Shown here: positions 1-64,000 of the stretch, in pieces
Numbering within the stretch: the first letter of the stretch is position 1
Layout: each line of letters starts with the position of its first letter
Origin: Sediminicoccus sp. KRV36
GTDB taxonomy: Bacteria; Pseudomonadota; Alphaproteobacteria; Acetobacterales; Acetobacteraceae
Reading direction: 5' to 3'
Length of the DNA: 64,000 nt
Assembly (NCBI RefSeq): GCF_023243115.1
Contig: NZ_CP085081.1
Span: forward strand, 4,847,256-4,911,255
The notes under the pieces: model-generated
Databases searched by the model: none
The model's input: only the letters and a program-made list of their open reading frames with translations
Told to the model about the DNA's origin: nothing
Position numbers and translations under genes: made by a program

Positions 1-13
1 GCCTGCCACCCCC

Positions 14-1282
14 TCAGCGCTGGTCGGCCTTCAGCACCTCTCCGGCAAGGTACAGGCTGCCGCAGATCAGCACGCGTCCCGGCGCCTCCTCGGCCAACAG
101 CCGCGCCAGGGCCCCCGCCACATCCGGCCCGGGGCGCGCCATGTCACCACTGGCCGCGATGATCTCCGCCACCGGCATGGCCAGATGCTGCCCCGGCTCG
201 CTCACCGCCGTGACGCTGGTGGCGAGCGGCAGGATGGGGGCCAGGAAGCCGCCCACCGTCTTGCCCTGCTTCATGCCGATGACCAGATGCAGCGGCCGGT
301 CCCGCCAATCGGCCAGGGTCGCGGCCAGCGCCTGGCCGGCGCCGGCATTGTGCCCGCCATCCAGCCACAGCTCCCAGGGGGCGGGCAGCGCCAGCGCGCC
401 GCGCAGCCGCTGCATCCGCGCGGGCCATTCGGCGGCCGCCGCACCCCGGATGATGGCCGCTTCGTTCAGCCAGGGCGGATTCCAGGCGCGCAGGGCCGCG
501 ATGGCGATGCCGGCATTATCGGGCTGATGCGCGCCGCGCAGGCCCAGTTCGGGCAGCGTGATCGCGCCGCGCGCATCGGTGAAGACATGGCCCGCCGCGT
601 CACGCTCCATCCGCCAGGCCTCACCCCGTGCGGAGAGCGGCGCGCCCAGTTCAGCCGCGCGCGCCGCAATCACCGCCAGTGCTTCGGGCGCCTGCAAGCC
701 GGTGGCGCAAGGGATGCCGGGCTTGATGATGCCGGCCTTCTCGAAAGCGATCTGCGCCAGAGTCTCGCCCAGGAATTCCATGTGATCCATGGAAATGCTG
801 GCGATCGCCGTCGCCACCGGCGCCTCGATCACATTGGTCGCGTCGAAGCGGCCGCCCAGGCCGACTTCCAGCACCAGGAGATCGGCCGGCACGCGGCTGA
901 ACAGCAGGAGCGCCACGGCGGTGGTGATCTCGAAGACGGTGATGGGTGCTGCGCCATTCACCCGCTCCACCTCCTCCAGCGCATCGCTCAGCGCATCCTC
1001 GGCCACCAGCGCCCCGGCCAGGCGGATGCGCTCATGGAACCGCACCAGATGCGGTGAGGTATAGACATGCACGCGCTGCCCTGCCGCCTCGCCGATGGCG
1101 CGGAGGAAGGCGCAGGTGCTGCCCTTGCCATTGGTGCCGGCCACATGGATCACCGGCGGCAGGCGGCGCTCGGGATGGCCGAGCCGCGCCAGCAGCGCCT
1201 GCAACCGGCCCAGGCTCAGGTCGATCAGCTTGGGATGCAGCGCGTGCATCCGCTCGATGATCGCCTCGGAACGACCGCTCAT
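14..1282 (-). CDS. folC: Bifunctional dihydrofolate/folylpolyglutamate synthase
   Basis: This 422-residue protein would add glutamate to dihydropteroate and to reduced folates in the cytoplasm, using ATP. The Mur-ligase-type P-loop HVAGTNGKGS lies near residues 46-55, followed by further family blocks such as TSPHLVRFHERIRL and LEVGLGGRFDATN. Length is normal for FolC. It starts only 6 bp after the accD stop, and the purine-rich end of accD (around 1289-1296) can serve as its ribosome binding site, so accD and folC are probably co-transcribed and coupled. The accD-folC order is common in alphaproteobacteria. Identification is secure; substrate range between the two activities is assumed from the family. 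Confidence 0.96.
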   Translation of the reverse strand: MSGRSEAIIERMHALHPKLIDLSLGRLQALLARLGHPERRLPPVIHVAGTNGKGSTCAFLRAIGEAAGQRVHVYTSPHLVRFHERIRLAGALVAEDALSDALEEVERVNGAAPITVFEITTAVALLLFSRVPADLLVLEVGLGGRFDATNVIEAPVATAIASISMDHMEFLGETLAQIAFEKAGIIKPGIPCATGLQAPEALAVIAARAAELGAPLSARGEAWRMERDAAGHVFTDARGAITLPELGLRGAHQPDNAGIAIAALRAWNPPWLNEAAIIRGAAAAEWPARMQRLRGALALPAPWELWLDGGHNAGAGQALAATLADWRDRPLHLVIGMKQGKTVGGFLAPILPLATSVTAVSEPGQHLAMPVAEIIAASGDMARPGPDVAGALARLLAEEAPGRVLICGSLYLAGEVLKADQR

Positions 1283-1288
1283 GCCGCC

Positions 1289-2167
1289 TTACCTTTCGGA
1301 TGCGGCGGCGGGCTCTTCCTCGGCGGCGCGCAGCAGGCGGATCACGCGGGCCAGCGTCTCGCGCATTTCGGCGCGCTTCACCACCATGTCGAGAATGCCA
1401 TGCTCCAGCAGGTATTCGGCACGCTGGAACCCCTCCGGCAGCTTCTCGCGCACGGTGCTCTCGATCACGCGGGCGCCGGCAAAGCCGATCAGAGCGCCAG
1501 GCTCGGCGATCTGGATATCGCCCAGCATGGCGAAGCTGGCCGTGACGCCGCCCGTCGTCGGGTCGCACAGCACCACCAGGAAGGGCAGCCCGGCATCCTT
1601 CACCATCTGGGTCGCGATCACGGTGCGCGGCATCTGCATCAGGCTGACCGCGCCCTCCTGCATGCGGGCCCCGCCGGAGCTGGCAAAGACGATCAGCGGC
1701 GCATCCTGCAACACGGCGAGGCGCGCGGCGGTGACAATGGCCTCGCCCACGCCGGCCCCCATCGAGCCCGCCATGAAGGCGAATTCAAAGACGGCGACCA
1801 CAGCACGCTGGCCGTCGATCTTGCCATGGCCCACCAGGACGGCGTCATCCATGCCGGATTTCGCCTGGGCGTCGCGCAGCCGCTCGGAATAGCGGCGCTG
1901 GTCACGGAAGCGCAGCGGGTCCGCCGGGGCCTTGGGCAGCTCGATCTTCTGCCAGCCCTCATCCAGCGTGGCATCGAGGCGCTGCCGGGCCGAAAGGCGC
2001 ATATGATGGCTGCAATGCGGGCAGACGCGGAGGTTCTTCTCCAGGTCGGTCTGGAAGATCATCTGCTCGCAGCTCGGGCATTTATGCCACAGATTATCCG
2101 GCATCTCGCGCGAGGTGCCGAAGAGCGTCTTGATCTTGGGCAGCGCCCACTCGGAAATCCAGTTCAT
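1289..2167 (-). CDS. accD: Acetyl-CoA carboxylase carboxyltransferase subunit beta
   Basis: AccD forms the carboxyltransferase of acetyl-CoA carboxylase with AccA and makes malonyl-CoA for fatty acid synthesis. The 292-residue protein has the N-terminal four-cysteine zinc finger (CPSC at about 30-33 and CPHC at about 49-52) that marks bacterial AccD. After it come crotonase-fold carboxyltransferase blocks, including FASSGGARMQEG and the PTTGGVTASFAMLGD segment that builds the oxyanion hole. It is the first gene of an accD-folC pair. The upstream 223 bp to the divergent PBP gene must hold both promoters; I see no clear operator there. Confidence 0.97.
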   Translation of the reverse strand: MNWISEWALPKIKTLFGTSREMPDNLWHKCPSCEQMIFQTDLEKNLRVCPHCSHHMRLSARQRLDATLDEGWQKIELPKAPADPLRFRDQRRYSERLRDAQAKSGMDDAVLVGHGKIDGQRAVVAVFEFAFMAGSMGAGVGEAIVTAARLAVLQDAPLIVFASSGGARMQEGAVSLMQMPRTVIATQMVKDAGLPFLVVLCDPTTGGVTASFAMLGDIQIAEPGALIGFAGARVIESTVREKLPEGFQRAEYLLEHGILDMVVKRAEMRETLARVIRLLRAAEEEPAAASER

Positions 2168-2390
2168 ACTCTCTTGCCCTCAAGCGGCGGGCAGCGCTGT
2201 GGCGCCACGCCTTCGCGCCGCAGACATATTGCCCCAGCTGGCCACTCGGCCGCGGCAGCGCCTGCTGCCGGCGCGCCGGGCTTTCGACCCATCCTGACCT
2301 TGCTGCAATGGCGATCCGTGGCGCGTGGGTCAAGCGGCGCGGTCGCAACTCCCTGGTGCGAAGCGGCACCGGCCATGCTATCTATGCGCT

Positions 2391-4283
2391 ATGCCGCGAG
2401 TGGCAGCCGCCAGGCTGCGAACCACGGCCCCTGCCTCACGGCCCTCCCCCCGGGTCGAAACACGGTCCCCCCCGAGTGGGCCAAAATCCAGCGGGCGCGC
2501 CAGCGCCGCCCCCAAGCGCCGCCGAAGCCTCGGCGGGCTGCTCCTGCGGCTGGGCATCATCCTGCTGATCTGGGGGGCGCTGGCCTTTGCCGCCGTGCTG
2601 CTCTGGTTCACCCATGACATGCCGCGCGCCGATGCCGCGCTGGACCATGAGCGCCGCCCCAGCGTCACGCTGCAGACCACAGAGGGCGGGCCGCTGGCCA
2701 CCCAGGGCGATCTCTATGGCGAGACGCTGCGCCTGCGCGACCTGCCGGCGCATCTGCCCGCCGCCCTGCTCGCCATCGAGGATCGCCGCTTCCACCAGCA
2801 TTTCGGCCTGGACCTGATAGGCTTGGCCCGCGCCGCCTACGCGAACTGGAACGCGGGGGATGTGGTGCAGGGCGGCTCCACCCTCACCCAGCAGCTGGCG
2901 AAGAACCTGTTCCTCAGCCCCGCGCGCAGCACGCGGCGCAAGGTGCAGGAAGCGCTGATGGCGCTGTGGCTGGAGCACCGCTTCACCAAGGACCAGCTGC
3001 TCGAAATCTACCTGAACCGCGTCTATCTCGGCGGCGGGGCCTATGGGGTGGATGCGGCGGCGCGGCTGTATTTCGGTATCTCGGCGCGGCGGCTCACCCT
3101 GCCGCAATCGGCCATCCTGGCCGGGCTGCCCCAGGCCCCCTCCCGCTACAGCCCGCGCGCCAATCCCGAAGGTGCGATGGCCCGCGCGCGCGATGTGCTG
3201 GCCGCCATGGTCGCCACCGGCGCCATCACCGCCGAGCAGATGGAGCGCGCGGTTCTGGAGATGGCGATCCCGCCCCGCCCCTCGCGCAATGGCGGCTGGT
3301 TCGCCGATTGGATCTTCGAGGATATCCCCACGGCCTTCCCCGGCAGCGCCGACCTCGTCATCCGCACCACCCTCGATTCACGCTGGCAAAACGCCGTCGA
3401 GGCCCGGCTGGGTGCCCTGCTGGACCAGGCAGGGCGCGAGGCCCGGGTGGGCCAGGGCGCCGTCGTGGTGCTGGATGCCAATACGGGGGCCGTGCGCGCC
3501 ATGGCGGGCGGGCGGGATTTCCGCCGCAGCCCCTTCAACCGCGCGGCCAATGCGCGCCGCCAGCCCGGCTCCACCTTCAAGGCGATGGTCTATCTGGCGG
3601 CCCTCGAACATGGCGCCTCGCCGTTTGACCAGGTGAGTGACATGCCCTTGCAGCTGGGCCGCTGGTCGCCCTCCAACGGGCATTGGCGCTCCCGCGGGAG
3701 CATCACGCTGGATGAGGCCTTCGCGCATTCCGTGAACACGGCGGCGGTCCGGGTCATGCAGATGGGCGGCGGGCCGCGCGGTGTGGCGGATGTCGCCACG
3801 CGGCTGGGCATCCAGGGGCGGTTTCCGCGCGATGGCTCGATCGCGCTGGGCACGGGCGAGGTGACGCTGATCGACCTCGCGGCCGGCTATGCCGCGCTGG
3901 TCAATGGCGGACGGCGGGTCACGCCCTTCGGCATGCAGCGCATCGAGGCCGAGGGCCGCGCCGTGGCAGCCCCCCGCACCGAGCCCGCCCAGGTGATCAG
4001 CAGCGAGGCGGCCGAACGCATGCGCAACATGATGGTCTCCGTGGTGCGTTCCGGCACCGGCCGCGCGGCGGCCATCCCGGGCCTGGTCACCGGCGGCAAG
4101 ACGGGCACGACGCAGGATTACCGCGATGCCTGGTTCATGGGCTTTGTGCAGCTTCCTTCCGGGCCGCTGGTGATCGGGGTATGGCTCGGCAATGACGACA
4201 ATTCGAGCATGGATGATGTTCGCGGCGGCACCCTGCCCGCCCGGCTGTTCCGCGAGATCATCGAGGCCGCGCGGGCGCCGTGA
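2391..4283 (+). CDS. mrcA: Class A penicillin-binding protein (PBP1A type)
   Basis: A bifunctional peptidoglycan glycosyltransferase/transpeptidase anchored in the inner membrane. After a basic, proline-rich cytoplasmic N-terminus comes one membrane segment (about residues 48-72). The glycosyltransferase domain shows EDRRFHQHFG and GGSTLTQQLAKN; the transpeptidase domain shows the serine tetrad STFK (in PGSTFKAM), the SVN motif (HSVNTAAV) and KTGTT. The start at 2391 gives about 630 residues and is preferred because the reading frame upstream of it has no family-like sequence; an in-frame ATG at 2325 is the alternative. A second class A-type PBP, pbpC, lies at 47.3 kb. Confidence 0.93.
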   Translation: MPRVAAARLRTTAPASRPSPRVETRSPPSGPKSSGRASAAPKRRRSLGGLLLRLGIILLIWGALAFAAVLLWFTHDMPRADAALDHERRPSVTLQTTEGGPLATQGDLYGETLRLRDLPAHLPAALLAIEDRRFHQHFGLDLIGLARAAYANWNAGDVVQGGSTLTQQLAKNLFLSPARSTRRKVQEALMALWLEHRFTKDQLLEIYLNRVYLGGGAYGVDAAARLYFGISARRLTLPQSAILAGLPQAPSRYSPRANPEGAMARARDVLAAMVATGAITAEQMERAVLEMAIPPRPSRNGGWFADWIFEDIPTAFPGSADLVIRTTLDSRWQNAVEARLGALLDQAGREARVGQGAVVVLDANTGAVRAMAGGRDFRRSPFNRAANARRQPGSTFKAMVYLAALEHGASPFDQVSDMPLQLGRWSPSNGHWRSRGSITLDEAFAHSVNTAAVRVMQMGGGPRGVADVATRLGIQGRFPRDGSIALGTGEVTLIDLAAGYAALVNGGRRVTPFGMQRIEAEGRAVAAPRTEPAQVISSEAAERMRNMMVSVVRSGTGRAAAIPGLVTGGKTGTTQDYRDAWFMGFVQLPSGPLVIGVWLGNDDNSSMDDVRGGTLPARLFREIIEAARAP

Positions 4284-4328
4284 CCGCCACGGGGCGGCCA
4301 GCCCTGGCCCCCGCCACCGCCTGAGGGC

Positions 4329-4634
4329 GTGAGGGTGTCGCTCCGGCTTGACGTGGTGCTCGCCATCCTGGGCATGGCACTCGCCACCTACGCGTTGCGC
4401 GCCGGGGGCTATGCGCTGCTGCGCGCCTTCCGCCCGCCGCCTTTCGTGACCTCGATGCTGGGCCATATGCCTGGCTGCATCTTCGTCGCCTTCGTGACGC
4501 CGGCGCTGGTGACGGGCGGTTGGCCCAGCCTGCTGGCCGCCGCCTGCGTCACCGGCATCATGCTGGGCACGCGCAGCTATATCCTGGCGATCCTCGGCGG
4601 TGTCGCCGTCATCTGGCTGACACGGCTGGCATAG
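4329..4634 (+). CDS. AzlD-family membrane protein, without azlC
   Basis: A small protein of 101 residues with three to four hydrophobic segments and the AzlD-type opening TYALRAGGYALLRAF followed by a conserved small-residue second half. AzlD normally works with the larger AzlC permease as a branched-chain amino acid exporter. No azlC is present here: the upstream neighbour is the PBP gene (45 bp away) and the downstream neighbour is convergent. The last 26 bp overlap the 3' end of the mscS-like gene on the other strand. Either the partner is elsewhere in the genome or this protein acts alone; the family call is good, the role uncertain. Confidence 0.75.
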   Translation: MRVSLRLDVVLAILGMALATYALRAGGYALLRAFRPPPFVTSMLGHMPGCIFVAFVTPALVTGGWPSLLAAACVTGIMLGTRSYILAILGGVAVIWLTRLA

Positions 4635-7080
4635 CGGGCGCCGCCTGCGGCTGGGCGGCAGCCTTCACGGCGGCAAAGAGCAGGATGCCGGCGGCGTCGC
4701 AATGCTGCTTCACGCGGCGGTTCAATTCGCGCCCTACGGCCCAGCGGCGGGCCGGCGGCGTCATGATCCGGGCCCGCAGGATCACCCCCGCATCGGTCAT
4801 CTTATCCACGCCCAGCACTTCGAGCGGGGCGAGGAGTTGCGGCGCCCAGGCCTCATCCTCGCGCATGCTTTCGCCCACCTGGCGCAGCATCATCACCGCC
4901 TGGTCCGTATCGGCCGAATAATCGAGCGCCACATCCAGCACGGCATAGCCGAAATCGCGCGTCTGGTTGGTCACCGTGGTCACGGCGCTGAAGGGCACGA
5001 TGTGCACCGAGCCGTCCAGCGCGCGCAGCCTGATGGAGCGGATGGATAATTGCTCCACCGTGCCCGACATGCCGCCCACCGTGATGGTATCCCCCACGGC
5101 CACGGCATCCTCGAACAGCAGGAAGATGCCGGTGATCACATCGCGCACCAGTGTCTGGCTGCCAAAGCCGACGGCCAGGCCCAGCACGCCGGCACCGGCC
5201 AGGAGCGGGGCCACATTGATGCCGATCTCGGTCAGCAGCGTCAGCCCGACGATCACCATGAGCAGGGCGCCGAGGGCGGTGCGCAGCATGGGCAGCAGCG
5301 TGCGCACCCGGGCCGAGCGCGCGGCCGAGCTATCCTTGGGCAGCCGCGCCAGATGGCGCTGGATGGCGGCATTCGCCCCCTCCCAGATCAGCAGCGCCAC
5401 GATCACCGTGATCCCGAGGGACGTGACACCCGACAGCAACCGCCCACCCCAGCGCCCGGTGCCGAACCAGGCCAGCGAGTTCAGCCCCCAGATCTCCAGC
5501 AGCAGCACAATGGCGATGGCGGTGATGATCATGGAGATCAGGGTGCGCAGCGCCGGCAGATAGCGATTGGCGCGCAATTCCAGCCCCGGGTAGCGGCCGG
5601 CGAGATCGGCGCTGACGCGGAACATCTGGGTGAGCAGCCGCCGCATGCCCTCATCGAGCAGCTTGCCCGCCACCACGACGCCGAGCGTCGCGAGGGAGGC
5701 ACTCGCCAGCCGCTCGAAGCCGCGCTCGATCTCCAGCGCCCAGACCGTCCAGGCGGCCAGCAGCCACATGATGGCCACCACATGCCAGGCCTCGGCCAGG
5801 CGGCTGCGGGCGGCGCGCATGACCATGCGGCTGCGCGTGGGCGAATCGCCCTCGGCCAGGTCCGGCGCATCGAGCAGGGCGGCGACGGCGCCGCGGTTCT
5901 GCAGCACGATCAGCGCCACCAGCAGCGAAAGCACCAGCAGGCCCAGCCGCCAGACGGATTCATAGGCCCCCTGCGGCAGGCCAAACAGCATCGCGATCTC
6001 GGCCAGGGCGTAGAAGGTGACGCCGGTGAAGGCGAGGCGGCGGATCCACAGCGTCGCATAGGCGGCGGTCTCGTCATCGCAGGGGATCAGCCGCAACCGG
6101 GTCTGGCTCGGCGCGAAAATCAGCCGGCCCGCCGCCATCAGGGCGCGGGAGGCCATGTAGGCGAAGGTCACCGCCTCCATCATCAGCCGGTTGGAGGGCC
6201 AGATGGCAAAGCTCTCGATGAGGGAAAGCGCGGCCGCGCCAAAGGCGAGGATCGGCACGAGATCAAGCCCGAGATGCCCGAGCATGTAGGGCAGCCGCCG
6301 CACGCCCTGCATCCGGCCCTCGACGTTGCGGCTGCGGGTTTCCAGCCAGGCATGGGGGCGGCGCAGCAGCCAGCGCAGCAGCCGCTCGGTGGCGAGGCCC
6401 ACGGCGAGCACCAGCCCAAGCTTCCAGCCCAGGGACCAGACCTGGGCCTGCAGACGATCATCCGTGAAAAGCCGGTGGAACCAGTCGCCGATCAGCCCGA
6501 GCTCGGCCGCGGCCGAGAGCGTCGCCCAGGCCTGGGCGACAAAGCCGCCGATGCGGCTGGCTATGCCCACGACGATTTCGGCCGGGGCGGAAATGACCTC
6601 CTCTGGCGTGGGGATGGCCGGGGCCGCCGCTTCCGGCGCGCCGGGCGTGGCCTCAAGGGCGCGGATCAGGGCGGCGCGCCGCGCATCATCGCGCAGGACT
6701 TCGAGGAGGATCGCCAGTTCGGCCGGCGCCGGGGTTATTGCGGCTGCGGCTGGCGCCGGGCTGGACGAGGCGGGGGCGGCCGCGCCGGGGGCGGGGGGCG
6801 CCGCTGGCGCAGGTGCCGGTTGGGCCGCGACGGGGGCAGGGCCGGCCTGGGTCCGGTTCGGTTGGACCGGGGTTGCATGTGCTGGGGCTGGCTGGGCGCG
6901 CGGTGCCAGGGCGCCCGGGCCAGGCAGGGCCGGCTGGCCCCCCGCCGGGACGCTCGGAGCCGGGACGCTGGGAGCCGGGACGCTGGGCCCCGGCTGATTG
7001 GGCGCCAGTTGGCCTGGCATCTGGGCCAGCGACATCGGCGCCAGGAACAGGAACAGCACAGGCAGGATGCGAAGGAACAT
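4609..7080 (-). CDS. MscS-family mechanosensitive ion channel, large form
   Basis: A membrane protein of about 823 residues. It starts with a signal peptide (MFLRILPVLFLFLAPMSLAQ), then a proline/alanine-rich region of about 130 residues with a five-residue repeat, then many membrane segments, and finally the MscS core. The pore-lining helix and beta domain are recognisable from AGVLGLAVGFGSQTLVRDVI, FEDAVAVGDTI and TNQTRDF. The start at 7080 was chosen because it begins the signal peptide; the open frame continues upstream without family character. Such large channels open under membrane tension in osmotic downshock. The regulatory meaning of the proline-rich domain is unknown. It is divergent from the MFS gene. 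Confidence 0.9.
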   Translation of the reverse strand: MFLRILPVLFLFLAPMSLAQMPGQLAPNQPGPSVPAPSVPAPSVPAGGQPALPGPGALAPRAQPAPAHATPVQPNRTQAGPAPVAAQPAPAPAAPPAPGAAAPASSSPAPAAAAITPAPAELAILLEVLRDDARRAALIRALEATPGAPEAAAPAIPTPEEVISAPAEIVVGIASRIGGFVAQAWATLSAAAELGLIGDWFHRLFTDDRLQAQVWSLGWKLGLVLAVGLATERLLRWLLRRPHAWLETRSRNVEGRMQGVRRLPYMLGHLGLDLVPILAFGAAALSLIESFAIWPSNRLMMEAVTFAYMASRALMAAGRLIFAPSQTRLRLIPCDDETAAYATLWIRRLAFTGVTFYALAEIAMLFGLPQGAYESVWRLGLLVLSLLVALIVLQNRGAVAALLDAPDLAEGDSPTRSRMVMRAARSRLAEAWHVVAIMWLLAAWTVWALEIERGFERLASASLATLGVVVAGKLLDEGMRRLLTQMFRVSADLAGRYPGLELRANRYLPALRTLISMIITAIAIVLLLEIWGLNSLAWFGTGRWGGRLLSGVTSLGITVIVALLIWEGANAAIQRHLARLPKDSSAARSARVRTLLPMLRTALGALLMVIVGLTLLTEIGINVAPLLAGAGVLGLAVGFGSQTLVRDVITGIFLLFEDAVAVGDTITVGGMSGTVEQLSIRSIRLRALDGSVHIVPFSAVTTVTNQTRDFGYAVLDVALDYSADTDQAVMMLRQVGESMREDEAWAPQLLAPLEVLGVDKMTDAGVILRARIMTPPARRWAVGRELNRRVKQHCDAAGILLFAAVKAAAQPQAAPAMPAVSAR
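6946..6991. repeat. 15-bp in-gene repeat coding APSVP
   Basis: Three tandem, nearly identical 15-bp units inside the mscS-like gene encode successive APSVP blocks on the minus strand, within the proline-rich linker right after the signal peptide. Copy number could vary between strains without breaking the frame. Confidence 0.7.
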
Positions 7081-7144
7081 GGCCTCTGCTTTCCGCGCGT
7101 GAACCGCCCAGGTCAAGTTGCCACTTCGCAGTGCAGCATGCACC

Positions 7145-8362
7145 ATGCGGTCATTCATGCGCTCTTCCCCCTCCATCTGGCTGATCATGCTCGCACTTCT
7201 GGGCACTCATATGGCCGGGATGGGGGCCTTTCTGACCGTGCCGGTCCTGGCGCCCGCCATTGCCGCCGAAACCGGGCTCTCCGCCAGCCTGGCCGGCATC
7301 CATACGGCACTGGTCTATGCCGGGGCGCTGTTTTCCGGGCCCGTCACGCAGGGGTTGCTGGCCCGGCATGGCGGGGTGCGGGTCTGCCAGGGCGCGCTGG
7401 TGGTGGTGGCGATGGGCATTGCGGTGGCGGCCATCGGCCATCCGCTGGCCCTGCTGGTCTCGGCCCTGCTGGCGGGGTTCGGGCATGGGCCGATCACGCC
7501 GGCCGGCAGCCATTTGCTGGCCCCGCGCACGCCGCCGCGCATCCGCAGCCTGGTCTTCGGCCTCAAGCAATGTGGCGTTCCGGCGGGGGCGATGCTGGTG
7601 GCGGCGCTGGCCCCCATCCTCGCCACGCAATATGGCTGGCGGGTCGGGGTGCTGGCCGTCGCGGGCTTTTCGTTGCTGCTGGCCCTCGCGCTGCAGCCCC
7701 TGCGCGCGTCGCTCGATACCGACCGCGCGGCACCCGGGGCAGCGCCCTTGCGCCCCTGGCAGGATGCGAAATCCAGCCTTTCCATCCTGCGCGATGATGC
7801 GCGCATCCGCACATTGACCTTCGCCGCCTCCAGCTACGGCATCGCGCAATTCTGCTTTGGCTCCTTCTTCGTGGTCTGGCAGGTGCAGGTGATGGGGGCC
7901 GGGCTGGAGCAGGCGGGCCTCATGCTGGCGCTGGCCCAGGGCAGCGGCGTGGCCGGGCGCATCGCCTGGGCCCTGATCGCCGACCGGATTGGCGCCCCGC
8001 CGGTGCTGCTGGCGCTCGGCATCGCCATTGGCGGCGCCTGCGGCTTGCTGGCCCTGGCCGGGCCGGGCTGGCCGGCGTTGATCCTTGCGGTGGTGGCGGT
8101 GGTGATGGGGGCTTCGGCCGTCGGCTGGAACGGCGTGCTGCTGAGCGAGGTGGCCCGGGTTGCGCCGGCTGGCCGCGTGGGGGCAGCGACGGCCGCCCTG
8201 GGCTTCGTTTTCGCCGGGGTGATGATCATCGCACCCACGCTGTTCTCGGCCCTGGTGCTCAGCACCGGCGGGTTCTCCCTGGGCTTCGCCCTGTGCGGGG
8301 CGGCCGGGCTGGCGGGGGCGGCTTCCCTCGCCAGGTTGCGCTTCACGGCATCGCGCCCATGA
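7145..8362 (+). CDS. MFS transporter
   Basis: A major facilitator superfamily permease of about 405 residues with twelve predicted hydrophobic segments, including GMGAFLTVPVLAPAIA near the start and a short charged central loop near residues 190-210. The substrate cannot be told from the sequence. Several starts are possible: a TTG at 7118, ATG at 7145 and ATG at 7157; none has a strong ribosome binding site, and 7145 is a compromise. It is followed after 7 bp by the HIG1-like gene, so the two may share a transcript. Confidence 0.85.
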   Translation: MRSFMRSSPSIWLIMLALLGTHMAGMGAFLTVPVLAPAIAAETGLSASLAGIHTALVYAGALFSGPVTQGLLARHGGVRVCQGALVVVAMGIAVAAIGHPLALLVSALLAGFGHGPITPAGSHLLAPRTPPRIRSLVFGLKQCGVPAGAMLVAALAPILATQYGWRVGVLAVAGFSLLLALALQPLRASLDTDRAAPGAAPLRPWQDAKSSLSILRDDARIRTLTFAASSYGIAQFCFGSFFVVWQVQVMGAGLEQAGLMLALAQGSGVAGRIAWALIADRIGAPPVLLALGIAIGGACGLLALAGPGWPALILAVVAVVMGASAVGWNGVLLSEVARVAPAGRVGAATAALGFVFAGVMIIAPTLFSALVLSTGGFSLGFALCGAAGLAGAASLARLRFTASRP

Positions 8363-8369
8363 TGGAGGG

Positions 8370-8558
8370 ATGCAGACCTTCCTCACCATCCTCGTCGCCA
8401 TCGCCATGCTGGCGACACTCGGCGTCCTGTTCGCCGGGCTGATCGGCATGGCGCGCGGCGTGAGCGGCGCCACCTCGCAAAAGCTGATGCGCTATCGCGT
8501 TCTGCTGCAAGGTGCGGCGCTGGTGCTGTTCGCGCTGCTGATGCTCAGCCTGAAATAG
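8370..8558 (+). CDS. HIG1-like twin transmembrane protein
   Basis: A 62-residue protein with two membrane helices joined by a short polar loop (LMRYRVLLQG begins the second half). This layout and the conserved RYRVLLQG stretch match the small HIG1-domain proteins found widely in alphaproteobacteria; mitochondrial relatives associate with cytochrome c oxidase. A direct role in respiration here is inference. It sits 7 bp after the MFS gene and before a repeat cluster. Confidence 0.75.
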   Translation: MQTFLTILVAIAMLATLGVLFAGLIGMARGVSGATSQKLMRYRVLLQGAALVLFALLMLSLK

Positions 8559-8560
8559 AC

Positions 8561-8720
8561 GGCCGGATCACGTCCAGACCATCGCCCAGGCCATCGCCCA
8601 GGCGATCGGATGTGATGTCGAGTGACCGGCCGATTCACGTCCCGGCAAAGGCCGGGCCGATCGGATGTGACTTCGCACAAACGGCCGATTCACGCCCCGG
8701 CAAGCGCCGGGGCGATCGGA
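8561..8720. repeat. Three palindromic intergenic repeats with shared flanks
   Basis: The gap between two convergent genes holds three related units: 8561-8614 (divergent), 8628-8670 and 8682-8720. Each reads GGCCGATTCACG (or a close variant), then a hairpin core, then CGATCGGA. The cores differ: copy 2 is a CCCGGC/GCCGGG stem and copy 3 a CCCCGGC/GCCGGGG stem. The hairpins lie between the ends of the HIG1-like gene and maeB, so they may act as a two-way terminator. Flanks of the same type recur at 45726-45750 and 49852-49998. Confidence 0.8.
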
Positions 8721-8722
8721 CT

Positions 8723-11017
8723 CTATCGCCCAATCGCCTGATAAGCCGCCAGTGCCGCCATATCGAGCAGCTGGTTCACGCCCGCCCCGGTGGGGACGAT
8801 CTGCGCCGGGCGTGACAGCCCCATCAGCACGGGGCCGATGGTCGTCGCACTCGTCAGATGCGGCACCGCCTTGGTGAGGATATGCGCGGCATGCAGCCCG
8901 GGCATCACCAGCACATTGGCCGGCCCGGTCAGGCGGCAGAAGGGATAGAGATTGGCGCGCAAGTTGGAATCCAGCGCCACTTCGGCGCTCATCTCCCCAT
9001 CATACTCGAAATCCACCCCCTGCTGGTCCAACAGCTTCACCGCATCCCGCAGGCTGCCCGGAATGCTGCCCTTGGGGTCGCCAAAGGTGGAGAAAGAGAG
9101 GAAGGCCACGCGCGGGGTCAGCCCCAGCCGCCGCGCCGTCGCGGCACTGCGGATGGCGATAGCGGCGAGGGTCGCGGCATCCGGCCGCTCATGGATCGCG
9201 GTATCGGCCACCAGCACCGTGCCGGAGCGGCGGGCAATCATCATGGTCAGGCCGAACAGCACGCCCTCCGCGTCGAGTGCCATGCGGACCCCTTCGAGGG
9301 CCACGGAATAGCTGCGCGTCTCGCCCGTCAGCAGCGCATCGGCATCACCGAGGGCGACCATGCAGGCGGCGAAGACGTTGCGGTCATTGTTCACGAGGCG
9401 CAGGCAATCCCGATACAGGAAGCCATCGCGCTGCTTGCGGGCATAGAGCCACTCCGCATAGCGCTGGTTCTGCGAGGAGACGCGGGCATTGTGGACCTCG
9501 ATCCCATCGGGCAGCCGCACACCGAGCGAGGCGACGGTCGCATTGATGCGCTCCTCACGCCCCACCAGCACGGGCGTGCCGTAGCCGGCATTGCGGAAGG
9601 CGATGGCGGCGCGGATCACGCTTTCATCCTCGCCCTCGGCAAAGACGACGCGGCGCGGGTTTTCGCGCACGCGCTCATGGATCGCCTCCAGCGCATTCGC
9701 CGCCGAATCCAGGCGATTGGTGAGTTCGCGGGCATAGCGTTGCGCATCCAGCAGCGGCTTGCGCGCCACACCCGAGCGCACGGCGGCCTCGGCCACGGCC
9801 ACCGGCACGCGGCTGATGAGGCGCGGGTCGAAGGCATTGGGGATGATGTATTCCGGGCCGAAGACCAGCCGCTTGCCCGCACCCGAGCGCGCCACCTCCT
9901 CCGGCACCGCCTCACGCGCCAGCTCCGCCAGGGAGCGGGCGGCAGCGACCTTCATCGCGTCATTGATGGTGCTGGCCCGCACATCGAGCGCGCCGCGGAA
10001 GATGAAGGGGAAGCCCAGCACGTTGTTCACCTGGTTCGGGTAATCCGAACGCCCGGTGGCGATGATGCAATCGGGCCGCGCGGCGCGGGCTTCCTCGGGC
10101 GTTATCTCGGGGTCGGGGTTGGCCATCGCGAAGATGATGGGCTTGTCGGCCATGGCGCGGATCATGTCCTGCGTGAGGGCCCCCTTCACGCTCAGGCCGA
10201 AGAACACGTCGGCCCCCTCCAGCGCCTGGGTCAGCGTGCGGGCCGTGGTCTCGACGGCATGCGCCGATTTCCACTGGTTCATGCCCTCGGTCCGGCCGCG
10301 ATACAGCACGCCCTTGGTGTCGCACATGGTGATGTTCTCGGGCCGCATGCCCATGGCGCGCAGCAATTCGGCGCAGGCGATGGAGGCGGCACCCGCGCCG
10401 TTGATCACGAGCCTGGTAGTGGCGAGGTCCCGGCCCGTCAGATAGGCCGCGTTGATCAGCCCGGCGGCGGCGACGATGGCGGTGCCGTGCTGGTCGTCAT
10501 GGAAGACCGGGATGTCCATCAATTCCCGCAGGCGCTGCTCGATGACGAAGCATTCCGGGGCCTTGATGTCCTCCAGGTTGATGCCGCCGAAGCTCGGGCC
10601 CAGGAACTTCACGCAATTCACGAATTCATCGGCATCCTCGGTGTTGAGGCACAGGTCGATGCCATCCACATCGGCGAAGCGCTTGAACAGCGCCACCTTG
10701 CCCTCCATCACCGGCTTGGAGGCGAGTGCGCCCAGATTACCCAGGCCCAGCACGGCCGTGCCATTGCTGATCACGGCCACGAAATTGCCCTTGCTGGTGT
10801 AGTCATAGGCCAGCGCCGGGTCACGATGGATGTGCAGGCAGGGCTCGGCCACGCCGGGCGAATAAGCGAGGCTGAGATCACGCGCGGTGACCAGCGGCTT
10901 GGTCAGGCGGATTTCCAGCTTGCCGGGGCGGCCCTCGGCATGCATGGCCAGGGCCTCTTCGCCGGTCACCCGCGCGGTGCGCGTATCGGCCACTGCGTCT
11001 TGGCGCTGGTCACTCAT
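8723..11017 (-). CDS. maeB: NADP-dependent malic enzyme with phosphotransacetylase-like domain
   Basis: A 764-residue protein with the MaeB layout. The N-terminal malic enzyme half (about 1-430) shows AYSPGVAEPC, the metal-binding stretch VFHDDQHGTAIV and NGAGAAS in the nucleotide-binding fold. The C-terminal half is phosphate acetyl/butyryltransferase-like and in this family is mainly regulatory. The reaction is oxidative decarboxylation of malate to pyruvate, supplying NADPH and pyruvate in the cytoplasm. It stands alone, convergent with the gene before it and divergent from mutS. Family length and motifs are complete. Confidence 0.95.
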   Translation of the reverse strand: MSDQRQDAVADTRTARVTGEEALAMHAEGRPGKLEIRLTKPLVTARDLSLAYSPGVAEPCLHIHRDPALAYDYTSKGNFVAVISNGTAVLGLGNLGALASKPVMEGKVALFKRFADVDGIDLCLNTEDADEFVNCVKFLGPSFGGINLEDIKAPECFVIEQRLRELMDIPVFHDDQHGTAIVAAAGLINAAYLTGRDLATTRLVINGAGAASIACAELLRAMGMRPENITMCDTKGVLYRGRTEGMNQWKSAHAVETTARTLTQALEGADVFFGLSVKGALTQDMIRAMADKPIIFAMANPDPEITPEEARAARPDCIIATGRSDYPNQVNNVLGFPFIFRGALDVRASTINDAMKVAAARSLAELAREAVPEEVARSGAGKRLVFGPEYIIPNAFDPRLISRVPVAVAEAAVRSGVARKPLLDAQRYARELTNRLDSAANALEAIHERVRENPRRVVFAEGEDESVIRAAIAFRNAGYGTPVLVGREERINATVASLGVRLPDGIEVHNARVSSQNQRYAEWLYARKQRDGFLYRDCLRLVNNDRNVFAACMVALGDADALLTGETRSYSVALEGVRMALDAEGVLFGLTMMIARRSGTVLVADTAIHERPDAATLAAIAIRSAATARRLGLTPRVAFLSFSTFGDPKGSIPGSLRDAVKLLDQQGVDFEYDGEMSAEVALDSNLRANLYPFCRLTGPANVLVMPGLHAAHILTKAVPHLTSATTIGPVLMGLSRPAQIVPTGAGVNQLLDMAALAAYQAIGR

Positions 11018-11138
11018 GATCTTGGCGTCCCCATCCCTGGCATGAGGCTCCCTTCTAGCCCCCGCCGCGCGTTCCGCAAAAGCGGGGCATTTCGAGATGG
11101 GCCTTCGCGGCGGCCGGAGGCTCGGCTATGGCGGTGGG

Positions 11139-13727
11139 GTGTCCCAGCCCCCAGCCCCGGCCCGCTCATCCGAAGGTGCGACGCCCGCCATGGCGCAATG
11201 GTTCGCGGCGAAAGCCACGGCCGGGGCGGCGCTCGTCTTCTTCCGCATGGGCGATTTCTACGAGCTCTTTCACGAGGATGCGGAAGCCGCGAGCGAGGCG
11301 CTGGGCATCGCCCTCACCCATCGCGGCGAACACCAGGGCCGGCCGATTCCCATGTGCGGCGTGCCGGTGCACAGCCATGAGGCCTATCTGGCGCGGCTGA
11401 TCCGCCGCGGCTTTCGCGTCGCCATCTGCGAACAGACCGAAACCCCCGAGCAAGCCAAGGCACGCCGCGCCACCACGCTGAATCGCGAGATCATCCGCGT
11501 CGTCACCCCCGGCACCGCGACGGAGGAGGCGCTGCTGGACGCCGCCCGCCCGGCCTGGCTGCTGGCGCTGGTCCAGGGCGGGGCGGCCTGGCTCGATGTG
11601 ACGACCGGGCTGTTCCACACGCAACAGGGCGCGGAACCGGCCGCCCTGATCGCCCGCCTCGCCCCCGCGGAAATCCTGGCCGAGGAAGCGCTCGGCATCG
11701 AGGGCGCCATTCCCGCCATCCCGCCGCGCGATGCGGCCGGGCGGCTGGCCACGGCGCTGGGCGCGGCCTCGTTGGAGGGGTTCGGCCAGTTCAGCCCGGC
11801 CGAGATCGCCGCCGCGGCCATGGCGGTGGAGTATGTGCGGGCGGTGAATAACGGGGCCTTGCCGCGTCTTGCCCCGCCCGTGGCGGAAGGGGCCCGCGGC
11901 GTGTTGCTGCTGGATGCCGCGACGCGGCGCAGCCTCGATATCTTGGATGGCCCGCGCGGCGCCTCACTGCTGGCCGCGGTGGACCGCACGCTGACCGGGG
12001 CCGGGGCGCGCGAATTGGCCGCGCGGCTTGCCTCCCCGCTGGATGACCTGGCGGCGATCCGCGCGCGGCTCGACGCGGTCGCTGCCCTGCGCGAGGACAA
12101 GCCCCGCCGCGCCCGGCTGCGCACGGCGCTGAAGGGCGCGCCCGACATGGCCCGCGCCCTCGCCCGGATCAGCCTGGAGCGGTTTTTCCCGCGTGACCTC
12201 GGCGCCATCCGTGACGGGTTGCAGCGCGCGGCGGCACTGGCCGAGGCGCTGCAGGGCGCCCAGCCTGCGCTGCTCTCGGGCGCCGTGGCCGCCCTCGGCG
12301 CCGCCCCCGAAACTGGCGCTGAACTGGCCCGCGCGCTGGCCGCCGAGCTGCCCGCCCGGCTGGAGGATGGCGGGGTGGCGGCCCCCGGCTATGACGGCGA
12401 GCTCGATGCGCTGCGCCGCCTGCGGGATGATGCGCGCGGCGCCATCGCGGCCATGCAAACCGACCTGGCCCAGGCCTGGGGCGTCGCCGCGCTGAAAATC
12501 CGGCACCACCAGCAACTGGGCTATCTGGCGGAAGTCCCTTCGGCGGCCGGCGAGAAATTGCTGCGCGAAGCACCGGCCCGCGCCACGGGTGACCTCGCGC
12601 CCATTCACCGCCAGAGCATGGCGAACGCGCATCGCTTCACCTGCGCCGCCCTGGCCGCCCTCGACCGCCGCCTCTCGGAAGCGGGCGAGCAGGCCGCGAA
12701 GCGCGAGCGCCTGGTCATCGCGCATCTGCGCCGGCTGATCCTGGCCGATGCGGAGCCCATCGCCGCCGCCGCGCGCGAGATGGCCGCGCTCGACGTGCTG
12801 GCTGCCAGCGCCGAGCTGGCCACCGAAGGCGCCTGGTGCCGGCCCGACCTCACCGAGCGGCCCGATTTCGCCATCGAGGCGGGGCGGCATCCGGTGGTGG
12901 AAGCCGCCCTGCGCCGCGCCCGCGGCCCGCAATTCGTGCCGAATGATTGCGACCTTTCGCCCGGCCGGCGGCTCTGCCTGCTGACGGGGCCGAACATGGC
13001 CGGCAAATCCACCTGGCTCCGGCAAAATGCGCTGATGGTGATCCTGGCCCAGGCCGGGATGTTCCTGCCCGCCACCGCCGCGCGTGTGGGGCTGGTGGAC
13101 CGGCTGTTCAGCCGCGTGGGTGCGGCCGATGATCTGGCCGGCGGGCGCTCCACCTTCATGGTGGAGATGACCGAGACCGCCGCCATTCTCAACCAGGCCG
13201 GGCCGCGCAGCTTGGTCGTGCTGGACGAGGTGGGGCGCGGCACCGCCACCTGGGACGGGCTGGCCATCGCCACGGCCGTGCTGGAAGCGCTGCATGACCG
13301 TATCCGCTGCCGCACGCTGTTCGCCACGCATTTCCATGAATTGACGGCGCTTTCGGAGAAACTTCCCGAGCTGCGCCTCGCCGCCATGCAGGTGCGCGAA
13401 TGGCGCGGCGAGGTGATCTTCCAGCACGCCGTGGCCCCGGGTGCGGCCGAGAAAAGCTGGGGCGTGCATGTCGCCAAGCTGGCGGGCGTGCCGGCGCCGG
13501 TCCTGAAACGAGCGGCCTCCGTCCTCGCTTCCCTGGAGGCGCGGGCGGCGGCCGGGGCTGATCCGCTGGCGGCTGAAATGCCGCTCTTTGCCCGCCCGCC
13601 CGTCCAGCCGGCGCATCCGGCCCTGGCCGCGCTGGCAACGCTGGACCTGGATACCCTGTCCCCGCGCGAGGCGCAGGAAGCGCTTTACAACCTCAAGGCT
13701 CTCGCGGACGGCAAGGAAGCTCTGTAG
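11139..13727 (+). CDS. mutS: DNA mismatch repair protein MutS
   Basis: MutS recognises mismatches and small loops and starts methyl-independent or MutL-dependent repair. The mismatch-binding Phe-X-Glu is visible in FFRMGDFYELF near the N-terminus, and the ATPase has the Walker A TGPNMAGKST, Walker B LVVLDEVGRGT and the helix motif ATHFHELT. The GTG at 11139 begins the segment that looks like other MutS N-termini; an in-frame ATG at 11097 would add 14 glycine- and arginine-rich residues with no family character. Full length is about 862 residues. It is followed 1-10 bp later by glnD, suggesting co-transcription. Confidence 0.96.
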   Translation: MSQPPAPARSSEGATPAMAQWFAAKATAGAALVFFRMGDFYELFHEDAEAASEALGIALTHRGEHQGRPIPMCGVPVHSHEAYLARLIRRGFRVAICEQTETPEQAKARRATTLNREIIRVVTPGTATEEALLDAARPAWLLALVQGGAAWLDVTTGLFHTQQGAEPAALIARLAPAEILAEEALGIEGAIPAIPPRDAAGRLATALGAASLEGFGQFSPAEIAAAAMAVEYVRAVNNGALPRLAPPVAEGARGVLLLDAATRRSLDILDGPRGASLLAAVDRTLTGAGARELAARLASPLDDLAAIRARLDAVAALREDKPRRARLRTALKGAPDMARALARISLERFFPRDLGAIRDGLQRAAALAEALQGAQPALLSGAVAALGAAPETGAELARALAAELPARLEDGGVAAPGYDGELDALRRLRDDARGAIAAMQTDLAQAWGVAALKIRHHQQLGYLAEVPSAAGEKLLREAPARATGDLAPIHRQSMANAHRFTCAALAALDRRLSEAGEQAAKRERLVIAHLRRLILADAEPIAAAAREMAALDVLAASAELATEGAWCRPDLTERPDFAIEAGRHPVVEAALRRARGPQFVPNDCDLSPGRRLCLLTGPNMAGKSTWLRQNALMVILAQAGMFLPATAARVGLVDRLFSRVGAADDLAGGRSTFMVEMTETAAILNQAGPRSLVVLDEVGRGTATWDGLAIATAVLEALHDRIRCRTLFATHFHELTALSEKLPELRLAAMQVREWRGEVIFQHAVAPGAAEKSWGVHVAKLAGVPAPVLKRAASVLASLEARAAAGADPLAAEMPLFARPPVQPAHPALAALATLDLDTLSPREAQEALYNLKALADGKEAL

Positions 13728-13728
13728 T

Positions 13729-16503
13729 GTGACTGTCATGAGGACCGCGACGGCCGAACGGGCCGAGCAAAGCTTGCTGGAAACGCTGCTTCCGGGTGGT
13801 GCGCCGATCGCGCGCGACATCGCCCTGGGGATGCTGCGCCGTGAGCTGGGCGGCGTGCAGGCCTTGGTCCAGAAAGCCTTCGAAGCGCGCGAAATCCATG
13901 GCCTGACGGCGGCACGGCGCCTGGGCCACCAGATGGACCGGCTGATGCTGGTGATCCAGGACTACGCCTCGGCCATGGTGCCCAATGCGGCCGGCGCGCG
14001 CATGGTGGATTACGCCCTGGTGGCGACGGGCGGCTACGGCCGCGGCGTGCTGGCCCCGCATTCCGATATTGACCTGCTGTTCCTGACCCATCGCGAGCCC
14101 GGGCCCCGCACGCGGCGCATGATCGAGTTCATGCTCTATCTGCTCTGGGATCTGGGCCTCAAGGTCGGCCACGCGACGCGCAGCCCGAAGGAATGCATCA
14201 GCGAGGGGCTGAAGGATGCCACCATCCTGACCGCGCTGGTGGATGCGCGTTTCCTCTCGGGCGATGCCGTTCTCTTTGCTGAATTCCAGGCCGAGTTCCA
14301 GGCGCTGCGCAGCGAAGGCGGCCTCGCACCCTTCCTCACCGCCAAGCGCGCCGAGCGCGCCACCCGCCATGCGCGCTATGGCGAGAGCCCGTTCCTGGTG
14401 GAGCCGCATGTCAAGGAAGGCCGCGGCGGCCTGCGGGACCTGCAGACGCTCTACTGGCTCGCCCGCTATGCCTTCGGCGTGGCCCGGATGCCCGAACTGG
14501 TTGGCCCCGACAGCCCGGGCGGCGGGCTGCTGCTGGAGAGCGAGGCCCGCGCCATCCGCCGCGCCTGGGATTTCCTCTGGACGCTGCGCTTTCATCTCCA
14601 CTACGTCACCGGCCGCGCCGAGGAGCGCCTGACCTTCGACCTGCAGCCCGTCGTCGCCGCCCGCATGGGCTACACGCGGCACGGCGCCCAGGATGGCGCC
14701 GAACGTCTCATGAAGCATCTGTTCCTCACCGCGCGTGAAGTGGTGCGCCTCTCCCGCGTGCTGGAGCCCGCGATCGAGCGCGCGGCCCTCGGCCCCCCCG
14801 CTACGCTGCGCGGCGGCGATGAGGGCCTGGCCGAGCTTGGCCTCGCCTTCGCCGACGGCAAGCTGGTGGCCGCCCCGCCGGATCGCAATTTCGCGCATGA
14901 GCCGATCCTGATGCTGCGCATGGTGAAGGCCGCGCGAGACCGCTGCCTGGCCATCCACCCCCTCGCCATCCGCGCGCTCATCCGCCATTCGCGCCAGGCC
15001 GAGCGCCTGCGTGGCGATGCCGAGGCGAGCACCATCTTCCTCGACCTGCTGATGGGCAAGGATGCCGCCAAATGGCTGCGCCTGCTGAATGAGGCAGGCT
15101 TCCTCGGCCGGTTCCTGCCCGAATGGGGGCGTATCGTCGGCCTCATGCAGTTCGATACCTATCATGTGTTCACCGTGGATGAGCACACGATCGAGGCGAT
15201 CGGCATCCTCAAGCAGGTCGAGCGCGGCGATCTGAACGAGATCGCGCCTGTCGCCACCGAGCTCATGGGGCAGTTGCAGTCCCGCCGGGCGCTGTTTGTC
15301 GCGACCTTGCTGCATGACATCGCCAAGGGGCGCGGTGGGGATCACAGCGAAATCGGCGCGCGCCTCGCGCAGGAGATCTGCCCGCGACTGGGCATGACGG
15401 CCGAGGAGACGGAGACCGTGTCCTGGCTGGTGCTGCACCATCTGCTGGTCAGCCAGACCGCCTTCAAGCGCGACATCGAGGACCCCAAGACCATCCTCGA
15501 CATCGCCGACCAGGTGCAATCGCCCGAGCGGCTGCGCCTGCTGCTGGTGCTGACCGTGGCCGACATGCGCGCCGTCGGGCCGCGTGTCTGGAATGCCTGG
15601 AAGGCGACGCTGCTGCGGGAGGTGTATTGGCGCGTCTCCGAAGTGCTGGCCGGCGGCATGACCGTGCCGGAGCGCGATGTCCGCGTGGCCCGCGCCAAGG
15701 AATCCGCCGCCGCCATGCTGACGGCCTTCACACCCGCCGAGACCGAGATGTTCATGGGGCTGGGCTATCCTGGCTACTGGCTCTCCTTTGACAGCGAGAC
15801 GCATGCCCGCCACGCCGGCATCATCCGCGAGGCCGAGGCGGATGGCGCCCCCCTGACTGTCCGCACCCGCGTGCTGGCCGAGCGGGGTGTGACGGAGGTC
15901 ACCATCTATTGCAGCGACCATCCGGGCCTGTTCAGCCGCATCTCCGGCGCGCTGGCCGTGGCGGGCGCTTCCATCGTGGATGCGCGCATCCACACGCTGA
16001 CCAATGGCATGGCGCTGGACACCTTCTGGGTGCAGGACAGCGCCGGCGGGATTTTCGAGGCGCCGCATCGGCTGGCGCGGCTGGCCGTGCTGATCGAGCA
16101 GGCGCTCTCCGGCCGCCTCAAGCTGGCGGCGGAAATCCGCAAGGTGCGGCGGGAGCCGGCGCGGCTGGCGGCGGTGACGGTGCCGCCGCGCGTGGTGGTG
16201 GATAACTTCGCCTCCAACACGCACACCTTGATCGAGGTAAATGGCCGCGACCGGCCAGGCCTGCTGCATGATGTGACGGCGGCGATTTCCGAGCAGGGCC
16301 TGCAGATCGCCAGTGCCCATATCACCACCTATGGCGTGCGCGCGGTGGATGTCTTCTACGTGAAGGACGTGTTTGGCCTGAAGGTCGAGAATGAGCGCAA
16401 GCTGGGGCCGCTGCGCGCGGCCCTGCTGGAGGCGCTGACCCCTCCGGGTGCCCCCGGAGGCGGGCCTTCGCCCTATCGCGAGGCGGCGGCGCCGGACCTA
16501 TGA
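13729..16503 (+). CDS. glnD: Protein-PII uridylyltransferase/uridylyl-removing enzyme
   Basis: GlnD senses glutamine and adds or removes UMP on the PII signal proteins, setting nitrogen status. Domains in order: nucleotidyltransferase with GGYGRGVLAPHSDIDLLFL (the G-G-X-G and D-X-D metal site), a helical linker, the HD hydrolase domain with LLHDIAKGRGGDHS, and two C-terminal ACT domains (around YCSDHPGLFSRISGALA and NGRDRPGLLHDVTAAI). A GTG at 13729 has the purine-rich AAGGA about 11 bp upstream; ATG at 13738 is the alternative start. The gene follows mutS almost directly. Confidence 0.95.
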   Translation: MTVMRTATAERAEQSLLETLLPGGAPIARDIALGMLRRELGGVQALVQKAFEAREIHGLTAARRLGHQMDRLMLVIQDYASAMVPNAAGARMVDYALVATGGYGRGVLAPHSDIDLLFLTHREPGPRTRRMIEFMLYLLWDLGLKVGHATRSPKECISEGLKDATILTALVDARFLSGDAVLFAEFQAEFQALRSEGGLAPFLTAKRAERATRHARYGESPFLVEPHVKEGRGGLRDLQTLYWLARYAFGVARMPELVGPDSPGGGLLLESEARAIRRAWDFLWTLRFHLHYVTGRAEERLTFDLQPVVAARMGYTRHGAQDGAERLMKHLFLTAREVVRLSRVLEPAIERAALGPPATLRGGDEGLAELGLAFADGKLVAAPPDRNFAHEPILMLRMVKAARDRCLAIHPLAIRALIRHSRQAERLRGDAEASTIFLDLLMGKDAAKWLRLLNEAGFLGRFLPEWGRIVGLMQFDTYHVFTVDEHTIEAIGILKQVERGDLNEIAPVATELMGQLQSRRALFVATLLHDIAKGRGGDHSEIGARLAQEICPRLGMTAEETETVSWLVLHHLLVSQTAFKRDIEDPKTILDIADQVQSPERLRLLLVLTVADMRAVGPRVWNAWKATLLREVYWRVSEVLAGGMTVPERDVRVARAKESAAAMLTAFTPAETEMFMGLGYPGYWLSFDSETHARHAGIIREAEADGAPLTVRTRVLAERGVTEVTIYCSDHPGLFSRISGALAVAGASIVDARIHTLTNGMALDTFWVQDSAGGIFEAPHRLARLAVLIEQALSGRLKLAAEIRKVRREPARLAAVTVPPRVVVDNFASNTHTLIEVNGRDRPGLLHDVTAAISEQGLQIASAHITTYGVRAVDVFYVKDVFGLKVENERKLGPLRAALLEALTPPGAPGGGPSPYREAAAPDL

Positions 16504-16708
16504 GGGGGAAGGCCAGGGCGCTGCCCTGGACCCGCTGGGACCCCCATGATCGGGGTTTGCTGCCCCAGACCCCATTCATGGGCTTGCAAAGGACTGGTCC
16601 TTTGCCGGGGTTCAAGGGGCGGCGCCCCTTGCAGGTTGACTTGTTCAAGGGGCGGCGCCCCTTGCAGATTGACTTGTTCAAGGGGCAGCGCCCCTTGCTG
16701 GACGGCTG
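16504..16708. repeat. Hairpin cluster with three copies of a 33-bp tandem repeat
   Basis: This glnD-murJ spacer is packed with perfect inverted repeats. CCAGGGC/GCCCTGG lies at 16513-16529 and GCAAAGGACTGGTCCTTTGC at 16586-16605. Then come three 33-bp spaced copies of a 19-bp palindrome (CAAGGGGCGGCGCCCCTTG) at 16613, 16646 and 16679, the last with one central change. The final copy ends 11 bp before the murJ start, so it may affect murJ translation. An open frame runs through the repeats because 33 is a multiple of three; I do not regard it as a gene. Confidence 0.85.
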
Positions 16709-18244
16709 ATGTTCCGCGCCATCGCCACCGTCGGCGGCTGGACCATGGTCAGCCGTATCCTCGGCTTCCTGCGGGACATGCTGATCGCGGCCAAGCTCGG
16801 CGCCGGCCCCATGGCGGATGCCTTCTTCGTCGCCCTCAAGCTGCCCAATCTGTTCCGCCGCCTGTTCGGCGAGGGCGCCTTCAACGCGGCCTTCGTCCCG
16901 GCCTTCGCGCAAATGCTGACCCAGCGTGGGCCCGCCGCCGCCCAGGCGCTGGCGGAACGCATGGCGACGCTGATGATCCTCTGGCTGGCCCTGCTGATGG
17001 GGCTGGGCTTGGTCTTCATGCCGCAGCTCATGCAGGTGCTGGCGCCGGGGTTCGTGGAGCGGCCGGAGAAATTCGCGCTGGCGGTGGAACTGACGCGCAT
17101 CACCTTCCCCTATCTGCTGCTGATCTGCCTGACGGCGCTGGTGAGCGGCGTGCTCAACGCGCTCGGCAAATTCGCGGCGGCCGCGGCGGCGCCGATCTTC
17201 TTCAACCTGCTCTCGATGATCGCGCTGTTTGCGCTGGCGCCCTTCGTCGCCACACCGGCCCATGCCTTGGCCTGGGGTGTCACGTTGTCCGGGGTGGTGC
17301 AGCTGGGGTTCGTCTGGTGGGCCTGCGCCCAGGCAGGGATGGTGCTGAACCCGCTGCGCGCCCCCTCGCTCGCGCCCGAGGTGCGGCAGGTGCTGCGGCG
17401 GATGGGTCCGGGGCTGATCGGGGCGGGCGTCACCCAGCTCAACCTGGCGATCGACGTGATCATCGCCTCCTTCCTGCCTTCGGGTGCGGTGTCGTATCTG
17501 TACTACGCGGATCGCGTGTCGCAATTGCCGCTGGGGGTGATCGGGGCGGCGGTGGCGACGGCGCTGCTGCCACTCCTGGCCAAGCAGATTCACGCGGGCC
17601 AGCCGCTTTCGGCGCATCGGAGCATCAACCGCGCCATCGAGATTTCGTTGATCCTGGCCGTGCCGGCCGCGGTGGCGCTGGCCGTGCTGGCGCTGCCCAT
17701 CCTGGCGGCCCTGTTCCAGCGCGGGGCGTTTGGCCCGGCGGAAGCGCTGGCCACCTCGCATGCGCTCATCGCCTATGCCTTCGGCCTGCCGGCCTTTGTG
17801 CTGGTGAAGGTCTTCGTGCCGGGATTTTTCGCGCGTGGCGATACTGCCACCCCGGTGAAGATCGGCATGTTCTGCGTGGCGCTGAACCTTGTGCTGAACC
17901 TGATCCTGATGGGGCCCTTCCTGCATGTGGGCGTGGCTCTCGCCACCACCCTGGCCGCCTGGGCGAATGCGGGGCTGCTGGCCTATCTGCTGCACAGGCG
18001 CGGCAAGTGGGTGGCGGACCGGCGCCTGCGGCGCATCGCGCCCCGGCTCCTCGGCTCGGCGCTGGCGATGGGGGTGGTGCTGGCAGCCCTCTCCTGGTGG
18101 CTGGCGCCAGGCGCGGGACTGCAGGGGGTGGGCTGGCTGGCTCTGATCTGCGCGCTGGGGGGTGGCACCTATTTCGGGCTGGCGCAGCTCTCGGGCGGGC
18201 TTGATCTGCGGGAGCTGGGCCGCCTGATCCGCCGCAGGCGCTGA
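16709..18244 (+). CDS. murJ: Lipid II flippase MurJ
   Basis: A 511-residue polytopic inner membrane protein of the MviN/MurJ family that moves lipid II across the membrane for peptidoglycan synthesis. The N-terminus matches family sequence closely (SRILGFLRDMLIAAKLGAG, then FFVALKLPNLFRRLFGEGAF), and the arginines of these stretches face the central cavity in known structures. About fourteen hydrophobic segments are present. It is preceded by a hairpin-rich spacer and followed by a 25-bp tandem repeat array. With the PBPs at 2.4 and 47.3 kb it is one of three wall-building genes in the window. Confidence 0.96.
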   Translation: MFRAIATVGGWTMVSRILGFLRDMLIAAKLGAGPMADAFFVALKLPNLFRRLFGEGAFNAAFVPAFAQMLTQRGPAAAQALAERMATLMILWLALLMGLGLVFMPQLMQVLAPGFVERPEKFALAVELTRITFPYLLLICLTALVSGVLNALGKFAAAAAAPIFFNLLSMIALFALAPFVATPAHALAWGVTLSGVVQLGFVWWACAQAGMVLNPLRAPSLAPEVRQVLRRMGPGLIGAGVTQLNLAIDVIIASFLPSGAVSYLYYADRVSQLPLGVIGAAVATALLPLLAKQIHAGQPLSAHRSINRAIEISLILAVPAAVALAVLALPILAALFQRGAFGPAEALATSHALIAYAFGLPAFVLVKVFVPGFFARGDTATPVKIGMFCVALNLVLNLILMGPFLHVGVALATTLAAWANAGLLAYLLHRRGKWVADRRLRRIAPRLLGSALAMGVVLAALSWWLAPGAGLQGVGWLALICALGGGTYFGLAQLSGGLDLRELGRLIRRRR

Positions 18245-18294
18245 TCCGGGCTGTGGAGCCGTAGGGCGATCCGGACGCCCCCGCCGCGCGCGAG

Positions 18295-18418
18295 TTTCCG
18301 CGGCTCCGCCGCTGGGCCATTTCCGCGGCTCCGCCGCTGGGCCATTTCCGCGGCTCCGCCGCTGGTCAGTTTCCGCGGCTCCGCCGCTGGTCCATTTCCG
18401 CGGCTCCGCCGCGCGGGC
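18295..18418. repeat. Five-copy 25-bp tandem repeat upstream of trpS
   Basis: Five head-to-tail units start at 18295, 18320, 18345, 18370 and 18395. Each contains TTTCCGCGGCTCCGCCGCTGG followed by four slightly varying bases; the last is cut short. Each unit contains a GCGGC-TCC-GCCGC hairpin. The array fills most of the murJ-trpS gap and ends about 60 bp before the trpS start. Tandem arrays of this kind can change copy number by slippage. Confidence 0.9.
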
Positions 18419-18477
18419 TTGACCAATCAGAACGGGCGCGCAAACCCTGCGCCATCCACTCACACAGGTTTCGTTCC

Positions 18478-19479
18478 ATGCAACGCGTGTTTTCCGGCAT
18501 CCAGCCCTCCGGCGTGCCCACCCTGGGCAATTACCTCGGCGCCATCCGCAATTGGGTGCCCATGCAGGAACAGCACGAAAGCCTGTTCTGCATCGTGGAT
18601 CTGCACGCCATCACGCAATTCCAGGAGCCGGCGCAGCTGCTGCTGCAAACCCGCGAAATGGCCGCCGCCCTGCTGGCCTGCGGCCTCTCCCCCGAGAAAT
18701 GCATCCTCTTTGTGCAAAGCCATGTGCCCGCCCATGCCGAGCTCGGCTGGATCTTCAACTGCGTGGCCCGCCTGGGCTGGTTGAACCGCATGACGCAGTT
18801 CAAGGACAAGGCCGGCAAGGACCGTGAGGCAGCGAGTGCGGGCCTCTACGTCTATCCCAACCTCATGGCGGCCGACATCCTGGTCTACAAGGCGACCAGC
18901 GTGCCGGTCGGCGATGACCAGCGCCAGCATCTGGAGCTGGCCAATGACATCGCCGAGAAGTTCAACCACGATTACGGCGTGAAGCTGTTTCCGCGCATCG
19001 AGCCGCATATCCTGGGTGTCGCCGCCCGCGTGATGAGCCTGCGCGACGGCACGAAGAAGATGAGCAAGTCCGACCCCTCGGACCAGTCGCGCATCAATCT
19101 CAATGACGACAATGACGCCATCGCGCTGAAGATCCGCCGCGCCCGCACCGATGCCGAGCCGATCCCCGGCCATATGCTGCAACTGGAAGGCCGGGCCGAG
19201 GCGCGCAACCTGGTCGGCATCCTCGCCGCCATCACCAACACGATGCCGGAAAACGTGCTGCGCGAGCATGAGGGCCAGGGCTTTGGCAGCTTCAAGGAGG
19301 TGCTGACCGAAGCGCTGGTGGCGCATCTCTCGCCCATCCGCGCCGAAATGCTGCGCCTGCTGGAAGACCCTGGCTCGCTCGACGCCGCATTGCGCCGGGG
19401 CGCCGAAAAGGCCGAGGCCATCGCCAACCCCATCCTCGCCGAGGTGAAGCAGGCGATGGGCTTTCTCGCACGGAGGTAG
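18478..19479 (+). CDS. trpS: Tryptophanyl-tRNA synthetase
   Basis: A class I aminoacyl-tRNA synthetase of 333 residues that charges tRNA-Trp. The HIGH-type signature is the variant PSGVPTLGNYLG near residues 10-21, and the second signature is KKMSKSDPSD. Both are standard for bacterial TrpRS, and the length is normal. The next gene starts 3 bp after the stop, with GGAGG overlapping the trpS end, so the two are probably translated from one message. Confidence 0.97.
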   Translation: MQRVFSGIQPSGVPTLGNYLGAIRNWVPMQEQHESLFCIVDLHAITQFQEPAQLLLQTREMAAALLACGLSPEKCILFVQSHVPAHAELGWIFNCVARLGWLNRMTQFKDKAGKDREAASAGLYVYPNLMAADILVYKATSVPVGDDQRQHLELANDIAEKFNHDYGVKLFPRIEPHILGVAARVMSLRDGTKKMSKSDPSDQSRINLNDDNDAIALKIRRARTDAEPIPGHMLQLEGRAEARNLVGILAAITNTMPENVLREHEGQGFGSFKEVLTEALVAHLSPIRAEMLRLLEDPGSLDAALRRGAEKAEAIANPILAEVKQAMGFLARR

Positions 19480-19482
19480 TGC

Positions 19483-20535
19483 ATGGCGGAGCTGCTGCCT
19501 GGCGATCCGGTTCCCAACTGGATCGCGCCTTCCGACTCCAATCCGCGCTACAGCCTGCAGGCCACGGGCGGCCGCTGGATCCTGCTCGGCGTGCTGGGTT
19601 CGGCGGCGCAGCCCGAGGTGGCGGCAGCCCTCGCCGCCTTCACGGCCGGGGTCGGGGCGGGGGCCGTGCTGGATGGCAACCGCGCCGCAGCCCTGCTGAT
19701 CAGCGCCGATCCCGAGGATCGGGCTGCCGGCCGCATCCCGCAGCATGTGCCGGAATACCGCGCGATCTGGGATGAGACGGGCCAGGTGACGGCCAGCCTC
19801 GGCGCGCCTGGCTGGCTGCTGCTGGACCCGACGCAGCGGCTTTTCGCCCGCTGGCCGCTCAGTCGCACCGCGGGCATGCTGGCGACTATGGCGCATCTGC
19901 CACCGCCCGCCCTGCATGCCGGCATGGCGGTGCCCGCACCGGTGCTGGTGGTGCCGCGCCTGTTCGAGCCGGATCTCTGCCGCACGCTGATCGCGCAATA
20001 CGGCCAGACGGGCGGCCAGGCATCCGGCTTCATGCGGGAGGTGGATGGCCGCACCATCGGCGTGCAGGACCCGAGCTTCAAGGTGCGGCGGGACCATCTG
20101 ATCGAGGATGAAGCTCTGCAGGCGGCCATCCGCGCACGGATTTCGCGCCGCCTCATCCCGGAAATCGCCAAGGCCTTCCAGTTCCGGGTGACGCGGCTGG
20201 AGCGCTACCTCGTTGCCTGCTACCGCGCCGATGAGGGCGGGCATTTCTCGGCGCATCGCGACAACACGACCAAGGGCACGGCGCATCGGCGCTTCGCCGT
20301 CACCATCAATCTCAACGCCGAGGAGTTCGAGGGCGGTGACCTGACCTTCCCCGAATTCGGCCCCACCACCTATCGGGCGCCGACCGGGGGTGCCGTGGTG
20401 TTCTCCTGCTCGCTGCTGCACCGCGCGCTGCCGGTCACCAAGGGCGCGCGCTTCGCCTTCCTGCCCTTCCTCCATGACGAGGCGGCGGCGAAAATCCGCG
20501 AGGAGAATTTGAAGTTCCTGGGCAGCGCCGGTTGA
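19483..20535 (+). CDS. Peroxiredoxin-like domain fused to 2OG-Fe(II) oxygenase
   Basis: A 350-residue two-domain protein. Residues 1 to about 140 resemble the AhpC/peroxiredoxin thioredoxin fold (GDPVPNWIAPSDSNPRYSL at the start), but there is no cysteine in this part, so the usual peroxidatic residue is missing. The C-terminal part is a prolyl-hydroxylase-type dioxygenase: HFSAHRDN supplies the His-X-Asp iron ligands, LLHRALPV the second His, and the arginine of KGARFAF would hold 2-oxoglutarate. The substrate is unknown. It follows trpS with a 3-bp gap and GGAGG ahead of the start. Confidence 0.82.
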   Translation: MAELLPGDPVPNWIAPSDSNPRYSLQATGGRWILLGVLGSAAQPEVAAALAAFTAGVGAGAVLDGNRAAALLISADPEDRAAGRIPQHVPEYRAIWDETGQVTASLGAPGWLLLDPTQRLFARWPLSRTAGMLATMAHLPPPALHAGMAVPAPVLVVPRLFEPDLCRTLIAQYGQTGGQASGFMREVDGRTIGVQDPSFKVRRDHLIEDEALQAAIRARISRRLIPEIAKAFQFRVTRLERYLVACYRADEGGHFSAHRDNTTKGTAHRRFAVTINLNAEEFEGGDLTFPEFGPTTYRAPTGGAVVFSCSLLHRALPVTKGARFAFLPFLHDEAAAKIREENLKFLGSAG

Positions 20536-20638
20536 GCGGTGCGGGGGCCGGCCCCGCCAGGAGCCAGCTTCCCCGCCCGTCGCGATGCCATCCACGGAAG
20601 GAGGTGCAAGATGCTCGAAGGGCGGCGTCCTTCGGCCT

Positions 20639-22147
20639 TCACCGCCCCATCAGCCGCACCAGGACCTCATCCAGCAGGGGCCCGTCGTCACGCGCTTCCA
20701 GCGCACCCTCGGCGAAAATCGTGTAGCCATCGCCACCACGCCGCAGGAAGTTGTTGGTGGCGACGCTATAGGCGCGGCCCGGATCGAGCGGCTGCCAGAT
20801 GCCACCGGCACCCCGCACCTCCGCCGCCACGATGCGGCTGCCAGCGGGCCGCGCGGCATCGGCCGTGAAGCGCAAGCCGGCGAGTTGCGGAAAGCGGCCC
20901 GAGGGCGCGGGCAGCCGGGCCAGGCCATTTTCCAGCGCCTCGATCAGCGCCGAGCCACGCAGCACCATCCGCGCGGTGGTATTGCCGAAGGGCAGGGCGG
21001 CGAGCACATCGCCCATGGTGATCTCGCCCTCCGGCAGGCCGGCGCGGACGCCGCCCCCATTTTGCCAGCCGATCTCGGCATCCACCGCGGCACGCATCGC
21101 CTCGGCCACCAGTTCGCCGATCTCGCAGGGGGCGGAGCCGCAACCTGCATTGCTCAGCGCGGCCGGCAACCGCGCGACGACGCGGCGGCGCAACGCCTCC
21201 AGCGGTGCGGCCAATTGCGCCACCAGGGCCGCCACGGCGCGGTCTTCGGCGATCTCGGCCGTCAGCTCGCGCATCTGCTGGGTGGAATGCGCGAGGCGCC
21301 CATCCGCCGCGAGGTCGAGGTCGAGCCGGCCCAGCCAGCGCCCATGGGCCCCCGCCTGCGCGATCAGCACCGGCCTGTCCGGTCCGTCCACCACGACGGG
21401 CGGCGCCACGAGGGTGTGCGAATGCCCGCCCAGGATCACATCCACCCCCGCCACCTCGGCCGCGAGGCGCCGGTCCGCGGTGAGCCCCAGATGCGAGAGC
21501 AGGACGACCGTGGCCGCCCCCTCCCGCCGGGCTTCCCAGACGGCGCGGTTGGCTGCCTCCATCGGGTCCGTGAAGCGCAGATTGGGGCCGGGCGAGGAGA
21601 TGCCCGGCGTATCCGGCGTGGTGAGGCCGACGACGACAATGCGCATCTGCTCCCGCCGGAAGGCGATGGTGGGGCGGATCTTCCCGGCCAGGATGGGCTC
21701 GGCCGTCGCGTCCAGATTGGCCGAGAGCACGGGGAAGGGGACGGCGGCGATGTAGCGGGCCAGCACCTCCGGCCCCAGGTCGAATTCGTGATTGCCGAGT
21801 GCCATGCCCTGCACGCCCCAGGCGCGCTGCACCTGCGCCTCGGCCTGGCCCTCATGATGGGAGAAGAACAGGCTGCCGAGGAAGGCATCGCCAGCCTCCA
21901 GCAGCAGCGCCGCGCGGCCATCGGCGCGGGCCGCCTCCCGCGCTTCGGCGATGGCGGTGGCAATCCTGGCGGAGCCGCCAAAGCAGGCCTCACCCGCCCG
22001 GCATGCGGCGGAAGTAACGGCGATGGGCTCATGCCGGCTGTGGAAATCATTCAGGTGCAGCAGCGCCATGCGGGTCGTGACCTGCGCCGCGGCAGGGCGC
22101 AGCGCAGGTGCTGCGAGAAGCAGCGCGAGGGAGCGGCGGCTGGGCAT
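20639..22147 (-). CDS. 5'-nucleotidase / metallophosphatase family, exported
   Basis: A protein of about 502 residues of the UshA-like family, with an N-terminal two-metal phosphoesterase domain (LLHLNDFHSRHEP; GNHEFDLG; LLSHLGLTADRRL; ILGGHSHT) and a C-terminal substrate-binding domain (WQNGGGVRAGLPEGEITMGDV, NNFLRRGGDGY). The start at 22147 gives a secretion signal (MPSRRSLALLLAAPALRPAAAQ); the frame upstream has no family character. It should act in the periplasm, removing phosphate from nucleotides or cyclic nucleotides. The 246-bp spacer to the divergent TauE-like gene contains no further feature that I can support. Confidence 0.9.
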   Translation of the reverse strand: MPSRRSLALLLAAPALRPAAAQVTTRMALLHLNDFHSRHEPIAVTSAACRAGEACFGGSARIATAIAEAREAARADGRAALLLEAGDAFLGSLFFSHHEGQAEAQVQRAWGVQGMALGNHEFDLGPEVLARYIAAVPFPVLSANLDATAEPILAGKIRPTIAFRREQMRIVVVGLTTPDTPGISSPGPNLRFTDPMEAANRAVWEARREGAATVVLLSHLGLTADRRLAAEVAGVDVILGGHSHTLVAPPVVVDGPDRPVLIAQAGAHGRWLGRLDLDLAADGRLAHSTQQMRELTAEIAEDRAVAALVAQLAAPLEALRRRVVARLPAALSNAGCGSAPCEIGELVAEAMRAAVDAEIGWQNGGGVRAGLPEGEITMGDVLAALPFGNTTARMVLRGSALIEALENGLARLPAPSGRFPQLAGLRFTADAARPAGSRIVAAEVRGAGGIWQPLDPGRAYSVATNNFLRRGGDGYTIFAEGALEARDDGPLLDEVLVRLMGR

Positions 22148-22394
22148 GGCATGTCCGGCGCGGGAAGGGGCCAAGGGGGGGGCAGTCCGAAGGGCTGGGT
22201 CGCCTTGCCCCCCGGCCGTCCGATCCGGGGCGGCCCAAGCCTGTTGAACCAGGCCTTCTGGCAAGGGGCGATGCTCTGGCATAGGTGGCCGAAAACTCCC
22301 GTCATGCAAGGTGAACCCGCATGGCACTTCGTCTGCCCTTGCCATGCCATGTTTCGGGGTGAAGTGTAACCTCCAACCCGATTGGTCGCGTCGC

Positions 22395-23303
22395 TTGCAG
22401 GTCTATCTGCCCATCGCCGAAATGAGCGTTGATGCCCTGATGCTGGTGGGCATCGGCTTCGTCGTGGGCTGGCTTTCCGGCCTGTTCGGCGTGGGGGGCG
22501 GCTTTCTGCTGACGCCGGTGCTGATGCTGATCGGCATTCCCTCCACTGTCGCGGTCGCCTCCGGCGCCAACCAGACGCTGGGCGCCTCGGTCTCCGGGCT
22601 GATTGCCCAGGCGCGGCGGCAGAATGTGGATTGGCAGATGGGCGGCGTGCTGGTGGCGGGCGGCCTGGTGGGCAGCGTCGTCGGCGTGCAGATTTTCGCG
22701 CTGCTGCGCCGCGCCGGCCAGGTGGATGCGGCGGTGGCCATCTTCTATGTCGTCGTCCTCGGCGCGGTCGGCACGCTGATGGTGATGGAGAGCCTGCGGG
22801 CCATTTTTCGCCGTTCCCGCAAGCAGCAGGCCAGGCTGCACAATCATTCCTGGGCGCATGGGCTGCCGCTGAAGCTGCGCTTCCGCAAGAGCCGCCTCTA
22901 CATCTCCGTCATTCCACCGCTGATGGTGGGCTTCGTCATCGGCATCCTCTCGGCGATCATGGGCGTGGGCGGCGGGTTCATGCTGGTGCCGGCCATGATC
23001 TACATCCTGGGCATGCCGACGGCGGTGGTGATCGGCACCTCGCTGTTCCAGGTGGTTTGCGTCACCGCCTCGGTCACCTTCCTCCAGGCCATCCAGGTGG
23101 GCGGCGTGGATATCGTGCTGACGCTGCTGCTGTTGCTGGGCGGCGTGTCCGGCGCGCAATTCGGCGCCGCCATGGGTGGCAAGCTGCGCGGCGAGGAAAC
23201 CCGCGTCCTGCTGGGATTGCTGGTGCTGGGGGTGGCGGGTTCACTGCTCTGGGACCTGTGGCGCCTGCCGGAGACGCTGTTTTCGGTGGGGCCCGCCTGG
23301 TGA
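22395..23303 (+). CDS. TauE/SafE-family sulfite/anion exporter
   Basis: A membrane protein of about 302 residues with the family's two repeated glycine-rich cores, GWLSGLFGVGGGFLLTPVL near the N-terminus and GILSAIMGVGGGFMLVPAM in the second half. TauE/SafE proteins export sulfite, sulfoacetate or related anions. A TTG start at 22395 is chosen because the following QVYLPIAEMSV matches the conserved start of this subgroup; ATG at 22422 is the alternative. Its stop overlaps the next start (TGATG), so it heads a coupled block with the TIGR02186 and USP genes. Confidence 0.88.
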   Translation: MQVYLPIAEMSVDALMLVGIGFVVGWLSGLFGVGGGFLLTPVLMLIGIPSTVAVASGANQTLGASVSGLIAQARRQNVDWQMGGVLVAGGLVGSVVGVQIFALLRRAGQVDAAVAIFYVVVLGAVGTLMVMESLRAIFRRSRKQQARLHNHSWAHGLPLKLRFRKSRLYISVIPPLMVGFVIGILSAIMGVGGGFMLVPAMIYILGMPTAVVIGTSLFQVVCVTASVTFLQAIQVGGVDIVLTLLLLLGGVSGAQFGAAMGGKLRGEETRVLLGLLVLGVAGSLLWDLWRLPETLFSVGPAW

Positions 23304-24115
23304 TGCGGTGGCGCCCGGCCCGTCGCACGGTTCCTGGCCAGGGCAGTCATAGGCTGGGCACTCCTGGGTTGTGCAGCTGGCGCTTGGTCGTCGTGTGTCT
23401 CCTGCTGCTCTGGCCCGCCTCCCCCTGGGCGCAGCCTTCCGAACTCGTCGCCCGCCTCTCGACCGAGCGCGTCGCCATCACCACGGCCTTCACGGGTGAG
23501 AGCATCCTGGTCTTTGGCAGCACGGAGGAACCGCTCGGCCCCGGCGGGGATGAGGTGATCATCCTGGCGCGCGGCCCCTCCGGCCCCTTCGTGGTGCGCC
23601 GCAAGGTCGAGGTGCTGGGCCTCTGGTTCAACGGGCCTTCGGCGCGGTTCGAGAATGTGCCCGTCTTCTACGCCGTGGCCGGCACGCGCCCCGCCTCGCT
23701 CCTGCTGCCCGAGGAGGCGCGCCGCCAGCGCGGCATCGGGCTCGCTTCCCTGCCGCTGGTTTCCAGCGGCGCGCGCGCGCCGGGCTTCCGTTCGGCGCTG
23801 CTCTCGCTCAAGCAAAGCTCCGGCCTCTGGCAGGAGGATGCGCAGCCGATCGAGATCGCGGGCTCCCGCCTGTTCAACCTGCGGCTGCCGCTGCCCTCCA
23901 CCGTGCAGCCAGGCAGTTACCGCGTGGAGGTCATGCTGGTCCGGGCACGGCGCATCATCGCCACCGAGCAACTGGGCTTCATCATCGAGCGCGTTGGCAC
24001 CGCGGCGGAAATCGAGAGGGTCGCGCGTGGGCAGCCGGTGCTCTACGCTCTCATCTGCATCATCCTTGCCGCCGTGGCGGGTTGGCTGGGCAGCGTGATC
24101 TTCCGGAGGAATTGA
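23303..24115 (+). CDS. TIGR02186-type membrane-anchored protein
   Basis: A protein of about 270 residues with an N-terminal export signal (RLVVVCLLLLWPASPWAQ), a beta-rich periplasmic middle, and one C-terminal membrane helix (LYALICIILAAVAGWLGSVIF). This is the layout of the alphaproteobacterial family TIGR02186, usually found next to TauE/SafE exporters as here. Function is unknown; a partnership with the exporter is inferred from the one-base stop/start overlap on both sides. The start at 23303 was chosen for that overlap. Confidence 0.8.
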   Translation: MRWRPARRTVPGQGSHRLGTPGLCSWRLVVVCLLLLWPASPWAQPSELVARLSTERVAITTAFTGESILVFGSTEEPLGPGGDEVIILARGPSGPFVVRRKVEVLGLWFNGPSARFENVPVFYAVAGTRPASLLLPEEARRQRGIGLASLPLVSSGARAPGFRSALLSLKQSSGLWQEDAQPIEIAGSRLFNLRLPLPSTVQPGSYRVEVMLVRARRIIATEQLGFIIERVGTAAEIERVARGQPVLYALICIILAAVAGWLGSVIFRRN

Positions 24116-24606
24116 TGCCTGAGGCAGCCGCCGAACGCGCGAGGCGAGACCGGGTTTTCCTGGTGGTGGTGGATGACAGCCCCGAGCGAGCGGTGGCCCT
24201 GCGCTATGCCGCCCTGCGCGCCGCCAAATCGGGCGGGCGGGTGGCGCTGCTGCGCGTGATCGAGCCGGTCGAGCAGAGCGAGTGGGCCGGCATCGGCGCC
24301 ATGATGGCCGAGGAACGCCGCGAGGAGGCCGAGGCGCTGGTCGCGGGCCTGGCCGCCCAGGTGAGCGAGATCACCGGCGGCCTGCCCATCCTGATTACGC
24401 GGGAGGGCAAGGTGGCGGAAGAATTGCTGGCCCTGCTGGAGGAAGATCCACGCATCTCCATCCTCGTGCTCGCCACGGCGGCCCATGCCAAGGGGCCGGG
24501 GCCGCTGATCACGGCCCTGACCGGGCGGCTGGCCGGGCGGATGAGCGTCCCGATGACCGTGGTGCCTGGCTCAATGAGCGATGCGGAGCTGGACCGCGTC
24601 ACCTGA
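24115..24606 (+). CDS. Universal stress protein (UspA family)
   Basis: A 163-residue cytoplasmic protein of the USP fold, starting with FLVVVDDSPERAVALRYAA and with the typical RVALLRVIEP strand-turn. The C-terminal nucleotide-loop region ends ITALTGRLAGRMSVPMTVVPG. The ATG at 24115 overlaps the preceding stop and has GGAGGAATTG just upstream, so it is strongly favoured over the in-frame ATG at 24082. It lies in a coupled block with TauE and TIGR02186 genes, which suggests a common stress-linked regulation. Confidence 0.87.
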   Translation: MPEAAAERARRDRVFLVVVDDSPERAVALRYAALRAAKSGGRVALLRVIEPVEQSEWAGIGAMMAEERREEAEALVAGLAAQVSEITGGLPILITREGKVAEELLALLEEDPRISILVLATAAHAKGPGPLITALTGRLAGRMSVPMTVVPGSMSDAELDRVT

Positions 24607-25255
24607 ACTGGGCCGGCGCGGGATGCTGCTGGGCGGGCTGGCCCTGGGCGGCCATGTTGCCCTGGCTGGTTGCGCCACCCTGCCCGAGGCCGCCGCATGC
24701 GGCCCTGCGCCGGCAGGCCAGCGCCTGTGGCTGCTCGATGCCGGCTGGCACACCGAGATCGGCCTGCCGCCGGCCGCGCTGCCGGCATCCCTGGCCGCCA
24801 TCTTCCCCGACGCGCCGCTGGTGTTCTTCGGCTTCGGCAAGCGGGACTTCATGCTGGCCGAGGCGCGCGGCCCCGCGGAATGGCTGGCTGGCCCCTTCCC
24901 CGGCGAGGGCGCGATGCAGGTGACGGCCTGGCCCGGCCCGCCCGCCGGCGCCCTCGGCCTCGCGGTGTCATCGCAGGGGCTGGCGCTGCTCGGTGCCGCC
25001 CTGGCCGCGAGCTTCGCGCCCGGCCCGGCGCTGCCCAGCCTGGCGTTGATCGAGGCGCGGGCCGGCCGGCGCTTCTACATCGCTGCCCGGGGCTACAGCC
25101 TGGCCTATACCTGCAACAGCTGGACGGCCGGGATGCTGGCCGCGGCGGGGCTGAACGTCTCGGCGGCGGGTGTGGTGCTGGCGCGGGGCGTGACGGCGCA
25201 GGCGGCGGGGCTGGCCCAGGCCTGCCGCGCCACCGCCCGGGCGCCGGTTTCCTGA
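24581..25255 (+). CDS. DUF2459 / TIGR02117 family protein, possible lipoprotein
   Basis: A 224-residue protein. Recognisable family blocks are LLDAGWHTEIGLP in the first third, FGFGKRDF, and YTCNSWTAGML near the C-terminus with the cysteine and asparagine that look catalytic. The N-terminus (GGLALGGHVALAGC) reads like a lipobox, so it may be a lipoprotein. The gene overlaps the end of the USP gene by 26 bp. Family function is not established; the Cys-His pattern suggests a cysteine-hydrolase-like fold, which is only an inference. Confidence 0.78.
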   Translation: MRSWTASPELGRRGMLLGGLALGGHVALAGCATLPEAAACGPAPAGQRLWLLDAGWHTEIGLPPAALPASLAAIFPDAPLVFFGFGKRDFMLAEARGPAEWLAGPFPGEGAMQVTAWPGPPAGALGLAVSSQGLALLGAALAASFAPGPALPSLALIEARAGRRFYIAARGYSLAYTCNSWTAGMLAAAGLNVSAAGVVLARGVTAQAAGLAQACRATARAPVS

Positions 25256-25318
25256 AGGTGCCCTTCCCGCCCACGGAACGGTTTGCCAAGGGCCGGCGGG
25301 GAGGCTAAGTCGCTCCGC

Positions 25319-25534
25319 ATGAAGCCCGCTGAAATCCAGGCCGTCCAGGCCCATCTCCGCAAGCTGCTCGGCAGCACCAACCTCATGATCCGCGCGGCCG
25401 CCACGCGCAACGGCCCGGTCGAATTGCTGGCCGGCGCCGAGACCATCGGCACCGTGGATCGCGACGCCGAGGATGGCGAGGTGGCCTACCACATCACCAT
25501 TTCCGTGCTGGCCGAGGATCTTCCGAACCTCTGA
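25319..25534 (+). CDS. DUF3126 family protein
   Basis: A small acidic cytoplasmic protein of 71 residues (MKPAEIQAVQAHLRKLLG; ending YHITISVLAEDLPNL). It matches the alphaproteobacterial DUF3126 family in length and in its DRDAEDGEVAY turn. Function is unknown. The start at 25319 is chosen because the family begins MKPxEI; ATG at 25283 is in frame but adds an unrelated leader. A hairpin terminator follows. Confidence 0.8.
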   Translation: MKPAEIQAVQAHLRKLLGSTNLMIRAAATRNGPVELLAGAETIGTVDRDAEDGEVAYHITISVLAEDLPNL

Positions 25535-25540
25535 TCTTTT

Positions 25541-25571
25541 CCTCGGGCGTCACCGAGGTTTGGTCTTGATT
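25541..25571 (+). terminator. Intrinsic terminator after DUF3126 gene
   Basis: A perfect six-base stem CCTCGG (25541-25546) and CCGAGG (25553-25558), with loop GCGTCA, is followed by a T-rich run. This is one of the few T-rich stretches in the window and would separate the DUF3126 transcript from the regulator gene. Confidence 0.65.
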
Positions 25572-25583
25572 TTCAGTAATTCC

Positions 25584-25601
25584 TGAACATACTGATGTTC
25601 A
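25584..25601. promoter_or_regulatory. Perfect 18-bp palindrome across the regulator start codon
   Basis: TGAACAT-ACTG-ATGTTCA is a perfect inverted repeat (7-base arms, 4-base centre) in an AT-rich stretch. The right arm begins with the ATG at 25595 and its last base starts the ATG at 25601. A weak promoter can be read as TTGATT at 25566 and CATACT at 25588. There is no ribosome binding site before either ATG. The most likely role is an operator for the regulator itself. Confidence 0.65.
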
Positions 25602-26179
25602 TGGACCTGCCCCCCGCCACCGCCGCCTTCGTTCTCCACTTCGGCGAGATGGGTTCACGCTGGGGCATCAACCGCACGGTGGGGCAGATTTACGCCCTTC
25701 TGTTCCTCTCCCAACGCCCGCTCAACGCCGATGAGATCGTGGCCCAGCTCGGCTTCTCCCGCTCCAATGTCTCCATGGGGCTGAAGGAGCTGGAAACCTG
25801 GCACCTGGTGAAACTCCAGCATCTGCCCGGGGACCGGCGCGAGCATTTTTCGACACCCGAGGATGTCTGGCAGATCGTTCGCATCCTCGCGGAGGAACGC
25901 CGCAAGCGCGAGATTGACCCTACCCTCTCCCTGCTGCGTGACGTGCTGATGCAAAAACCCTCCAGCGAGACGGATCGCCATGCCCAGGCGCGCATGGCGA
26001 GCCTGATGGAGGTGATCTCCCTCCTCACCGGCTGGATGGATGACGTGAAGTCCCTGCCGGATGAGCGCCTGATCGCCCTGTTGAAGCTCGGCGGCCGCGT
26101 GGCGCGCGTGCTGGAGGCGACCGACCGCTTCCAGGACATCGTCACCGGAAAATCCCGCCGCAAGGCCAAGGACGCCTGA
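25595..26179 (+). CDS. GbsR/MarR-type transcriptional regulator, next to cydAB
   Basis: A 194-residue DNA-binding protein. A winged helix-turn-helix occupies about residues 25-95, with LNADEIVAQLGFSRSNVSMG as the recognition region and LPGDRREHFSTP as the wing; the rest is helical and probably dimerises. The opening FGEMGSRWGINRTVGQIYAL is typical of the GbsR branch. It lies 91 bp before cydA on the same strand, so control of the oxidase genes is likely. A palindrome covers its start codons, consistent with self-control. ATG at 25601 is an equally good start. Confidence 0.88.
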   Translation: MFMDLPPATAAFVLHFGEMGSRWGINRTVGQIYALLFLSQRPLNADEIVAQLGFSRSNVSMGLKELETWHLVKLQHLPGDRREHFSTPEDVWQIVRILAEERRKREIDPTLSLLRDVLMQKPSSETDRHAQARMASLMEVISLLTGWMDDVKSLPDERLIALLKLGGRVARVLEATDRFQDIVTGKSRRKAKDA

Positions 26180-26270
26180 GAGAATGCCCGCCCCGCAGCA
26201 GCTTGCAGGAACCTGCCCCGGGATACCCGGCCTTGTTCCGCAACTTCGATCCTTTGAGAGAGCCTGAGCC

Positions 26271-27620
26271 ATGGACCCGATCATCCTCGCCCGGATGCAA
26301 TTCGCGGCGAATATCTCGTTCCACATCCTGTTCCCCACCATCACCATCGCGCTCGGCTGGGTGCTGCTGTTCTTCAAGCTGCGCTTCGACCGCACGGGCG
26401 ATGCGGCCTGGATGGACGCCTATAAATTCTGGGTGAAGGTCTTCGCGCTGAGCTTCGCGCTCGGCGTCGTCTCGGGTGTGACGATGTCCTTCCAGTTCGG
26501 CACCAACTGGCCGGGCTTCATGGAGCGCGTGGGCAATATCGCGGGACCCCTGCTGGCCTATGAGGTGCTGACCGCCTTCTTCCTCGAAGCCTCCTTCCTG
26601 GCCGTCATGCTGTTCGGCTATGGCCGCGTGCCCAATCGCATCCACACGCTGGCGACGCTGCTGGTGGCGGGCGGCACCAGCGCCTCGGCCTTCTGGATCA
26701 TCGTGCTGAATTCCTGGATGCACACGCCCGCCGGCTATGAAATCCGCGACGGCGTGGCGCATGCGACGGATTGGCTGGCCATCATCTTCAACCCCTCCAT
26801 GCCGTATCGCCTGGCGCATATGATGCTCGCCTCCGGGCTGACCGTCGCCTTCCTGCTGGCCGGCCTTTCCGCCTGGCGCTGGCTGCGCGGGGACCGTGCG
26901 CCGGGTGTGCAGCGCGCGCTCAGGACGGGCGTGATGCTCGGCGCCATCCTGATTCCCATCCAGATCTTCGCGGGCGACATGCACGGGCTGAACACGCTGG
27001 AGCACCAGCCGCAGAAGGTCGCCGCGATGGAGGGTGTCTGGGAAACCGAGCGGAGCGCCGGCCTGCGCCTCTTTGCCATCCCCGATGAAGCGACGCGCAG
27101 CAACCGCTTCGAGATCGAGATTCCCTACCTGGCCAGCCTGATCCTGACCCACAGCCTGGATGGCGAAATCCGCGGCCTGAACGAATTCGTCGGCAACCAC
27201 CCGCCTGTCGCACCCGTCTTCTTCGCCTTCCGCATCATGGTGGGCGTCGGGATGCTGATGCTGCTGGTCTCCTGGTGGGGCGCCTGGACGCTGTGGCGCA
27301 AGGGCGTCACGCCCTGGCTGGCGCGCGTGCTGGTGGGCATGACCTTCTCCGGCTGGGTGGCCACGCTGGCCGGCTGGTACGTGACGGAGATCGGCCGCCA
27401 GCCCTGGCTCGTCACCGGCATCCTGCGCACGGGCGAGGCGGCGGGGCCGGTCGCCGCCACCACCATCGCGGCGTCGTTGTTCATGTATCTGGCGCTCTAC
27501 GGGGCGCTGCTCATCGCCTATATCTTCACGCTGATGCATCTGGCCCGCCGACCCACCTCGCCCGAGCCGGAGGAGCTTGGCCAGCGCGACCCGCTCAAGC
27601 CGCTGGCGGCAGCGGAATAG
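26271..27620 (+). CDS. cydA: Cytochrome bd-type ubiquinol oxidase subunit I
   Basis: A 449-residue membrane protein that oxidises quinol and reduces oxygen with subunit II. Near the N-terminus, RMQFAANISFHILFPTITIALG carries the high-spin haem ligand His at about residue 18. GDMHGLNTLEHQPQKVAAMEG holds the second conserved His and the quinol-site region. The length and short Q-loop fit the cyanide-insensitive (CIO-like) branch, not the long E. coli form; I infer this from length and motif spacing. It is followed 4 bp later by cydB. No cydX or cydDC genes are adjacent. Confidence 0.95.
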   Translation: MDPIILARMQFAANISFHILFPTITIALGWVLLFFKLRFDRTGDAAWMDAYKFWVKVFALSFALGVVSGVTMSFQFGTNWPGFMERVGNIAGPLLAYEVLTAFFLEASFLAVMLFGYGRVPNRIHTLATLLVAGGTSASAFWIIVLNSWMHTPAGYEIRDGVAHATDWLAIIFNPSMPYRLAHMMLASGLTVAFLLAGLSAWRWLRGDRAPGVQRALRTGVMLGAILIPIQIFAGDMHGLNTLEHQPQKVAAMEGVWETERSAGLRLFAIPDEATRSNRFEIEIPYLASLILTHSLDGEIRGLNEFVGNHPPVAPVFFAFRIMVGVGMLMLLVSWWGAWTLWRKGVTPWLARVLVGMTFSGWVATLAGWYVTEIGRQPWLVTGILRTGEAAGPVAATTIAASLFMYLALYGALLIAYIFTLMHLARRPTSPEPEELGQRDPLKPLAAAE

Positions 27621-27624
27621 GCCG

Positions 27625-28635
27625 ATGGACACCCTCCCCGACGGCGCCTGGCTGCCCATCACCTTCGCCGCCCTCATGGCCGTAGCCATGCTGCTCTATG
27701 CCGTGCTGGATGGCTTCGACCTTGGCGTGGGCATCATCCTGCGCGCCACGCCGGAGGAGGCGATGCGGGACCGCATGGTGGCCAGCATCGGCCCCTTCTG
27801 GGACGCGAACGAGACCTGGCTGGTGCTGGGCGTCGGGCTGCTGCTGGTCGCTTTCCCCTCGGCGCATGGCGTCATCCTGACCGCGCTCTACATCCCCGTG
27901 GCACTCATGCTGATGGGGCTGATCCTGCGCGGTGTCGCCTTTGAATTCCGCGCCAAGGCGCCGGCCCGGCAGAAGCCCGCCTGGGATGTGGTGTTCCAGG
28001 GCGGCTCGATCACGGCCGCCTTCAGCCAGGGCTGGATGCTGGGTGCGTATATCCTGGGCTTCGCGCCCGGCTGGGGTCCCTTTGCCTTCGCCATGCTGAC
28101 GGGGTTGTTCACCGTGGCCGGCTATGCGCTGATCGGCGCCTGCTGGCTGGTCTGGCGGGCCGAGGGGGATTTGCAGCTCTTTGCCACGCGCTGGGCACGC
28201 CGCGCGCTTTACGCCACCTGGGCCGGGGTGCTGGTGGTGAGTGCCGCCACCCCCTTCGCCAGCCCGCGCATCTTCGAACGCTGGTTCGCCATGCCGCAAA
28301 TCCTGGGGCTGATGCCCATCCCGCTGGCCACCGGGGCCTTGTTCCTGCTGATCCACATCTTCCTGCGCCGCTTTCCGCGCGCCGATCACAGCCTGGACTG
28401 GGTGCCCTTCGCCGCCACGGCGGCCATCTTCGTGCTGTGCTTCCAGGGCCTGGCCTACAGCTTCTGGCCCTATGTGGTGCCCGAGCGGCTGACCATCTTC
28501 GAAGCGGCGAGCGCGCCGGAATCGCTGATCATCATCCTGGTGGGGGCACTCGCGGTGCTGCCGATGATCGGGATCTACACCTACTTCATCTGGCGCATCT
28601 TCGGCGGCAAGGCGCGCGAGCTGAAATACTACTGA
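27625..28635 (+). CDS. cydB: Cytochrome bd-type ubiquinol oxidase subunit II
   Basis: A 336-residue polytopic partner of CydA. Family marks are LYAVLDGFDLGVGIILRAT near the N-terminus, SIGPFWDANETWLVLGVG, and ALMLMGLILRGVAFEFR. The start at 27625 is 4 bp after the cydA stop. The gene ends 7 bp before the 3' end of the convergent hldE-like gene, leaving no room for separate terminators. Confidence 0.95.
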   Translation: MDTLPDGAWLPITFAALMAVAMLLYAVLDGFDLGVGIILRATPEEAMRDRMVASIGPFWDANETWLVLGVGLLLVAFPSAHGVILTALYIPVALMLMGLILRGVAFEFRAKAPARQKPAWDVVFQGGSITAAFSQGWMLGAYILGFAPGWGPFAFAMLTGLFTVAGYALIGACWLVWRAEGDLQLFATRWARRALYATWAGVLVVSAATPFASPRIFERWFAMPQILGLMPIPLATGALFLLIHIFLRRFPRADHSLDWVPFAATAAIFVLCFQGLAYSFWPYVVPERLTIFEAASAPESLIIILVGALAVLPMIGIYTYFIWRIFGGKARELKYY

Positions 28636-28642
28636 ACCGCCC

Positions 28643-30034
28643 CTACTGGACGGCGCGAACCTCGCCACCCCATTCCCGCAGCAGCGCGGCGAGCGAGGCG
28701 CTTTCCGAGCCCGAAACCAGCACATCGGGCCGCAGCAGGCGCAGCAACTCCTCGCCGCCATGATCGGCGCCGATGGCGACCAGGTCCACCTCGGGGCGGG
28801 CGGCCATCAGATCGGCCATCTCGCCCTCATCCTGCACACCGACCAGCAGCCGGTCGCACCAGCGGCGGGCCTGCTCGGTGATGGCTTCCGGGCAGGGCTC
28901 GCCATTCACCTGCAACAGCCCGATGCGCCAGCCACGATGGCGCCAGCGCTCGATCACCTCGGCCGCCAGCGGCAGCGAGACGAGCTTGCGCATGGCGCTG
29001 CGGCCGGGCGTCAGCCCTTCGAGCAGCTCCTCGGCGCGGACCGGCGCGATGCCGGATTTGCGGCTGACAATGCCCAGCGCCAGCGCCGCCAGCCGTGCCA
29101 CGGAAGCCAGCGAAAGCCCGGTGGCCAGCCCCGCCGCAACCACGGCCACCACCGCGTCGCCACCACCCGCGGGGTCATGCACCTCGGAGGCTTCGGCGCG
29201 GAAATGGCGCACCGTCTCGCTGCCATCCGCCTCGCGCTCGACGAGCGTCAGGCCGTCCGGCGCGCGGGGCACCAGCACGGCGCGGAAATCATGCGCGCGC
29301 AGCAAGGCTGAGGCGGCGAGGGCGACGCTCGCTTCGTCATGCACCGGCATGCCGGTGGCGCCGGCCAATTCCTCGGGCTCGGGGATGATGAGGTCGGCGC
29401 CCGCGAAGCGCCCATGGTCGCCGCCCTTGGGATCCACCACGACGCGCCGCCCCGCGGCCTGGGCCGATGCGATGAGCCGCGCCGGGATATCGCCCGCCAG
29501 CACGCCCTTGCGGTAGTCCGAGAGCACGACCGTGGTGGTTGCCGCCACCGCATCGGAGGCGATCTTCACCAGCCGATCCGCCAGCCGTGGATGGATGGGG
29601 GCCGCCTGCTCCCGGTCGGTCCGCAGCAGGTGCTGGCCGCCTGAGAGGAAGCGCGTCTTGGTGGTGGTGGTGCGCCCGCCCTGCACCAGCAGCCAGGGCT
29701 CGACGCGCGGCTGGCCGCCGATCAGCCCGGTCAGGTCGCTGCCGGCCGCGTCATCGCCCACGACGGACACGAAGGCCACGGCCGCGCCCAGCGCCGTCAG
29801 GTTGCGCACCACATTGCCCGCACCGCCGGGCAGCGCCACCTCGCGCTCCACCGAGAGCACCGGCACCGGCGCCTCGGGGCTGATGCGGGAGACATGGCCG
29901 TAGATGTAGCGGTCCACCATCGCATCGCCGACGACGAGAACCGCACCGCGCGCCAGGGCCCGGACGGCATCGCGAAGTTGCGCGGGGGTTACGGCGTCAC
30001 GTCCGACGGGGCCGGGGGGGAATTTGGAAGACAT
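28643..30034 (-). CDS. hldE: HldE-like heptose kinase with degenerate nucleotidyltransferase half
   Basis: A protein of about 463 residues with the layout of HldE, which makes ADP-heptose for lipopolysaccharide. The N-terminal PfkB kinase (about 1-310) is intact in outline: DRYIYGHVSRISPEAPVPVL, GGAGNVVRNL, DYRKGVL and DPAGGGDAVVAV with the catalytic Asp (the usual DTTGAGD is altered around it). The C-terminal part aligns by order with the cytidylyltransferase fold, but where an H-X-G-H signature should stand there is QVNGEPCPEA, and the later K-G-G block is SGSES. It is therefore probably a kinase only. The start at 30034 is chosen over a longer frame to 30112. Confidence 0.85.
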   Translation of the reverse strand: MSSKFPPGPVGRDAVTPAQLRDAVRALARGAVLVVGDAMVDRYIYGHVSRISPEAPVPVLSVEREVALPGGAGNVVRNLTALGAAVAFVSVVGDDAAGSDLTGLIGGQPRVEPWLLVQGGRTTTTKTRFLSGGQHLLRTDREQAAPIHPRLADRLVKIASDAVAATTTVVLSDYRKGVLAGDIPARLIASAQAAGRRVVVDPKGGDHGRFAGADLIIPEPEELAGATGMPVHDEASVALAASALLRAHDFRAVLVPRAPDGLTLVEREADGSETVRHFRAEASEVHDPAGGGDAVVAVVAAGLATGLSLASVARLAALALGIVSRKSGIAPVRAEELLEGLTPGRSAMRKLVSLPLAAEVIERWRHRGWRIGLLQVNGEPCPEAITEQARRWCDRLLVGVQDEGEMADLMAARPEVDLVAIGADHGGEELLRLLRPDVLVSGSESASLAALLREWGGEVRAVQ

Positions 30035-30167
30035 CAAGCCTGAGAGGTAGCCCAGGCCAAGCCATGGCCGCAACAGAATGTGACGCTTCGTGGATCGGGG
30101 CGGCATAAACATTGGTTAAGGGTTGTCCGCTAGGCTGCCGGCATGGCGCAGGAAGGGCCTTCAACGC

Positions 30168-31160
30168 ATGACAATCGCGATACCGCGGGCCGAGCATGAC
30201 GCCACCGCCCGGTTGGGACGCCTCAGGGCGCGGGCGCCGGATTGGCGGTCCAGCCTGGCCGCGATGCCGCCGGGCGGCATCGCGGTGTTCCAGCCCGCCC
30301 TGCATGCCGGGGCGGCGCGCCGCGTGGCCCGCGCCCTGCTGGAGGAGGCCGCAACCTTGGGCGGCGGGCAGGTCCTGGGCTTCCCGGGCGGGGACCTCCT
30401 GCTGGGCAGCCACGCGGCGCCCGGCCAGCGGGCCGCCCAGGCGATAGGCCGGCTGCTCGGCCAGGAGCCCTTGGCCCGGCCCTTGCCGCAAGCCGTGGCC
30501 GAAGTCTCCGGCTGGTGCGAGGCGGCGAGCATGGCCCCGGCCCAGGAAAGCTGGAGCCTGGCCGCGCTGGAAGCCCATTGCGCGGCATGGCCGCTCGAAG
30601 CGGCCGCGCGGCTGACCGTGTTCGAGGAAAGCCGGGTGGGCGGCCCGGTCGCGCAAAGACTGGGCCCCGCACCCCTCGGCCTCGGGGATCCGGAGCTTGA
30701 AGCGATGGCGCGCGAATGGCTGTGCCGCCGCATTCTCGCCGCCCTCACCCATCCCGCCGAGCGCGGCCGGCTGCCCATGCTGCGGCCCGGCCTGCGCCTC
30801 ATCCTCGATCTGCCGCGCGGCGGCTTGCCCCAGCTCGGCCCGGCGATGCGGGCAGGGCATGCCGGTGACAGCCGCACCGATGAGGCCCTGGCGCCGGTGG
30901 CGCTGCTGCCGCTCGCCGCGCTCCATGATCCGGCCGGCTTCGCACGCATCGCCGAGGGGCTGCGCCAGGCCGGCTGGGCGGTGGGCCTGGTGGCCAGCCA
31001 CGCCGCGGCGCTGGATTGGCTGGAACTGCCGGACATCCTCTGGGCCATCCCGGCGGGTGAAGCACCACCCACCGCCTGGCCGGGGCGCCTCATCGCCCTC
31101 GGCCACCCGGCCCCGGCCTGGGCGCGTGCGCCGGGCATCTGGCATGAGGGCGGCGCATGA
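30168..31160 (+). CDS. Unrecognised protein, paralogue of its downstream neighbour
   Basis: I do not recognise this protein of 330 residues, rich in alanine, leucine and arginine and without membrane segments or export signal. It shares spaced motifs with the next gene: a PGGDL turn after a hydrophobic strand (about residues 76-83), RRILAALTHPAE in the middle, and PAGFARIAEGLRQAGWAVGL near the end. The PGGDL block sits as a GGDEF signature would, and the last third resembles a worn EAL barrel, but neither has catalytic residues. ATG at 30168 has GGAAGG upstream. Its stop overlaps the next start (ATGA). Confidence 0.6.
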   Translation: MTIAIPRAEHDATARLGRLRARAPDWRSSLAAMPPGGIAVFQPALHAGAARRVARALLEEAATLGGGQVLGFPGGDLLLGSHAAPGQRAAQAIGRLLGQEPLARPLPQAVAEVSGWCEAASMAPAQESWSLAALEAHCAAWPLEAAARLTVFEESRVGGPVAQRLGPAPLGLGDPELEAMAREWLCRRILAALTHPAERGRLPMLRPGLRLILDLPRGGLPQLGPAMRAGHAGDSRTDEALAPVALLPLAALHDPAGFARIAEGLRQAGWAVGLVASHAAALDWLELPDILWAIPAGEAPPTAWPGRLIALGHPAPAWARAPGIWHEGGA

Positions 31161-32368
31161 ATTTCATCACGCCGGCTGAGGCCGCCTGGGATGGCAGCGC
31201 TGCACCGCGTGCCACCCTGAACGCTCCCCTCACCGCCCCCTTGCGCGATGCCACGGCGCTGGCCGCCCTGGCGCGCGAATGCGTCACCTCGGGCGTGGAG
31301 CGGCGGGCGCTGCATGTCCGGCTCTCCCTGGTGCCGGCCCGCCTGCGGGAGCCGCGCCATCAGCGCCTGGTGCGGGAGGCGCTTTCCCCCTTGCTGCGGC
31401 CCACCCGCGCCCGGCTCTATGAGCTGCCAGGGGGGGACCTGGTTGCGCTCTCACCCCCGCCCGGGGATTACCTGGATGAGGTGCGCCACAACCTCGCCCG
31501 GCTGCTGCCCGAAATCCCGGCCGATACATTGCTGCCCGTGCTGCGACTGCCGGCCGAGGCCGCGCGGCTGCTGACGCTGGTGGAAGCGGCTCTCGGCCTG
31601 GACCATGCGCCGCCCGTCATGGCCCCCCCCGGGAACGGCTTGCCACCCCCCGGCACGGCCGAGCTGGACGCGGCCCAGCGCGCCCTGGCCACCGCCAATC
31701 TGACCGCCTTCCTGCGCCGCCAGGGCATCTGGCGCCTGACCCCTGGCGATGAGCAGCCCCAGCCGCTCTGGACCGAGTTGCGGCCCCATCTGCCCGACAT
31801 CGCCGCGGCCTTGCTGCCGGGCCGAGACCTGGGCGCCGCACCCGGCCTCGCGCGGCGCTTCCGGCAAGCGACGGAGCGCCGCATGCTGGCCGAGCTGGCC
31901 CATCCGCAGGAGGCGCGGCTGCTGGGCGATGCCTGCCTGCCGCTCACCCTGGGCAGCGTGCTGGAGGCGGAGTTCCTGCGCCTGGACAGCCTGCTCGGCC
32001 CGCATGGCCGGGCGCGGCTGCTGATCCCCGTCGCGGCGCCGGAGGCCCTGGCCGATCCTGGCGGCTTTGCCCTGCTGCGCCGCTTCGCCGTGCTGCGCGG
32101 CTGGACACTGGCGCTGGATGAGCTGGAACCGGCCCTGCTGCGCCTGATGCCAGCCCATCGGCTGGATTGCGCCATGCTGCGCCTGCGCTTCCACCCCGAC
32201 ATGCTGGCCGGCGATGCCGGCGCGCGCGGCAGCCTGGATTCCGCCCTGCCCGAGGATCGTGACCGCGTGATCCTCATGGGCGCGGATACGCCCGCCGCCA
32301 TCGCCTGGGGCTGGCAGCGGGGCATTTCCCGCTTCATGGGGCGGGTGCTGGAAGGGCGCTCGGCCTGA
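31157..32368 (+). CDS. Unrecognised protein with faint GGDEF/EAL-like character
   Basis: A soluble protein of 403 residues, start-coupled to the preceding gene by ATGA. Visible blocks are RLYELPGGDLVALSPPPGDYL (about 92-112), where a diguanylate cyclase would have its GGDEF turn, RRMLAELAHPQEARLLGDAC in the middle, and GWTLALDELEPALLRLMPAHRL followed by GWQRGISRFMGRVLEG at the end, which follow the order of strands 5-8 of an EAL domain. Metal- and substrate-binding acids of active EAL domains are not seen. If related, it is a catalytically dead receptor-like form. This is inference from pattern only. Confidence 0.6.
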   Translation: MNFITPAEAAWDGSAAPRATLNAPLTAPLRDATALAALARECVTSGVERRALHVRLSLVPARLREPRHQRLVREALSPLLRPTRARLYELPGGDLVALSPPPGDYLDEVRHNLARLLPEIPADTLLPVLRLPAEAARLLTLVEAALGLDHAPPVMAPPGNGLPPPGTAELDAAQRALATANLTAFLRRQGIWRLTPGDEQPQPLWTELRPHLPDIAAALLPGRDLGAAPGLARRFRQATERRMLAELAHPQEARLLGDACLPLTLGSVLEAEFLRLDSLLGPHGRARLLIPVAAPEALADPGGFALLRRFAVLRGWTLALDELEPALLRLMPAHRLDCAMLRLRFHPDMLAGDAGARGSLDSALPEDRDRVILMGADTPAAIAWGWQRGISRFMGRVLEGRSA

Positions 32369-32384
32369 CGCGAAGCGCGCCGGA

Positions 32385-33314
32385 TCAGAAGCCCACCTGA
32401 TCGCCGCCCTTGAGCTGGAGCATCTCACGCGCTTCATCGGGGCTCGCGATTTCCAGCCCCAGCCCTTCGATGATCTGCCGCACCAGGCGCACCTGCTCGG
32501 CATTGCTGGTGGCCAGCCGGCCCGGCCCGGCCCAAAGGCTATCCTCCAGCCCCACGCGGACATTGCCGCCCATCGCCGCCGCCATCGCCGCGATCTTCAG
32601 CTGGTTGGAACCGGCCCCCAGCACGGACCACTGGTAGTTGTCACCGAACAGGCGGTCCGCCGTGCGCTTCATATGCATCACATCCTCCGGATGCGCGCCG
32701 ATGCCGCCTTGCAGGCCGAACACCGTCTGGATGAACAGCGGCGCCTTCACCAGGCCCTGATCGAAGAAATACTTCAGGTTGTAGAGGTGCGAGGTGTCAT
32801 AGCACTCGAATTCGAAGCGTGTGTTGTTTCCCGCGCAGGTGGTCAGGATGTATTCGATATCCTGGAAGGAATTGCGGAAGATGATGTCCTTGTTCGCCAG
32901 ATAGGCCGGCTCCCACGCATGCTTGAAATCCTTGAAGCGGTTCAGCATGCCGAAGAGGCCGAAATTCATCGAACCCAGATTGAGCGAGGCCACTTCCGGC
33001 TTGTGCAACGCGGCGGGGCGCACGCGCTCCTCGATCGTCATGGTGGGCGCGCCGCCGGTGGTGATGTTCACCACGCAGTTGCTGGCCTGCTTGATGACGC
33101 CAAGGAAGGGCGCGAAGGCCTCGGGCGATTGATCGGGGCGGCCATCCTCGGGGTTGCGCGCGTGCAGATGGACGATGGCGGCCCCGGCCTCGGCCGCGCC
33201 AATCGCCGCCTCGGCGATTTCGGCCGCGGTGACGGGCAGATGCGGCGACATGCTGGGCGTATGGATCGCCCCCGTCACGGCGCAGGTGATGATGACGCGG
33301 CGGGCTTTTGCCAT
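32385..33314 (-). CDS. BKACE family (3-keto-5-aminohexanoate cleavage-type) enzyme
   Basis: A 309-residue TIM-barrel enzyme of the DUF849/BKACE family, which splits beta-keto acids with acetyl-CoA into a CoA ester and acetoacetate. Marks are the opening VIITCAVTGAIHTPSMSPHL, the zinc-site stretch AAIVHLHARNPEDGRPD, NITTGG and SVLGAGSNQLKIAAMAAAMG, ending with GLEDSL. The actual keto acid cannot be told. The start at 33314 matches the family; the open frame continues far upstream without meaning. It is convergent with the unrecognised pair and divergent from the MBL gene. Confidence 0.9.
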   Translation of the reverse strand: MAKARRVIITCAVTGAIHTPSMSPHLPVTAAEIAEAAIGAAEAGAAIVHLHARNPEDGRPDQSPEAFAPFLGVIKQASNCVVNITTGGAPTMTIEERVRPAALHKPEVASLNLGSMNFGLFGMLNRFKDFKHAWEPAYLANKDIIFRNSFQDIEYILTTCAGNNTRFEFECYDTSHLYNLKYFFDQGLVKAPLFIQTVFGLQGGIGAHPEDVMHMKRTADRLFGDNYQWSVLGAGSNQLKIAAMAAAMGGNVRVGLEDSLWAGPGRLATSNAEQVRLVRQIIEGLGLEIASPDEAREMLQLKGGDQVGF

Positions 33315-33555
33315 GGGGACGTTCCTTGTGCTGGCCCACTTGCGGGGCGCTGCGCGCATTCTTGGTCCAAGCGGGGCCGGCCGTAAACCGACCCGTGGCG
33401 CCCCCATGGCACCTTGGCAGCCGGCCCGATCGCGGCGGTTTGCATGGAAACGCTGGCTCCTGCGCGGCCTCCCCCCATCGGAGGGCCGTTGCATCTTCTG
33501 GCTGGACCGCCCCCCGGGCCAGCGGCATGCTGCGCTTTCAGGGAGTGAACCAAAG

Positions 33556-34536
33556 ATGCAACAGATTCGCCGCCGCGCTGGCCTGGCCACCGCCGCTCTG
33601 CTGGCCAGCGCGCCAGCCCTCGTTTCGGCACCCACCCCGGCCCTGGCACAAAGCCCCCCCGCCCCGAACCAGGCCCCGAACCAGGCGCCTGGCTGGTTCC
33701 GCTTTCGCGTCGGCAGCTTCACGGTGACGACGATTTCCGACGGCTTCGCACGCCGCAACATCGAGGGCCTGGTGCTGAACGCCCCGCCCGAGGCGGTGCG
33801 GGAAGTTCTGGCGCAATCCTTCCTGCCGACCGACCATTACATCGGCCCCTACAACGTCACCTTCGTGGATACCGGGCGGCTTCTCATTGCCTTTGATGCC
33901 GGCACGGGTGGCCAGCTGACCCCCACGGCGGGGCGGCTTGGCGCGAATATGGCGGCTGCGGGGCTCGACCCGGCTCGGGTCGGCCTGGTCATCGTCACCC
34001 ACTGCCATCAGGACCATATCCATGGCCTTCTCACCGCCGAGGGCCAGGCCGCATTTCCCAACGCGGAAATCGCCATCAGCGCCGAGGAATTCGCCTGGTG
34101 GGGCGATGCGGGCAATGAATCCCGCAGCCCGCAGGGCCAGCGCGTGAATTTCGCGAATGTCGCGCGGCGCTTCGCACCCTATCAGGGACGCATCCGGCGT
34201 TTCGCGGCGGGGGCCGAGGTCTCGCCCGGCATCACCAGCGTGCCGGCCTTCGGCCATTCGCCCGGCCATACCGTATTCCGCGTCAGCGACGGCGCCGAGC
34301 AATTCCTGGTCCTGGCGGACATCACCCATCGGCCCGAGCTGTTCGCCCGCCGCCCGGACTATGTCTCGCTGTTCGACTTCGATGGCGCCGCTGCGGCCGC
34401 CGCGCGCCGCCGCGTGCTGGACATGGCGGCAACCGACCGCATCCGCGTCACCGGCTATCATTTCCCCTTCCCCGCCACCGGCCATCTGGTGCGGGACGGC
34501 GAGGGCTATCGCTTCCATCGTGCCGACTGGTCCTGA
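33556..34536 (+). CDS. Exported MBL-fold metallo-hydrolase
   Basis: A 326-residue metallo-beta-lactamase-fold hydrolase with a signal peptide (MQQIRRRAGLATAALLASAP onward, cut near ALAQ). Zinc-binding residues are seen in VTHCHQDHIHG (H-X-H-X-D-H), in GHSPGHTVF and in the final GYHFPFP. The family includes lactonases and thioesterases; the substrate is unknown. The start at 33556 has GGGAG 13 bp ahead. A Bug-type binding protein gene follows 37 bp later, so the two may serve uptake and breakdown of the same compound. Confidence 0.87.
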   Translation: MQQIRRRAGLATAALLASAPALVSAPTPALAQSPPAPNQAPNQAPGWFRFRVGSFTVTTISDGFARRNIEGLVLNAPPEAVREVLAQSFLPTDHYIGPYNVTFVDTGRLLIAFDAGTGGQLTPTAGRLGANMAAAGLDPARVGLVIVTHCHQDHIHGLLTAEGQAAFPNAEIAISAEEFAWWGDAGNESRSPQGQRVNFANVARRFAPYQGRIRRFAAGAEVSPGITSVPAFGHSPGHTVFRVSDGAEQFLVLADITHRPELFARRPDYVSLFDFDGAAAAAARRRVLDMAATDRIRVTGYHFPFPATGHLVRDGEGYRFHRADWS

Positions 34537-34573
34537 GAGACCGGCAAGAAACCCCCCAGGGAGAAGATCCAAG

Positions 34574-35566
34574 ATGAAGCGCCTGATCGCCGCCTTCGCT
34601 GCCCTGTGCCTGGCCCTGCCGGCTGGCCTGGCCTGGACCACCCGCATGGCGGGGGCGCAGGAATTTCCCACACGCGGCATCACCATGATCGTCGTCTTCG
34701 CCCCGGGGGGTGCCACGGATGTGCTGGCGCGCATCGTGGCGGACCACATGTCCCGCACCCTGCATCAGCGCGTGGTGGTGGAAAATGTGACCGGCGCGGG
34801 CGGCACCATCGGCGGGGCGCGCGGTGCGCAGGCCGCCCCGGATGGCTATACGCTGACGGTCGGCAGCCTGGGCAGCCATGCCGCGGCACCCTCGATCTAT
34901 CGCAACATCGCCTATGATCCGCGCGAATTGCAGCCGATCGGCCTGATCGCCGGCACGCCGATGTTCTTTGTGGTGCGCAACGGCCACCCGGCCCAGACCA
35001 TGGCGGAATTCCTGGCCATGGCGCGCGAGCATCCGGGCCGGATTTCCAACGCGAATGCCGGCATCGGCTCCACCAACCATCTGGCCTGCGCGCTGTTCTC
35101 GCATCTGACGGGTGCCCGGATGAACGACATCCCCTATCGCGGCGAGGGGCCGGCGATGAATGACGTGGTGGCGCAGCAGGTGGACAGCGCCTGCCTGCTC
35201 GCCCCGGCCGCGGTCCCGCAGATCGCCGCCGGCACGCTGCGCGCCCTGCTGGTCGCCGCCACGGAGCGCAACCCAAATGCGGCGGCCATTCCCTCGGCCC
35301 CCGAGGCGGGCGTGCCGGATTACATCTTCCAGGGCTGGAACGCCGTCTTTGCCCCGCGCGGCACCCCGCCGGAGGTGGTGGCACGGCTGGATGCGGCGCT
35401 GCGCGCGGCGCTGGCGGACCCGGCCATCCAGCGGCGGATCGGTGAATTGGGCTCGCTGCCCGCGCAACCGGCCCAGCAGGGGCCAGAAGCCTTGCGGGGC
35501 CTGCTGCGCACCGAAGTTCCCCGCTGGGCCACGGTGATCCGCGCAGCCGGCATCGAGCAGCAATAG
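34574..35566 (+). CDS. Bug/TctC-family solute-binding protein
   Basis: A 330-residue periplasmic binding protein with signal peptide ([20 protein letters not shown]; cut near AGAQ). Family marks are the opening [32 protein letters not shown], and the ligand-site region [13 protein letters not shown] and [15 protein letters not shown]. Such proteins bind carboxylates and usually feed a tripartite TctAB membrane part, which is absent here, as is common for the many orphan Bug proteins of this type of bacterium. It follows the MBL gene with an AGGGAGAAGATCC ribosome binding region. Confidence 0.9.
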
Positions 35567-35691
35567 GGGATGCCAGCGCCGGCCCTGGGGCCTGCGCTGC
35601 ACGCCGCGTGACAAGATCAGCCGCGCACCCCTGGTCAGGCCGCGCCGCCTGTGTGTATTCCGGCGGCGAAAACTCAGAGGAATGCCCCAAG

Positions 35692-36408
35692 ATGCGCCCA
35701 TCCGGCCGCGCCCCCGACGCCCTGCGCTCCATCTCGATCGAGACGGGAATCGCCAAGCATGCCGAAGGCTCCTGCCTGATCCGCATGGGCAACACCGAGG
35801 TGCTTTGCGCCGCGAGCCTGGAGGCGCGCGTGCCGCCCTTCATGCGCAACCAGGGGCTGGGCTGGGTGACCGCCGAATACGGCATGCTGCCGCGCGCCAC
35901 GCATACCCGTGGTGACCGCGAGGCAGCGCGCGGCAAGCAATCCGGCCGCACCCAGGAAATCCAGCGCCTGATCGGCCGTTCCTTGCGCGCCGTGACGGAC
36001 CGCAAAGCGATGGGCGAGATGACCGTGACCCTCGATTGCGACGTGATCAACGCCGATGCCGGGACGCGCTGCGCCGCCATCACCGGCGCCTGGGTGGCAC
36101 TGCATCTGGCCTTCCAGCACGCCATGCGAAACAACATCATGAGCGCCATCCCGCTGCGCGACCACGTGGCCGCCATCTCCTGCGGCATCGCGAATGGCGA
36201 GGCCATCCTCGACCTCGACTACGCCGAGGACAGCACGGCCGATGCGGATGCGAATTTCGTCCTCGCCGGCAATGGCAACCTGATCGAGGTGCAGGCCACG
36301 GCCGAGGGCGCGCCGTTCAGCGAGGCGCAATTCCTCGCCATGCTCGACATGGCGCGCGATGGCGTGGCGCAGCTGGTGGCCGCCCAGAAGGCCGCGGTCG
36401 GCCTTTGA
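35692..36408 (+). CDS. rph: Ribonuclease PH
   Basis: A 238-residue phosphate-dependent exoribonuclease that trims tRNA 3' ends. Family sequence is clear: [19 protein letters not shown] at the start, [59 protein letters not shown] (the phosphate-binding arginines) and [20 protein letters not shown]. The start at 35692 matches the conserved N-terminus; ATG-like starts upstream lack it. The stop overlaps the rdgB TTG start, giving a coupled rph-rdgB pair as in many alphaproteobacteria. Confidence 0.97.
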
Positions 36409-37013
36409 GGCGACTGGCGCCGGGCCGGCTGGTCCTTGCCAGCCACAATGCGGGCAAGCTGCGCGAATTCTCCGCGTTGCTGGCCCCGCACGGCCTGGAC
36501 CTGATCTCGGCCGGCGCGCTCGGCCTGGCTGAGCCCGCCGAGACGGGCACCAGCTTCATCGAGAACGCCACCATCAAGGCGCTGGCCGCCGCGCGTGCGA
36601 CCGGGCTGGCGGCCCTGGCGGATGACAGCGGCCTGGCGGTGGCCGCCCTGGGGGGGGCACCCGGCGTCTATACGGCGGATTGGGCGATGCGGCCCGATGG
36701 CTCCCGCGACTATGCCGCCGCCATGGCGCGCATCGCCGCACTCGACCAGAGTGCCCGCCGCCGCTGCGCCTTTGTCGCGGTGCTGGTGCTGGCCTGGCCG
36801 GATGGGCACACCGAGAGCGTCGAGGGCAACTGCGCGGGCCATTGGGTGAACCCGCCGCGCGGCACAGAGGGCTTCGGCTACGACCCGATGTTCATTCCCG
36901 ATGGCGAGGTGCTGACCTTCGGCGAGATGACGCCGGCGCAGAAGGCCCGGCACAGCCATCGCGCCCGGGCTTTCGCCGCACTGGCCGAAGGCTGCCTGAC
37001 CAGCGGCGGCTGA
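36405..37013 (+). CDS. rdgB: XTP/dITP pyrophosphatase (RdgB/HAM1)
   Basis: A 202-residue enzyme that removes non-canonical purine nucleotides (ITP, XTP and deoxy forms) from the pool. Marks are [14 protein letters not shown] near the start, [25 protein letters not shown], and [13 protein letters not shown]. The best start is a TTG at 36405 that shares bases with the rph stop (TTGA) and gives a family-length N-terminus; no ATG or GTG lies in a suitable place. A 9-bp GC-rich hairpin follows the gene. Confidence 0.94.
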
Positions 37014-37038
37014 AACCCGCCGCCACGCGAAGCAACGC

Positions 37039-37070
37039 CGGGGCCGGAAGAGATACTCCCCCCGGCCCCG
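37039..37070. terminator. GC-rich hairpin between convergent rdgB and Tim44-like genes
   Basis: A perfect 9-base stem, CGGGGCCGG (37039-37047) and CCGGCCCCG (37062-37070), with a 14-base loop lies between two converging genes. There is no T-run on either side, so it is a likely bidirectional end of transcription or mRNA stabiliser and not a classic intrinsic terminator. Confidence 0.55.
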
Positions 37071-37078
37071 CGCGCCGT

Positions 37079-38050
37079 CTACTTCGTCTGCTGGATCGCG
37101 CTCAGCAGCCAGGGGCCGCCCTGCACGCGCACGAAGGTCCAGAGCTCGGTATTCTCGGTGCGGGCATGGGCATCGCCCTCCGTCACCGCGCCGGTCTTCA
37201 CATCGCGCGTGACATCCACAAGGCTCATGCGCATGGCGACGGTCGCGAAATCGCGCGGGCCTTCGTTCCATGCCTCGGCCAGATCGCCCTGTTCGAGCTT
37301 CACGTCACGCGTTTCGTTCTTCCAGCCACGCTCGGCCAGGGCCGCGTAGTCGTCGCGGAAATACTGCACCATCTCGGGTGTGGCGAGGCGCGAGAGGGCG
37401 GCGAGATCCTCACGCGACCAGGCGGCGTTGATGTCGATCAGGTTGCGCTCAAACGCCTGGAAATCCGACGCCTGGATGCCGATTTCATCCACCGGCTGCG
37501 CGGCGCCGCGGCCCATGCCGCCACCCAGCATGGCGTTGCGCGGCGCGTCCTGCTGCTCGCGCATCATGGCGTTCGGCATGCCGGCCGGCGCCGGCTTCTG
37601 CCGGAAGCGGCGGAACAGCGCCATGGCGAGGAACACGAGGCCGGCGATGATCGCCAGCTGGAACAGGAAGCCCATGAAGCCGGCGAGGCTGCCCAGGCCC
37701 GAGAAGAAGCCGCCACCCGCCAGCAGGCCGAACAGGCCGGCGCCGAGCAGGCCGCCCATGAGGCCAGCCATCATCGGGTTGCGCGAGAAGAAGCCGCCGG
37801 CTGCCGGGGCAGCCGCCGGCGCGCGCGCGCCCGGGGCGCCCGCCGTGGCCGGGGTGCCGGGTTGCGTCGCGGTGCGCTCCATCGGGCGCGCCTGCTGCGG
37901 CGCGGTGTTGGTCGCGGGCGGCGCCTGATAGGTCCGCGCGCCACGGCTGCCGGAGGAGGAACGTCCACCCGGTGCGGCCTCGGCCAGGGCCGGCGCCAGC
38001 ACGAAGGCGGCGGCGGCCAAAAGGGTCAGAAAGCGTGCAGTGCGACGCAT
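37079..38050 (-). CDS. Tim44-like domain protein, membrane-anchored
   Basis: A 323-residue protein with signal sequence (MRRTARFLTLLAAAAFVLAP), a Ser/Gly/Ala/Pro-rich stretch, a glycine-rich double hydrophobic region (about 95-150, GGLLGAGLFGLLAGGGFFSG and FLFQLAIIAGLVFLAMALF) and a C-terminal Tim44 domain (DFQAFERNLIDINAAWSREDLAALSRLATPEM; ending with WTFVRV and WLLSAIQ). The Tim44 domain is an NTF2-like fold; bacterial members bind to membranes and their role is mostly unknown. It ends against the convergent rdgB with a hairpin between. Confidence 0.87.
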   Translation of the reverse strand: MRRTARFLTLLAAAAFVLAPALAEAAPGGRSSSGSRGARTYQAPPATNTAPQQARPMERTATQPGTPATAGAPGARAPAAAPAAGGFFSRNPMMAGLMGGLLGAGLFGLLAGGGFFSGLGSLAGFMGFLFQLAIIAGLVFLAMALFRRFRQKPAPAGMPNAMMREQQDAPRNAMLGGGMGRGAAQPVDEIGIQASDFQAFERNLIDINAAWSREDLAALSRLATPEMVQYFRDDYAALAERGWKNETRDVKLEQGDLAEAWNEGPRDFATVAMRMSLVDVTRDVKTGAVTEGDAHARTENTELWTFVRVQGGPWLLSAIQQTK

Positions 38051-38161
38051 GATGTTGACGACTCCCGAAGCAAACCTGTCTTGGACGCAATATAGGGGCA
38101 ATGCGTCGGGATTGCGAGGTTCTTCCGCAAAATCCATTCTGCGCCCTTCAGGCAGGAGGCG

Positions 38162-39757
38162 ATGATGGGCTGGCACAAGCATTTGGCGGGGGCGGCCCTG
38201 GCTGTTTCCATGGCCCTTCCGGCAGTGGCGCAGACGCCGCCGCCGCGCGTTTTCCGCATGGCGACCAGCGTGGATGCGGCCACGCTGGACCCGCACGCCA
38301 CCAATGCACTGTTCACCTTCCTCGTCGTCAGCCAAGTCTATGAGAGCCTGACCCATCGCGGTGATGACCTGCGGGTGCATCCCGGCCTCGCCACCGCCTG
38401 GCGGCAAACCGAGCCGACGCGCTGGCGCTTCACCTTGCGCGCCGGCGTGAAATTCGCCGGCGGCGAGGATTTCACCGCCGATGACGTGGTCTTCAGCATC
38501 ACCCGCGCCCTGGCGCCGACCAGCAACTACGGCATCTTCGTGGACACCGTGGTCCGCGCCGAGGCAGTGGATGACACCACGGTGGACATCGTCACCCGCG
38601 TCCCCGACGCGGTGATCCCGGACAAGATGACGCGCATCCTCATCATGGATCGCGGCTGGTCCGAGGCCAATCGCAGCACCGTCCCGCAGAACTTCGCCCA
38701 GCGCGAGGAATTGCCGGCCGTGCGCATGGCGAATGGCACCGGCCCCTTCATGATCCGCTCGCGCGAGGTGGATCAGCGCACCATCATGGTGCGCAACCCC
38801 AGTTGGTGGGGCACCGCCGCCGGCATCGCCCCGGCCGGGAACATCACCGAATACCACCACATCACCCTGACCTCGGACGCGACGCGCGTCGCTGCCCTGC
38901 TCTCGGGCGAGGTGGATATGGTGCATGTGGTGCCGGTGCAGGATGTGGCCCGCATCCGCGCCAATCCGCGGCTGCGCGTGCTGGAAGGGCAGGAGAATCG
39001 CACCGTCTGGCTCGGCTTCCGCCAGGATGTGGATGAACTCCCCGGCAGCGACGTGCGCGGCCGTAATCCCTTCAAGGATCTGCGCGTCCGCCAGGCCGTG
39101 GCCCATGCGATTGACGTGGAGGCGCTGCGCCGCGCCACCCTGCGCGGCCAGGCGGTGCCGACCGGCTCGATGTGGACGCAATTCGTCAATGGCTGGGACC
39201 AGGGGACCGATGCCCGCCTGCCGCTGGACCGGGACCGCGCCCGGCGCCTGCTGGCGGAAGCGGGCTATCCGCAGGGCTTCTCCGTGCCACTGGATTGCCC
39301 TGTGGGCACCTATGACGAAGCCTGCCAGGCCGTCGCCGCCATGCTCAACCAGGTGGGCATCCGCGTGACGCTTGCCCTGCACCCGAACGCCGTCTTCACC
39401 CAGCGCATCCGCCGGCAGGAAACCGCCTTCTACGCCCTCTCCTGGGGGGTGCCGACCTTTGATGCGAGCTATACGCTCCGCGCCATCATGGCCTCCCGCG
39501 CCATTGGCGGTTCGGCCAGCTGGAACATGGGCGGCTATTCCAACCCGGCCTTCGACGCGCTGATCCCGCGCATCGATGCCGAGGGCGACCCGGCCGCCCG
39601 CCGTGCCCTGATGGTGGAAGCGCATCGGCTGCACAATGCCGATCTGGGCCATGTGCCGCTGTATCACATGATGATTCCCTGGGCGCATCGCCAGGGCATC
39701 GCCATGCAGCACCGCGCCGACAACCAGTTCCAGATCCGCGACATCAAGGTGGATTGA
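38162..39757 (+). CDS. Peptide/nickel-type ABC transporter substrate-binding protein
   Basis: A 531-residue periplasmic binding protein (SBP family 5) with signal peptide (GWHKHLAGAALAVSMALPAVAQ). Family blocks are ATSVDAATLDPHATNA, VYESLTHRGDDL, the FTADDVVFSI stretch and the NPFKDLRVRQAVAHAID block that closes the second lobe. It probably binds short peptides or similar compounds. No permease or ATPase genes are adjacent; the next gene is a cupin that starts on its last base, so the partner ABC genes must lie elsewhere. AGGAGG precedes the start; ATG at 38165 is also possible. Confidence 0.9.
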   Translation: MMGWHKHLAGAALAVSMALPAVAQTPPPRVFRMATSVDAATLDPHATNALFTFLVVSQVYESLTHRGDDLRVHPGLATAWRQTEPTRWRFTLRAGVKFAGGEDFTADDVVFSITRALAPTSNYGIFVDTVVRAEAVDDTTVDIVTRVPDAVIPDKMTRILIMDRGWSEANRSTVPQNFAQREELPAVRMANGTGPFMIRSREVDQRTIMVRNPSWWGTAAGIAPAGNITEYHHITLTSDATRVAALLSGEVDMVHVVPVQDVARIRANPRLRVLEGQENRTVWLGFRQDVDELPGSDVRGRNPFKDLRVRQAVAHAIDVEALRRATLRGQAVPTGSMWTQFVNGWDQGTDARLPLDRDRARRLLAEAGYPQGFSVPLDCPVGTYDEACQAVAAMLNQVGIRVTLALHPNAVFTQRIRRQETAFYALSWGVPTFDASYTLRAIMASRAIGGSASWNMGGYSNPAFDALIPRIDAEGDPAARRALMVEAHRLHNADLGHVPLYHMMIPWAHRQGIAMQHRADNQFQIRDIKVD

Positions 39758-40218
39758 TGCCGGGCCTTCCATTGATGCCGGGGCTGCCACGACACGCCGC
39801 CGGCGCGGTCATCAAGCGCGCGGGCGACCTCCAGGGCTTCCGCATCGCGGCGGGGGACCAGAATTACTTCGCCTGCCTGCTGGATCCCATCGCGGACGGG
39901 GCGAAGTTCACGCTGGTGGTGGAAATCTTCACCCCCGGCGGCGCCACGCCGCCCAACACCCACCGCGCCGCGCAGGAGGCCTTCCTCGTGCTGCGCGGCA
40001 ACGGCCGCGCGCGGGCCGGCGATGCCTGGATGGAAATCGGCCCCGGCGACACGCTGATGCTGCCACCCGGCACGGAGCATGTGGTCGAGAATACCGGCAC
40101 GGGGAAACTCTATTGCCTGACGCTGATGGTGCCGGATGAGGATTTCGCCGCGCTGATCCGCGGTGGCATCCCGGTCACGCTGGATGCCGAGGATCTGGCG
40201 GTCCTGGGCGGGAGGTAG
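39757..40218 (+). CDS. Cupin-domain protein
   Basis: A 153-residue single-domain beta-barrel protein. The cupin motifs are GGATPPNTHRAAQEAFLVLRG (first, with His and Glu metal ligands) and GDTLMLPPGTEHVVENTG (second, with His). This can be an enzyme or a small-molecule binding protein; the substrate is unknown. The ATG shares a base with the stop of the binding protein gene (TGATG), so the two are translationally coupled. A second in-frame ATG at 39775 is a possible start. Confidence 0.85.
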   Translation: MPGLPLMPGLPRHAAGAVIKRAGDLQGFRIAAGDQNYFACLLDPIADGAKFTLVVEIFTPGGATPPNTHRAAQEAFLVLRGNGRARAGDAWMEIGPGDTLMLPPGTEHVVENTGTGKLYCLTLMVPDEDFAALIRGGIPVTLDAEDLAVLGGR

Positions 40219-40276
40219 CCCAGGCCGGTTGCCCTCCGGGCATCCCGGGCCGCATCGCGGCGTGGCGGATGGTGCC

Positions 40277-41806
40277 CTACCGCGCCGCCTCCAGCTCCGT
40301 CAGCAGCCGCCGCCCTGCCGCGTCGTTCAGGCCCAGGGCGAAGGCCTGGCGCAGCGCGGCAATCGCCTCCGCCCGGCGGCCAAGCTCGGACAGCGCCACA
40401 CCGCGCCCCAGATGCAGCTCCGGCACGCCGGCGGTGAGCACCAGCGCCTCGTCATAGGCTTCCAGCGCGGCGGACCATTGGCCCAGCCGGCCCAGCAGCT
40501 CGGCGCGGACATGGTGCGGGCGGTGATCCGTGGCATCGAGCGCGATGGCCCGCGCCAGGGCTTCCATCGCATCGGGCTCGCGCCCCATCGCCGCCAGGGC
40601 CTGGCCGCGCCCGGTATGGCCATCGGCCAGATGCGGCGCGAGGCGCAAGGCCGTGTCGAAGGCGGCCAGGGCAGCCACATCCTCGCGCTGGCGCAGCAGG
40701 GCATGCCCCACCGCCGCATGGGCCGGCGCGTAGGAGGGGTCCAGCGCGACCGCCCGGCGGGCCACGGCCGCGGCCTCGGCCAGGCGGCCCATGAAGCGCA
40801 GGATATGCGCCTCCTCCGTCAGCCCGTCCGGGTCGTCGTCATCCAGGCGCTGTGCTTCCCGCGCCGCGGCCAGCGCCTCCTCGAAGCGGCCCAATTCCCG
40901 CAACAGGACGGCGGAGGAGAGATGCGCCCAGGCCGAAGCTGGATCGAGGGCGAGGCCCTGGCGCTGCGCCAGCAAGGCGCCCTCCCGGTCCCCCAGGGCA
41001 CGCAGGGCCAGCGCCCGGCCGTAATGCCCGGCGGCGCGGCCTGGCTGCTGCTCGACCATCGGGTTCAGGATATCCAGCGCGTCATCCGCCCGGCCGGACC
41101 GCACGAGGGAGCGCGCAATCAGGAAGTCAATCGTCGCGTCGGCTTCGGGATCCTCCGTCCGGCGGCGCAGCAGGATCAGCCGGTCCCGGATATCCTGTTC
41201 CTCGGCATCGGATTCGGCGATGTACCAGGCGTAGAGCCGGGGTGCCACGGCGCGCCAGACTTCGGGCGCCGCGCGCAGCAGCAGCGCATCCGCCCCATCG
41301 CCGACCGGCCCTTCCACATCGGCGATGACGCCATGCCCGGCCATGCGCATGCGAAAGCGCATGCGGTCCCCGGTGACGATGATCTCGCCTGAAAGCTTGC
41401 GCTGGGGCCAGCCGAGCAGGTTGCGCACCAGGGCCGCCAGGCCGCGCAGCGAAAGCCCGGCGGCGGGAATGTTGAGATCCGGCTCCGAGCCTTCGAGCTC
41501 GGCCGAGGGGCGGTGCATCGTCTCGGTGCGCACGGCATGGGCCGTGGCGTTGATCGCGTCCAGCAGGCGGTGCGCGGCAACGGCGCCCGTCAGCCCGGTA
41601 TCCGACAGCGAGGATGGCACCGAGATCTCGGAGACCTCGATCGGCTCGCGCGCGGCTTCGCGCATCACCATGAAAATGGCGAGGCCGGCGAAGATCAGCG
41701 GCAAGGTGCCGGTGGCGAAGTCCCAGCCACGCCGCGCCAGGTTCCAGCCGCGCCGGATCAGGCTGGGCGGCCGCTCGGCTTCGGCCGGATTCTCGTCACT
41801 GTCCAT
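40277..41806 (-). CDS. TPR-repeat protein with N-terminal membrane anchor
   Basis: A 509-residue protein. One membrane helix lies at about residues 30-50 (TGTLPLIFAGLAIFMVM), followed by an unassigned domain of about 150 residues (SEPDLNIPAAGLSLRGLAA; KLSGEIIVTGDRMRFRMRM). Next come about seven tetratricopeptide repeats (for example AHLSSAVLLRELGRFEEALAA and GRGQALAAMGREPDAMEALA). The anchor and domain order suggest a periplasmic scaffold. The start at 41806 avoids an unlikely leader; the frame opens to 41860. Its promoter region lies between it and the TRAP genes, which run in the same direction. Confidence 0.82.
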   Translation of the reverse strand: MDSDENPAEAERPPSLIRRGWNLARRGWDFATGTLPLIFAGLAIFMVMREAAREPIEVSEISVPSSLSDTGLTGAVAAHRLLDAINATAHAVRTETMHRPSAELEGSEPDLNIPAAGLSLRGLAALVRNLLGWPQRKLSGEIIVTGDRMRFRMRMAGHGVIADVEGPVGDGADALLLRAAPEVWRAVAPRLYAWYIAESDAEEQDIRDRLILLRRRTEDPEADATIDFLIARSLVRSGRADDALDILNPMVEQQPGRAAGHYGRALALRALGDREGALLAQRQGLALDPASAWAHLSSAVLLRELGRFEEALAAAREAQRLDDDDPDGLTEEAHILRFMGRLAEAAAVARRAVALDPSYAPAHAAVGHALLRQREDVAALAAFDTALRLAPHLADGHTGRGQALAAMGREPDAMEALARAIALDATDHRPHHVRAELLGRLGQWSAALEAYDEALVLTAGVPELHLGRGVALSELGRRAEAIAALRQAFALGLNDAAGRRLLTELEAAR

Positions 41807-41826
41807 GCCGCTACAGCAGCCCGCAT

Positions 41827-43842
41827 TCAGGCCGCTTGCAAGCGGCCCCGCCGGGCCCATTGCAGCCCGAGCAGCACGGCCCCCAGGGCGAGGCCGACCC
41901 AGTGCGGCGCCGGGATGCTATCCGCCGCGACGACCTCGATGATCGCGGGGAACACCATCAGCAGCCCGGCCAGCGCCATGATCCAACGCTCCAGCGCATT
42001 CATCGCCGTGATGGCGAAGCCCTGGCAGCCCGAGGAGAGCGCGGCGAGGCCAAGTGTCGCGAAGAAGATCTGCTGGGCCACATCCATCCAGTCCATGCCC
42101 GGCAGCATGTTCAGCAGCAGGCCGACGCCCTGCGGGTCGGTCACGAAGACGAAGGGCAGCACGAAGGCGGGCAGCGTGTATTTCCAGGCCATCAGCGTGG
42201 TCCGGTAGGGGCCGGCCCCCGTGATGGCCGCGGCCGCGAAGGGCGAGAGGGCGGTGGGCGGGGACACCTCGCTCAGCACCGCGTAGTAGAAGACGAACAT
42301 ATGCGCCGCGTAGTCCGGCACGCCGAGCTTCATCAGCGCCGGTGCCGCCACCACGGCGCAGATGATGTAGCTGGCCGTGACCGGCACCGCGAGGCCGACG
42401 ACCCAGACGATCAGCGCCGTGTAGATCGCCGTGATGATGAGCGAGCCACCCGCCGCCTGGATCGCGATATCGCTGAATTTCAGGCCAAGTCCGGTCAGCG
42501 TGATGGCGCCGACGATGATGCCGGCGCAGGCGCAGGTGGCGGCGATGCTGATCGCCTGCTCGGACCCCAGGGCCAGGGTGCGGATCAGCTTCATCGGGTA
42601 GAGCGCATGCTCGCGCGAGAGGAAGGAGAGGGCCACGGCCAGCGCCATGGCGTAGAGCACCGAGAGTGTTGCCGAATAACCCATGCCCATGAAGACGATG
42701 ATCGCGATCAGGCTGCTGAAATGATACCAGCCGCGCTTGAACATGGCACCGACGCGCTCCACCGGCATCGGCTCGTCATCCTTGCCGCCACCCGCCGCGC
42801 GGATGCGGCGCTGGTCCAGCTCCACCATGAACAGCAGCGAGGCGTAGAAGAGGCAGGTGGGGATCACCGCCATCAGCAGCACGTCGAGGTAGGAGATCTT
42901 GAGATACTCGGCGATCAGGAAGGCCGCGGCCCCCATGATGGGGGGTGAGATGATGGCGCCCAGGCCACCCGCCGCCAGCAGCCCGCCCGCATCATGCGGC
43001 GTGTAGCCGACGCGCTTCATCATCGGCCAGGCGACGGTGCCGATGGTGACCGTGGTCGCGACACCCGAGCCCGAGGGCCCGCCCAGCAGGAAGGCGCTGA
43101 GCACCACCGTCCGCCCCGCCGAGGAGGGCTTGCCGCCCGTCGCCGCGAAGGAGAAATCCACGAAATACTTGCCTGCACCCGTGGCGCCCAGGATCGCGCC
43201 GTAGATGGTGAACAGGATGATCAGCGTGGCGCTGACATCCACCGCCGTGCCGAAGATGCCCTCCAGCGTGATGGAAATATGCGGGATCAGGCGTTCGGCG
43301 TCATAGCCGCGATGCGTCCAGGGCGCGGGCAGGTGATTGCCGAAAAACGCATAAAGCAGGAAGGCGATGGCAACGACGGGCATGATCCAGCCGGTGCAAC
43401 GCCGCGTGACTTCCAGTACGAGCGCGATCAGCAGCCAGCCGACGATGATGTCCATCGGCTCGGGGTAGATGATGCGGTCCTGCAGATCATCGCCACCGGA
43501 AATCAGATACCAGGTGACGTAGAGGGCGGCCGCGATCAGCGCCCAGTCCCAGGGCAGGAAACGGTCCCGGAAGCGGCGCGCCACGGGAAACAGGAAGAAG
43601 CCCAGCACCATGGTGAAGCCGACATGGGCAAAGCGCAGCACCGTCGTCGGCACGATGGACCAGGCGGCCCAGAGGTGAAACAGCGACATGGCCAGCGCGA
43701 GCCCGACCGCCACCACGCCCAGCGCGCCGGTGAAGCGGTTCAGCACCCCCTCCTCGGATTCGATCAGCCTCTCGACACGGGCCGCGGTGGCTGCATCCAT
43801 CGAGGCGGGGTCGATATCGGGGGGGAGGGAGCTGTGGGACAT
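41827..43842 (-). CDS. TRAP transporter permease, fused 4TM/12TM form
   Basis: A 671-residue polytopic membrane protein in which the small (DctQ-like) and large (DctM-like) TRAP subunits are one chain, as is usual for TAXI-type TRAP systems (TIGR02123). The large half shows GGKPSSAGRTVVLSAFLLGGP, GSGVATTVTIGTVAWPMM and LAAGGLGAIISPPIMGAAAF. Transport would be driven by an ion gradient, with the binding protein encoded just upstream on the same strand. The substrate is not evident. A strong hairpin lies in the 72-bp gap between the two genes. Confidence 0.93.
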   Translation of the reverse strand: MSHSSLPPDIDPASMDAATAARVERLIESEEGVLNRFTGALGVVAVGLALAMSLFHLWAAWSIVPTTVLRFAHVGFTMVLGFFLFPVARRFRDRFLPWDWALIAAALYVTWYLISGGDDLQDRIIYPEPMDIIVGWLLIALVLEVTRRCTGWIMPVVAIAFLLYAFFGNHLPAPWTHRGYDAERLIPHISITLEGIFGTAVDVSATLIILFTIYGAILGATGAGKYFVDFSFAATGGKPSSAGRTVVLSAFLLGGPSGSGVATTVTIGTVAWPMMKRVGYTPHDAGGLLAAGGLGAIISPPIMGAAAFLIAEYLKISYLDVLLMAVIPTCLFYASLLFMVELDQRRIRAAGGGKDDEPMPVERVGAMFKRGWYHFSSLIAIIVFMGMGYSATLSVLYAMALAVALSFLSREHALYPMKLIRTLALGSEQAISIAATCACAGIIVGAITLTGLGLKFSDIAIQAAGGSLIITAIYTALIVWVVGLAVPVTASYIICAVVAAPALMKLGVPDYAAHMFVFYYAVLSEVSPPTALSPFAAAAITGAGPYRTTLMAWKYTLPAFVLPFVFVTDPQGVGLLLNMLPGMDWMDVAQQIFFATLGLAALSSGCQGFAITAMNALERWIMALAGLLMVFPAIIEVVAADSIPAPHWVGLALGAVLLGLQWARRGRLQAA

Positions 43843-43867
43843 GGCGAAAACTCTCGCGAAATGAGAA

Positions 43868-43893
43868 GCGGCCGGGTGGTGCCACCCGGCCGC
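43868..43893 (-). terminator. Strong hairpin between TAXI binding protein and permease genes
   Basis: GCGGCCGGGT and ACCCGGCCGC form a perfect stem of at least ten GC-rich pairs around a short loop, placed after the binding-protein stop and before the permease start. No T-run follows. In transport operons such hairpins partly stop transcription or protect the upstream mRNA, giving more binding protein than permease. Confidence 0.6.
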
Positions 43894-43914
43894 GATCCAG
43901 ACCAGTGTAAGGCG

Positions 43915-44901
43915 TCAGCCGAGGGTGGCGCCCGCCGTGCGCCAGAAGGCTTCCGCCGCCGGGTGCCAGGGCACGCCCGCGGCGGCCGTCTTCTGCTGCG
44001 CCAGCGTGAAGTCCCGTGCGGCGGAATGCACCCGCGCCCAATCCTCGCGATTGGTCCAGAGGATGTTCAGGATCTGCTGCACCAGTGCGGGCGGCGTATC
44101 TTCCCGCACGGCCAGGATATTGGCGACGGAGAGCTGCTTGTTCTCCGTGGTCTGGCCCGGATAGGTGCCGGCCGGAATGCTTTCGGCGAAATAGACCGGG
44201 CCGTGTTCCCGCACGATCGGGTCCAGCGCATCGGCATGGTCAATCAGCGCGAGCGTGGTGCCGGGCGTGGCGGCAAGGTCGGTGATGGCGCTGGTCGGCA
44301 CGCCGGAGACGAAGAAATAGGCATCAATCTTGCCATCGCGGATGGCATTGGTGCTTTCGGCGGGGGAAAGCCGCTCACGGCCGCGGAAATCGGTGGCGAC
44401 GTTCAGGCCGGCGGCGGCGATCAGGCGCAGGGCGAACAGCTCGGTCGCGGAAGCCGGCGCGCCGGTGGAAATGCGCTTGCCCTTGAGGTCCGCCATGCTG
44501 CGGATGTTGCGGTCCGCCGTCGTCACCACCTGCATGCGGTTGGTGTAGAGCACGGCGATGGCGCGCGTCGGCACCACGCGGCCGCGGAAGGGGCCGGCGC
44601 CGCGAATGCTGTCCACAGCCGCATCCACCTGGCCAAAGACCAGCTGCGCGCGGGACGCGCCCAGCAGCTGGAAATTCGCGGTGGAACCGGCGGTGACCTC
44701 GGCCGTGGCGGAAACGCCGGGGATGCCGCGCGTGAGATAATTCGCGAGCGCACCGCCCAGCGGATAATAGACGCCACCGGTGGTTCCGGTGGCGATGGCG
44801 ATCTGCTGCGCGGCCTGGGCCAAGGCCGGCCCGGATGCCTGCGAGGCGCCGAGCAGGCCAAGACCGGCGCCCATTGCGCCACGGCGTGAGATTTGGATCA
44901 T
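43915..44901 (-). CDS. TAXI-family TRAP transporter solute-binding protein
   Basis: A 328-residue periplasmic protein with a Tat-like signal (SRRGAMGAGLGLLGASQ). TAXI family blocks are IATGTTGGVYYPLGGALAN, SATAEVTAGSTANFQLL and DLKGKRISTGAPASATEL. It should deliver its ligand to the fused TRAP permease encoded immediately downstream. The ligand is not known for most TAXI systems. A good ribosome binding site (GGAGG) precedes the start at 44901. Confidence 0.93.
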   Translation of the reverse strand: MIQISRRGAMGAGLGLLGASQASGPALAQAAQQIAIATGTTGGVYYPLGGALANYLTRGIPGVSATAEVTAGSTANFQLLGASRAQLVFGQVDAAVDSIRGAGPFRGRVVPTRAIAVLYTNRMQVVTTADRNIRSMADLKGKRISTGAPASATELFALRLIAAAGLNVATDFRGRERLSPAESTNAIRDGKIDAYFFVSGVPTSAITDLAATPGTTLALIDHADALDPIVREHGPVYFAESIPAGTYPGQTTENKQLSVANILAVREDTPPALVQQILNILWTNREDWARVHSAARDFTLAQQKTAAAGVPWHPAAEAFWRTAGATLG

Positions 44902-45030
44902 GGGTTTCCTCCGACGAAATGTTTTCTGGCCTTTGAGATAAGGGAAGTGCCGTCACAGGCAAAGGGGTTGCGTTGCCTCAATGCGGTGCCCGTCGCCCCC
45001 GCGCTATCCAGGCGGCAAGGAGGACCCAGC

Positions 45031-45729
45031 ATGACCCAATTGACCGCCCGAGACCTGATGACCCCCGACGTCGTCTCTGTCCCGCCTGAAACCCCCGTTC
45101 TCGCCGTCGCGCGCCTGCTCTCGGAGCGCGGCATCAGCGCCGTGCCGGTGATGGGCCCGGCGGGCGAGGTGATGGGCGTCGTCACCGAGGCCGACCTCAT
45201 TCGCCGCCTGGCAGGGCAGGAGGATGCGAAGCCCGGCTGGTTCGCCAGCCTCTTCGTGGATCCCGCCACCGAGGCCGAGCGCTTCGCCCGCACCCATGGC
45301 GTGCGCGCCCAGGACATCATGACCGAAGCGGTGCTGACGGTGGGCGAGAACGATACCGCGGCACATATCGCCCACCTGATGGAGGACCGGAACATCCGCC
45401 GCGTCTTCGTCCTGACCGAGGGCCGGCTGCGCGGCATCGTCAGCCGGGCGGACCTGCTGCGCGCCCTGGTGGCCCCGATGCCGGAAGAGGGCGATTTCAG
45501 CGACAGCCGCCTGCGCAGCGCCGTCATTGCCGCCATGCGAAAGCAACCCTGGGCCGACAGCTTCTACACCCTGGTGGATGTGCAGGAGGGTGTGGTGATC
45601 TTCCACGGCTTCATGCGCGATGAAGGGGTGCGGCGTGGCCTGCGCGTGCTGGCCGAGGCCATTCCCGGCGTGAAGGGCGTGCGCGACGAAACGCAGCCCA
45701 TGCCCAATTACATTTTCGCCGGCGTCTGA
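45031..45729 (+). CDS. CBS-pair protein with C-terminal BON-like domain
   Basis: A 232-residue cytoplasmic protein. Two CBS motifs form an energy-sensing or nucleotide-binding pair: TARDLMTPDVVSVPPETPV and RAQDIMTEAVLTVGENDTA open each, and GVVTEADLIRRLAG and GIVSRADLLRALVA close each. The last 65 residues (LRSAVIAAMRKQPWADSFY onward, VVIFHGFMRDEGVRRGLRVLAE) look like a BON domain, which binds membranes or lipids. Such CBS-BON proteins are common stress-associated proteins. The start at 45031 has GGAGG ahead. The stop codon lies in a repeat-like sequence. Confidence 0.87.
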   Translation: MTQLTARDLMTPDVVSVPPETPVLAVARLLSERGISAVPVMGPAGEVMGVVTEADLIRRLAGQEDAKPGWFASLFVDPATEAERFARTHGVRAQDIMTEAVLTVGENDTAAHIAHLMEDRNIRRVFVLTEGRLRGIVSRADLLRALVAPMPEEGDFSDSRLRSAVIAAMRKQPWADSFYTLVDVQEGVVIFHGFMRDEGVRRGLRVLAEAIPGVKGVRDETQPMPNYIFAGV

Positions 45730-45750
45730 TCGGCCGGAGCCTGCGTGAAA
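45726..45750. repeat. Degenerate copy of the GATCGG/CGTGAA intergenic repeat
   Basis: The stretch from the stop codon of the CBS gene reads TCTGATCGGCCGG, then CGTGAAA shortly after. This matches the two flanks of the units at 49852-49998, with a shorter, different core. In both places the unit begins on the TGA stop codon in the context GTC-TGA-TCGG. Confidence 0.5.
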
Positions 45751-45772
45751 CCCTCTCCATGTCGGGGGTTTC
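45747..45772 (+). terminator. Hairpin after the CBS-BON gene
   Basis: GAAACCC (45747-45753) and GGGTTTC (45766-45772) form a 7-base perfect stem with a 12-base loop 18 bp after the CBS gene stop. It is a plausible terminator, although the T-run after it is missing. Confidence 0.5.
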
Positions 45773-45792
45773 CGCTAGGCGTCTTGGCGTGA

Positions 45793-45848
45793 CGTGATGT
45801 TAAGATTTCGAGGCGATTTCAATCGCCTAGAGATGTAATAACATCACG
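45793..45848 (+). promoter_or_regulatory. Nested inverted repeat before the cyclase gene
   Basis: An outer 10-base inverted repeat, CGTGATGTTA (45793-45802) and TAACATCACG (45839-45848), encloses an inner 8-base hairpin, AGGCGATT-TC-AATCGCCT (45811-45828). The right outer arm touches the GGAGG ribosome binding site of the next gene. The block is AT-richer than its surroundings. It could be a paired operator in DNA or an mRNA structure that hides the ribosome binding site. Confidence 0.65.
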
Positions 45849-45861
45849 GAGGAAACGCCCC

Positions 45862-46854
45862 ATGAAGGGCCCATTCAAGAACTTGTCACGCCGCGCCTTG
45901 TTCGGCGCGTGTCTGGGCTGTGGCGCGGCCCATCTGGGCCTTCAAGCCACACCGGCCAATGCCCAGGGCTGGGCGCCTCCCGCTGCCGCCCAGCGCTGCC
46001 CTTCCCGCTGGGGCCCGAATGACCGCCGCGGCTCGATGAACCTGCTGACACCGGACCGCATCCGCAGCGCGGCCGCGATGATCCGCGAGGGCCGCAAGAT
46101 CGAGATGGGCCATGTGCTGAGCACGACCATGCCTTTCTTCGGCACGCGGCGCTTCGACGTGCACCAGAAGCAGACCTTCTGGAACCCGCAGGCCAACAAC
46201 CGCGGTTCCAACGAGGAGCTGGTCATCGGCGAGATCGGCCAGGTCGGCACGCAATTCGACGGCTTCCCGCATCAGACCATCGGCAATGAGGTCTATAACT
46301 GCGTGGACCTGCCCTCCATCATGTCCCGCACCGGCTTCACCCAGATGGGGATCGAGACGGTGGGCACCATCATGACGCGCGGCGTGCTGATGGATGTGGC
46401 CGGCCTGAAGGGCGTGCAGACCCTGCCCGACACCTACGAGATCACCGTGGCCGATCTCGAAGCCGCGCTCAACCGGCAGCGGGTAGAGCTGCGCGAGGGC
46501 GATGCGATGATCATCAACACCGGCTGGGGTCATCTCTATGGGCGGGAAAATGCGCGCTATGTCGCGGCCTGCCCGGGCATTGGCGTGGCGGCGGCCGAAT
46601 GGCTGATCGCGAAGAACCCGATGCTGATCGGCGCCGACAACTGGCCGGTGGAGGTGGCGCCCTCCAAGACCATGCCCAGTGCTTCCTTGCCGGTGCACCA
46701 GATCGCGCTGGTGGTGAATGGCGTGCACCTGCTGGAGAACATGAACTTGGCCGAAATCGTCGCCTCCGGCCGCAACGAGTTCTGCTTCATGATGCAGCCG
46801 CTGCGCGCCCAGGGCTTCACCGGCAGCACCGTCTCGCCCGCCGCACTGTTCTGA
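45862..46854 (+). CDS. Cyclase-family (kynurenine formamidase-like) hydrolase, exported
   Basis: A 330-residue member of the bacterial cyclase superfamily (Pfam Cyclase), with a Tat-like leader (LSRRALFGACLGCGAAHL, cut near ANAQ). The metal-binding signature H-X-G-T-H-X-D of this family is changed to QVGTQFDGFPHQ, so the first two His are Gln while the Asp and last His remain; variants with Gln occur in the group near hydrolases of unclear substrate. Other blocks are NLLTPDRI and INTGWGHLYG. GGAGG precedes the start, with a nested inverted repeat just before it. Confidence 0.87.
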   Translation: MKGPFKNLSRRALFGACLGCGAAHLGLQATPANAQGWAPPAAAQRCPSRWGPNDRRGSMNLLTPDRIRSAAAMIREGRKIEMGHVLSTTMPFFGTRRFDVHQKQTFWNPQANNRGSNEELVIGEIGQVGTQFDGFPHQTIGNEVYNCVDLPSIMSRTGFTQMGIETVGTIMTRGVLMDVAGLKGVQTLPDTYEITVADLEAALNRQRVELREGDAMIINTGWGHLYGRENARYVAACPGIGVAAAEWLIAKNPMLIGADNWPVEVAPSKTMPSASLPVHQIALVVNGVHLLENMNLAEIVASGRNEFCFMMQPLRAQGFTGSTVSPAALF

Positions 46855-46920
46855 GCCTCCGACGCCATGCCGGGGGCCTATCCTCCGGCATGGCCATCGC
46901 GGCCCGGCCAGAAGGAGCGG

Positions 46921-47133
46921 CTATTCGTGAGGCGCAGCGCGGGGCAGACGCCGGGCGACCGTGCCGATGATATCCGCTGTGACCGGTGGCGCGCCTGCCT
47001 CATTCATCTCTCCGATGCCGGTCTGGCAGATCATGTCCAAGGCGACCCGGCCCACGCATGGGCTGGCGGCCTGGCCCTGAACCGCAGCGACGGCCACAGC
47101 CAGGGCAGTAGTGCCAAGCGTGGCTTTTCGCAT
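46921..47133 (-). CDS. Small exported hypothetical protein
   Basis: A 70-residue protein with a clear signal peptide (MRKATLGTTALAVAVAAVQG, cut near GQA) and a mature part of about 48 residues with two cysteines (SPCVGRVALDMICQTG). GGAGAG lies 7 bp ahead of the start. I do not recognise the family. The open frame continues far upstream on this strand through pbpC, but the signal peptide and ribosome binding site decide this start. The annotation is tentative because the region is short and GC-rich. Confidence 0.5.
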   Translation of the reverse strand: MRKATLGTTALAVAVAAVQGQAASPCVGRVALDMICQTGIGEMNEAGAPPVTADIIGTVARRLPRAAPHE

Positions 47134-47260
47134 GGGCTCTCCGGTTGAGGCCAGCCGGGCAGGATGGCGGCATCGGCGGCAGAGCGGCCGGGGCTCTCGC
47201 AGCGGCAGGCCAGCAGCGATCCATGGCGACAAGACAGCCCCGCCCAGGCATGATCCCCGC

Positions 47261-49159
47261 ATGCGATGGGCGCGAATTCCAATCCTCCTGGTCCTGGGCC
47301 TGCTCGGCCTCGCCTGGCTGCTCGACCGTGCCTTCCCGCCGCCCATGGCGCGCTTTGAGAACCGCGCGCGTGAAGTGACCGCGCGCGATGGCCGCCTGCT
47401 CTCCGTCTGGCCCGCGCCAGGCGGCGTCTGGCGGCTGCGCACAGGTCCTGGTGATGTTTCGCCGCATCTCCTTGCCCTGCTGATCGCCGCCGAGGACCGG
47501 CGCTTCCACCGCCATCCGGGCGTGGACCCGCTGGCGCTGGCGCGCGCCGCCGCGCAATGGCTGCGGGCGGGGCGGGTTGTCTCGGGCGGCTCCACCCTCT
47601 CCATGCAGGCGGCGCGGTTGCTGGAGCCGAGGCCGCGCAATCTGCGCAGCAAGCTGATCGAGATCGCCCGCGCGCTGCAATTGGAATGGCGGCATGGCAA
47701 GCAAGGCGTGCTGGAGATCTGGCTGACGCTGGCCCCCCAGGGCGGCAATCTGGAAGGGCTGCGCGCCGGCGCCCTGGCCTGGTTCGGCCGGCCGGCGCAG
47801 GCGCTGGATGCGGCGGAGGCCGCCTTCCTCGTTGCCCTGGCCCGCCGCCCCGAAGCCCTGCGGCCCGACCGCCATCCCGAAGCGGCCCGCCGCGCCCGCG
47901 ATGCCGTGCTTCTGGCCCGCGCGCCGGATGTGGCCAGCCAGGCCGAAATCGCCCTGGCTGGCCCCGTGCCGCGGCAGCGCCTGGCCTTGCCGCGCCACGC
48001 CCCGCATCTGGCCCGCCAGCAGCGCGAAGGCGCCACCACGCTCGACCTTGACCTGCAACGCGCCCTGGAGGCCCTGGCCACGCAAAGCCTGGCCCGCCTG
48101 CCGGAACGCGTCTCGCTGGCCATCATGGTGACCGATCTGCGCACGCGTGAGACGCGCGCCCTGGTCGGCGGCGACTGGATGAACCCGGCCCGCGCCGGCG
48201 CGCTTGATCTCTCGCTCGCCGTCCGTTCCCCCGGCTCTGCACTCAAGCCGCTGATCTACGCGCTCGCCTTCGAGGCCGGGGTGGTGACGCCGGATACCGT
48301 CATGGAGGATCTGCCCCGCCGCTTCGGCGACTACGCGCCCGAGAATTTCGACCGCGCCTTCCAGGGCCGCCTGCGCATCGCCGATGCGCTGCGGCAAAGC
48401 CTGAACCAGCCGGCCGTGGCCCTGCTGAATGAAATCGGCCCCTTGCGCCTGGCCAGCGTGATGAAGGCGGCCGGCGCCATCCCACGCCTGCCGCCCGGGG
48501 CCGAGCCGTCGCTGCCGCTGGCCCTGGGCGGCGTGGGCGTCACGCTGCGCGAAATGGTGGGGCTTTATGCGCTGCTGGGCGATGGCGGCGCCCATGCATC
48601 CGGCGCGAGCCTGATCGAGCTGCGTGCCGCCAATCTCGCCAGCGCCATTCTGGTGCAGCCCTTCCCCGGGGGTGGCCCCGCCGGGGTCGCATGGAAAACC
48701 GGGACCAGTTGGGGCGGGCGCGATGCCTGGGCCATGGGGATGGATCAGCGCCATGTGGTGGGCATCTGGGTGGGCCGCCCGGATGGCACGCCCATGCCCA
48801 ACGCAACGGGCGCCAGGCTGGCCCTGCCTTTGCTGCCGCAGGTGTTCGAGCGCCTGCCGCCAGCGCCCCGCGCGCCCCTGGCCCCGCGGCCGCTCAGCGC
48901 CGGGGTGGCGCCGCCGCCCATGGATGGGCTGCGGCTGCTCTTCCCGCCGCCCCGCGCCACCCTGCCGGAGGCCGGGCGCGTGGTGCTGCGCGCCGCTGGC
49001 GGCCAGCGCCCGCTGACCTTCCTGGTGGATGGCGCGCCCCTCAACAGCGACCCCGCCCGACGCGAAGCAAGCTGGGTGCCCCCGGCGCCGGGTTTCTACC
49101 GGATCACCGTGCTGGATGCGGAAGGGGCTGCGGCGCGGACGGAGCTGCGGGTGAGATGA
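47261..49159 (+). CDS. pbpC: Penicillin-binding protein 1C
   Basis: A 632-residue class A-type protein with an N-terminal membrane helix (IPILLVLGLLGLAWLL), glycosyltransferase domain (AAEDRRFHRHPGVDPLALARA; SGGSTLSMQAARLLEPR), transpeptidase domain (SPGSALKPLIYAL with the S-X-X-K serine; KTGTSWGGRDAWAMG) and the C-terminal beta-rich BiPBP_C domain (PLTFLVDGAPL). It makes or repairs peptidoglycan. In many bacteria pbpC sits beside an alpha-2-macroglobulin gene; none is present here. The stop overlaps the next start (ATGA). Confidence 0.93.
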   Translation: MRWARIPILLVLGLLGLAWLLDRAFPPPMARFENRAREVTARDGRLLSVWPAPGGVWRLRTGPGDVSPHLLALLIAAEDRRFHRHPGVDPLALARAAAQWLRAGRVVSGGSTLSMQAARLLEPRPRNLRSKLIEIARALQLEWRHGKQGVLEIWLTLAPQGGNLEGLRAGALAWFGRPAQALDAAEAAFLVALARRPEALRPDRHPEAARRARDAVLLARAPDVASQAEIALAGPVPRQRLALPRHAPHLARQQREGATTLDLDLQRALEALATQSLARLPERVSLAIMVTDLRTRETRALVGGDWMNPARAGALDLSLAVRSPGSALKPLIYALAFEAGVVTPDTVMEDLPRRFGDYAPENFDRAFQGRLRIADALRQSLNQPAVALLNEIGPLRLASVMKAAGAIPRLPPGAEPSLPLALGGVGVTLREMVGLYALLGDGGAHASGASLIELRAANLASAILVQPFPGGGPAGVAWKTGTSWGGRDAWAMGMDQRHVVGIWVGRPDGTPMPNATGARLALPLLPQVFERLPPAPRAPLAPRPLSAGVAPPPMDGLRLLFPPPRATLPEAGRVVLRAAGGQRPLTFLVDGAPLNSDPARREASWVPPAPGFYRITVLDAEGAAARTELRVR

Positions 49160-49563
49160 GCCGGGATTTGCGGGGCGCGGTGCTCTACGTGCTCGCCGCC
49201 TTTGGCGCGGGCTTCCTGCTGGGGCCGATGCGGGAGTTCCTGCTGGTGCCCATCATGGGGCGCCTCCTGGCGCTCTTTGTCGAATTGCCGCTGTTGCTGG
49301 GGTTTTGCGGCTGGGTGGCCCCGCGCATCATCCGCCGATGCGGAGTGCCTCCGGGCGGGGCGCGGCTGCGCATGGGCTTCGCCGCGCTGGCATTGTTGCT
49401 CACGCTGGAATTCTTCACCGGCGTTGCCCTGCGCGGCTGGGATCTGCGGGGATGGGCGGCTGATTTCGCGACGCTGCCCGGGCTCCTCACGCTGCTGGCC
49501 TATCTGGTCTTCGCGTTGCTGCCGCGTTGGGCCGGGGCCGCGATTGACACGCCCCGCCGCTGA
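49156..49563 (+). CDS. Small four-helix membrane protein of unknown function
   Basis: A 135-residue protein with four hydrophobic segments and short loops (AVLYVLAAFGAGFLLGP; LPLLLGFCGWVAPRII; FAALALLLTLEFFTGVAL; LLTLLAYLVFALLP). The ATG at 49156 overlaps the pbpC stop, so it is translationally coupled to it and may work with the wall synthase. I do not assign a family. Confidence 0.68.
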   Translation: MSRDLRGAVLYVLAAFGAGFLLGPMREFLLVPIMGRLLALFVELPLLLGFCGWVAPRIIRRCGVPPGGARLRMGFAALALLLTLEFFTGVALRGWDLRGWAADFATLPGLLTLLAYLVFALLPRWAGAAIDTPRR

Positions 49564-49601
49564 TCGGGAAGCTGCCTGCGGCCAACCCAGGAGAATCCCG
49601 C

Positions 49602-49856
49602 ATGCGCTTGCTTGCTCTCGTCACCTTCCTGGCCCTGGCGGCGCCAGGCCAGGCCCAGGTGCAGGACGCGGCCGCCTGGATCCGCCAATGCCTGAGCGAC
49701 ACCGAGGGGCGGCCCGTGACACCCCAACTGCGAGCCATGTATTGCACCTGCATGGTGGGTCAGGCGAATGACACCGAGACAGCCAGCGTGGCGGCCATGG
49801 AGCGCATCAACCCTGACGCGGCGCGGCAATGCCGGGCGCTGTCCGGCTGGGTCTGA
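49602..49856 (+). CDS. Small exported cysteine-containing protein
   Basis: An 84-residue protein with signal peptide (MRLLALVTFLALAAPGQAQ) and a short mature domain with four cysteines (QCLSD; YCTCM; RQCRAL), suggesting disulfide bonds. AGGAG lies ahead of the start. Function unknown. The stop codon is the first element of the palindromic repeat cluster that follows. Confidence 0.7.
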   Translation: MRLLALVTFLALAAPGQAQVQDAAAWIRQCLSDTEGRPVTPQLRAMYCTCMVGQANDTETASVAAMERINPDAARQCRALSGWV

Positions 49857-49998
49857 TCGGCTTTGGTCATGACCAAAGGCGTGAATCAGCCGCGCAACGA
49901 CCTCTGATCGGCTTTGGTCGTGACCAAAGGCGTGAATCAGCCGCGTGACGACCTCTGATCGGCTTTGGTCATAACCAAAGGCGTGGAGCCTGCCGGTC
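49852..49998. repeat. Three 51-bp palindromic repeats with near-perfect cores
   Basis: Units start at 49852, 49903 and 49954 (period 51). Each opens TCTGATCGG, then carries an 18-base palindrome CTTTGGTCATGACCAAAG (copy 2 has TCGTGA, copy 3 has TCATAA in the centre), then GCGTGAATCAGCCGCG; the third is cut short. Read on the other strand the flanks match those of the 8561-8720 repeats, but the hairpin core is different. The cluster lies between two convergent genes. Confidence 0.88.
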
Positions 49999-50368
49999 AG
50001 CGGCAGCCCTGACGCTCCGATTGCTCACGCACCAATTGGGCGCGAAAGCGAATCTGCGAAAAGACCTGCGAAAGCCGCGCGACACTGGCCTCGGAGGGTG
50101 CGCTTTGCGCCACCAGCACCGCCTCCCGCGTCAACTCCGCAAGCCGCGGGCAGCCGCATCCACTGAAGATGCCGGCCGCGTTCTGCAAGGCCGAGACCAC
50201 CACCTCGCCACGCGCGCGGCCTTCGGTCACGCCGGGCACCGGCAGGGCGGATTGGCGCTCCACATCGCGCAGGGCCGAAAGCCCCTCGCCATAGGCGCAA
50301 AGCGGGCGCGGCAGGCCCTGGCCCATCAGCAAGGGCGAGAGCGCCGCCAGGATCAGGACAGGCCGCAT
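49997..50368 (-). CDS. Exported hypothetical protein
   Basis: A 123-residue protein with an N-terminal signal (MRPVLILAALSPLLMGQG) and a helical mature part with cysteines near the start and middle (RPLCAYG; GIFSGCGCPRLAELTREA) and at the end (ERQGCR). No family recognised. Its 5' end overlaps the 3' end of the pseudouridine synthase gene by 16 bp, so it is probably the second gene of that unit. Confidence 0.65.
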   Translation of the reverse strand: MRPVLILAALSPLLMGQGLPRPLCAYGEGLSALRDVERQSALPVPGVTEGRARGEVVVSALQNAAGIFSGCGCPRLAELTREAVLVAQSAPSEASVARLSQVFSQIRFRAQLVREQSERQGCR

Positions 50369-51003
50369 TGCGCCAGCGCCTTTCGCATATGGGGGGGAAT
50401 GGGTGCCTCGGCCGCGATCCCGGGCAGCAGCAGGGCGCGGGCCAGGAGCTGCATCGCCCCCTCACCCCCGCCATAGCGCGCATCGCCGAGGATCGGGCAG
50501 CCCAGATGCGCCATATGGGCGCGCAGCTGGTGCGTACGGCCGGTGCGCGGCGTGAGCTCCACCGCCGTCAGCGCACCATCGCGGCCGAGGATGCGCCATT
50601 CGGTCCGGGCGGATTGCCCCGCCGCGTCCACCACGATACGCCAGCCCTTGGCCTTGGTGCTGGTCTTCAGCAGCGGCGCCTCGCACACGCCGGTCTCGGC
50701 CGGGGGGGGTGCCGTCAGCACGGCCCAGTAGGTCTTCCGCGCGAGCCCTTCGGCGAAGAGCCGGTTCAGCGCCGCGATGCTGGGCTTGGTGCGGCCGAGC
50801 GCGAGGCAACCCGCCGTATCCGTATCGAGCCGGTGTGCCGGCTGCGGCAGATGCCGCTTGCCCTGCTGCAGGGCTGGCAGCCAATCCTCCAGTGAAGGGC
50901 CGCCACGCGGCCCCGCATGGACGGACAGCCCGGCCGGCTTGTCGAGGATGATCACCGCCGTATCCTGATGCAGGATGCGCGCGCGAATATTCTCGGGCAG
51001 CAC
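50353..51003 (-). CDS. RluA-family pseudouridine synthase
   Basis: A cytoplasmic enzyme of about 216 residues that isomerises uridine to pseudouridine in rRNA or tRNA. The catalytic Asp is in PAHRLDTDTAGCLALGRT, with earlier LDKPAGLSVHAGP and later TEWRILGRDG and LTPRTGRTHQLRAHMAHLGCPILGD. There is no S4 domain. The GTG at 51003 has GGAG at normal spacing; the ATG at 51051 would overlap the divergent GST gene by 21 bp. Target site is not predictable. Confidence 0.9.
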   Translation of the reverse strand: MLPENIRARILHQDTAVIILDKPAGLSVHAGPRGGPSLEDWLPALQQGKRHLPQPAHRLDTDTAGCLALGRTKPSIAALNRLFAEGLARKTYWAVLTAPPPAETGVCEAPLLKTSTKAKGWRIVVDAAGQSARTEWRILGRDGALTAVELTPRTGRTHQLRAHMAHLGCPILGDARYGGGEGAMQLLARALLLPGIAAEAPIPPHMRKALAQCGLS

Positions 51004-51030
51004 GGCCCCGCGCTCCGATGGAGGTTCGAC

Positions 51031-51660
51031 ATGGCGGCGTTTCGGCTTCACTGCTTTCCCGAATCAGGTGGCTGCTACAAGGCCGCCCTCATGCTCGCGC
51101 TGTGCGGCGCCGCGTGGGAGGGCATCCCGGTGGATTACTACCATGGCGAGACGCGGACCCCCGAATGGCGCGCGCGCGTGAGCGTGATGGGGGAGGTTCC
51201 GGTGGTCGAGCATGCGGGGCGCTCCCACACGCAATCAGGCGCCATCCTCACCTGGCTCTCGCAGCATTTCGGCCGCTTCGCGGCGGAGGACCGTGAGGAG
51301 GAGCTGCGCTGGCTGCTCTTCGACAACCACAAATTCACCAGCTACCTGGCCACCTGGCGCTGGCTGGTTAGCTTCACCCCGAACCCGGACGCGGCGGTGA
51401 TCGCCTTCTTCCGCGCGCGGATGGAAAATGCTTTCCGCGTGGTGGAAGCGCAGCTGGCGGGGCGGGATTTCCTGCTGGGGAACTCGCCCTGCATCGCCGA
51501 TATCTCCATGCAGGGCTACCTGCATTTCCCGCAGGAGGAATGGCCGCTGGACCTCACGCCCTTCCCGAACATCCGTGCATGGATCGCCCGCTTCCGCGCG
51601 ATGCCGGGATGGAAGCCGCCCTATGAGCTGTTGCCCGGGGCGCGCTTTCCAAAGCCGTAA
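51031..51660 (+). CDS. Glutathione S-transferase family protein
   Basis: A 209-residue protein with a thioredoxin-fold N-terminal half (FRLHCFPESGGCYKAALMLALCG; GEVPVVEHAGRSHTQSGAIL with the cis-Pro and the Ser of the glutathione site) and an all-helical C-terminal half (NSPCIADISMQGYLHF). It probably conjugates or reduces small molecules with glutathione. GGAGG 6 bp upstream sets the start at 51031. It is divergent from the pseudouridine synthase gene with almost no spacer. Confidence 0.9.
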   Translation: MAAFRLHCFPESGGCYKAALMLALCGAAWEGIPVDYYHGETRTPEWRARVSVMGEVPVVEHAGRSHTQSGAILTWLSQHFGRFAAEDREEELRWLLFDNHKFTSYLATWRWLVSFTPNPDAAVIAFFRARMENAFRVVEAQLAGRDFLLGNSPCIADISMQGYLHFPQEEWPLDLTPFPNIRAWIARFRAMPGWKPPYELLPGARFPKP

Positions 51661-51663
51661 GGC

Positions 51664-52539
51664 TCACTCCGCCGCGGCGGCTTCGCTCACCACGCGGGGC
51701 TGCGCACGCATCCAGGCGAAATACAGCTCCCGCGCCTTGTTGGCGAAGGGGCCGATCTGCATGTCGCGGCCATTGTAGCGAATGACGGGCTGCACCTTGG
51801 CGTAGTTGCCGGTCGAGAAGATCTCATCCGCGTCGTCGAGTTCTTCGGGCCGCACGGCGCGCTCCTCGACCGTGACGCCGGCATCGCGCAGCAGGGTGAT
51901 GACGCGCTGGCGCGTGATGCCGTTGAGGAAGGTGTGGTTCACCGCGGGCGTGACCACCACGCCATCCTTGGCGAACCACAGGTTGCTGCTGGCGAATTCG
52001 GCGATATTGCCGGCCACGTCGCTCATCACCGCCATGTCATGCCCGTGCTCATTCGCCCAGGCCGTGGCGCGCGCGCCATTGGGGTAGAGGCAGGCGGCCT
52101 TCGCGTCGGTCGGCGCCATGTCGGTGGCGGGTTTGCGGAAGGGTGTCAGCATGGCCGAGAAGCCGGCCCAGGCCGGCAGCGGCGTGTCGTAGAGGGAGAG
52201 GATGAAATCCGTGCTGCTCGGATCAGGCCGCGCCGCACCCAGACCCTGGCGGATGAAGAACATCGGCCGGATGTAGAGCGTTGCCTCCGGTCCCATGCGG
52301 CGAATGCCCTCCTGGCAGAGCGCCTCGATCTCCTCAGGCGTCTTGGTGGGCTTCATGCCCATGACGCGGGCGGAGCGCACGGCGCGGGCGCAATGGCGGT
52401 CGAGGTCGGGCGCCCAGCCGGTGATGGAACGCGCGCCGTCGAAAATGACGGAGCCGAGCCAGAAACAATGGTCCATCGGGCCGATGATCTTCGGCTCCTC
52501 GGTGGTCCAGACGCCATCATACCAGAATACGCCGGCCAT
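51664..52539 (-). CDS. ilvE: Branched-chain-type aminotransferase (PLP fold type IV)
   Basis: A 291-residue PLP enzyme of the IlvE/D-amino-acid transaminase fold. Marks are DGVWTTEEPKIIGPMDHCF and VIFDGARS near the N-terminus, LYIRPMFF, the lysine of TDAKAACLYPNG as the likely PLP Schiff base, and AEFASSNLWFAKDG with the cofactor-phosphate site. The substrate may be branched-chain amino acids or another amino acid. It is 37 bp downstream of the GntR regulator on the same strand and may belong to the same unit; if so, its substrate could be a sulfonated or other unusual amino acid. Confidence 0.85.
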   Translation of the reverse strand: MAGVFWYDGVWTTEEPKIIGPMDHCFWLGSVIFDGARSITGWAPDLDRHCARAVRSARVMGMKPTKTPEEIEALCQEGIRRMGPEATLYIRPMFFIRQGLGAARPDPSSTDFILSLYDTPLPAWAGFSAMLTPFRKPATDMAPTDAKAACLYPNGARATAWANEHGHDMAVMSDVAGNIAEFASSNLWFAKDGVVVTPAVNHTFLNGITRQRVITLLRDAGVTVEERAVRPEELDDADEIFSTGNYAKVQPVIRYNGRDMQIGPFANKARELYFAWMRAQPRVVSEAAAAE

Positions 52540-52576
52540 CTTCGGCACTCCATGCTGCGGGGGGTCTTTTGCCACG

Positions 52577-53299
52577 TCAGGCGCGGCTGTTGAAGTAGGC
52601 CAGTTCGCGTGTATCGGCCCAGGCCAGGCGCAGCTCCACCGGCTTGCCATCCACGGCGAAGGCGATGCGCTGGATGAACAGCGCGGGCTCGCCACCGCGC
52701 AGCCCCAGCCGGGCGGCGGTGCGCGGCGAGGGGAGGGCGGCGCGCAACCGCTCGTCAATGCGCGTCACGCTGATGCCGAATTCCCGCTGATACAGGTCAT
52801 AGACCGTGCCGGGGCGGCCAGCGAAGCGTGGGCCATCGAGGTCGGGGAACAGCGCCTCGGGCAGCCAGAGCTTTTCCAGCATGGCCGGCCGGCCCGCCAG
52901 GTGCTGAAGGTGCCGCGCCCGCAACAGCGGCGCACCCGGCGCCATGCCGAGAGCCGCCGCCTGCTCCGCATCGGCGTTGCGGCGAGTGAAGTCCAGGAAC
53001 TCGGTGCGCGGCAACTCCGCGATCCCGTCCGGGCCGCGCAGATGGAAGAAGCGGAAGCTGCGCTCGGTGGTATGCTCGGCCACGAAGGTGCCACGGCCCT
53101 GCTGGCGGATCAGCACGCCCTCGGTCACCAGCCCATCTGTCGCACGGCGGATTGTCCCGATGGCGCAGGCGAAGCGTTCGGCCAACAGCTTTTCGGCCGG
53201 CAGGGGCGTGCCGGGGGGGAATTCCCCGGCGGCGATTTCGGCCACGATGGCGGCGCGCACCTGGCGCCAGACGGGTGTTTCGATATTCATGCAGCTCAT
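52577..53299 (-). CDS. GntR-family regulator with UTRA ligand domain
   Basis: A 240-residue transcription factor of the HutC/FarR subgroup. The winged helix-turn-helix is at about 5-75 (RAAIVAEIAAGEFPPGTPLP; RFACAIGTIRRATDGLVTEG; RQQGRGTFVAE) and the UTRA ligand-binding domain fills the rest. It is divergent from the two-subunit lyase operon with 70 bp between, so it is the likely controller of that operon. A 14-base inverted sequence in the spacer is the best operator candidate. ATG at 53290 is an alternative start. Confidence 0.9.
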   Translation of the reverse strand: MSCMNIETPVWRQVRAAIVAEIAAGEFPPGTPLPAEKLLAERFACAIGTIRRATDGLVTEGVLIRQQGRGTFVAEHTTERSFRFFHLRGPDGIAELPRTEFLDFTRRNADAEQAAALGMAPGAPLLRARHLQHLAGRPAMLEKLWLPEALFPDLDGPRFAGRPGTVYDLYQREFGISVTRIDERLRAALPSPRTAARLGLRGGEPALFIQRIAFAVDGKPVELRLAWADTRELAYFNSRA

Positions 53300-53303
53300 C
53301 TAG

Positions 53304-53317
53304 GTCATATAGTTGAC
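53304..53317. promoter_or_regulatory. Candidate GntR operator in divergent spacer
   Basis: GTCA-TATAGT-TGAC is an interrupted inverted repeat with a promoter-like TTGACT beginning inside it at 53313; TAGCGT follows after 17 bp. A regulator bound here would block both the lyase operon and its own gene. Only one site is visible and its centre is not symmetrical. Confidence 0.5.
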
Positions 53318-53369
53318 TTGATTTCAATAGGCGCGTAGCGTCTCCATCACTGAACAGGAGGAAACCCAG

Positions 53370-53654
53370 ATGACGATCCATTTCGTCGTGCATGACGAAG
53401 GTGATTCCGTGGGAGTCGTGGTGGTTGAGGGCCTGACGGCCAGCAACCGCATCAACGGCTGGATCATGGACCAGGACAAGATGATCGAGTTCGACGCGAA
53501 GTCGGACATCCCCATCGGCCACAAGCTCGCCATCAAGGCGATCAAGGCCGGCGACACGATCTTCAAATATGGCATCGATATCGGCAAGGCCATCGCCGAC
53601 ATCGCGCCGGGCGAGCATCTGCACGTCCATAACGTCAAGACGAAGCGCTGGTAG
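53370..53654 (+). CDS. UxaA-family lyase small subunit (SAF domain), SuyA-like
   Basis: A 94-residue SAF-domain protein of the altronate dehydratase group that forms the small subunit of a two-part lyase. Its sequence ([49 protein letters not shown]) resembles SuyA, the alpha subunit of (2R)-sulfolactate sulfo-lyase, more than the UxaA N-terminus, as far as I can judge from memory. An AGGAGG site precedes the start. The large subunit gene begins 11 bp later. Confidence 0.82.
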
Positions 53655-53665
53655 GGGAAACGCAC

Positions 53666-54841
53666 ATGGCAATGGACCTGAAAGGCTCCTCCTTCGAAGG
53701 CTGGCGCCGCGAGAATGGCCGGATGGGCGTGCGCAACCACGTCATCATCCTGCCCGTGGATGATCTCTCCAACGCCGCCGCCCAGGCGGTCGCGAACAAC
53801 ATCCAGGGGGCGATGGCGATTCCGCACGCCTATGGCCGCCTGCAATTCGGCGCCGACCTGGATCTGCATTTCCGCACGCTGATCGGCACCGGCTGCAACC
53901 CCAATGTGGCGGCCGTCGTCGTCATCGGGATCGAGCCCGGCTGGACCGGCAAGATCGTCGAGGGCATCGCGCTGAGCGGCAAGCCTGTCGAGGGTTTCGC
54001 CATCGAGCAGAATGGCGACATCAACACCATCGCCTCCGCCTCGCGCGCCGCTTATCGCATGGTGAAGCACGCTTCCAAGCTGAAGAAGGTGAAGGCGCCG
54101 CTGGTGGACCTCTGGGTTTCCACCAAATGCGGCGAGAGCGACACGACCTCGGGCCTCGCTTCCTGCCCGACCGTGGGCAACGCCTTCGACAAGCTCTGGG
54201 AAGCCGGCCACACGCTGGTCTTCGGCGAAACCACCGAACTCACCGGTGGCGAGCATCTGGTGGCCGCGCGCTGCAAGACTCCCGAAATCCGCGAGAAGTT
54301 CATGGCGATGTTTGATCGCTATCAGCGCGTCATCGAAGTGAACAAGACCTCCGACCTGTCCGACAGCCAGCCCACCAAGGGCAATATCGAGGGTGGCCTC
54401 ACCACCATCGAGGAAAAGGCCCTCGGCAACATCACGAAGATCGGCAAGAAGTGCACGGTGGATGGTGTGCTGGACAAGGCGGAGGAGCCGACCGGCCCCG
54501 GGCTGTGGTTCATGGACTCCTCCTCGGCCGCGGCCGAGATGGTCACGCTGTGCGCCGCTTCCGGCTATGCGGTGCATTTCTTCCCGACGGGCCAGGGCAA
54601 TGTCATCGGCAACCCGATCCTGCCGGTGATCAAGCTGACCGCCAATCCGCGCACGCAGCGTACCATGAGCGAACACGTGGATGTGGACGTGACCGGCCTG
54701 CTGCAAAAGCGGATCAACATGGATGAAGCCGGCGAGGCGCTGCTCGACTGCATGCTGCGCACCGCGGATGGCGAACTGACGGCGGCCGAGCTTCTGGGCC
54801 ACCGTGAATTCTCGCTCACGCGCCTCTACGAAAGCGCGTGA
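53666..54841 (+). CDS. UxaA-family lyase large subunit, SuyB-like
   Basis: A 391-residue catalytic subunit of the galactarate/altronate dehydratase family. Blocks are [60 protein letters not shown] with cysteines that may bind iron, [18 protein letters not shown] and [18 protein letters not shown]. From recall of the family, [20 protein letters not shown] fits (2R)-sulfolactate sulfo-lyase beta (SuyB), which releases sulfite and pyruvate from sulfolactate; hexonate dehydratase activity is the alternative. It is encoded with its small subunit and an MFS transporter under a GntR regulator. Confidence 0.82.
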
Positions 54842-54917
54842 TTTCCACCCTGGCCTGTCAGGGCTAGGCTCCCCCCTCGCGTGGCAACCCCACGCGAGGC
54901 ATCCGGGGGGGGCGGGG

Positions 54918-56126
54918 GTGAAGCCAGAAGGGCGATATTTTGGCTGGCGCGTCGTCTGGGCCGCCTTCACCATCGCCATCTTCGCCTGGGGCATCGGCTT
55001 CTACGGGCCGGGCATTTTTCTTCAGGCGCTGCATGACCGGCATGGCTGGTCCGTCTCGGTCATCTCGGCCGCCATCACCACGCATTTTCTGTTGGGCGCC
55101 CTGCTTGTCGCGCGATTTCCGGCGGTGGAGGCGCGGCTTGGCATCACGCGCGTGGTGCTGCTGGGCGCGGTGCTGACCGCGATGGGCATGCTGGGCTGGT
55201 CCTCGGCCACGCAGCCCTGGCACCTCTTCGCGGCCGCCATTTTCAGCGGAGGCGGCTGGGCATTGACCAGTGGCGCTTCGATCAACGCCATGCTCACCCC
55301 CTGGTTTGACGGCCGGCGGCCGGCCGCCATCGCGCTCGCCTTCAACGGCGCCAGCATGGGCGGCGTGATCTTCGCGCCGCTCTGGGCGCTGCTCATCACC
55401 CAATGGGGGTTTCCGCTGGCCGGCGCGGGCATCGCGCTGACGACGCTGGTGGTGATGGCAGCCCTGGCGCTGCTCGTGCTGCGCCACACGCCGCGCAGCC
55501 TGGGCCAGACGCCCGACCCGCCGGCCCCTCGCATCGCCACAGCCCCGCTGGCACCAAGTCTTCCGCCTGGCCGGGGCATCTGGCGGGATGCAGCCTTTGT
55601 GCGGCTCTGCGCCGGTTTCAGCCTGGGTGCCGCGGCGCTGGTGGGCATGCTGGCGCATCTCTTTTCCCTGCTGGCGCCGACGCTGGGCGCCTTCGGCGCC
55701 GGGCTTGGGCTCAGCCTGATCACCATCTGCGCGGTCATCGGCCGCACGCTGCTGGGATGGGCCTTGCCGGCGGGGGCGGATCGCCGCCGCGCGGGGGCCT
55801 GGAATTTCGCGATCCAGGCGCTGGGCACGCTGATCCTGCTGGTGGCACTGGGCGTCAGCGCGCCGCTTCTGCTGGCGGGCTGCGTGGTGGTGGGGCTCAC
55901 TGTCGGGAACATGCTCTCTCTGCCGCCGATGATCGCGCAGGCCGAGTTCACCCGCGCCGATGTCGGCCGCGTCGTCGCACTCGTCACCGCGGTGAACCAG
56001 GCGGTCTATGCGCTGACGCCGGGCGGCTTCGGGCTGCTGCGGGACCTCACTGGCTCAGGGGCGGCGGTGCTGATCGCGGCGGCCTTGCTCCAGGTCGCTT
56101 CGGCACTCATCCTGTTCCGGCGATAG
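54918..56126 (+). CDS. MFS transporter of the lyase operon
   Basis: A 402-residue permease with twelve hydrophobic segments and MFS marks such as FGWRVVWAAFTIAIFAWGIG at the start and GASINAMLTPWFDGRRPAAI in the first half. This branch often carries carboxylates (oxalate/formate-antiporter-like). A GTG at 54918 gives a normal N-terminus; the frame upstream is not membrane-like. It starts 76 bp after the lyase large subunit and is probably its uptake or exchange system. Confidence 0.85.
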   Translation: MKPEGRYFGWRVVWAAFTIAIFAWGIGFYGPGIFLQALHDRHGWSVSVISAAITTHFLLGALLVARFPAVEARLGITRVVLLGAVLTAMGMLGWSSATQPWHLFAAAIFSGGGWALTSGASINAMLTPWFDGRRPAAIALAFNGASMGGVIFAPLWALLITQWGFPLAGAGIALTTLVVMAALALLVLRHTPRSLGQTPDPPAPRIATAPLAPSLPPGRGIWRDAAFVRLCAGFSLGAAALVGMLAHLFSLLAPTLGAFGAGLGLSLITICAVIGRTLLGWALPAGADRRRAGAWNFAIQALGTLILLVALGVSAPLLLAGCVVVGLTVGNMLSLPPMIAQAEFTRADVGRVVALVTAVNQAVYALTPGGFGLLRDLTGSGAAVLIAAALLQVASALILFRR

Positions 56127-56137
56127 AGCTTCATCCG

Positions 56138-56161
56138 GGCAGGCGCTGCTGTCCGGACGGA
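56138..56161 (+). terminator. Imperfect hairpin after the MFS gene
   Basis: TCCGGGCAG and CTGTCCGGA pair over nine bases with one G-T pair, about 12 bp after the MFS stop. It may end the lyase operon; there is no T-run. Confidence 0.4.
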
Positions 56162-56190
56162 GGCATCACCAACTTCGAAGAGGCCGAGCC

Positions 56191-57147
56191 ATGTGGGATT
56201 TTTCCGTATCCGGCGCGCTTGGCCTCATGGCCCGCACCTGGCCGTTCCTGCTGTTTCGCATGCTGGTCTATTTCAGCATCGCCACCGCCTATGTCGTGCT
56301 GACGGGCGCGGGCGCGGGCATCGGCTGGCTGGTGGGTGCTGCGGGCAGCGAGGATTTCCGCAACGGCGCCACGTTTTTCGGCGGGCTGATCGGCTTTGGC
56401 CTCACCGCCGGTGTGGTCTATCTGCTGCGCGAATACATCCTGTATGTGGTCAAGGCTGGCCACATCGCCGTGATGATCGAGCTGATGGAGGGCCGGAACC
56501 TGCCCCTGGGCCGGGCGCAGATCGAGCATGCCGGCAGCATCGTGAAACAGCGCTTCACCGAGACCAATGTGCTGTTCCTGTTCGACCAGCTGGTGCGTGG
56601 CGTGCTCGGCGCCATCCTCGGGCTGGTGCAGGGCCTGGCGAGCTTCCTGCCCATCCCCGGCCTGCAACAATTGATGGGGCTGATCCGCGCCTTCCTGCGC
56701 ATCGCCGTGGGGCTGATGGATGAGGTGATCCTGGGCCATTCCATCCGCACCCGATCCACCAATGCCTGGGATTCGGCGCGCATCGGCCTCGTGCTCTACG
56801 CGCAGAATGCGGGCGGCATGATGCGCAATGCGGCTTTTCTGATGGTCATCGTCTGGGGGCTGACCTTCGTCATCTTCCTGTTCATGCTGGCGCCCGCTGC
56901 GGCCATTGCCTATGCAATTCCGGGCAGCTGGTCGGCCGGAGGGATCATCTTCGCGCTGCTCTTCGCATGGTCCGTCAAGGCGGCGCTGATCGAGCCCTTC
57001 GCGGTGGCCTGCATGCTTCAGGCCTTCTTCCGGGTGACGGCGGGCCAAAGCCCGGACCCCGCCTGGGATGCCCGGATCTCCGGCGTCTCGCGCAAGTTCG
57101 AGGAGCTGAAAGCCAAGGCGCAAACCACCTGGGGCAAGCCTGCCTGA
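56191..57147 (+). CDS. Polytopic membrane protein of unknown function
   Basis: A 318-residue protein with about six membrane segments (FLLFRMLVYFSIATAYVVL; FFGGLIGFGLTAGVVYLL; AGGMMRNAAFLMVIVWGLTF; FLFMLAPAAAIAYAIP; GGIIFALLFAWSVKAALIEP) and a soluble loop between the third and fourth (LMEGRNLPLGRAQIEHAG). The C-terminus is helical and charged. I do not recognise a family. It is followed by lysA on the same strand 69 bp later. Confidence 0.7.
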   Translation: MWDFSVSGALGLMARTWPFLLFRMLVYFSIATAYVVLTGAGAGIGWLVGAAGSEDFRNGATFFGGLIGFGLTAGVVYLLREYILYVVKAGHIAVMIELMEGRNLPLGRAQIEHAGSIVKQRFTETNVLFLFDQLVRGVLGAILGLVQGLASFLPIPGLQQLMGLIRAFLRIAVGLMDEVILGHSIRTRSTNAWDSARIGLVLYAQNAGGMMRNAAFLMVIVWGLTFVIFLFMLAPAAAIAYAIPGSWSAGGIIFALLFAWSVKAALIEPFAVACMLQAFFRVTAGQSPDPAWDARISGVSRKFEELKAKAQTTWGKPA

Positions 57148-57216
57148 GGGGCTGGCGGAGAAGCCCGGCCAGGGCCGGCCCTTGGCGTCCGCCCCTGCTC
57201 ACCCTTATCTAGCCGG

Positions 57217-58554
57217 ATGGCCGCACCCGCCCCCCTCCTCGACAGCCCCGACCCCTCCTTCGGGGACCTTCTGGCCGCCCGCCCGGCCCTCGCGATGGAC
57301 CCCATCGCCGGGCTCATGGTCGAGGAGGTTCCCCTCGCCCGGATCGCCGATGTCGTCGGCACGCCGACCTGGGTCTATTCCGCCACCACACTGCGCCGCC
57401 GCGCCCGCGCCCTGGTGACGGCTCTGGCTGATGCCGGGTTGGATGCCTCCATCCATTTCGCGACCAAATCCAACCCGGCTTTGGCCGTCGTGAACCTGCT
57501 GCATCAGGAGGGCCTCGGCGCCGATGTGGTGAGCGAGGGCGAATTGCGCGCCGCATTGGCGGCTGGCGTTCCGGCCGGGGAGATCGTCTTTTCCGGCGTG
57601 GGCAAGACGGAGCGCGAAATGCGCCTGGCCCTGGCCGAGGATATCCTGCAGCTCAACATCGAATCCGCCGAGGAGGCGGAGATGTTGAGCGCCGTGGCTG
57701 CCTCCATGGGCAAGCGCGCCCGCTGCGCGCTGCGCGTGAACCCCGATGTGGATGCGAAGACCCACGCCAAGATCACCACCGGCCTGACGGAAAACAAGTT
57801 CGGCGTGCCCATCGCGATGGCGCCCGCGCTCTACGCGAAGATGTGCGCGCTGCCGGGCCTCGAACCTGTCGGCCTGACGGTGCATATCGGCAGCCAGATC
57901 GCCCAGGGGGTCGCGTCCTATTTCGCGGCCTATCAGCGCCTGGGACAATTGGTGCGGGAGTTGCGCGCGGCCGGGCATCCGGTGCTGCGGGTGGATTGCG
58001 GCGGCGGCCTCGGCATCCCCTACCGGGATGAGACGCCGGGCTCGCCCGCCGCCCTGGCGGGTGCCATCAAGGCGGGGCTGGGTGATCTTGGCGTGAAGAT
58101 CATGCTGGAGCCGGGCCGTTGGATCTGTGGGCCGGCGGGCGTGCTTCTCACGCGTGTCATTGTTGAGAAGCAGGCGACCACGCGGCGTTTCATCATCGTG
58201 GATGCGGCGATGAATGACCTGCTGCGCCCCGCCATGTATGAGGCTTGGCACGGCATTCTGCCGGTTTCGGCGCGGGCCTTCCAGGCGCCGCTTTCGCCGG
58301 CAGATGTGGTCGGCCCTGTCTGCGAAAGCAGCGATACCTTCACCAAGGGCCGCGATCTGCCAGCCCTGCCCCCCAATTCGCTGATGACTTTTCTGGATGC
58401 CGGCGCCTACGGTGCCTCGATGAGCAGCACCTATAATGCCCGCCCGCTGGCGGCCGAGGTGATGGTGGAAGGAAGCCGTTTCGCGGTGATCCGTGACCGC
58501 CAATCCCATGCGGCCCTGCTGGAAGGCCAGCGCTTGCCGGATTGGGCCACATGA
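57217..58554 (+). CDS. lysA: Diaminopimelate decarboxylase
   Basis: A 445-residue PLP enzyme of the alanine-racemase fold that makes lysine from meso-diaminopimelate. The PLP lysine is in IHFATKSNPALAVVNLL; HIGSQI binds the cofactor phosphate, and GGGLGIPY, MLEPGRWI and CESSDTF with the catalytic Cys follow. YNARPL near the C-terminus completes the site. The last four bases overlap the start of the DUF4175 gene (ATGA), an order typical of alphaproteobacteria. Confidence 0.96.
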   Translation: MAAPAPLLDSPDPSFGDLLAARPALAMDPIAGLMVEEVPLARIADVVGTPTWVYSATTLRRRARALVTALADAGLDASIHFATKSNPALAVVNLLHQEGLGADVVSEGELRAALAAGVPAGEIVFSGVGKTEREMRLALAEDILQLNIESAEEAEMLSAVAASMGKRARCALRVNPDVDAKTHAKITTGLTENKFGVPIAMAPALYAKMCALPGLEPVGLTVHIGSQIAQGVASYFAAYQRLGQLVRELRAAGHPVLRVDCGGGLGIPYRDETPGSPAALAGAIKAGLGDLGVKIMLEPGRWICGPAGVLLTRVIVEKQATTRRFIIVDAAMNDLLRPAMYEAWHGILPVSARAFQAPLSPADVVGPVCESSDTFTKGRDLPALPPNSLMTFLDAGAYGASMSSTYNARPLAAEVMVEGSRFAVIRDRQSHAALLEGQRLPDWAT

Positions 58555-61127
58555 CGGCTGGCGGCCCTGGCCTGGGGGGGCTTTCCCGCAAACGCGCCCT
58601 TGCCCGGGCCGCGCTGTGGTGGGAGGCAACCTGGCCGGCGCTCTGGCCGCCACTTGGCGTGCTTGGCCTGTGGGGAATTTTCGCGCTGCTCGGATTGCCG
58701 GCGCTCCTGCCGGGCTGGTTGCATGGGCTGATCCTCCTGGGCTTCCTGGCTGCGTTGGGGCTGGCCGCCCGGCGGGGTTTCACGCAGTTCCGGGCACCTG
58801 ACGATGCCGCCGTGGATCGCCGGCTGGAACGGGAGACCGGGCTGAAGCATCGCCCGTTGGCTACCCTGCAGGACCAACCCGCCACGCGGGAGCCGGAGGC
58901 GCTGGCGCTGTGGGACGCGCATCAGGCCCGGATGCGACGCCTCGTGACCAGGCTGCGCGTCGGCACGCCCAGGCCTGGCCTCGCCGCGCGTGATCCGCAT
59001 GCGCTGCGCGCCGCGGTTCTCATCGCTTTCTCGGCCGTGCTGGTGGTGGCGGGCGCCGATGCCCCGGCCCTTCTGGCGCGCAGCCTGGTGCCGAACTTCG
59101 GCACGGTGGCGCCGCCCGCCCCGCTGCGCTTCGAAGCCTGGGTGACCCCGCCCACCTATACCGGCGCACCACCCATCTTCCTGCCCGCCCTGGGTGGCAA
59201 CGCCACCATCCCGGCCGGCAGCCGCCTGCAAGTCGCCATCGCCGGGGGAATTGGCGCCGCGCCTGAGATCACCGGCCTGCCGGGCGTCGGCTTCGAGGCG
59301 CTGGGGGCAGGCAGCCATACGGCCCAGGCCGTGATGCAGCAGGGTGCGCGCGTCACCATCCGCCGCGAAGGGACCGAGATCGTCACCTGGAACCTCGCGG
59401 TGCAGGCCGATGCACCGCCCATCGCAGCCTTCACCGAGGTGCCGGCGCGGTCGCCCCGTGGCCTGGCGCTGCGGCTGCCCTGGCGGACCGAGGATGATTG
59501 GGGTGTCGTGGCGCTGCGCGCCGAGTTCCGGCTGGCGGCGCGGCCCGATACGGCGCCGATCAGCCTCGACATGACGCTGCCCTCGGCCGCGCCGAAGCAG
59601 GCGCGTGGCCTGGCGCAGCCTGATCTCTCCGCCCATCCCTGGGCCGGCCTGCCCGTCGTGCTGCGCCTCACCGCGCGCGATGGCGCCGATCAGGAAGGCG
59701 TCTCCGAGGAAATCGCGCTCACCCTGCCGGAGCGCAGCTTCAATCACCCGGTGGCGCGCGCCATGATCGAGATCCGCAAGGCGCTCTCGCTCGATCCGAC
59801 GGCGCGCCTCGATGCCATGCGGGAGCTGGATCGGCTGACCCAGGCGCCCGATGCCTTTGAGCATGACAGCGGCACCTTGCTCGCGCTGCGGACCACGCGC
59901 GGCCAATTGCAGCGGGACCGCCGGCCGGAAGCGATCGCCGAGGTCCAGGAGCTCCTCTGGGAGGCTGCCCTGGCCCTGGAGGAAGGCCGCGATACCCGCA
60001 CCGCCCGCGCCCTGGCCGAAGCCCAGCGCCAATTGCGCGAGGCGATGAACGAAGCCGAACGCACGCCAAACGCCGAAAACCAGCAGCAGCGCAGCGAGGT
60101 TGAGCGCCGCATCGAGCAATTGCGGGAGGCGATCCGCCGCCACCTCGAAGCCATGGCCGAGCGGCTGCAACGCGAAAACGCCGAAGCCCTGCCCTATGAT
60201 CCGCAGCAGCGCATGCTCGATCAGCGCGACATGGACCGCCGCACCCGCCGCATGGAGGAAGCCAACCGCCAGAACCGCATGGAGGACGCCCAGCGCGAAT
60301 TGGCCGAGCTGGAGGAAATGCTGCGCGCCTTGCAGGAAGGCCGCGTGGCCCGCAGCGAATCCCCCGAGCGGCAACGCCAGCGGGAGCGCGGCCAGCAGCA
60401 GATGGGCGCCGTGCAGGACATGGTACGCCGGCAGGGCGAGATGGTGGACCAGGGCGGGCGCCGGGCGGAGCAGCAGGAACAGCGGGCCGCCCAGCAGCGC
60501 CGGCAGAACCAGCCCTGGAACCAGCGCCCCAACGCTCCGGGGCAAACCTCACCCGAGCAGAACCAGCAGGCCGAGCAGGAGGCCCAACGCCAGCAGCAGG
60601 CCGATGCCCGCCGCCAGCGCGCCTTGCGCCGTGCCCTGGGCGAACTCATGCAGCAGCAGGGTGACCTGACCGGCGAGGTTCCCGAGGCCCTGGGCCAGGC
60701 CGACCAGGCCATGCGCGAGGCGATGGAAGCCCTGGGCGAAGGCCGGGATGCCCGGCCCGCCCAGCAGGAGGCGATGCGGCGCCTGCAGGAGGGCGGCCGC
60801 CAGATGGCCCAGCAAATGCAACGCCAATTCGGCCAGGGCCAGGGGGAAGGCGAGGGCGAAGGCGAAGACGACAGCATGGGCGAGATGGAAATGGGCGGCG
60901 ACGGCCCAGATGGCCAGCAACAGCTGGGCGAAGGCCGCGATCCGCTCGGGCGCCGTGCGCGTGAAAATACCGGCAATGCCGATAATGGCAGCGATACCCG
61001 CGTGCCGGATGAAGCCGAATTGCTGCGCACCCGCCGCCTGCAGGATGAATTGCGGCGCCGTGGCGCCGAACGAGAGCGCCCCGCCGAAGAACTGGATTAC
61101 ATCGACCGGCTGTTGCGGCGCTTCTGA
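58551..61127 (+). CDS. TIGR02302/DUF4175 family protein
   Basis: A protein of about 858 residues conserved in alphaproteobacteria. Two hydrophobic segments (GVLGLWGIFALLGLPALLPGW and LHGLILLGFLAALGLAA) near the N-terminus are followed by RRLERETGLKHRPLATLQD, a third helix, a large periplasmic region with beta-like parts (PTYTGAPPIFLPALG), and a long helical part extremely rich in Gln, Arg and Glu (about 500-780) that is likely a coiled coil. It ends with a conserved short acidic stretch (YIDRLLRRF). Function unknown; it starts on the end of lysA. Confidence 0.86.
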   Translation: MTAGGPGLGGLSRKRALARAALWWEATWPALWPPLGVLGLWGIFALLGLPALLPGWLHGLILLGFLAALGLAARRGFTQFRAPDDAAVDRRLERETGLKHRPLATLQDQPATREPEALALWDAHQARMRRLVTRLRVGTPRPGLAARDPHALRAAVLIAFSAVLVVAGADAPALLARSLVPNFGTVAPPAPLRFEAWVTPPTYTGAPPIFLPALGGNATIPAGSRLQVAIAGGIGAAPEITGLPGVGFEALGAGSHTAQAVMQQGARVTIRREGTEIVTWNLAVQADAPPIAAFTEVPARSPRGLALRLPWRTEDDWGVVALRAEFRLAARPDTAPISLDMTLPSAAPKQARGLAQPDLSAHPWAGLPVVLRLTARDGADQEGVSEEIALTLPERSFNHPVARAMIEIRKALSLDPTARLDAMRELDRLTQAPDAFEHDSGTLLALRTTRGQLQRDRRPEAIAEVQELLWEAALALEEGRDTRTARALAEAQRQLREAMNEAERTPNAENQQQRSEVERRIEQLREAIRRHLEAMAERLQRENAEALPYDPQQRMLDQRDMDRRTRRMEEANRQNRMEDAQRELAELEEMLRALQEGRVARSESPERQRQRERGQQQMGAVQDMVRRQGEMVDQGGRRAEQQEQRAAQQRRQNQPWNQRPNAPGQTSPEQNQQAEQEAQRQQQADARRQRALRRALGELMQQQGDLTGEVPEALGQADQAMREAMEALGEGRDARPAQQEAMRRLQEGGRQMAQQMQRQFGQGQGEGEGEGEDDSMGEMEMGGDGPDGQQQLGEGRDPLGRRARENTGNADNGSDTRVPDEAELLRTRRLQDELRRRGAERERPAEELDYIDRLLRRF

Positions 61128-61156
61128 CGCTGTTGCCGCAGCCCTGAACCCGTGGC

Positions 61157-61786
61157 TCAGGCTTCCAGAAGGCGAGAGAACTCAGCCAGGAAGGGCACGT
61201 TCATCCCCGGCACCAGGCTGACCACACGACACCCCGCGGCAAGCCCGGCAGCCACGCCGGCCGGACTATCCTCCACCACCAGACAATCAGCCGGCGCCAC
61301 GCCGCAAGCCGCGGCCGCTGCCAGGTAAAGATCGGGTGCGGGCTTGGCGCGCGGCACATCTTGAAAGGTGAAGACGCGGCCGGCGAAGAAATGATCGAAA
61401 CCCAGGACGCGGAGCTTCATCGCCAGTTCATCCCGGCCTGAATTGGAGCATACCGCCATGGGCAATCCGGCCGCGGCACCGGCCTCGAGCGCAGCCCGGG
61501 CGCCCGGGATGGGCTGCAACGCCGCCTCCAGCTCGCGCGCGATCCTCGCCCGCAGGGCGGCTTCCCAACCATGCGGCAATTGCCCCAGGCGCTGCTCGAT
61601 GAGGGGCCGCATATCGGGCAGGGAGAGGCCGAGGAAGGCCCGATGCGCCGCTTCGGCATCAAGCGCCCAGCCCAGGAGGCTGACTTCCTCGGCGACGATC
61701 GCATTGGACAGGCCCTCGCTATCGGCCAGGACGCCGTCGCAATCAAACAGGATGGCCGCGATGTTCACGCCACGCGCGCCGCTCAT
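61157..61786 (-). CDS. HAD-superfamily phosphatase (phosphoglycolate/beta-phosphoglucomutase-like)
   Basis: A 209-residue hydrolase. The nucleophile Asp is in ILFDCDGVLADSEGLS; the Thr/Ser of motif II is in AVCSNSGRDEL, the Lys of motif III in KPAPDLYL, and motif IV in VVEDSPAGVAAGLAAG. A helical cap of the PGMB type lies between the first two. Removal of phosphate from small sugars or glycolate is likely. ATG at 61786 is chosen; the frame upstream has no family character. It lies 22 bp after the hemH stop on the same strand. Confidence 0.87.
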   Translation of the reverse strand: MSGARGVNIAAILFDCDGVLADSEGLSNAIVAEEVSLLGWALDAEAAHRAFLGLSLPDMRPLIEQRLGQLPHGWEAALRARIARELEAALQPIPGARAALEAGAAAGLPMAVCSNSGRDELAMKLRVLGFDHFFAGRVFTFQDVPRAKPAPDLYLAAAAACGVAPADCLVVEDSPAGVAAGLAAGCRVVSLVPGMNVPFLAEFSRLLEA

Positions 61787-61808
61787 GGCTGGGCCGTGGC
61801 GGGCATGC

Positions 61809-62912
61809 TTAGGCGTTCTGCTTATGCTTGGCCGGCTCACGCTCCAGCATCGTCTTCAGGCGAGCATGCGGGCAATCGCCGTGTTCACGCGGGCATTGGC
61901 GCGCGCCGGCAAAGCTGCACAGGCTGCGTTCCGAGGCGCGCGTGCGCTGCACGAGATCCGCCATGGCAGCAATGAAGCCAGGGTCGCTGTTTTGCGCCGG
62001 CACACGGAAATAACCTGGAATTCCCAGGTGTTCCGCCTCCTCGCGATACTCCACATCCAGCTCGACCAGCGTCTCGGAGTGCTCCGAGACGAAGGCAATC
62101 GGGCTGATCAGGATGGCGACCTTTTCCTTGGCCGCCCGTTCGATTTCATCCTCGGTCGAGGGGCCGATCCATTTCTGCGGTGTGACGCGCGACTGGAAGC
62201 AGACGATCGCATCCAGTTCGGGGATGTTCAGCTGCGCGATGACGGCGGCCACGCTGCGCTCCACCTGCCACTGATACGGATCACCGGATTTGACGATGCT
62301 TTCCGGCAGGCCATGGGCGGAAAACAGGATGCGCAGTGGAATTTCGGCGGGCAGTTCGGCCCGCGCCTTGTCATAGGCTTCCTGCACCATGCGCGCGGTG
62401 GCGCTGGCATAGCCATCATCCGAGTGAAAACAGCACAGTGCGGTGGTGGGCACGCGCAGCCCCGCCGTCACACAGGCATCATTCCAGGCGGCGATGGAGG
62501 AGCCCGTCGTCGTCGTGGAGAATTGCGGGTAGAGCGGGATCAGCAGCACCTCGTCAGCGCCCCAGGATTGCACGGCACTCACCGCTTCATCGCTCATCGG
62601 GTGCCAATAGCGCATGGCCACGAAGCAGCGGTAATCCGTGCCCGGATCGCGCTGATGCAACAGCGTTTCCAGATGGCGCCCCTGCTCCTCGGTCAATTCG
62701 CGCAAGGGGGATTTGCCGCCGAGAACCGCGTAATTCTCCTGTGCCGGCTTGGTGCGCCGCCAGGCGATCAGCTTCGCGAGCCAGGGGCGGACAAAGCCCG
62801 GAACGCGCAGAATCGCCGGGTCACTGAACAGATTGACCAGAAAAGGGCGCACACTCTCAGGGGCGTCAGGGCCCCCAAGGTTGAACAAAACCACCGCTAC
62901 GCGCCGCGCCAT
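61809..62912 (-). CDS. hemH: Ferrochelatase
   Basis: A 367-residue enzyme that inserts iron into protoporphyrin IX, the last step of haem synthesis. Marks are VVLFNLGGPDAPESVRPFL, MRYWHPMSDEAV, LLIPLYPQFSTTTTGSS, the catalytic His region ILFSAHGLP, QSRVTPQKWIGPST and ISPIAFVSEHSETL. The C-terminus carries CX7CX6C (CSFAGARQCPREHGDC), which could ligate an Fe-S cluster as reported for some bacterial ferrochelatases. Start ATG at 62912; a TTG directly before it is unlikely. hemE lies 51 bp upstream, so hemE-hemH form a unit. Confidence 0.95.
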   Translation of the reverse strand: MARRVAVVLFNLGGPDAPESVRPFLVNLFSDPAILRVPGFVRPWLAKLIAWRRTKPAQENYAVLGGKSPLRELTEEQGRHLETLLHQRDPGTDYRCFVAMRYWHPMSDEAVSAVQSWGADEVLLIPLYPQFSTTTTGSSIAAWNDACVTAGLRVPTTALCCFHSDDGYASATARMVQEAYDKARAELPAEIPLRILFSAHGLPESIVKSGDPYQWQVERSVAAVIAQLNIPELDAIVCFQSRVTPQKWIGPSTEDEIERAAKEKVAILISPIAFVSEHSETLVELDVEYREEAEHLGIPGYFRVPAQNSDPGFIAAMADLVQRTRASERSLCSFAGARQCPREHGDCPHARLKTMLEREPAKHKQNA

Positions 62913-62963
62913 CAAGACAGACCCCCGGATTCCATCTGGGAAATACCCACTCTCGGCAGGGTT

Positions 62964-64000
62964 TCAAGCCGCGCGCAGAATTCGGAGCAATTCGACGACG
63001 TGTTCGGGGGGTGTGGAAATCTCGACGCCATGGCCAAGATTGAAGATGAAGGGCCGGCCCTTCATGGCGGCCAGGATGCTCTGTGCCTCGGCGCGCAGCG
63101 CGGCACCGCCACTGATCAGCACCTCCGGATCGAGATTGCCCTGCAAGGCGATATGAGCTGGCACATTGGCGGCTGCCCAGGCCGGGCTCATGGCCGTATC
63201 CATGCCGACCGCCTGCATGCCCGTGACCGCCGCATATTCCGCCAGCATCGGGCCGGCCAGGCGCGGGAAGCCGATCATCGGCATATTGGGCCTTGCGGCC
63301 TTGATCGCGGCGCGAAGCCTGCGGTTCGGTTCGATCACCCATTGGCGAAAGGCATTGGGCGCCAATTGGCCGGCCCAGGAATCAAACAGCATCAGCGCCT
63401 CGGCCCCCGCATCGGCCTGGGCCAGCAGATAGGCGAGGGTAGCGGCCTCCAGCTTCTCCACCAGGGCGCTGAACAGCGCGGGATTCTCATGGATCATCCG
63501 GCGGGCATGCTTGAACTCGCCGCCGCCCTTCCCCTCGACCATGTAGCAGGCAACCGTCCAGGGCGAGCCTGCGAAGCCGATCAGGGCGGTATTGGGGTGG
63601 GAGCGGGTCAGCTCAGCCCGGACGCGGCGGACGGTCTCCATGATGGGCGCAGCGCGCGCTGCGGCCCCTGCCACATCCAGCTTGTCCAGCCCGGCCTGAT
63701 CCATGATCGGAGGCAGGCGCGGCCCCTCGCCCTCGGCGAAGGTGAGGCCCTGCCCCATCGCCCAGGGCACCACGAGAATGTCGGAAAACAGGATGGCCGC
63801 ATCCATGCCATAGCGGCGGACCGGCTGGATCGTGACTTCCGCCGCCAGCTCCGGGTTGAAGCAAAGCTCCATGAAGCTGCCGGCTACGGCACGGGTGGCA
63901 CGGTATTCGGGAAGGTGGCGCCCCGCCTGGCGCATCAGCCAGACCGGAGGGGGCCAGACGCTCTCGCCGGAGAGCACTCGGAGGATGGGCTTGTCTGTCA
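62964..64000 (-). CDS. hemE: Uroporphyrinogen decarboxylase, cut at its first base
   Basis: HemE removes four acetate carboxyls of uroporphyrinogen III to give coproporphyrinogen III. The visible part covers all but the start: codons for TDKPILRVLSGESVWPPPVWLM run to the window edge, and the next base outside would complete the ATG. Conserved blocks are MRQAGRHLPEYR (usually GRYLPEYR, so Tyr is His here), ILFSDILVVPWAMGQ, GFAGSPWTVACYM, LFDSWAGQL and NLGHGV. It is upstream of hemH on the same strand. Confidence 0.96.
   Translation of the reverse strand, partial: TDKPILRVLSGESVWPPPVWLMRQAGRHLPEYRATRAVAGSFMELCFNPELAAEVTIQPVRRYGMDAAILFSDILVVPWAMGQGLTFAEGEGPRLPPIMDQAGLDKLDVAGAAARAAPIMETVRRVRAELTRSHPNTALIGFAGSPWTVACYMVEGKGGGEFKHARRMIHENPALFSALVEKLEAATLAYLLAQADAGAEALMLFDSWAGQLAPNAFRQWVIEPNRRLRAAIKAARPNMPMIGFPRLAGPMLAEYAAVTGMQAVGMDTAMSPAWAAANVPAHIALQGNLDPEVLISGGAALRAEAQSILAAMKGRPFIFNLGHGVEISTPPEHVVELLRILRAA

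What the first reader, a model, noticed from the sequence alone, without database searches (positions are those of the whole stretch)
28643..30034. HldE-like protein whose nucleotidyltransferase half has lost H-X-G-H
The kinase half keeps the PfkB layout and catalytic Asp. The second half keeps fold-level order (E-Q-A-R-R-W-C-D-R-L-L-V-G-V, L-R-P-D-V-L-V) but has QVNGEPCPEA where the C-F-D-X-X-H-X-G-H signature belongs and SGSES for the K-G-G block, and the terminal stretch is missing. The adenylyl transfer step must then be done by another gene, or the domain binds a ligand or regulates the kinase. The kinase motif DTTGAGD is also altered to DPAGGGD.
Basis: partly seen in the sequence, partly recalled or inferred. 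Interest (0 to 1): 0.72.

Follow-up and report, generated by a model that had tools for sequence, protein, structure and literature searches.

The report
Eroded heptose enzyme with conserved pocket
A bacterial enzyme that normally carries out two steps in making a cell-surface sugar has lost its second active site and part of its ATP site, while an intact copy elsewhere in the genome can do the job; its sugar-binding part is as well preserved as in intact relatives, which suggests the old enzyme has taken on another role.

Summary
Window 28643-30034, minus strand, encodes a 463-aa HldE paralogue ("A") whose adenylyltransferase half keeps the HldC fold but none of the motifs looked for. The same genome holds a complete HldE ("B") 2.4 Mb away. 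Relatives form a decay series (intact, HxGH-only, lost, domain deleted). Of 146 genomes read as carrying A, 47 of 51 with an intact A transferase have no second one; 90 of 95 with an eroded one do. By genus majority (63): 39 eroded plus second, 21 intact plus none, 3 intact plus second. The kinase half is changed too: of residues at least 90% conserved in working HldEs, the window keeps 37 of 38 on the acceptor side but 25 of 34 on the donor side, with NxxE read EPEE. Divergence of the acceptor half is the same in eroded as in intact A proteins (0.219, 0.221) while the donor (0.336 to 0.464) and transferase (0.278 to 0.536) parts are looser. Best reading: a repurposed HldE, probably a heptose-phosphate-binding protein. 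GXGD and the catalytic Asp are kept in the window copy, so an active kinase is a close rival. Function is untested.

The parts
28643..30034 (-). HldE paralogue A, 463 aa, whole ORF (stop 28643-28645)
   Evidence: start supported by the length of homologues (P0002, 462 aa)
29495..29971 (-). acceptor-binding half of the PfkB/HldA domain (res 22-180); window keeps 37 of 38 pan-HldE residues of the N half
29015..29494 (-). donor (ATP) half of the kinase domain (res 181-340); window keeps 25 of 34 pan-HldE residues
29369..29380 (-). NxxE (Mg2+) motif changed to EPEE (res 219-222)
29267..29269 (-). T256 (pan-HldE Thr in the donor half) changed to Pro
29156..29167 (-). GXGD motif as GGGD (res 290-293), catalytic Asp293 kept
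29084..29086 (-). N317 (pan-HldE Asn) changed to Ala
28646..29014 (-). transferase (HldC-like) half, res 341-463: fold kept, motifs lost
   Evidence: TIGR02199 23.8 bits; AlphaFold pLDDT 87.6; best PDB match HldC 5xf2
28883..28912 (-). site of CFDxxHxGH, reads QVNGEPCPEA (res 375-384)
28700..28714 (-). site of KGG/KGADY, reads SGSES (res 441-445)
30123..31160 (+). divergent neighbour, 345 aa, no Pfam match; recognisable in 15 of 81 A loci (window included)
31157..32368 (+). divergent neighbour, 403 aa, degenerate EAL-like; found in the flank of 30 of 81 A loci (26 of 29 transferase-lost including this window, 4 of 44 intact, 0 of 8 HxGH-only)

Best explanation
This is an HldE that has been relieved of its original job and repurposed. 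Shown by sequence: the adenylyltransferase half keeps the HldC fold but no catalytic motif; a second, complete HldE with canonical motifs sits elsewhere in the genome; across the family, erosion of this copy goes with presence of a second HldE; the donor side of the kinase is altered in step; the acceptor (heptose-7-phosphate) side is nearly unchanged and its constraint has not relaxed. [quoted passage not shown] the transferase remnant is a tolerated, faster-evolving module that several lineages have deleted. Inferred, order not shown: the second HldE came first and the erosion followed.
For: Complete HldE-B in the same genome plus hldD over its cut-off. Decay series in 80 named loci and 194 extracted proteins: the NxxE Asn is absent in 104 of 107 transferase-lost or -absent A proteins, against 1 of 53 intact, 0 of 13 HxGH-only and 0 of 21 B. 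Cross-table over 146 genomes: intact 47 without and 4 with a second transferase; partial, degenerate or absent 90 with and 5 without (Fisher 1e-27, not corrected for kinship); 63 genera by majority: 39 / 21 / 3. Residues at least 90% conserved in both B and intact A: in the transferase-lost group 36 kept and 2 not in the N half, 14 and 20 in the C half (p 1e-6); window 37 of 38 and 25 of 34. Mean pairwise difference, intact A to lost A: acceptor 0.221 to 0.219, donor 0.336 to 0.464, transferase 0.278 to 0.536. A relative with broken GXGD (L166) keeps the acceptor residues compared. N half = acceptor, C half = donor in the ribokinase fold (PMC5931981, passages read). Fold: HldA 4e84, TM 0.91 by target length; HldC 5xf2.
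Against: The window copy keeps GXGD with the catalytic Asp, as do 75 of 86 transferase-lost members, and Asn-to-Asp in NxxE occurs in active ribokinase-family enzymes (PMC5931981). Within the genus the donor half is also constrained: dN/dS 0.177 (15 sequences) or 0.225 (16), against 0.275 in 17 intact A genes. The acceptor half is no more constrained than in intact A (0.148-0.168 against 0.171), so its slow change relative to B (120 of 120 pairs) may just be a property of the A lineage. No ligand or activity data. In one three-genome genus (L229-L231) 7 of the 26 acceptor residues compared are changed in the member checked. 73 of 219 family genomes have no A by my reading, whose row list was cut. 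Five genomes have an eroded A and no second transferase found (G129, G184, G195, G203, G239). gmhA-like and gmhB-like matches in this genome are under their cut-offs.
Confidence: 0.45

Rival explanations
1. Still an ATP-dependent sugar-phosphate kinase (HldA-like, or for another heptose-like substrate) with a dead transferase tail, kept for dosage or a side pathway.
For: GXGD and Asp293 kept in the window and in 75 of 86 transferase-lost members; dN/dS medians 0.168 and 0.225 in the two kinase halves, no higher than in intact A genes; HldA fold; Asn-to-Asp in NxxE is known in active family members (PMC5931981).
Against: N219, T256, T294 and N317, at least 90% conserved in working HldEs, are all changed here; TIGR02198 below its cut-off (291 of 345) while intact A and B pass; relatives in the same series lost the second Gly of GXGD (10 of 86 lost, 9 of 21 absent) or the Asp (1 of 86, 1 of 21).
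Confidence: 0.38
2. Kinase that has switched phosphate donor (pyrophosphate or ADP), as TM0415 did (to pyrophosphate) within the ribokinase family.
For: Donor side changed while the acceptor side is kept, a pattern like the one that led to the finding of TM0415 (PMC5931981, passages).
Against: The published PPi signature RXGRGD is absent at this site from all 194 proteins; donor-side letters differ between lineages instead of converging on one new set.
Confidence: 0.07
3. A decaying relic on its way to deletion, with no present function.
For: The transferase half is relaxed (dN/dS 0.448 against B's 0.288) and deleted in several lineages; many relatives lack A.
Against: Open frame in 18 of 20 same-genus genomes; acceptor half dN/dS 0.168 and no looser than in intact A; even the lineage with Asp changed to Glu shows dN below dS, on few changes.
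Confidence: 0.06

Closest known systems
Bifunctional HldE (NF008454; TIGR02198 + TIGR02199), here the paralogue at C1:2451540-2452697 and intact A orthologues such as L077 (Neoroseomonas marina)
   Same: Domain order, PfkB kinase fold, HldC fold, 37 of 38 conserved acceptor-half residues
   Different: No HxGH, KG or C-terminal STT motif, tail missing, NxxE and T256/N317 changed; below both curated cut-offs
HldA of Burkholderia cenocepacia (PDB 4e84)
   Same: Kinase fold, TM 0.91 by target length, 38-40% identity over the HldA entries
   Different: HldA is a stand-alone kinase (recalled; one search says kinase and transferase are separate genes in B. pseudomallei); A has donor-side changes and carries a transferase remnant
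HldC of B. pseudomallei (PDB 5xf2)
   Same: Best fold match of the C-terminal piece (E 1.7e-7, TM 0.77 by query length)
TM0415, PPi-dependent ribokinase-family kinase
   Same: Acceptor site kept while the ATP side changed (PMC5931981)
   Different: RXGRGD signature absent

Membership tests
bifunctional HldE | TIGR02198 kinase domain over its cut-off (345) | tested here: not met
   291.3 bits; intact A 367.6 and B 371.2
bifunctional HldE | TIGR02199 transferase domain over its cut-off (181.5) | tested here: not met
   23.8 bits; B itself 172.1, intact A 201.3
bifunctional HldE | HxGH and KG motifs | tested here: not met
bifunctional HldE | heptose 7-phosphate kinase and adenylyltransferase activities | not testable with these tools
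   no assay
PfkB/ribokinase superfamily | PfkB domain and fold | tested here: met
   PF00294 105.6 bits; 4e84
PfkB/ribokinase superfamily | GXGD with catalytic Asp | tested here: met
   GGGD, res 290-293
PfkB/ribokinase superfamily | NxxE magnesium motif | tested here: not met
   EPEE; Asn lost in 104 of 107 transferase-less A proteins
PPi-dependent ribokinase-family kinase | RXGRGD | tested here: not met
   0 of 194
pseudokinase / binding protein | no catalysis, ligand binding retained | not testable with these tools
   sequence only: 37 of 38 conserved acceptor-half residues kept

The most novel reading that the evidence does not exclude
More than once within one bacterial family, an HldE displaced by a second HldE has become a non-catalytic heptose-phosphate-binding protein: transferase dead or deleted, donor site dismantled, acceptor pocket and lid held constant. 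It would be a sensor or regulator of heptose/LPS supply, possibly linked to the divergently encoded degenerate EAL-like pair beside it.
Probability: 0.32. Interest if true: 0.72.

Novelty: new variant of a known kind. Interest (0 to 1): 0.5.

Why it matters
HldE feeds the heptose of the LPS inner core, and heptose metabolites are studied as immune-active signals and drug targets (titles and abstracts in the listing). Many of these proteins carry bifunctional HldE names in public databases, so pathway reconstructions would count two bifunctional enzymes where only one has transferase motifs. The family also offers a natural, replicated series of enzyme displacement, with intact, transitional, motif-dead and truncated states in related genomes, which makes a heptose-phosphate-sensing role directly testable.

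Tried and rejected
Assembly error or frameshift: rejected, near-identical orthologues in many assemblies. An intact His pair elsewhere in the domain: rejected, only H366 and H425 and no HxGH or HxxH. Stand-alone hldC as the partner: TIGR02199 in this genome gave B, the reverse fusion, this remnant and one weak partial hit, so the partner is a whole HldE. PPi switch: signature absent. Neighbours by Pfam: none for the two divergent genes at E up to 10; the EAL assignment rests on names of a few homologues and one precomputed PF00563 and on 5 of 29 family members matching PF00563 at E up to 1 (best 6e-6). Promoter/terminator scan of 28500-30300: nothing. Neighbour clustering mixed in shadow ORFs and was used for loci counts and leads only. 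The independent-pairs test for co-loss of the two motifs had too few starred pairs (2) to decide. Whether B was acquired several times is only suggested by its spread in the tree.

It evolves more slowly than in B (120 of 120 pairs) but like that of intact A, so the supported claim is that its constraint did not relax. Also, my list of 26 acceptor residues was picked from positions already known to be kept in the transferase-lost group, so 26 of 26 is partly by construction; 37 of 38 against 25 of 34 uses all positions that passed the 90% rule. For these two reasons I moved the best explanation from 0.50 to 0.45, the kinase rival from 0.33 to 0.38 and the novel case from 0.35 to 0.32.

Dropped rows: 7 of the 153 genomes searched (G205, G206, G226, G228, G237, G251, G254) were read as having no A gene and left out of the 146-genome table; of 17 paired genomes one (G005, truncated B) was left out of the matched comparison. 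The thresholds (185 and 60 bits, 150 for a second transferase) were set by me after seeing the scores. The 20 loci were not added to the 194-protein counts; their motifs are. The 194-protein set is redundant; after dereplication at 90% (108 rows) NxxE with both Asn and Glu is kept in 1 of 42 lost, 1 of 18 absent, 22 of 24 intact, 4 of 4 HxGH-only and 20 of 20 B. A and B were told apart by the better match to this genome's own two copies.

Full report
What is there. The ORF lies on the minus strand, 28643-30034, 463 aa. PF00294 matches residues 32-331. NCBIfam rfaE_dom_I gives 291.3 bits (cut-off 345) and rfaE_dom_II only 23.8 (cut-off 181.5), over residues 400-462. The window is the last 64 kb of a single 4.91-Mb contig. 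Close homologues are labelled Roseococcus in public sources.

Transferase half. The HxGH site reads QVNGEPCPEA, the KGG site SGSES, the C-terminal tail is missing, and there is no HxGH or HxxH in the domain. [quoted passage not shown] AlphaFold on the isolated piece (44 sequences, intact relatives among them) gives pLDDT 87.6, and its best PDB match is HldC 5xf2 (E 1.7e-7): fold kept, chemistry gone. The whole-protein model (pLDDT 89.9) matches HldA 4e84 best.

A second enzyme. The same genome has a 470-aa HldE (B; FANGCFDILHAGH, KGSDY, TPNANEL, DVSGAGD) at C1:2451540-2452697 and a reverse-order transferase-kinase fusion at C1:1263041-1264444. B passes the kinase cut-off (371.2) and is just under the transferase one (172.1 of 181.5). 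hldD is present over its cut-off; gmhA-like (191 bits, cut-off 209) and gmhB-like (110 bits, cut-off 150) matches are under theirs.

A family-wide series. Other genomes hold kinase-only versions of about 320-350 aa. A quick ML tree of the kinase domain (108 rows) needs 6 changes of the 'lost' label, at least 2 forced by starred branches; the window falls in a 25-row lost clade (SH-aLRT 99) inside a wider, more weakly supported group with intact Roseomonas.

Erosion goes with a second HldE. In 146 genomes read as having an A gene: A transferase intact, 47 without and 4 with a second transferase; partial, 27 with and 2 without; degenerate or absent, 63 with and 3 without. By genus majority (63 genera): 39 eroded plus second, 21 intact plus none, 3 intact plus second; 7 genera are mixed. 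Genus g4 is a replicate on its own: four genomes intact without a second copy, one partly eroded with one. The exceptions with eroded A and no second transferase are G129, G184, G195, G203 and G239; in G239 a second, fragmentary match exists. Genomes are related, so the Fisher value overstates independence. Of the 219 genomes, 71 had only a match that I read as B and 2 had none.

The kinase half has changed as well. In 194 extracted proteins (redundant set) the Asn of NxxE is missing in 104 of 107 transferase-lost or -absent A proteins, 1 of 53 intact, 0 of 13 HxGH-only and 0 of 21 B. At 72 positions one residue is at least 90% conserved in both B (20 rows) and intact or HxGH-only A (28 rows). 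In the transferase-lost group (42 rows) 36 of the 38 in the N half stay at 90% or more, but only 14 of the 34 in the C half; the window itself keeps 37 of 38 and 25 of 34, with Y210F, N219E, T256P, P279R, A291G, T294A, N317A, V324S and T329I. In the ribokinase family the N half binds the acceptor and the C half the donor, NxxE serves Mg2+, and the two Gly of GXGD hold donor phosphates (PMC5931981, passages read). The window keeps GXGD and Asp293. GXGD is intact in 75 of 86 lost and 11 of 21 absent members; the catalytic Asp is gone in 1 and 1. In a three-genome genus (L229-L231) it reads GVTE, and in L229 7 of the 26 acceptor residues compared differ. Which residues touch heptose or ATP was not read from a ligand-bound HldA structure.

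Selection. Mean pairwise difference in dereplicated groups, acceptor / donor / transferase: intact A (HxGH-only included) 0.221 / 0.336 / 0.278; lost A 0.219 / 0.464 / 0.536; domain-deleted A 0.269 / 0.538 / none; B 0.487 / 0.455 / 0.414. So the acceptor half did not loosen when the other two parts did. In 16 genomes of the genus with both genes, median dN/dS (Nei-Gojobori) is 0.168 / 0.225 / 0.448 for A against 0.409 / 0.251 / 0.288 for B; dN is lower in A than in B in 120 of 120, 110 of 120 and 16 of 120 pairs. Intact A genes (17) give 0.171 / 0.275 / 0.208, so the A acceptor half is no more constrained now than in working relatives, and within the genus the donor half is constrained too, which fits a changed but still used C half. 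Pairs are not independent, and dS near 0.6 in GC-rich DNA is rough.

Neighbourhood. A divergent two-gene unit (30123-31160, 31157-32368) lies beside A. The second gene is recognisable in the flank of 30 of 81 loci: 26 of 29 transferase-lost (window included), 4 of 44 intact, 0 of 8 HxGH-only. The lost loci are on the whole nearer relatives of the window and flanks differ in length, so this contrast is partly kinship and reach. It is a degenerate EAL-like family: a few homologues are named EAL in UniRef and one carries PF00563; 5 of 29 members match PF00563 at E up to 1, best 6e-6, the window copy not at all. Any functional link is conjecture.

How it most likely works. Shown: not a bifunctional HldE; backed by a complete one; transferase dead and donor side altered; acceptor side held. 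Inferred: binds a heptose phosphate and acts by binding. Close rival: a kinase with an altered donor side.

Literature. Searches for HldE with pseudoenzyme, heptose kinase with Acetobacteraceae, HldE with paralog, pseudokinase with PfkB and Roseomonas/Acetobacteraceae with heptose/HldE/rfaE (10 of 21 listed) showed no paper that appears to describe this, judged from search listings only, in an open-licence library. Passages were also seen in PMC4691232, PMC10339645 and PMC7948494.

Noticed in passing
L003:1000-2484 (+), own genome C1 near 1263041-1264444: Reverse-order fusion: transferase domain with SGNFNVLHAGH first, PfkB kinase second (TIGR02199 68.4 bits, TIGR02198 177.3 bits), followed by an ORF that looks like a sugar-phosphate nucleotidyltransferase (by eye). 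Probably a separate sugar pathway.
   Followed up: partly
window 30123-32368 (+): Two overlapping genes (start of the second overlaps the end of the first), no Pfam match, the second a degenerate EAL-like family found beside the eroded HldE in several genera.
   Followed up: partly
L229, L230, L231: Kinase-only A protein with catalytic Asp changed to Glu and several acceptor residues changed, yet dN below dS in three genomes (few changes).
   Followed up: partly
L178 (genome G129): Eroded transferase (QPAH for HxGH) with no second transferase found in a genome listed as 100% complete; heptose may have been given up there.
   Followed up: no
window 26271-28635 (+): Cytochrome bd oxidase subunits I and II with a MarR-type regulator just upstream, convergent with the HldE paralogue, 7 bases between the two genes. 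Among 80 named loci found near A only in L048 and L049, so not a conserved neighbour.
   Followed up: partly
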